In this document: in pieces, positions 1-13,886 of the stretch | Layout of the letters: every line of letters starts with the position of its first letter | How positions within the stretch are numbered: position 1 is the stretch's first letter | Source: a bacterium | Lineage (GTDB): Bacteria; UBA9089; CG2-30-40-21; SBAY01 | Direction of reading: 5' to 3' | NCBI GenBank assembly: GCA_040757115.1 | Contig: JBFLYA010000098.1 | Location: 1 to 13,886, forward strand | Length of the DNA stretch: 13,886 bases | Position numbers and translations under genes: made by a program | The notes under the pieces: generated by a model | What the model was told of the DNA's origin: nothing | The model's input: only the letters and a program-made list of their open reading frames with translations | The model's database searches: none

Positions 1-78
1 AAGCAGTCCTGGTCCAAGTTCCTTATGCACCGCAACCGCAACATCAACTATGATTTTCCCGATTTCATTTTCATTCAT
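1..78 (-). CDS. GxxExxY-family protein, N-terminal fragment (cut by window edge)
   Basis: Reading leftward from ATG at 78, the first 26 codons are open to the window edge. They end in VAVAVHKELGPGLL, which I recognise as the conserved start of the GxxExxY family (small predicted PD-(D/E)XK-like nucleases, whose next residues are usually ExxYE). The diagnostic GxxExxY part is off the window, so the assignment rests on the VHxxLGPGLL motif. AAAGG about 10 bases upstream could serve as ribosome site. The 28 bases directly upstream (79-106) are half of the palindrome found whole at 1705-1776 and 13791-13862. The cellular role of this family is not established. Family call likely; function unknown. 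Confidence 0.6.
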   Translation of the reverse strand, partial: MNENEIGKIIVDVAVAVHKELGPGLL

Positions 79-106
79 CTTTGTGTCCTTTGCGTCTCTG
101 TGTGAG
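79..106. repeat. Half copy of the CACACAGAGACACAAAG palindrome
   Basis: This stretch (plus strand CTTTGTGTCCTTTGCGTCTC then TGTGTGAG) matches the right arm of the palindrome at 1751-1778 with a few changes. The shared sequence continues on the right into TATTTTTATTATTCTAAC, as at 1779-1796. Only one arm is present, and the GxxExxY start codon follows it immediately on the minus strand. Confidence 0.6.
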
Positions 107-118
107 TATTTTTATTAT

Positions 119-256
119 TCTAACGATAGAGCTCACCTGCCCAGCCCTTTTAGCAGATTTACTACCTAACAACGATTTAACGACTCGTAGACATATAATC
201 TTTCTGCTTTAATGACTCAGCAAAAGGGCTGGGTCAGGTGCAGCGATTTGTTAGCA
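119..256 (-). other. attC site 1 (divergent type)
   Basis: The site is bounded by TTCTAAC (119-125) and GTTAGCA (250-256). The arms GAGCTCACCTG and CAGGTGCAGC pair with one extra base on the right arm, giving minus-strand orientation. The stem continues through CCCAGCCCTTTT against AAAAGGGCTGGG, longer than in the other sites. The loop sequence differs from the common attC. The TAG stop of the 553-260 gene lies four bases from the R'' core. Confidence 0.8.
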
Positions 257-259
257 CAA

Positions 260-553
260 CTAATCGTGCTTTTGTTTCATGCGGTCGATCAGCTTCCCGT
301 TCTTCTGTTCGATCAGAAGAAGAGGGAACAGAATCTCCCGCCAGTCCTCAATGGTTCCATTGACACCAGCGACTTCCAATCCATCATCGGCGTACCATAT
401 CTCAAATTTCTGCTCACAGCATCCACACTTGAGCAGATACCGGGGAGTCTTCTTTCCTGTACCCTTCTTGTGGTACACCCGGATTTGCGGCTGGCTGAAT
501 CGGGATGTGTCGTAGAACCGATTGGTTCGTTTTGGGATTTGCTGCTTCATCAT
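260..553 (-). CDS. Small hypothetical protein with a KCGCC cysteine motif
   Basis: This encodes a 97-residue soluble protein. The N-terminus is basic (MMKQQIPKRTNRF). A central LKCGCCEQKFEIWY segment has three cysteines, which could bind metal or form a knuckle, followed by an acidic hydrophobic stretch (GTIEDWREILFPLL) and a lysine-rich tail. I do not recognise the family and assign no function. AAGG sits about ten bases before the first ATG at 553; the second ATG at 550 is an alternative. It is the only gene of its cassette, between attC2 upstream and attC1 downstream. No promoter is visible between attC2 and the start, so it probably relies on transcription from further right. Confidence 0.7.
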   Translation of the reverse strand: MMKQQIPKRTNRFYDTSRFSQPQIRVYHKKGTGKKTPRYLLKCGCCEQKFEIWYADDGLEVAGVNGTIEDWREILFPLLLIEQKNGKLIDRMKQKHD

Positions 554-569
554 TTCATTATTACCTTCG

Positions 570-701
570 GGCTAACGATAAAGTTCAGGTGCGGCGGGGA
601 GAATTACCACAAAAGTTTGATAGCAAGATAAAACTTTGAGAGACCACAAAACTCTGACCACGGCACAGTCCCCCGCCGTCAACTGCAACGCAGGGTTAGA
701 C
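570..701 (-). other. attC site 2 (common 132-bp type)
   Basis: Cores are GGCTAAC (570-576) and GTTAGAC (695-701). GTTCAG pairs with CTGCAAC, leaving an unpaired C on the plus strand (G on the minus strand), which sets minus-strand orientation. GGCGGGG pairs with CCCCGCC. The ~75-base loop carries two similar ACCACAAAA segments and an imperfect CAAAAGTTT/AAAACTTTG hairpin. Confidence 0.9.
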
Positions 702-780
702 AAAAGCTTTGATTCGCTGTCTTTTCCTTTTCCTCTGCCTCACCGAATTATTGTGCATTCCACATTCAGGTCTGACCCCC
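702..780 (-). repeat. Conserved 3' extension of attC2 (module copy 1)
   Basis: This copy of the attC-linked segment contains AAAAGCTTTGATTCGCTG and GCCTCACCGAATTATTG and ends GGTCTGACCCCC. It lacks the TATCTCC terminus of the other copies, so the far end has diverged. It sits between the antitoxin stop at 813 and attC2. Confidence 0.85.
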
Positions 781-812
781 AAAAATTTCTACTACGATAA
801 CAACATATTTCT

Positions 813-1061
813 TTAGTTCAACCCAAGATGTTGTCTGACTTGAGCAAGTGTAGAGGTCATCATTTCTTGGGAGCGTTTATCTAAAAATGCCATTAACTCT
901 GCATTCTCCCTGATAAGTTGTATCTCTCGATCCATGTCATCCACTTCGGCTATTAAAAATTCTCGCCCCTCTGATGTTCGGACAATAAGGTTTTCATGAC
1001 TGGCAATGGTGAGAACATCAGGAAAACTTAATTTCTCTCTTGATAATTCAATGGTTTTCAT
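813..1061 (-). CDS. Antitoxin partner of a RelE-like toxin
   Basis: This encodes an 82-residue acidic protein. It has a compact N-terminal part (MKTIELSREKLSFPDVLTIA, then RTSEGREFLIAEVDD) and a long predicted helix (REIQLIRENAELMAFLDKRS). That layout fits a small antitoxin with a folded dimerisation part and a toxin-binding helix. The ATG overlaps the toxin's stop codon by four bases (ATGA), so the two are translationally coupled, with the toxin gene first. AAAGGAG lies nine bases before the ATG inside the toxin's coding end. It presumably neutralises the toxin and may autoregulate the cassette. The antitoxin role is inferred mainly from gene pairing. Confidence 0.75.
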   Translation of the reverse strand: MKTIELSREKLSFPDVLTIASHENLIVRTSEGREFLIAEVDDMDREIQLIRENAELMAFLDKRSQEMMTSTLAQVRQHLGLN

Positions 1062-1351
1062 AAATGAAACTCCTTTCCTCGAAAGAATAGTTGATTATGA
1101 ACTTTATAACCAACCGCTTTAATCTTCACAGTGAACGTATCTTCATCAACATCATAGAAAACTCGATATTCCCCAATCCGAAGTTCCCATCGTGAAAGAT
1201 CATTGGGAACTAAGGCCTTGCGATTTTTGGTTTCTGTCGTTGGTTCCCATATTAACTGGTTTTCAATCGTATCAAGAATAGTCTTTTGCTCATGTTTTCT
1301 AAAATACCGCAAATCTTCTTCTGCTCTTACAGTAATTTTGATCTCAAACAT
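1058..1351 (-). CDS. RelE/ParE-superfamily toxin
   Basis: This encodes a 97-residue basic protein with the RelE-fold pattern: N-terminal FEIKITVRAEEDLRYF, a helical region around KTILDTIENQL, a central LSRWELRIGEYRVFYDVDE block and a C-terminal strand VKIKAVGYKVHNQL. The RIGEYRVFYDV block is typical of RelE-like ribosome-dependent mRNA interferases and of ParE-like relatives, so I leave the target open. It precedes its antitoxin with a four-base ATGA overlap. AGGA lies eight bases before the ATG. The 119-base leader from attC3 includes a 34-bp segment shared with the MntA/HepT cassette. Confidence 0.85.
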   Translation of the reverse strand: MFEIKITVRAEEDLRYFRKHEQKTILDTIENQLIWEPTTETKNRKALVPNDLSRWELRIGEYRVFYDVDEDTFTVKIKAVGYKVHNQLFFRGKEFHL

Positions 1352-1436
1352 TTGTCAATCCTGTATGCTATGGTTAATTTTTTCGTAGATTACCAAGAGG
1401 TTCTCATATTGTATTCTCAATTTTATCCAAGAAGAT

Positions 1437-1470
1437 AAACATGTTTATGCTTCTGTGGATACGGTCACAC
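1437..1470 (-). repeat. Shared 34-bp cassette leader, copy 1
   Basis: The segment directly next to the attC3 R' core matches 7189-7222 at 30 of 34 positions (TTTATGCTTCTGT is invariant). It is the first sequence of the RelE-type cassette on the minus strand. No clear promoter hexamers are visible in it. Confidence 0.75.
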
Positions 1471-1602
1471 ACCTAACGATAAAGTTCAGGTGCGGCGGGG
1501 AGGATTGCCACAAAAGTTTGATAACAAGACAAAACTTTGATAAACCACAAAACTCTGACCACGGCACAGTCCCCCGCCGTCAACTGCAACGCAGGGTTAG
1601 AC
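1471..1602 (-). other. attC site 3 (common type)
   Basis: Cores are ACCTAAC (1471-1477) and GTTAGAC (1596-1602). The arms and stem match attC2. The loop differs at a few bases (GATTGCC, AACAAGAC, GATAAACC). It is part of the longest duplicated unit, which continues through the 3' extension into the palindrome and matches the right end of the window. Confidence 0.9.
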
Positions 1603-1692
1603 AAAAGCTTTGATTCGCTGTCTTTTCCTTTTTCTCTGCCTCACCGAATTATTGTGCATTCCACATTCACGGTTTGACCCTAAAATATCTCC
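1603..1692 (-). repeat. Conserved 3' extension of attC3 (module copy 2)
   Basis: This copy runs from the GTTAGAC core to AATATCTCC. One base differs from consensus in the polypyrimidine tract (CCTTTTTCTC). It is joined directly to the palindrome, with no gene in the cassette. Confidence 0.85.
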
Positions 1693-1704
1693 TTTTTATT
1701 TTCT

Positions 1705-1776
1705 CACACAAAGCCACAAAGAACACAAAGGTTTATTGTTTTATTCAATTCCTTTGTGACTTTGTGTCTCTGTGTG
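1705..1776. repeat. Long imperfect palindrome (gene-less cassette)
   Basis: The left arm 1705-1731 (CACACAAAGCCACAAAGAAC and on) and right arm 1751-1776 (CCTTTGTGACTTTGTGTCTC and on) are nearly complementary around a 19-base A+T-rich centre. The same element with the same centre lies at 13791-13862. It is the only content of the cassette between the solitary core at 1790-1796 and attC3. As RNA it would fold into a stable hairpin and could end transcription. Confidence 0.85.
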
Positions 1777-1789
1777 ATTATTTTTATTA

Positions 1790-1796
1790 GTCTAAC
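1790..1796 (-). other. Solitary attC R' core, rest of site lost
   Basis: GTCTAAC here is preceded on the plus strand by TATTTTTATTAG, as is the attC1 core, but no L' arm, loop or R'' follows. Instead CTTAGATTATACTG runs into the end of the CreD-like gene. The cassette border between that gene and the palindrome appears to be a remnant of an attC. Confidence 0.5.
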
Positions 1797-1817
1797 CTTA
1801 GATTATACTGCCCATTA

Positions 1818-3047
1818 TTATTTGTTACTGATAAGTTGTTTTTCCCAGTCAATTCGACCAGTAAATTGCATTACTACAAACAATGTTAAGATACAACAGA
1901 TAGTTATTGCTAATCCTGTAAATCCTTCAAGAAAGAAAGCATACGAAAAAAGCACCAAATATACGAATTGTGAAAGACCTGTCTCTAAAAGAGCAAAGCG
2001 CACTCCTACTACAAGCCGCATGTAGGAGATTACCAAGAATATTGAAACTGCTGAGCAAATTACAAAAGCCAAGTGAATATCAATGTGATCTACTAAATAT
2101 GCCAAAAGCAGGTGGAAACTAAAAAATGCCGCTGAAATGAAGAAATAATTCATTGGATGGATATTGATTTTCTTCACTACTGTAATTATGAAGATCAAAA
2201 ATAAGAAGAGGAAAAGAGAAACTGGTGCAAAGAAACTGACTCTACTGACAAAGGGACCCGGATTCAACCTCTGGGGCATATCCATACCGATTTGAATACC
2301 CGAGATTAAATTAGAATATCGCCAGGTAAGTTCCCAACCTTTGTCTTTTCTCTCCTTTTTTGTTGGAGAAATGCTATTCTCTGGAAAATCAATCTTATCA
2401 AAGTTTGTTATCATTGTCAGCTTGAAATTTTGAATCTGGGAAACATCAGCTCCAAAAAGATACCACCACTCATCCATTCCCTGCGATTCATAAGTAATTT
2501 CGATCTTTTTTGCTTCGCCTGAACCAAAGTTTAATTTCTTCAATATTTTTCCTGAAGTTGGTTGAAGCTCTTTAATCTTTTTTCCATCAACAATAAAGCA
2601 AAAATTGTCATAGATACCTTCTTTAGTAGGAAAGGTATAGTCAAAGAAAATATCACGATTCTCTTTAGCAGTATTTATAATCTGATACTTCCCAGAGTAT
2701 CCAATTTGATATGTCGAATACCAAAGCAATCCCTTTCTTCGGTGATCGAGTTTAAAATTTACTGTAATATCGCTACTCTCAAGGGTAATGGGATGATCTG
2801 TTGTTTCTACCTTTGTCTCTATAATTGTTTCAGTTCCCCGAGTCGTTTTAACCTTCTTCTCACTTCTTGTTTGGTAGTATACATAGGGTGCCTGCTGCGT
2901 TTGAATAGTTCCCCATAATTGTCCAACTGCTCCTTTTAGCTTTACATCCTGTCTGTGAGTCCGCAAGTTGGTAACATTACCTAAAATAATCCAGGCTATG
3001 CTTGTGCAGATAAAGATAAAGATAATCGCTTTAATATGTTTCCACAT
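1818..3047 (-). CDS. creD-like: CreD-like inner-membrane protein
   Basis: This 409-residue protein has the CreD layout: one N-terminal transmembrane segment (about residues 6-23), a large extracytoplasmic domain (about 25-275) and a C-terminal block of about five membrane segments. Diagnostic stretches are INIHPMNYFFISAAFFSFHL, DHIDIHLAFVI and a terminal QFTGRIDW, matching IHPxQY, EHI and TRRVDW of E. coli CreD. E. coli CreD has about 450 residues, so this is slightly short but complete. In enterobacteria creD is controlled by the CreBC two-component system and is linked to envelope integrity and beta-lactam tolerance; no creBC is present here. A strong AAGGAGG lies about eight bases before the ATG. 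It is the sole gene of its cassette, and its downstream attC is reduced to one core. Confidence 0.85.
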   Translation of the reverse strand: MWKHIKAIIFIFICTSIAWIILGNVTNLRTHRQDVKLKGAVGQLWGTIQTQQAPYVYYQTRSEKKVKTTRGTETIIETKVETTDHPITLESSDITVNFKLDHRRKGLLWYSTYQIGYSGKYQIINTAKENRDIFFDYTFPTKEGIYDNFCFIVDGKKIKELQPTSGKILKKLNFGSGEAKKIEITYESQGMDEWWYLFGADVSQIQNFKLTMITNFDKIDFPENSISPTKKERKDKGWELTWRYSNLISGIQIGMDMPQRLNPGPFVSRVSFFAPVSLFLFLFLIFIITVVKKINIHPMNYFFISAAFFSFHLLLAYLVDHIDIHLAFVICSAVSIFLVISYMRLVVGVRFALLETGLSQFVYLVLFSYAFFLEGFTGLAITICCILTLFVVMQFTGRIDWEKQLISNK

Positions 3048-3096
3048 CTTGTATCCCTCCTTATATTCTCCGATTATTCAGATACTTTCTTTAGTA

Positions 3097-3228
3097 GCCT
3101 AACGATAAAGTTCAGGTGCGGCGGGAAGAATTACCACAAAAGTTTGATAGCAAGATAAAACTTTGAGAGACCACAAAACTCTGACCACGGCACAGTCCCC
3201 CGCCGTCAACTGCAACGCAGGGTTAGAC
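3097..3228 (-). other. attC site 4 (common type)
   Basis: Cores are GCCTAAC (3097-3103) and GTTAGAC (3222-3228). The stem has one fewer pair than in attC2 (GCGGCGGGAAG). Otherwise the loop and arms are almost identical to the other common sites. Confidence 0.9.
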
Positions 3229-3316
3229 AAAAACTCTGATTCGCTGTCTTTTCCTTTTCCTCTGCCTCACCGAATTATTGTGCATTCCACATTCACGGTT
3301 TGACCCTAATATCTCC
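3229..3316 (-). repeat. Conserved 3' extension of attC4 (module copy 3)
   Basis: This copy ends GGTTTGACCCTAATATCTCC. It differs from consensus by AAAACTCTGA next to the core. Unrelated sequence starts immediately after TATCTCC. Confidence 0.85.
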
Positions 3317-3612
3317 CTATCTTTATTTATCCAAGAGGCTTCTTCATATCGCTACGTTTCTATGTGTCGTCTAACATATAGATTATACAGTTTTTCTCTA
3401 CTTTATCTCATCTGAATCAAAAAGTCAAGTAAATGTTGACAAAAAATAATAAATTTTGTATAATTCTAACTGGCTAATCATACTTTTAGGATATTATCCA
3501 GAAAAGAGGATAACTCTGCATATTTAATATCATAAGGGATGTATTGTCCCAATATAGTTTAATCCCTCTTACCCTGATTCTACTTTCCTATCAGGTTAGG
3601 CTTTATCTATGT
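3317..3612. other. Gene-less stretch with half-site and plus-strand promoter
   Basis: These 296 bases lie between the PIN antitoxin stop and the attC4 module. They hold a solitary GTCTAAC core (3369-3375) followed by a GATTATACAG motif also seen at 1801-1810, a consensus promoter on the plus strand (3436-3464), and a CCTGAT/ATCAGG inverted repeat around 3574-3598. I see no credible protein gene. Together with the module this makes an unusually long 3' region for the PIN cassette. Confidence 0.6.
3436..3464 (+). promoter_or_regulatory. Consensus sigma-70 promoter facing against the cassettes
   Basis: TTGACA (3436-3441), a 17-base A+T-rich spacer and TATAAT (3459-3464) form a perfect match on the plus strand, opposite to all genes. 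Transcription would start near 3471 and run toward the PIN antitoxin and toxin genes as antisense, or make a short non-coding RNA. Confidence 0.65.
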
Positions 3613-3849
3613 CTATAGTTTATCATATTCTTCTGGTTCAATGTTTGGGATGTGTGATAATGCTTCTTTAAACTTTTTCTTATTCGCCCTCCCTGCGCGT
3701 TCTTCCAGATAGTTTTGAGTAGCAAATGCAGATATTTTTTCTGCTGTTGCACTTGAGATAAACTGGTCTATTGAAATTCCTTCTTTTCTAACTATTTCCT
3801 CCACTTGCTGATACAATGAATCAGGCAGTCTTACACTAACCGCACTCAT
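3613..3849 (-). CDS. CopG-like antitoxin partner of PIN toxin
   Basis: This encodes 78 residues. The N-terminus SAVSVRLPDSLYQQVEEIVRK is a typical ribbon-helix-helix strand plus first helix, followed by EGISIDQFISSATAEKISAF, the second helix in such DNA-binding antitoxins. The C-terminal part (about residues 45-78, basic then acidic IPNIEPEEYDKL) would wrap the toxin. The start ATG shares its A with the last base of the toxin stop (TAATG), indicating coupled translation. It likely dimerises, binds the repeated TAATATCATT sequence in front of the toxin gene, and blocks the PIN nuclease; that operator role is inference. Confidence 0.8.
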   Translation of the reverse strand: MSAVSVRLPDSLYQQVEEIVRKEGISIDQFISSATAEKISAFATQNYLEERAGRANKKKFKEALSHIPNIEPEEYDKL

Positions 3850-4274
3850 TATTCTAACCCTCCTATCTTCTCTAAAAACTCTTTTGGTGTTAATACTTGA
3901 ATACCAAATTTTCCAATACCCTTAAAGTCTTTTTTATTATATGTGATAATGTATTCGCTTTGAGATTCAATGGCTAATTCTAATACCATATCATCTTTTA
4001 TATCTTTTAAGTAAGGTCTCCACAAGAAGAATATTTTACACTTGTTGGAGATATTACAAATCATATCTATAATTGCATCAATTTGCTCATTAGTTAATTT
4101 AGTTTCCCTTTTTGCTACACTTTCATATTCAAAAATCAAGGGAGTAGAGATATTTTGTTCAAACTTATCTCTGCTGATTTCAAAAAGTAGCTTATACGAC
4201 GCTCCTCGTTTGGAAAGTAAAGCCGCTACAAATACATTTGTATCTATGACTACTTTGTGCTTGTAATGTTTCAT
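3849..4274 (-). CDS. PIN-domain toxin ribonuclease
   Basis: This 141-residue protein belongs to the PIN-family toxin group. The acidic metal-binding residues are visible: D11 in VVIDTNVFVAALLS, E49/E51 in FEYESV, D94/D95 in DIKDDMVLELA, and D116 in the closing YIITYNKKDF motif. Such toxins cleave RNA with Mg2+ or Mn2+; the substrate cannot be told from sequence. The toxin gene comes first and touches its antitoxin gene (TAATG). No ribosome site precedes the ATG. A promoter whose -10 box ends seven bases before the ATG implies a leaderless message. Confidence 0.88.
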   Translation of the reverse strand: MKHYKHKVVIDTNVFVAALLSKRGASYKLLFEISRDKFEQNISTPLIFEYESVAKRETKLTNEQIDAIIDMICNISNKCKIFFLWRPYLKDIKDDMVLELAIESQSEYIITYNKKDFKGIGKFGIQVLTPKEFLEKIGGLE

Positions 4275-4280
4275 AATGAT

Positions 4281-4309
4281 ATTATAAATGATATTATTCC
4301 ACTTGTTAA
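4281..4309 (-). promoter_or_regulatory. Promoter of the PIN toxin-antitoxin cassette
   Basis: On the minus strand TTAACA (4309-4304), a 17-base spacer and TATAAT (4286-4281) form a near-consensus sigma-70 promoter. Two TAATATCATT repeats (about 4297-4275) flank and overlap the -10 box, well placed for autorepression by the antitoxin-toxin complex. The predicted start is at or next to the A of the toxin ATG (4274). Confidence 0.7.
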
Positions 4310-4344
4310 TCTACTTATCTGAGTTTATAAAGTTTTATTTTAGC

Positions 4345-4476
4345 CCCTAACGATAGAGCTCACCTGCTGCGGGGCGGATTACCACCAAACTTTGTAAACA
4401 AGATAAAAGCTTGAGATACCACAAAACTCTAATTACGGCACAGCCCCCCGCAGTCAGGTGCAGTGAATGGTTAGGT
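4345..4476 (-). other. attC site 5 (CTCACCTG type)
   Basis: Cores are CCCTAAC (4345-4351) and GTTAGGT (4470-4476). The arms CACCTGCTGCGGGG and CCCCGCAGTCAGGTG pair. The loop resembles the common type but with TTGTAAACAAGATAAAAGC. No 3' extension module follows: the DUF2442 gene's TAA stop (4473-4471) is made from the R'' core itself. Confidence 0.88.
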
Positions 4477-4707
4477 TTTCTTACTTTCTAAGTATAAAGT
4501 ATCAGGACATAAATCTTGCCCATTCTTCCATTGAATACTGCCCAAAAATGGTTTAACAGAGTTAAATAAGTTAGCATTCGTTAATTCTTTAAATATCCCT
4601 TTGTCTAAATATGGCTTCACATCAAATACCTTAACTTCATCATTGGTAAAAGTTAAGGTTAATGTATAGTTAGAATTCGGTTTAACATCTTTAATTCTTG
4701 GATTCAT
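4471..4707 (-). CDS. DUF2442 protein
   Basis: From the ATG at 4707 this encodes 78 residues: MNPRIKDVKPNSNYTLTL, then FTNDEVKVFDVKPYLDKGIF, LFNSVKPFLGSIQWKNGQDL and a C-terminal CPDTLYLES. The VKPxxxYTLxLxFxNxExxxFDxxPYLxxG and WxxGxDLxPDxLY patterns are those of DUF2442. A GTG at 4716 is in frame, but it lies inside AGGGGTG, which is better placed as the ribosome site for the ATG, so I chose the ATG. It follows the DUF4160 gene by 11 bases. The pair is commonly found together and is often suspected to be toxin-antitoxin-like; the activity is not established. The last codons read AAG AAA ACC TAA, with the stop supplied by attC5. Confidence 0.85.
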   Translation of the reverse strand: MNPRIKDVKPNSNYTLTLTFTNDEVKVFDVKPYLDKGIFKELTNANLFNSVKPFLGSIQWKNGQDLCPDTLYLESKKT

Positions 4708-4718
4708 GCTAATCACCC

Positions 4719-4988
4719 CTATTTTAGTGGATCTATCTTGAAGACATTCTCGCCACTACTGGCAAGTTCCCAATCAGCCATCAATTCTTCTTTATGTATT
4801 TCAAGCCATGCCTGAACCAGTTTCATCTTGCTTGATTTAATCTTGCCTTCTAACACTTTACCATCTGGAATTGAAAGAATAGTTTCTTGAGCCTGATACT
4901 TGACATGAACATGAGGCATCTGATGTTTTCTTTTGTCGAAATAATACATCGAGATAATGATACCATAAAACATTGCAATTACTGCCAT
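4719..4988 (-). CDS. DUF4160 protein
   Basis: This encodes 89 residues with the DUF4160 signature: FYGIIISMYYFDKRKHQMPHVHVKYQ near the N-terminus (histidines in HQMPHVHV), a short strand pair around ILSIPDGKVLEGKI, and a helix KMKLVQAWLEIHKEELMADW. It has a near-perfect ribosome site (AAAGGAGGT, five bases before the ATG). The stop overlaps the ribosome site of the DUF2442 gene (AAATAGGGGTG), so translation is coupled. Known family facts are limited to the conserved pairing with DUF2442; the HxxPHxHxxY pattern could bind metal or be catalytic, which is inference. Confidence 0.88.
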   Translation of the reverse strand: MAVIAMFYGIIISMYYFDKRKHQMPHVHVKYQAQETILSIPDGKVLEGKIKSSKMKLVQAWLEIHKEELMADWELASSGENVFKIDPLK

Positions 4989-5020
4989 CTTTTACCTCCT
5001 TTTGCTTAATTTCTCTCTGA

Positions 5021-5152
5021 ACCTAACGATAAAGTTCAGCGGCGGCGGGGAGGATTGCCACAAAAGTTTGATAGCAAGATAAAACCTTGAGAGACCACAA
5101 AACTTTGACCACGGCACAGCCCCCCGCCGTCAACTGCAACGCAGGGTTAGAC
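5021..5152 (-). other. attC site 6 (common type)
   Basis: Cores are ACCTAAC (5021-5027) and GTTAGAC (5146-5152). The left arm reads GTTCAGCGGCGGCGGGG instead of GTTCAGGTGCGGCGGGG, giving a slightly different unpaired central spacer. The rest matches the common site. Confidence 0.9.
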
Positions 5153-5240
5153 AAAAGCTTTGATTCGCTGCCTTTTCCTTTTCCTCTGCCTCACCGAATT
5201 ATTGTGCATTCCACATTCACGGTTTGACCGTAATATCTCC
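5153..5240 (-). repeat. Conserved 3' extension of attC6 (module copy 4)
   Basis: This copy has one silent-type change (GCTGCC for GCTGTC) and GACCGTAATATCTCC at its end. The following 5246-5300 region repeats the word ATTGCCC four times. Confidence 0.85.
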
Positions 5241-5302
5241 CCCAATTCAAGATGCGACCCTCTATTGCCCTCCTACTCTATTGCCCTATTGCCCCGACCT
5301 TA

Positions 5303-6182
5303 CTATTGCCCCCTTGAAGTCAGTTGTTGCAACACTGAAAATGCTCGTTGTGCATCATTGTCATTTGGGTTTTTCTCAAGAATATCTTTTGCGAGAAGCA
5401 ACCCATCTTCAATTTTCCCTTGACCTGCGAGTGCCAATGCAAGGAACAATGATACATTTTTGTCATTTCCATATTTAGATAAATACTCTTGACACAGAGA
5501 TTCGCATTTTGAATACTTCTTTTTGTTAATACTTTCTGCGATTAGAGAGGGTATGACTTTTTTCGCATATTCTGTCTCTTTTGCCTCTAGCTCTTCCAGA
5601 TCCGCATCGGTTATTCCAAATGGTGCGAGCTTTTCCTCATCCAGATTCTCGCGAGCTATCATTGCGCCAAGTGTAAATAGATTGACATATTTGAGAAAAT
5701 TGCCCAAGCTGTCCGGCTGTATGACGCCTATAATTGTCAAGGAAGAGCTCAATAGAAAAACTAAAACCACCAAACAGGGGTATTCCTTCAATAACTGCTA
5801 AACAGAGCAATTTAAAGCAGCAGTCGGGGAGCCTTCTCTTGTTAACAAAATCCCAAATTATGGGGAGAAAAATCCATATTAGAAAATAAGGTGTTACCGA
5901 GAAAAAGAGCTTGCCTGCTGTTGCCCAAGAACTTAACAATCCAATTCCATCTTCTAAAGGCAAGAACGGAACTAACCTCGCAGTATGAAAAGAAAGGAAT
6001 GAGTCAGCTCTTTTGAAAAACTGCCAGCCGAAAAACCCGAAAATTTGAACCAAAGTGGTTAACCCCAATGCAAACACAAAAAGTTTTGCAACTATTCCCA
6101 CAGTAAGTAAGATCGGCTCAAAAAATTTCCACCTACTAAATGCAGACATGAAAAGGAAGATCGGTCGAAAAAATTTCTTCAT
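5303..6182 (-). pseudogene. Membrane protein with TPR-like C-terminus, frameshifted
   Basis: Two overlapping frames make one protein. The first runs from ATG 6182 (AGGAG seven bases upstream) for 181 codons to 5637. It begins MKKFFRPIFLFMSAF and has several membrane segments (LLTVGIVAKLFVFALGLTTL; YFLIWIFLPIIWDF; LLCLAVIEGIPLFGGF). The second is read from about 5790 to 5303. It continues hydrophobic (SSSLTIIGVIQ, YVNLFTLGAMI) and then becomes a soluble helical tail (about 110 residues; YSKCESLCQEYLSKYGNDKN, LALALAGQGKIEDGL) resembling tetratricopeptide repeats. The second frame has only a TTG start without a ribosome site. The switch falls at a five-T run (5756-5760 on the plus strand). Removing one T gives a continuous 292-residue protein. 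Cause could be mutation, sequencing error or programmed slippage. Function unknown. Confidence 0.7.
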
Positions 6183-6205
6183 AATCTTCTCCTATTTGCC
6201 TTGGC

Positions 6206-6337
6206 GCCTAACGATAAAGTTCAGGTGCAGCGGGGAGAATTACCACAAAAGTTTGATAGCAAGATAAAACTTTGACAGGCCACAAAACTCTGACCACGGC
6301 ACAGTCCCCCGGCGTCAACTGCAACGCAAGGTTAGAC
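6206..6337 (-). other. attC site 7 (common type, weakened stem)
   Basis: Cores are GCCTAAC (6206-6212) and GTTAGAC (6331-6337). Both sides of the central stem are altered (GCAGCGGGG on the left, CCCCCGGCGTC on the right). The changes do not restore pairing with each other, so the stem has two mismatches. Confidence 0.88.
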
Positions 6338-6425
6338 AAAAGCTCTGATTCGCTGTCTTTTCCTTTTCCTCTGCCTCACCGAATTATTGTGCATTCCACA
6401 TTCACGGTTTGCCCCTCATATCTCC
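6338..6425 (-). repeat. Conserved 3' extension of attC7 (module copy 5)
   Basis: This copy ends GTTTGCCCCTCATATCTCC. The HepT stop codon (TGA, 6418-6416) lies inside it, made by one changed base in the otherwise conserved GGAGATATTAGGG (minus strand). The gene's last codons are therefore part of the module. Confidence 0.85.
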
Positions 6426-6808
6426 CCTCTTTTGTTATTATTTAGCTGGAGTTCTAAGTTCAAATTCCCCTCCAAATCCAGAAGCATCTTTTCAAATACT
6501 GGTCTAATTGGTGGCAACTCCTCTTTGACTGCTCTCCAAACTAAATCTGTTTTAACCCCAAAATATTCATGGATGAGTTTATCTCTCATACCTGCGATAT
6601 CCCGCCAGGGAATCTCTGGATATTTCTTTTTTGTTTCATTCGGTATGTTTTTGACTGCTTCGCCAATAATTTCTAAAGCCCTTATAACAGCAAAATTTGT
6701 TTTATCATCGCATAGGAATTCCTCATAAGGCATATTCCAGGTGAAACTTTCTGCTTTATTTATTGCTTCAATTATATCTTGAATATAATCACCAATTTCC
6801 CTTTTCAT
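6416..6808 (-). CDS. hepT: HepT-like HEPN ribonuclease toxin (DUF86)
   Basis: This 130-residue all-helical protein of the HEPN/DUF86 family carries the catalytic R-X4-H-X-Y motif in MRDKLIHEYFG (R75, H80, Y82). Also typical are the DIIEAINKAESF start, the FAVIRALEIIGEAVKNIP helix and PEIPWRDIAGMRD. HepT toxins cleave RNA; the paired MntA nucleotidyltransferase neutralises them by adding AMP to the motif tyrosine. The ATG overlaps the mntA stop (ATGA). The C-terminal 15 or so residues (LNLELQLNNNKRGEI) are polar and unusual, and the last two codons fall within the attC-linked module, suggesting the natural end was altered when the module was joined. Confidence 0.92.
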   Translation of the reverse strand: MKREIGDYIQDIIEAINKAESFTWNMPYEEFLCDDKTNFAVIRALEIIGEAVKNIPNETKKKYPEIPWRDIAGMRDKLIHEYFGVKTDLVWRAVKEELPPIRPVFEKMLLDLEGNLNLELQLNNNKRGEI

Positions 6809-7104
6809 AGATACACTACTTCCTCTAATATATGCTTTCCTATCTTTGGCTTAAGGGAAGACCTCATTACTAAATCAACCTTTATTCTTAAAAGGTCACT
6901 TAAATAGTTTTCTAAATTTATAAATCTTAAAAGTCCAATCTTTGCATCATCATCAAAATCAACAAGAATATCCAAATCGCTTTTTTTTTGGTTTTCCCCT
7001 CTAACATAAGAGCCAAACATTCCTATTTGATTAACATTGTATCTTTTTTTTAATTCCCATTTATTATCTCTTAATATCTGCTCAATCTCTTCTATTTTTT
7101 TCAT
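6805..7104 (-). CDS. mntA: MntA-like minimal nucleotidyltransferase antitoxin
   Basis: From the ATG at 7104 this encodes 99 residues. The nucleotidyltransferase motif GS-X10-DXD is intact: G31-S32 in GMFGSYVRGE, D43 and D45 in KSDLDILVDF, with D49 as a likely third acidic residue. Proteins of this type AMPylate the HepT tyrosine to switch off the toxin. The frame is open upstream to 7194, but GAGGAGG six bases before 7104 and the lack of family similarity in the upstream 30 codons decide the start. It precedes hepT with a four-base overlap. A perfect 10-bp inverted repeat lies 58 bases upstream (7162-7185). Confidence 0.9.
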   Translation of the reverse strand: MKKIEEIEQILRDNKWELKKRYNVNQIGMFGSYVRGENQKKSDLDILVDFDDDAKIGLLRFINLENYLSDLLRIKVDLVMRSSLKPKIGKHILEEVVYL

Positions 7105-7161
7105 CTGCTCCCTCCTCAAATTTTCGACGGTATTGTCAAAAGTTTCGGGTTGACTTTTCCT

Positions 7162-7185
7162 AAAAGATATGAGGGCATATCTTTT
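7162..7185 (-). promoter_or_regulatory. Perfect 10-bp inverted repeat in the mntA leader
   Basis: AAAAGATATG and CATATCTTTT are exact reverse complements around a four-base centre, between the cassette border and the mntA ribosome site. It could be an operator or a leader-RNA hairpin; the weak, A+T-rich stem makes an operator at least as likely as an attenuator. Confidence 0.55.
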
Positions 7186-7188
7186 CAT

Positions 7189-7222
7189 AAACATCTTTAT
7201 GCTTCTGTAGATGCGGTTACAC
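7189..7222 (-). repeat. Shared 34-bp cassette leader, copy 2
   Basis: This matches 1437-1470 at 30 of 34 positions and has the same position right after the attC R' core. The genes downstream (mntA/hepT versus relE-like pair) are unrelated. Confidence 0.75.
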
Positions 7223-7414
7223 GCCTAACGATTGAGCTCACCTGCTGCGGGGAGGACTACCACTAACCTTTGTAAACAAGATAAAAGCTTGAGATACCAC
7301 AAAACTCTAATTCCGGCACAGCCCCCCGCAGTCCACTTCCGGGTAGAATCAGCGGTTACCCAACCAATCCCAGAGCTTCGGATTTAACTTGACACGAGCA
7401 ACGATTGGTTAGGA
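7223..7414 (-). other. attC site 8, interrupted by about 60-66 bp
   Basis: Cores are GCCTAAC (7223-7229) and GTTAGGA (7408-7414). The left arm and loop match attC5 up to CCCCCCGCAGTCC (7322-7334). Then unrelated sequence (from about 7335, GGGTAGAATCAGCGGTTACC and on, to about 7396) separates the stem from GAGCAACGATTGGTTAGG. Compared with attC5 the site is about 60 bases too long, and the L'' arm no longer pairs well with L'. Confidence 0.7.
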
Positions 7415-7699
7415 TTAATATACTTCATCGTGTGTTCCAATCTCAAGCAAAAGAATATCGTCTTCATCTTGCTCTTTACTCTTTACAAAATCAAATACTA
7501 TTCGCAGGTCGTATCCAACGCTACATGCCCAGGAGCCCAATAGTTTACCTTTAAGTTTATGAGTCTCCAATTGCGGAGTAAAAGGATCTTTGGTCAAAAG
7601 TTCCACGGCTTCTTTAATATCTTGCTTAAGAATTGGATGCTTTTTGATAGTTCGTTTGAATGCCCTTATAAAGGTTTTGCCCCAAATGAGTGTTCTCAT
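7415..7699 (-). CDS. YafQ-like RelE-superfamily toxin
   Basis: This encodes a 94-residue basic protein of the YafQ/RelE group: a WGKTFIRAFKRTIKKHP helix start, VELLTKDPF, then the conserved block THKLKGKLLGSWACSVGYDL with RIVFDF, and a C-terminal LLLEIGTHDEVY. H47, D64/R66 and H90 sit where YafQ-type ribosome-dependent mRNA interferases keep catalytic residues. The gene follows its antitoxin with a four-base ATGA overlap (antitoxin first, the opposite order from the RelE and PIN cassettes here). Its TAA stop comes immediately after the attC8 R'' core. Confidence 0.88.
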   Translation of the reverse strand: MRTLIWGKTFIRAFKRTIKKHPILKQDIKEAVELLTKDPFTPQLETHKLKGKLLGSWACSVGYDLRIVFDFVKSKEQDEDDILLLEIGTHDEVY

Positions 7700-7917
7700 T
7701 CGAAAAGCTCCTTCATCAGGTCATCTACACTACCACTTTTTACTTCTCCTCTAGCATATTCTTCTCTTGCTTCCCTGATGTTCTTTGCAAGTAACTCTCG
7801 TCTCTGGTCTATTAACCTATGCCGAATAATATCAATGAGGTTTTCCTGCTGATATTCAGGTAACGATTCTACAACATCTAAAGCCTCTTGTAAAATTGTA
7901 GCACTTTGACTGGACAT
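7696..7917 (-). CDS. Antitoxin partner of the YafQ-like toxin
   Basis: This encodes 73 acidic residues. The N-terminal half (ILQEALDVVESLPEYQQENL, then IDIIRHRLIDQRRELL) is a helical region often seen in antitoxins of RelE/YafQ-type pairs. The C-terminal half (REAREEYARGEVKSGSVDDL, MKELFE) is a flexible toxin-binding tail. A purine-rich AAAGGGGGT lies eight bases before the ATG. The stop overlaps the toxin start (ATGA). I infer the antitoxin role from pairing and the tail pattern; no classic DNA-binding motif stands out. Confidence 0.8.
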   Translation of the reverse strand: MSSQSATILQEALDVVESLPEYQQENLIDIIRHRLIDQRRELLAKNIREAREEYARGEVKSGSVDDLMKELFE

Positions 7918-7944
7918 TTAAAATACCCCCTTTCTTCTTGAAAA

Positions 7945-8065
7945 GCCTAACAATAAATAGGGGAAATGTCCCCCTATTTCCGTAAGCATGATTACCCATT
8001 GAGATACTGCAAAACTTTCAATCACGGCACAGTCCCCCGCCGTCCGCTGCAACGATTTGTTAGCT
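7945..8065 (-). other. attC site 9, left arm replaced by a hairpin
   Basis: Cores are GCCTAAC (7945-7951) and GTTAGCT (8059-8065). The right half (GCACAGTCCCCCGCCGTCCG, CTGCAACG) is canonical, but the left half has no GTTCAGCGGCGGGG arm. In its place is a perfect 9-bp hairpin AAATAGGGG/CCCCTATTT (7955-7963, 7971-7979). The only R''-R' pairing left is in the cores and a weak G-C patch. Confidence 0.7.
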
Positions 8066-8079
8066 TTTATGCAACTATT

Positions 8080-8712
8080 TCATGGACAGAGTTCTATTGT
8101 GGATTTTGCATTTATAAGAACCATATCTCCTTTTCCTTTCAAGACACCATTTTCATTAATATATTCAACTTTTCCGACAAAAGCTTTGGTTGGATATAAC
8201 TTAGCTTTAAGGGTCTCCTTTGAAGTTGAAATTATTCTATACTGGGCTTCTGGATCAAAGGTATTCTTTCTTACAGGTAGAATTAACTTAATCCCTCCAT
8301 CTTTAAGTTCTAACACATCGCCATCTAAAGTACTCCGCAAAACTTCAATGGGAGGTTCAAGGGTTACTCTTCCCTCTTGATCTATTATATTTCTTATCTT
8401 GTTAACATAAATTTGAGCATTTAGGCTGTCTTTTTCCTTTTTAAAAAAAGCAACCTCGCCTATCCAATTTTCCCCTGCCCATTGCCATTCGTATCTCTCT
8501 CCAACTTTAGGCACGGGTAAATAGGAAAAGTATTTGGAGGAAAAGATTGACAAGACAATGATTGAGGCTACTAATAACAAAAAGAAAATAGAAGCATATG
8601 CAATCTTTGTCCACTTTCCTTGCTTTATGTTTCCTATTATTTGCCATAACAAACTCCCCATTGCTGGAAAAACACCAATTATGGCGGCAATGATTATTGG
8701 GTCCATTTTCAT
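8080..8712 (-). CDS. Small membrane protein, unknown function
   Basis: This 210-residue protein has two membrane segments near the N-terminus (about 5-27, IIIAAIIGVFPAMGSLLWQI; and about 37-57, IAYASIFFLLLVASIIVLSI) and a soluble beta-rich domain of about 150 residues (VGERYEWQWAGENWIGEV, GDVLELKDGGIKLILPV, GKVEYINENGVLKGKGDM). A charged linker (GNIKQGKWTK) lies between the membrane segments. I do not recognise the family. GGGGG lies five bases before the ATG. It starts 17 bases after the restored end of the barrel protein gene upstream, so the two form a cassette operon. Confidence 0.75.
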   Translation of the reverse strand: MKMDPIIIAAIIGVFPAMGSLLWQIIGNIKQGKWTKIAYASIFFLLLVASIIVLSIFSSKYFSYLPVPKVGERYEWQWAGENWIGEVAFFKKEKDSLNAQIYVNKIRNIIDQEGRVTLEPPIEVLRSTLDGDVLELKDGGIKLILPVRKNTFDPEAQYRIISTSKETLKAKLYPTKAFVGKVEYINENGVLKGKGDMVLINAKSTIELCP

Positions 8713-8728
8713 TTCTACCCCCTTTAAT

Positions 8729-9640
8729 TTATTTAAAGTAATAAGTAAAATTTAGAATTGCTTCAGAGCTTTCAGCAGTATTTTTTCCATAAAAAGTATA
8801 ACCATATCCTAATTCGAAAGAGAATCCCTGATTTGCTCTGGTTGCTCCAAATGAACCTATATTAATAAGGAAAATCTATTTAGAATATTCTTCGTATTTC
8901 TTTTTAATAACTTCTTTTTCGGTAGGGTCTTTTGTTGAACTTGAAGTAACTTTGACCCCATCTAATATAGCTCTTAAAAAAACTTTGTTTGGTACTTTTA
9001 ACGGTAATTCTAAATTCATCTCAGCAAAATAAGGTATTTTATCTACAAATTCCCTCGCTCTTATTCTGTAGCCAATTTCTGCACCAATACTATGGAGCAA
9101 TTTATCAGTATTATCGGGACTATCGGGTGATTTGTTAAATTTTTTCCCTATTAACAAACGAGTTTCAGTTTCTCTTTCTCCATCACCAAGAGATGGTGAC
9201 TTGTTCTCATCGTAACCACTTGGAAATTTTTCTCTAAGTAATATACTTATTGTAGGATAGTATTTATCTTGATAATCATCTTCATTTAAAACTCTATATT
9301 TCAATCCTACAAAAATATCCTCAATATGTTTATTTTTAAAGGTATCAAACTCATTTTCAAATTTTGCCCATTTGTAGGGAATAGAAAATGATAAATTTAT
9401 ATTATCTAATACCCCATATTCCATTTTAAATTCTGTTCTCTGTTCATCGTACTTACCACCAAAAGGAATTTCTTCTTTCTTGCCGTTATTATCAAAGTTT
9501 TTATCTGACCAATAATATTTATAATACATTTCAGTGAAAATATCACTTTTTCCGATAGTCCACGCACCAGCGAATATATTCTTTGGTAAATATATAATTG
9601 AAAATAGAATTAATAGCTGAGTAATTGTCTTTATATGCAT
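8729..9640 (-). pseudogene. Outer-membrane beta-barrel protein with in-frame TAG
   Basis: The gene starts at ATG 9640, after GGTGGGGAT; an in-frame TTG at 9679 lies inside attC10 and is rejected. It has a signal peptide (MHIKTITQLLILFSIIYLPK then NIFAGAW) and barrel-like strands such as YYKYYWSDKNF, NINLSFSIPYKW, IFVGLKYRVL and ISILLREKFPSG. The pattern resembles transporter/MetA-like outer-membrane proteins. After 254 codons a TAG (8878-8876) interrupts it. The same frame then continues for 48 codons (IFLINIGSFGATRANQGFSF, ELGYGYTFYGK) to LNFTYYFK and TAA at 8729. The tail alternates like a final barrel strand and carries the near-terminal aromatic, so it belongs to the protein. The likely cause is a C-to-T change of a Gln codon. 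Truncation would remove the closing strands. Confidence 0.75.
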
Positions 9641-9667
9641 AGCTCTATCCCCACCAATATTTATTAA

Positions 9668-9799
9668 AGCTAACGACAAAGTTCAGGTGCGGCGGGAAGA
9701 ATTACCACAAAAGTTTGATAGCAAGATAAAACTTTGAGAGACCACAAAACTCTGACCACGGCACAGTCCCCCGCCGTCAACTGCAACGCAGGGTTAGAC
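9668..9799 (-). other. attC site 10 (common type)
   Basis: Cores are AGCTAAC (9668-9674) and GTTAGAC (9793-9799). ACGACAAAG replaces ACGATAAAG and the stem ends GGCGGGAAG as in attC4. Otherwise it is identical in layout to the common sites. Confidence 0.9.
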
Positions 9800-9887
9800 A
9801 AAAGCTCTGATTCGCTGTCTTTTCCTTTTCCTCTGCCTCACCAAATTATTGTGCATTCCACATTCACGGTTTGACCCTACTATCTCC
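9800..9887 (-). repeat. Conserved 3' extension of attC10 (module copy 6)
   Basis: This copy carries CACCAAATT for CACCGAATT and ends GACCCTACTATCTCC. The stop of the CopG-like antitoxin gene lies 29 bases beyond its end. Confidence 0.85.
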
Positions 9888-9915
9888 CCCTAACCTATCT
9901 TATTTCCATAAATTC

Positions 9916-10239
9916 TTACGGTCTAACTCTAACTCTTTCCTCACTCCTTCTCTGAATTAAGTCATGTTCCAGCATCCTGGTAGCGTTGCGTATCTTTTCT
10001 CTCAACCAGGTATTGATTAACGACTCAGATGAAACTTTCTTTATTTTTGCTATTTCAGTAAGATTAGCCACAATATCTTCTTCAAGAGCAACCAAATACT
10101 TTCTCCTTTTGATATTTACATCAAAATGGGCTTCTGGCATTTGTTCCCAATAATTCCCCATGTCATGAATATCAAAGAAGTCAATAAGTTCATCTATAGA
10201 TCTTGAAGGTGGTAGAGTTTTTAATTTATTTTTTACCAT
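9916..10239 (-). CDS. CopG/BrnA-like antitoxin
   Basis: This encodes 107 residues. The N-terminal half (PPSRSIDELIDFFDIHDMGN, YWEQMPEAHFDV) is the toxin-binding arm common in antitoxins of BrnT-like toxins. The C-terminal half (RKYLVALEEDIVANLTEIAK then KVSSESLINTWLREKI) looks like a ribbon-helix-helix DNA-binding unit. The last residues are basic (RRSEERVRVRP). The ATG at 10239 overlaps the toxin coding end by 14 bases and has AGAGGA seven bases upstream. It is expected to bind its own operator and mask the toxin. Confidence 0.82.
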   Translation of the reverse strand: MVKNKLKTLPPSRSIDELIDFFDIHDMGNYWEQMPEAHFDVNIKRRKYLVALEEDIVANLTEIAKIKKVSSESLINTWLREKIRNATRMLEHDLIQRRSEERVRVRP

Positions 10240-10534
10240 ATTGTTTCCTCTCTTTCTTTTTCATATTTCTGGCACTCAAGATGAGTGTTTCTCTCGTCTT
10301 TTTGTAGATAAAGAGTACGGATAGGTATCTTCCACTATTAGTTTGTCCCAAAGCCAGATAAACATCTTCGCCTTTTCGCTCACCTTTTTCAACAAAACGG
10401 AATTTTGGTTTATTATTTAACACCTCTTCAACTTCATTGGGAGTAACATTGGGTTTAACTGCCAGTTTATCAACAATGTTTCTGAGCCAAATAATATCTT
10501 CTATCTTCATCCGTTTTTTATATCCTCTTTTCAT
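10226..10534 (-). CDS. BrnT-like toxin
   Basis: This encodes up to 102 residues. The helical N-terminus WLRNIVDKLAVKPNVTPNEV is followed by EEVLNNKPKFRFVEKGER, a sheet region EDVYLALGQTNSGRYLSVLF and the closing LILSARNMKKKERKQY. The SAR(N/D)Mxx(K/R)ER(K/R)xY ending is typical of BrnT-like RelE-fold ribonuclease toxins. An internal ATG at 10510 (MKIEDIIWL) fits the family start about as well as the ATG at 10534, and neither has a well-spaced ribosome site. It leads its antitoxin gene by a 14-base overlap. Confidence 0.82.
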   Translation of the reverse strand: MKRGYKKRMKIEDIIWLRNIVDKLAVKPNVTPNEVEEVLNNKPKFRFVEKGERKGEDVYLALGQTNSGRYLSVLFIYKKTRETLILSARNMKKKERKQYGKK

Positions 10535-10564
10535 TCAGCATGTTATATCTATTATTCACAGGTA

Positions 10565-10696
10565 GGCTAACGATAAAGTTCAGGTGCGGTGGGGAGAATT
10601 ACCACAAAAGTTTGATAGCAAGATAAAACTTTGAGAGACCACAAAACTCTGACCACGGCACAGTCCCCCGCCGTCAACTGCAACGCAGGGTTAGAC
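10565..10696 (-). other. attC site 11 (common type)
   Basis: Cores are GGCTAAC (10565-10571) and GTTAGAC (10690-10696). The stem has one G-to-T change (GCGGTGGGG) against CCCCGCCGT, leaving one non-Watson-Crick position. The loop is unchanged. Confidence 0.9.
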
Positions 10697-10783
10697 AAAA
10701 GCTCTGATTCGCTGTCTTTTCCTTTTCCTCTGCCTCACCGAATTATTGTGCATTCCACATTCACAGTTGCTCCTAATATCTCC
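10697..10783 (-). repeat. Conserved 3' extension of attC11 (module copy 7)
   Basis: This copy ends CACAGTTGCTCCTAATATCT then CC, with small deletions near its end. It abuts the truncated attC12 directly, with no gene between. Confidence 0.85.
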
Positions 10784-10784
10784 C

Positions 10785-10907
10785 CTGAGTTCATCGGCGG
10801 CGGGGAGAATTACCACCAAACTTTGTAAGCGAGACAAAACTTTAATAAAACACAAACATTTAAAAAGCAGTTAACCCCCCGCCGTCCGCTGCAACGATTA
10901 GTTAGGA
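10785..10907 (-). other. attC site 12, R' core missing
   Basis: The right core GTTAGGA (10901-10907) and arm CCGTCCGCTGCAACGATTAG are intact. The left side begins GAGTTCATCGGCGGCGGGG, so the expected TAACGATAAA is gone. The stem CGGCGGGG/CCCCCCGCCG is still present. Integrase cleavage at the usual R' end should not be possible. Confidence 0.75.
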
Positions 10908-10958
10908 AAAAATTCACACATACTTAATTCTGCTTTCGAGGTCTGAACCAGATATTGG

Positions 10959-11017
10959 TCCCAACGCCAAAACTCAGCGGTGGGCTACTACCCGTCCGCT
11001 GGAATGTTTTGTTAGAA
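10959..11017 (-). other. attC site 13 (short compact type)
   Basis: Cores are TCCCAAC (10959-10965) and GTTAGAA (11011-11017). CTCAGCGG pairs with CCGCTGGAA, leaving an extra G on the right arm, and GGG/CCC closes a tiny loop. At about 59 bp it resembles compact attC sites of mobile integron cassettes. The 51 bases between it and attC12 hold no gene. Confidence 0.75.
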
Positions 11018-11231
11018 GCTGTGTCGCTTTCGTTAAATCAAGTAAAGACCTCAATGCCTTATTTACGGCATCTGAATCTGCAAATGATTTAGCAATATCC
11101 GGCTCAAGCATTACGATATTAGCTCCTTCTGATAGAAGACGTTTGTAATACTTGCCACGAATAGCTTTTGAATAATCAAAATCATATTCGGGGCGTAACT
11201 CATCACTACTTTTTTTTTCTTTAATTTTCAT
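10974..11231 (-). CDS. BrnA-type antitoxin, reading through attC13
   Basis: From the ATG at 11231 (AAAGGA seven bases upstream) this encodes 85 residues. The central part (ELRPEYDFDYSKAIRGKYYK, ANIVMLEPDIAKSFADSDAV, NKALRSLLDLT) matches the common antitoxin with the RPEYDF...RGKY...V.L.PD.A..F.DS..VN.ALR pattern that accompanies BrnT toxins. The last 14 or so residues (LLTKHSSGRVVAHR) are encoded by attC13, the stop being inside the attC arm, so the tail is not native. Upstream start options to 11267 lie inside brnT and lack a ribosome site. It overlaps brnT by 11 bases. Confidence 0.82.
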   Translation of the reverse strand: MKIKEKKSSDELRPEYDFDYSKAIRGKYYKRLLSEGANIVMLEPDIAKSFADSDAVNKALRSLLDLTKATQLLTKHSSGRVVAHR

Positions 11232-11490
11232 GTCTTTTCCTTTCATGTGCGGTTGCAGTCCGCGCATTTATTATCCATATTATTTTTCCCCTCTCGGTAT
11301 GTGATACTACAAGTAGACGACTACCAGAAGAGTAACCAACAGTTATTAATCTTTCCTCGTCATTCGAATGATCTGGATCATCAAAAGTTGCTGATAAAGG
11401 ATTATAAAATACCGTCATAGCTTCTTCAAATGGCACCTTGTGTTTTTTGATGTTCTTTTTTGCTTTTTCCTTGTCCCATTCAAATTGCAT
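11221..11490 (-). CDS. brnT: BrnT-type toxin
   Basis: This 89-residue protein matches BrnT along its length: MQFEWDKEKAKKNIKKHKVP, FEEAMTVFYNPLSATFDDPD, HSNDEERLITVGYSSGSRLL, VVSHTER and a closing IINARTATAHERKRHEN. BrnT is a RelE-fold ribonuclease toxin held by BrnA. The order, toxin then antitoxin, and the overlap match known brnTA operons. The ribosome site is weak (AGGAT, 13 bases before the ATG). A perfect consensus promoter lies upstream (11601-11573), and an 18-codon reading frame (start 11554) lies in the leader. Confidence 0.92.
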   Translation of the reverse strand: MQFEWDKEKAKKNIKKHKVPFEEAMTVFYNPLSATFDDPDHSNDEERLITVGYSSGSRLLVVSHTERGKIIWIINARTATAHERKRHEN

Positions 11491-11572
11491 GTAATTAATT
11501 TATCCTATTTTTTACGCCATTTTTCCAAAACTCTTTTTTCGTATAAAACATTCCCTACTTATATCACTTTAT

Positions 11573-11601
11573 ATTATACAGCATAAAAATTTATATGTCA
11601 A
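11573..11601 (-). promoter_or_regulatory. Consensus sigma-70 promoter of brnTA
   Basis: On the minus strand TTGACA (11601-11596), a 17-base spacer and TATAAT (11578-11573) match consensus exactly. It lies between attC14 and brnT, giving a leader of about 75 bases. It would also feed the cassettes downstream (to the left). Confidence 0.8.
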
Positions 11602-11628
11602 TCAAAAAATCCTCTGCACTATTCATAC

Positions 11629-11691
11629 CACTAACGGCAAAACTTACCGGCATGCGGTGTTTTGTGCGTCCAGTGGAACGCAGTGTTAGGG
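11629..11691 (-). other. attC site 14 (short, divergent)
   Basis: Cores are CACTAAC (11629-11635) and GTTAGGG (11685-11691). TTACCGGCATGC and GCGTCCAGTGGAACGCAGTG provide weak arms. At about 63 bp, it differs from all other sites in the window and belongs to the DUF262 cassette. Confidence 0.75.
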
Positions 11692-11719
11692 CATATTACA
11701 GTCAGTAAACCCCTTGGAA

Positions 11720-13516
11720 TCATAGCAATTCAAACCATGTTTTGATTTTCTGTGCCATTAACTTACGTCGCTCTTCAAGGAAATCATCGTAGGGTGGAAT
11801 TGTGCCGTCCAATAAAGACTCAGGTAGGCAGCTTGCCTTCAGGTTGGCCTTCATCTCTTCAAAGTTAGTGATACCGCCATATTTTTTCTTTCCACCGCGA
11901 CACTGTTCAGCCAGTTCCTCAAAGTATGTTTCCGGTGGGTTATCGCCGATGGCGATATTGATTTCACTCTGCGCAAGTACAAAGTTAGCGATTTGATTAT
12001 AACGTCCTCGCGAAAGTCCCTGCTTTTTTAAATAGTTCCTGGGATAGATGTGGTGTACGTCGCTACGGTTGAGCAGCAGGTCGAGCACAGTAATATCACG
12101 AGACAAAAAACCTTTATCGCCGAGTTTTACCTGCGCTGCTTGAAAACATAGGAAGTAAGGACTGTTTGATGAGGATGTGTCCATAATTTGAGGAAGCATT
12201 CCTGTCCAGAAGCTGTCTGGGAGCTCATTCTCAACGACAGAAGCAGCATAAGTCGTCAGCCCGCGATTTTCAATTTGGCGTATATCAAAATCAAAGGCTG
12301 TCTCAGGACTAGCGGCATAACGTCCGCGTAGTAGTGACATGGCATACCATCGCCGCACCAAACGTTCAAGATCAGCTGCAGGGATGCCTTCCGTCCGACC
12401 ACGCAGGTAAAGTATATACGCAAAGTTGACGGCATTACGTCCTCCAATCAAATCACTGGTCACGAATCCCGCTGAACGCAAGATCATCGTGATACGATCG
12501 AAGTGGGTTTTGTTGACAAACGAGAGAATACCCTTTTTTAGTTTTCCGAATGACGCCTCAACAATTGACTCTTCAAATTGTTTAGTCTCGAAGTTACGGC
12601 CTGATAGTAGCGCTACCAAATCCTGGAGCTTTCCTCTGCCAAATTCAGACGTAAAAGCCACACGCAACATATCGGTGTAAGTTGGATCGTATATGTCGTC
12701 GTTGACATCTTTGAGCCAGCGCATTTGTGGCAGGAATTCAGAATCCGCAAACGCTTTATCGTTCTTTTCAATGTTTGACAAGAATTCTGGTGCGACAGCC
12801 AAATGGCAGAAATAGTCGATTGCCTTGCGCAAAAGGTTTCCGCCGTAAATCTCGTTGACGGCAATTTTTGACATAGCAAAGTCGGCTTGCGAAAGCTCTG
12901 CACCTGCTGAGGTTACGCGGATAAATATTTCTGTGACGGTTTCAATATCAAGATCTTCGGCAAGATCGATTACGCCGACGTGGTTGTTGATGATCTTGCG
13001 AAGCTTCTCGATGCTGGCAAAAATAGCATCCTGTGATACGCCAGGATTGGCAGCGCAGTAATTACCAACAAGTTGGAACAGGCTGGTAGAGGGTGCAAAT
13101 ACATCCGCCACATCGTGAATCCACGATGCGTCTTTGCGTATAGCCGGATTTGCGACTTCAAACCGTTCTTCTTGCGGATGAAAAGCAATACGGATTTGGA
13201 CGGTTTCGTAATCTTTAGTTAGAACATCGCGGCCTAACAATGCCGCCATGAGTGCCGTTACTCGTTGTTGACCATCAATAAGGATGCGCTTCCCAATGGA
13301 TGATGTGCCATCCTTAAGTTTTACAGTCGGATTTCGCCAGGCTATCAAATACCCAACAGGGTATCCTTGATAAAGTGAATCGAGGAGGTTGCGAACTTTT
13401 GTTGCCTCCCACACAAATGGCCGCTGGATCTCTGGGATCGCGATTTCCCCAGACTTGACCCATGTAAGCAGAGTTTCGATTGGATGGGGAGTTACCGAAT
13501 AGCGTTGTGTACTCAA
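11720..13516 (-). CDS. DUF262/HNH GmrSD-like defence endonuclease
   Basis: This encodes a 598-residue single-chain protein. The N-terminal DUF262 domain has [10 protein letters not shown] (27-36) and the ParB-like DGQQR motif (81-85, in [13 protein letters not shown]). The C-terminal HNH unit, DUF1524-like, has [13 protein letters not shown] (486 on, HH at 488-489) and asparagines near 507-511 ([10 protein letters not shown]). Proteins of this type include GmrSD, BrxU and SspE, which sense nucleotides and cut DNA, often modified phage DNA; which DNA this one attacks is unknown. The start is TTG at 13516, nine bases after AGGAGG. Its base composition is visibly more G+C-rich than its neighbours and its attC is of another type, both pointing to recent acquisition. 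It is a stand-alone cassette with no modification genes beside it. Confidence 0.88.
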
Positions 13517-13557
13517 TTCAATAATCCTCCTTTTTGTGGTAAGTAGATGGTTGAAGC

Positions 13558-13689
13558 CCCTAACGATAAAGTTCAGGTGCGGCGGGGAGGATTACCACAA
13601 AAGTTTGATAGCAAGATAAAACTTTGAGAGACCACAAAACTCTGACCACGGCACAGTCCCCCGCCGTCAACTGCAACGCAGGGTTAGAC
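13558..13689 (-). other. attC site 15 (common type)
   Basis: Cores are CCCTAAC (13558-13564) and GTTAGAC (13683-13689). Arms, stem and loop match the common sites. It is the rightmost complete site in the window. Confidence 0.9.
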
Positions 13690-13778
13690 AAAAGCTTTGA
13701 TTCGCTGTCTTTTCCTTTTCCTCTGCCTCACCGAATTATTGTGCATTCCACATTCACGGTTGACCCTAAAATATCTCC
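13690..13778 (-). repeat. Conserved 3' extension of attC15 (module copy 8)
   Basis: This copy has one base fewer in CACGGTTGACCC, then TAAAATATCTCC, and runs straight into the palindrome exactly as copy 2 does at 1680-1705. Confidence 0.85.
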
Positions 13779-13790
13779 TTTTTATTTTCT

Positions 13791-13862
13791 CACACAAAGC
13801 CACAAAGAACACAAAGGTTTATTGTTTTATTCAATTCCTTTGTGACTTTGTGTCTCTGTGTG
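13791..13862. repeat. Long imperfect palindrome, second copy
   Basis: Arms 13791-13817 and 13837-13862 are the same as at 1705-1776, including the A+T-rich centre (TTTATTGTTTTATTCAATT). The match with the left copy extends from attC through the palindrome, about 300 bp, and is lost after 13866. No gene accompanies it within the window. Confidence 0.85.
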
Positions 13863-13886
13863 ATTATTTATTTCTCCATTGACTAT

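Follow-up and report, generated by a model that had tools for sequence, protein, structure and literature searches.

The locus analysed here raises the question of how an integron recombination site, together with some 90 bp of further sequence, came to stand behind a series of unrelated genes. How genes come by their attC sites still counts among the outstanding questions (PMC8618304). At this locus the joined unit is longer than an attC and has a recognisable end, which allows each junction to be examined base by base. The window, 13,886 nt in length, is contig C98 of a 4.3-Mb genome (462 contigs, 99.9% complete) whose host is placed in the candidate phylum Desantisbacteria. Genes of the window lie on the minus strand with the attC at their 3' side, and toxin-antitoxin genes are frequent among the cassettes. 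Another contig, C39, encodes an intact integron integrase, and the genome also contains several broken integrase genes at other places. Y1 genes are present in this genome and in relatives; one relative, G007, belongs to the same order. Searches of plasmid, phage and viral collections returned no matches.

The repeated module and its attC

The repeated unit, here termed the module, consists of an attC of a family about 130 nt in length and an extension of ~90 bp, ~220 bp in total, and is present in eight copies in the window (Table 1). A repeat search delimited them as a 235-nt family at 556-790, 1457-1691, 3083-3317, 5007-5241, 6192-6426, 9654-9888, 10551-10785 and 13544-13778, with 89-93% identity to the 3097 copy over 235 nt, a repetition far above chance level. 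The original prediction of an attC followed by the same ~80-90 bp at eight sites is thus borne out. When the 4.3-Mb genome was searched with a pattern for the extension core, 52 matches were obtained, compared with none for the reversed-pattern control. R'' of an attC directly adjoins the extension in every match with readable context, the remaining matches running into contig ends where the attC side is unreadable. Mean pairwise identity among the copies of this genome is 95.6% for the extension and 96.4% for the attC. Because both parts have diverged equally, attC and extension spread as a single unit, in agreement with the earlier claim that the whole module, not the attC alone, was joined to its partners; similarity stops at a definite point at the module edge, with no fading.

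The gene-side edge is sharp but less absolute than had been predicted. TATCTCC, the word at which seven window copies were said to stop, is present in seven, five of which terminate there; those at 1471 and 13558 run past it and remain identical for a further ~90 bp, and the copy at 570 ends before it. The same edge dominates genome-wide, although in some copies the module breaks off at positions 202-215. The ends are therefore mostly fixed rather than variable. As also claimed, the joined genes are unrelated, belonging to different families with flanks that cannot be aligned. They are not copies of one gene, and tandem duplication of a single cassette whose genes later diverged was rejected, with the caveat that at least 19 module copies are one gene-less cassette. 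In the window, 5303-6182 contains two overlapping membrane-protein ORFs, apparently frame-shifted and with no Pfam match.

Table 1. Features of the module copies and adjoining sequences in the window
Feature	Position	Strand	Remark
Module attC	3097..3229	-	Inverted core sites; + strand folds better; ~130-nt family
attC-proximal block of extension (...TTCGCTGTCTTTTCCTTTTCCTCTGCCTCACCGAATTATTG)	3230..3280	-	Beside R''; also in relatives
Putative transposon-type end of extension (TGCATTCCACATTCACGGTTTGACCCTAATATCTCC), gene-side edge	3281..3316	-	32/36 match to L067 element
Module copy behind RelE/ParE pair, early end (CAGGTCTGACCCC)	570..780	-	
Module copy of gene-less cassette	1471..1692	-	
CACAAAG palindrome, body of gene-less cassette	1693..1800	-	Identical block 13779-13869
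Module copy behind apparently frame-disrupted membrane protein	5021..5240	-	
Module copy supplying HepT ORF stop codon	6206..6425	-	HepT ORF 6416-6808
Module copy behind CopG/BrnT pair	9668..9887	-	G001 has same cassette and module, 98.8% over 687 nt
Module copy joined to truncated second attC	10565..10784	-	
Truncated older attC without R' side, directly past module edge	10787..10915	-	90% over 108 nt to complete attC
End of putative autonomous Y1 element type (TTAATTCTGCTTTCGAGGTCTGAACC), beside truncated attC	10920..10950	-	86% over 36 nt to L055 Y1 end
Second gene-less cassette copy, module and palindrome	13558..13869	-	Repeat search

In the 3097 copy R' (CTAAC) lies near 3099 and R'' (GTTAGAC) at 3222-3228, the cassette top strand being the minus strand; read in gene orientation the core sites are GTCTAAC...GTTAGGC (3228-3097), and likewise in the eight window copies. 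An imperfect palindrome separates R'' (RYYYAAC) from R' (GTTRRRY), and folding is stronger for the bottom (+) strand (z -1.86, -16.9 kcal/mol) than for the top (-) strand (z -0.58, -14.5 kcal/mol). The candidate cognate integrase is the intact C39 protein, which matches TIGR02249 at 372 bits, above the cut-off. Core sites, strand folding and genomic integrase thus point to an integron attC site, at which recombination by IntI is predicted.

The C39 integrase gene (L019:1471-2853, minus strand; G000:C39) encodes 460 aa, with IntI at residues 142-451. An additional N-terminal domain covers residues 1-138; it is weakly similar to the protein's own core-binding domain (28%, E 0.008) and is also present in G004 (53%). 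Integrase remnants elsewhere in the genome align with this protein only from residue 141-149 onward. Broken or partial integron integrase genes were located on C30, C63, C118, C114, C324, C154 and C116, although some of these pieces may be contig-end cuts; several broken integrases in one genome suggest multiple integrons or repeated decay.

Composition of the extension

The extension is divided into two halves, an attC-proximal pyrimidine block and a gene-side tail. The proximal block reads …TTCGCYGTCTTTTTCYTTTTCTT… and has CACTTCGCCGTCTTTTTCTTTTCTTC beside R''. GTTA of R'' directly adjoins the block in 85 of the 89 scored matches that lie away from contig edges; two of the other four have a variant core (GATTAAGT) and two are interrupted by another repeat. 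The block is conserved more widely in the phylum. In G004, G005, G007 and G010, all of other families, block and tail lie beside short attCs unrelated to the module attC, and in a gene pair (L037/L048, 78% over 670 nt) the extension is found in both lineages beside attCs that cannot be aligned. A pattern match in a member of the Spirochaetales (L061) lies within a coding-like stretch and was therefore rejected as an extension.

The tail also has counterparts outside the arrays. These are the ends of a dispersed palindromic element (…GGTYTGACCCYAAT…), the best-matching of which (L067) is identical to the 36-nt tail at 32 positions, the best of 20 shuffled tails reaching 25/36. A pattern for this element end has 27 matches in the genome, about two thirds of them outside modules, and none in the control. 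Palindromes of the form GGGTCAGACC…GGTCTGACCC are also dispersed outside arrays, and module edges and dispersed elements alike show terminal tandem duplications of the same kind. Resemblance to REP systems is partial. Dispersed intergenic palindromes (GGTCAGACC...GGTCTGACC) are present at about 20 places, and a Y1 transposase with the same ends exists, as inverted GGTCTGACCCC ends bound ~1-kb elements with a Y1_Tnp ORF in G010 and G003 (L120 and L121; 330 aa in L121). In G003 the element encodes a 330-aa protein in which Y1_Tnp is followed by a DnaA-type C-terminal domain; related ends are also found in G001 and G006. However, the Y1 protein scores 68.4 bits against the NF047646 cut-off of 80, and the GTAG guide tetranucleotide is absent from the element foot, where GGGGTCAGACC is found instead. 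The window's genome contains a degraded relative of the Y1 element on C12; intact Y1 elements of this subfamily were not detected there, and only relatives have better copies. The Y1 gene on C7 was considered as the source of the end and rejected, as its own flanking repeat differs (GGGTCTTTAGACCC), so that the GGTTTGACCC palindrome close to it does not represent its end. Combined, these sequence comparisons indicate that the module edge is best read as a Y1-family (REP-type tyrosine, HUH) transposon-type terminus, and the edge would be sharp because the tail is such a terminus.

In an RNA consensus fold of the extension no conserved pairs were found, and shuffled sequences fold at least as well as the 47-nt tail by itself. 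Other repeats are also found in or at the extension. On L103 (G001) an inverted-repeat element (GTAAGCGTTCAG...CTGAACGCTTAC), a few hundred bases long, splits the extension in two places (near 300-900 and near 2050-2790), both times at the same spot of the extension. A block GTATAATACTTTTATA...CATCCAGACTACC follows GGTYTG on L055 near 1280, L037 near 6700 and L048 near 3250; one of these three contexts is a degraded Y1 element, and the block appears to be a dispersed repeat meeting the same end.

Gene-less cassettes and junctions with older attCs

Window copies 1471 and 13558 belong to a cassette that carries no gene and is composed of the module and a CACAAAG palindrome; a repeat search shows 1674-1783 and 13760-13869 to be identical over 110 nt. 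At least 19 gene-less copies are present in the genome loci read. Two contigs (L010, L012) harbour a lone gene-less cassette and no other attC of this family, which would fit integrase use of off-target sites, and the integrase probably moved and amplified this cassette. A second palindromic gene-less body (CACGAAG) is found in L009, L011 and L038, associated with different attCs.

The original prediction had modules joined to genes. The partners are indeed unrelated sequences, but the copy at 10565 directly joins a second, truncated attC (10787 onward), the alignment of which to a complete attC begins at base 9 of the latter, and the copy at 6206 supplies the last codons and TGA of the HepT ORF, which ends within the module, as does one ORF in G014. 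When module edges were compared systematically with complete attCs, seven copies proved to abut truncated attCs (window 10736; L001 1167 and 9189; L006 10499; L008 2507; L011 8865; L103 2316). In all seven the second attC starts a few bases from the edge, has lost its R' side and retained its R'' side, and lies in the same (sense) orientation as the module, with none antisense. An attC remnant between a gene and the next attC, the mark of a fused cassette, is thus present in these seven copies and unseen in the rest. The missing attC half was not seen in the R' flanks of the truncated cases.

The MazF cassette provides states before and after such an event. In the window's genome it carries a fuller attC of another type (L014 near 4600-4740), and in G001 (L103) the module is fused into the middle of an attC of the L014 type. 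In all, an older attC has been taken over in seven copies. At the 3097 copy, by our reading, another attC-like half (GTCTAACATATAGATTATACAG, starting at about 3370) lies ahead of the PIN pair. L013/L099 was considered as an empty site and rejected, as the G001 copy retains part of the extension and is read as a later deletion between TCGGTG repeats. In L007, L008, L041 and L078 one gene family shares its R'' context (GATGGGTTAGGC) with differing attC interiors, as if attC arms had been lost or exchanged.

Origin of the junctions and comparison with known systems

The account that we favour, and to which we give an even chance, is that the module was amplified as a gene-less cassette and came to form the 3' end of unrelated genes chiefly through fusion at the transposon terminus. 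The module comprises an attC, the pyrimidine block next to it and, on the gene side, one terminus of a palindromic REP/MITE-like element belonging to a Y1 (HUH) transposase family, and would have multiplied largely as the gene-less cassette (palindrome, extension and attC). Rearrangements from the transposon terminus into a neighbouring cassette would have removed that cassette's own attC, partly or wholly, leaving a gene, in some cases an attC remnant, and the module, a fused unit that could then be moved by the integrase. We infer fusion for copies without an attC remnant, hence for most junctions, and the terminus may be a preferred breakpoint through its hairpin or through transposase cleavage. 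The visible earlier states are takeovers of existing cassettes and are not proof of naive genes turned into cassettes; the predicted trace of new-cassette formation therefore holds in that modules are joined to unrelated sequences, but what can be seen is the displacement of an existing attC. Several observations count against fusion. Most gene-joined copies lack an attC remnant, so that total loss must be assumed; the stop codon lies ≤65 nt from the edge in 21 of 32 gene-joined copies, which is also expected from direct addition to genes; plain deletion leaves the frequent stop at one terminus unexplained, requiring a breakpoint preference that has not been observed acting; and one-way arrays could also give the uniform orientation of the truncated attCs.

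Direct addition could have occurred by active Y1/HUH mobilisation, which we regard as unlikely, a transposase recognising the element end of the module and inserting a single-stranded attC segment next to genes, so that transposase and integrase would create cassettes jointly. The Y1-family terminus at the module edge, the Y1 genes in this genome and its relatives, the many genes ending 0-45 nt from the edge and the action of both enzyme types on folded single-stranded DNA (PMC8266576) are consistent with such a process; however, the module has only one such end, a second element end not being found at its R' side, an intact transposase of the same type was not seen in the window's genome, and the R' flanks of the truncated-attC cases lack the missing half. 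A still smaller chance is given to the wider proposal that a Y1 transposase reading the transposon end and inserting the attC-bearing single strand behind genes constitutes, with the integrase, a means of making cassettes, the integrase N-terminal domain possibly reading the proximal block. That domain, common to G004, would also suit a functional long attC, in which the block and a hairpin tail are under selection as recombination site or 3' UTR and genes are attached by the ordinary cassette-formation route, a reading about as unlikely as active mobilisation. The constant position of the block at R'', its persistence beside unrelated attCs across families and the L037/L048 gene, in which the extension is alignable and the attC is not, count in favour of this reading, but the same loci contain about 35 related-type attCs that have no extension, the RNA consensus fold lacks conserved pairs and the tail matches elements outside the arrays.

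Homogenisation of old modules on many cassettes by gene conversion, as proposed for Vibrio attC sites (PMC1382264), is improbable. The module of the G001 CopG/BrnT cassette is closest to other copies of its own genome and not to its orthologue, as conversion would predict, although G000 and G001 have diverged too little for this comparison to decide, and both the initial joins and the truncated attCs are left unexplained. The original prediction had named group IIC-attC introns or reverse transcription as possible ways of attaching the module to genes. Introns of this kind do occur at attC sites (PMC8876359) and would leave the module downstream of genes, where it is found, but this route is now very improbable. 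The 99.9% complete genome contains only two RVT_1 matches, an RT-TPR-primase fusion and a protein with no other Pfam domain, neither with the group II maturase domain expected of a group IIC product, and Rfam searches detected no group II intron in the window or near the RVT_1 genes.

Fusion at the transposon terminus can be compared with several known systems. An open-access literature search, and hence one giving weak evidence of absence, found no paper linking Y1/REP ends to attC modules and none on integrons in the phylum Desantisbacteria. The seven copies with attC remnants are fused gene cassettes in the published sense (a class 1 integron case, PMC4670013; blaGES-1/aacA4, PMC8876359), but here the recurrent partner is one gene-less module and the junction lies mostly at one transposon terminus, tens of times in this one genome. 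Near-identical attCs behind unrelated genes in host-specific clusters are known from the Vibrio repeats (VCR/59-be; PMC1382264), and takeover of the attC by a gene-less cassette at a transposon terminus provides one route to such a pattern; unlike the Vibrio repeats, the shared unit continues for about 90 bp beyond R'' towards the gene and terminates in a repeat also present outside arrays. Group IIC-attC introns and IS1111-type elements are likewise mobile elements linked to attC sites, whereas the end associated here is of Y1 type and lies beside R''. REP/TnpA-REP systems (RAYT, Y1_Tnp) share with the present case dispersed palindromic repeats and a Y1 transposase similar to NCBIfam NF047646, but the ends here are long inverted GGGGTCAGACC repeats in place of a GTAG guide and hairpin, the below-cut-off protein has its DnaA-type domain, and attC modules incorporate one of the element ends. 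A published comparison of TnpA-REP with IntI was made because both act on folded single strands (PMC8266576), and the module suggests a link between these two single-strand DNA machines, integron integrase and Y1 transposases.
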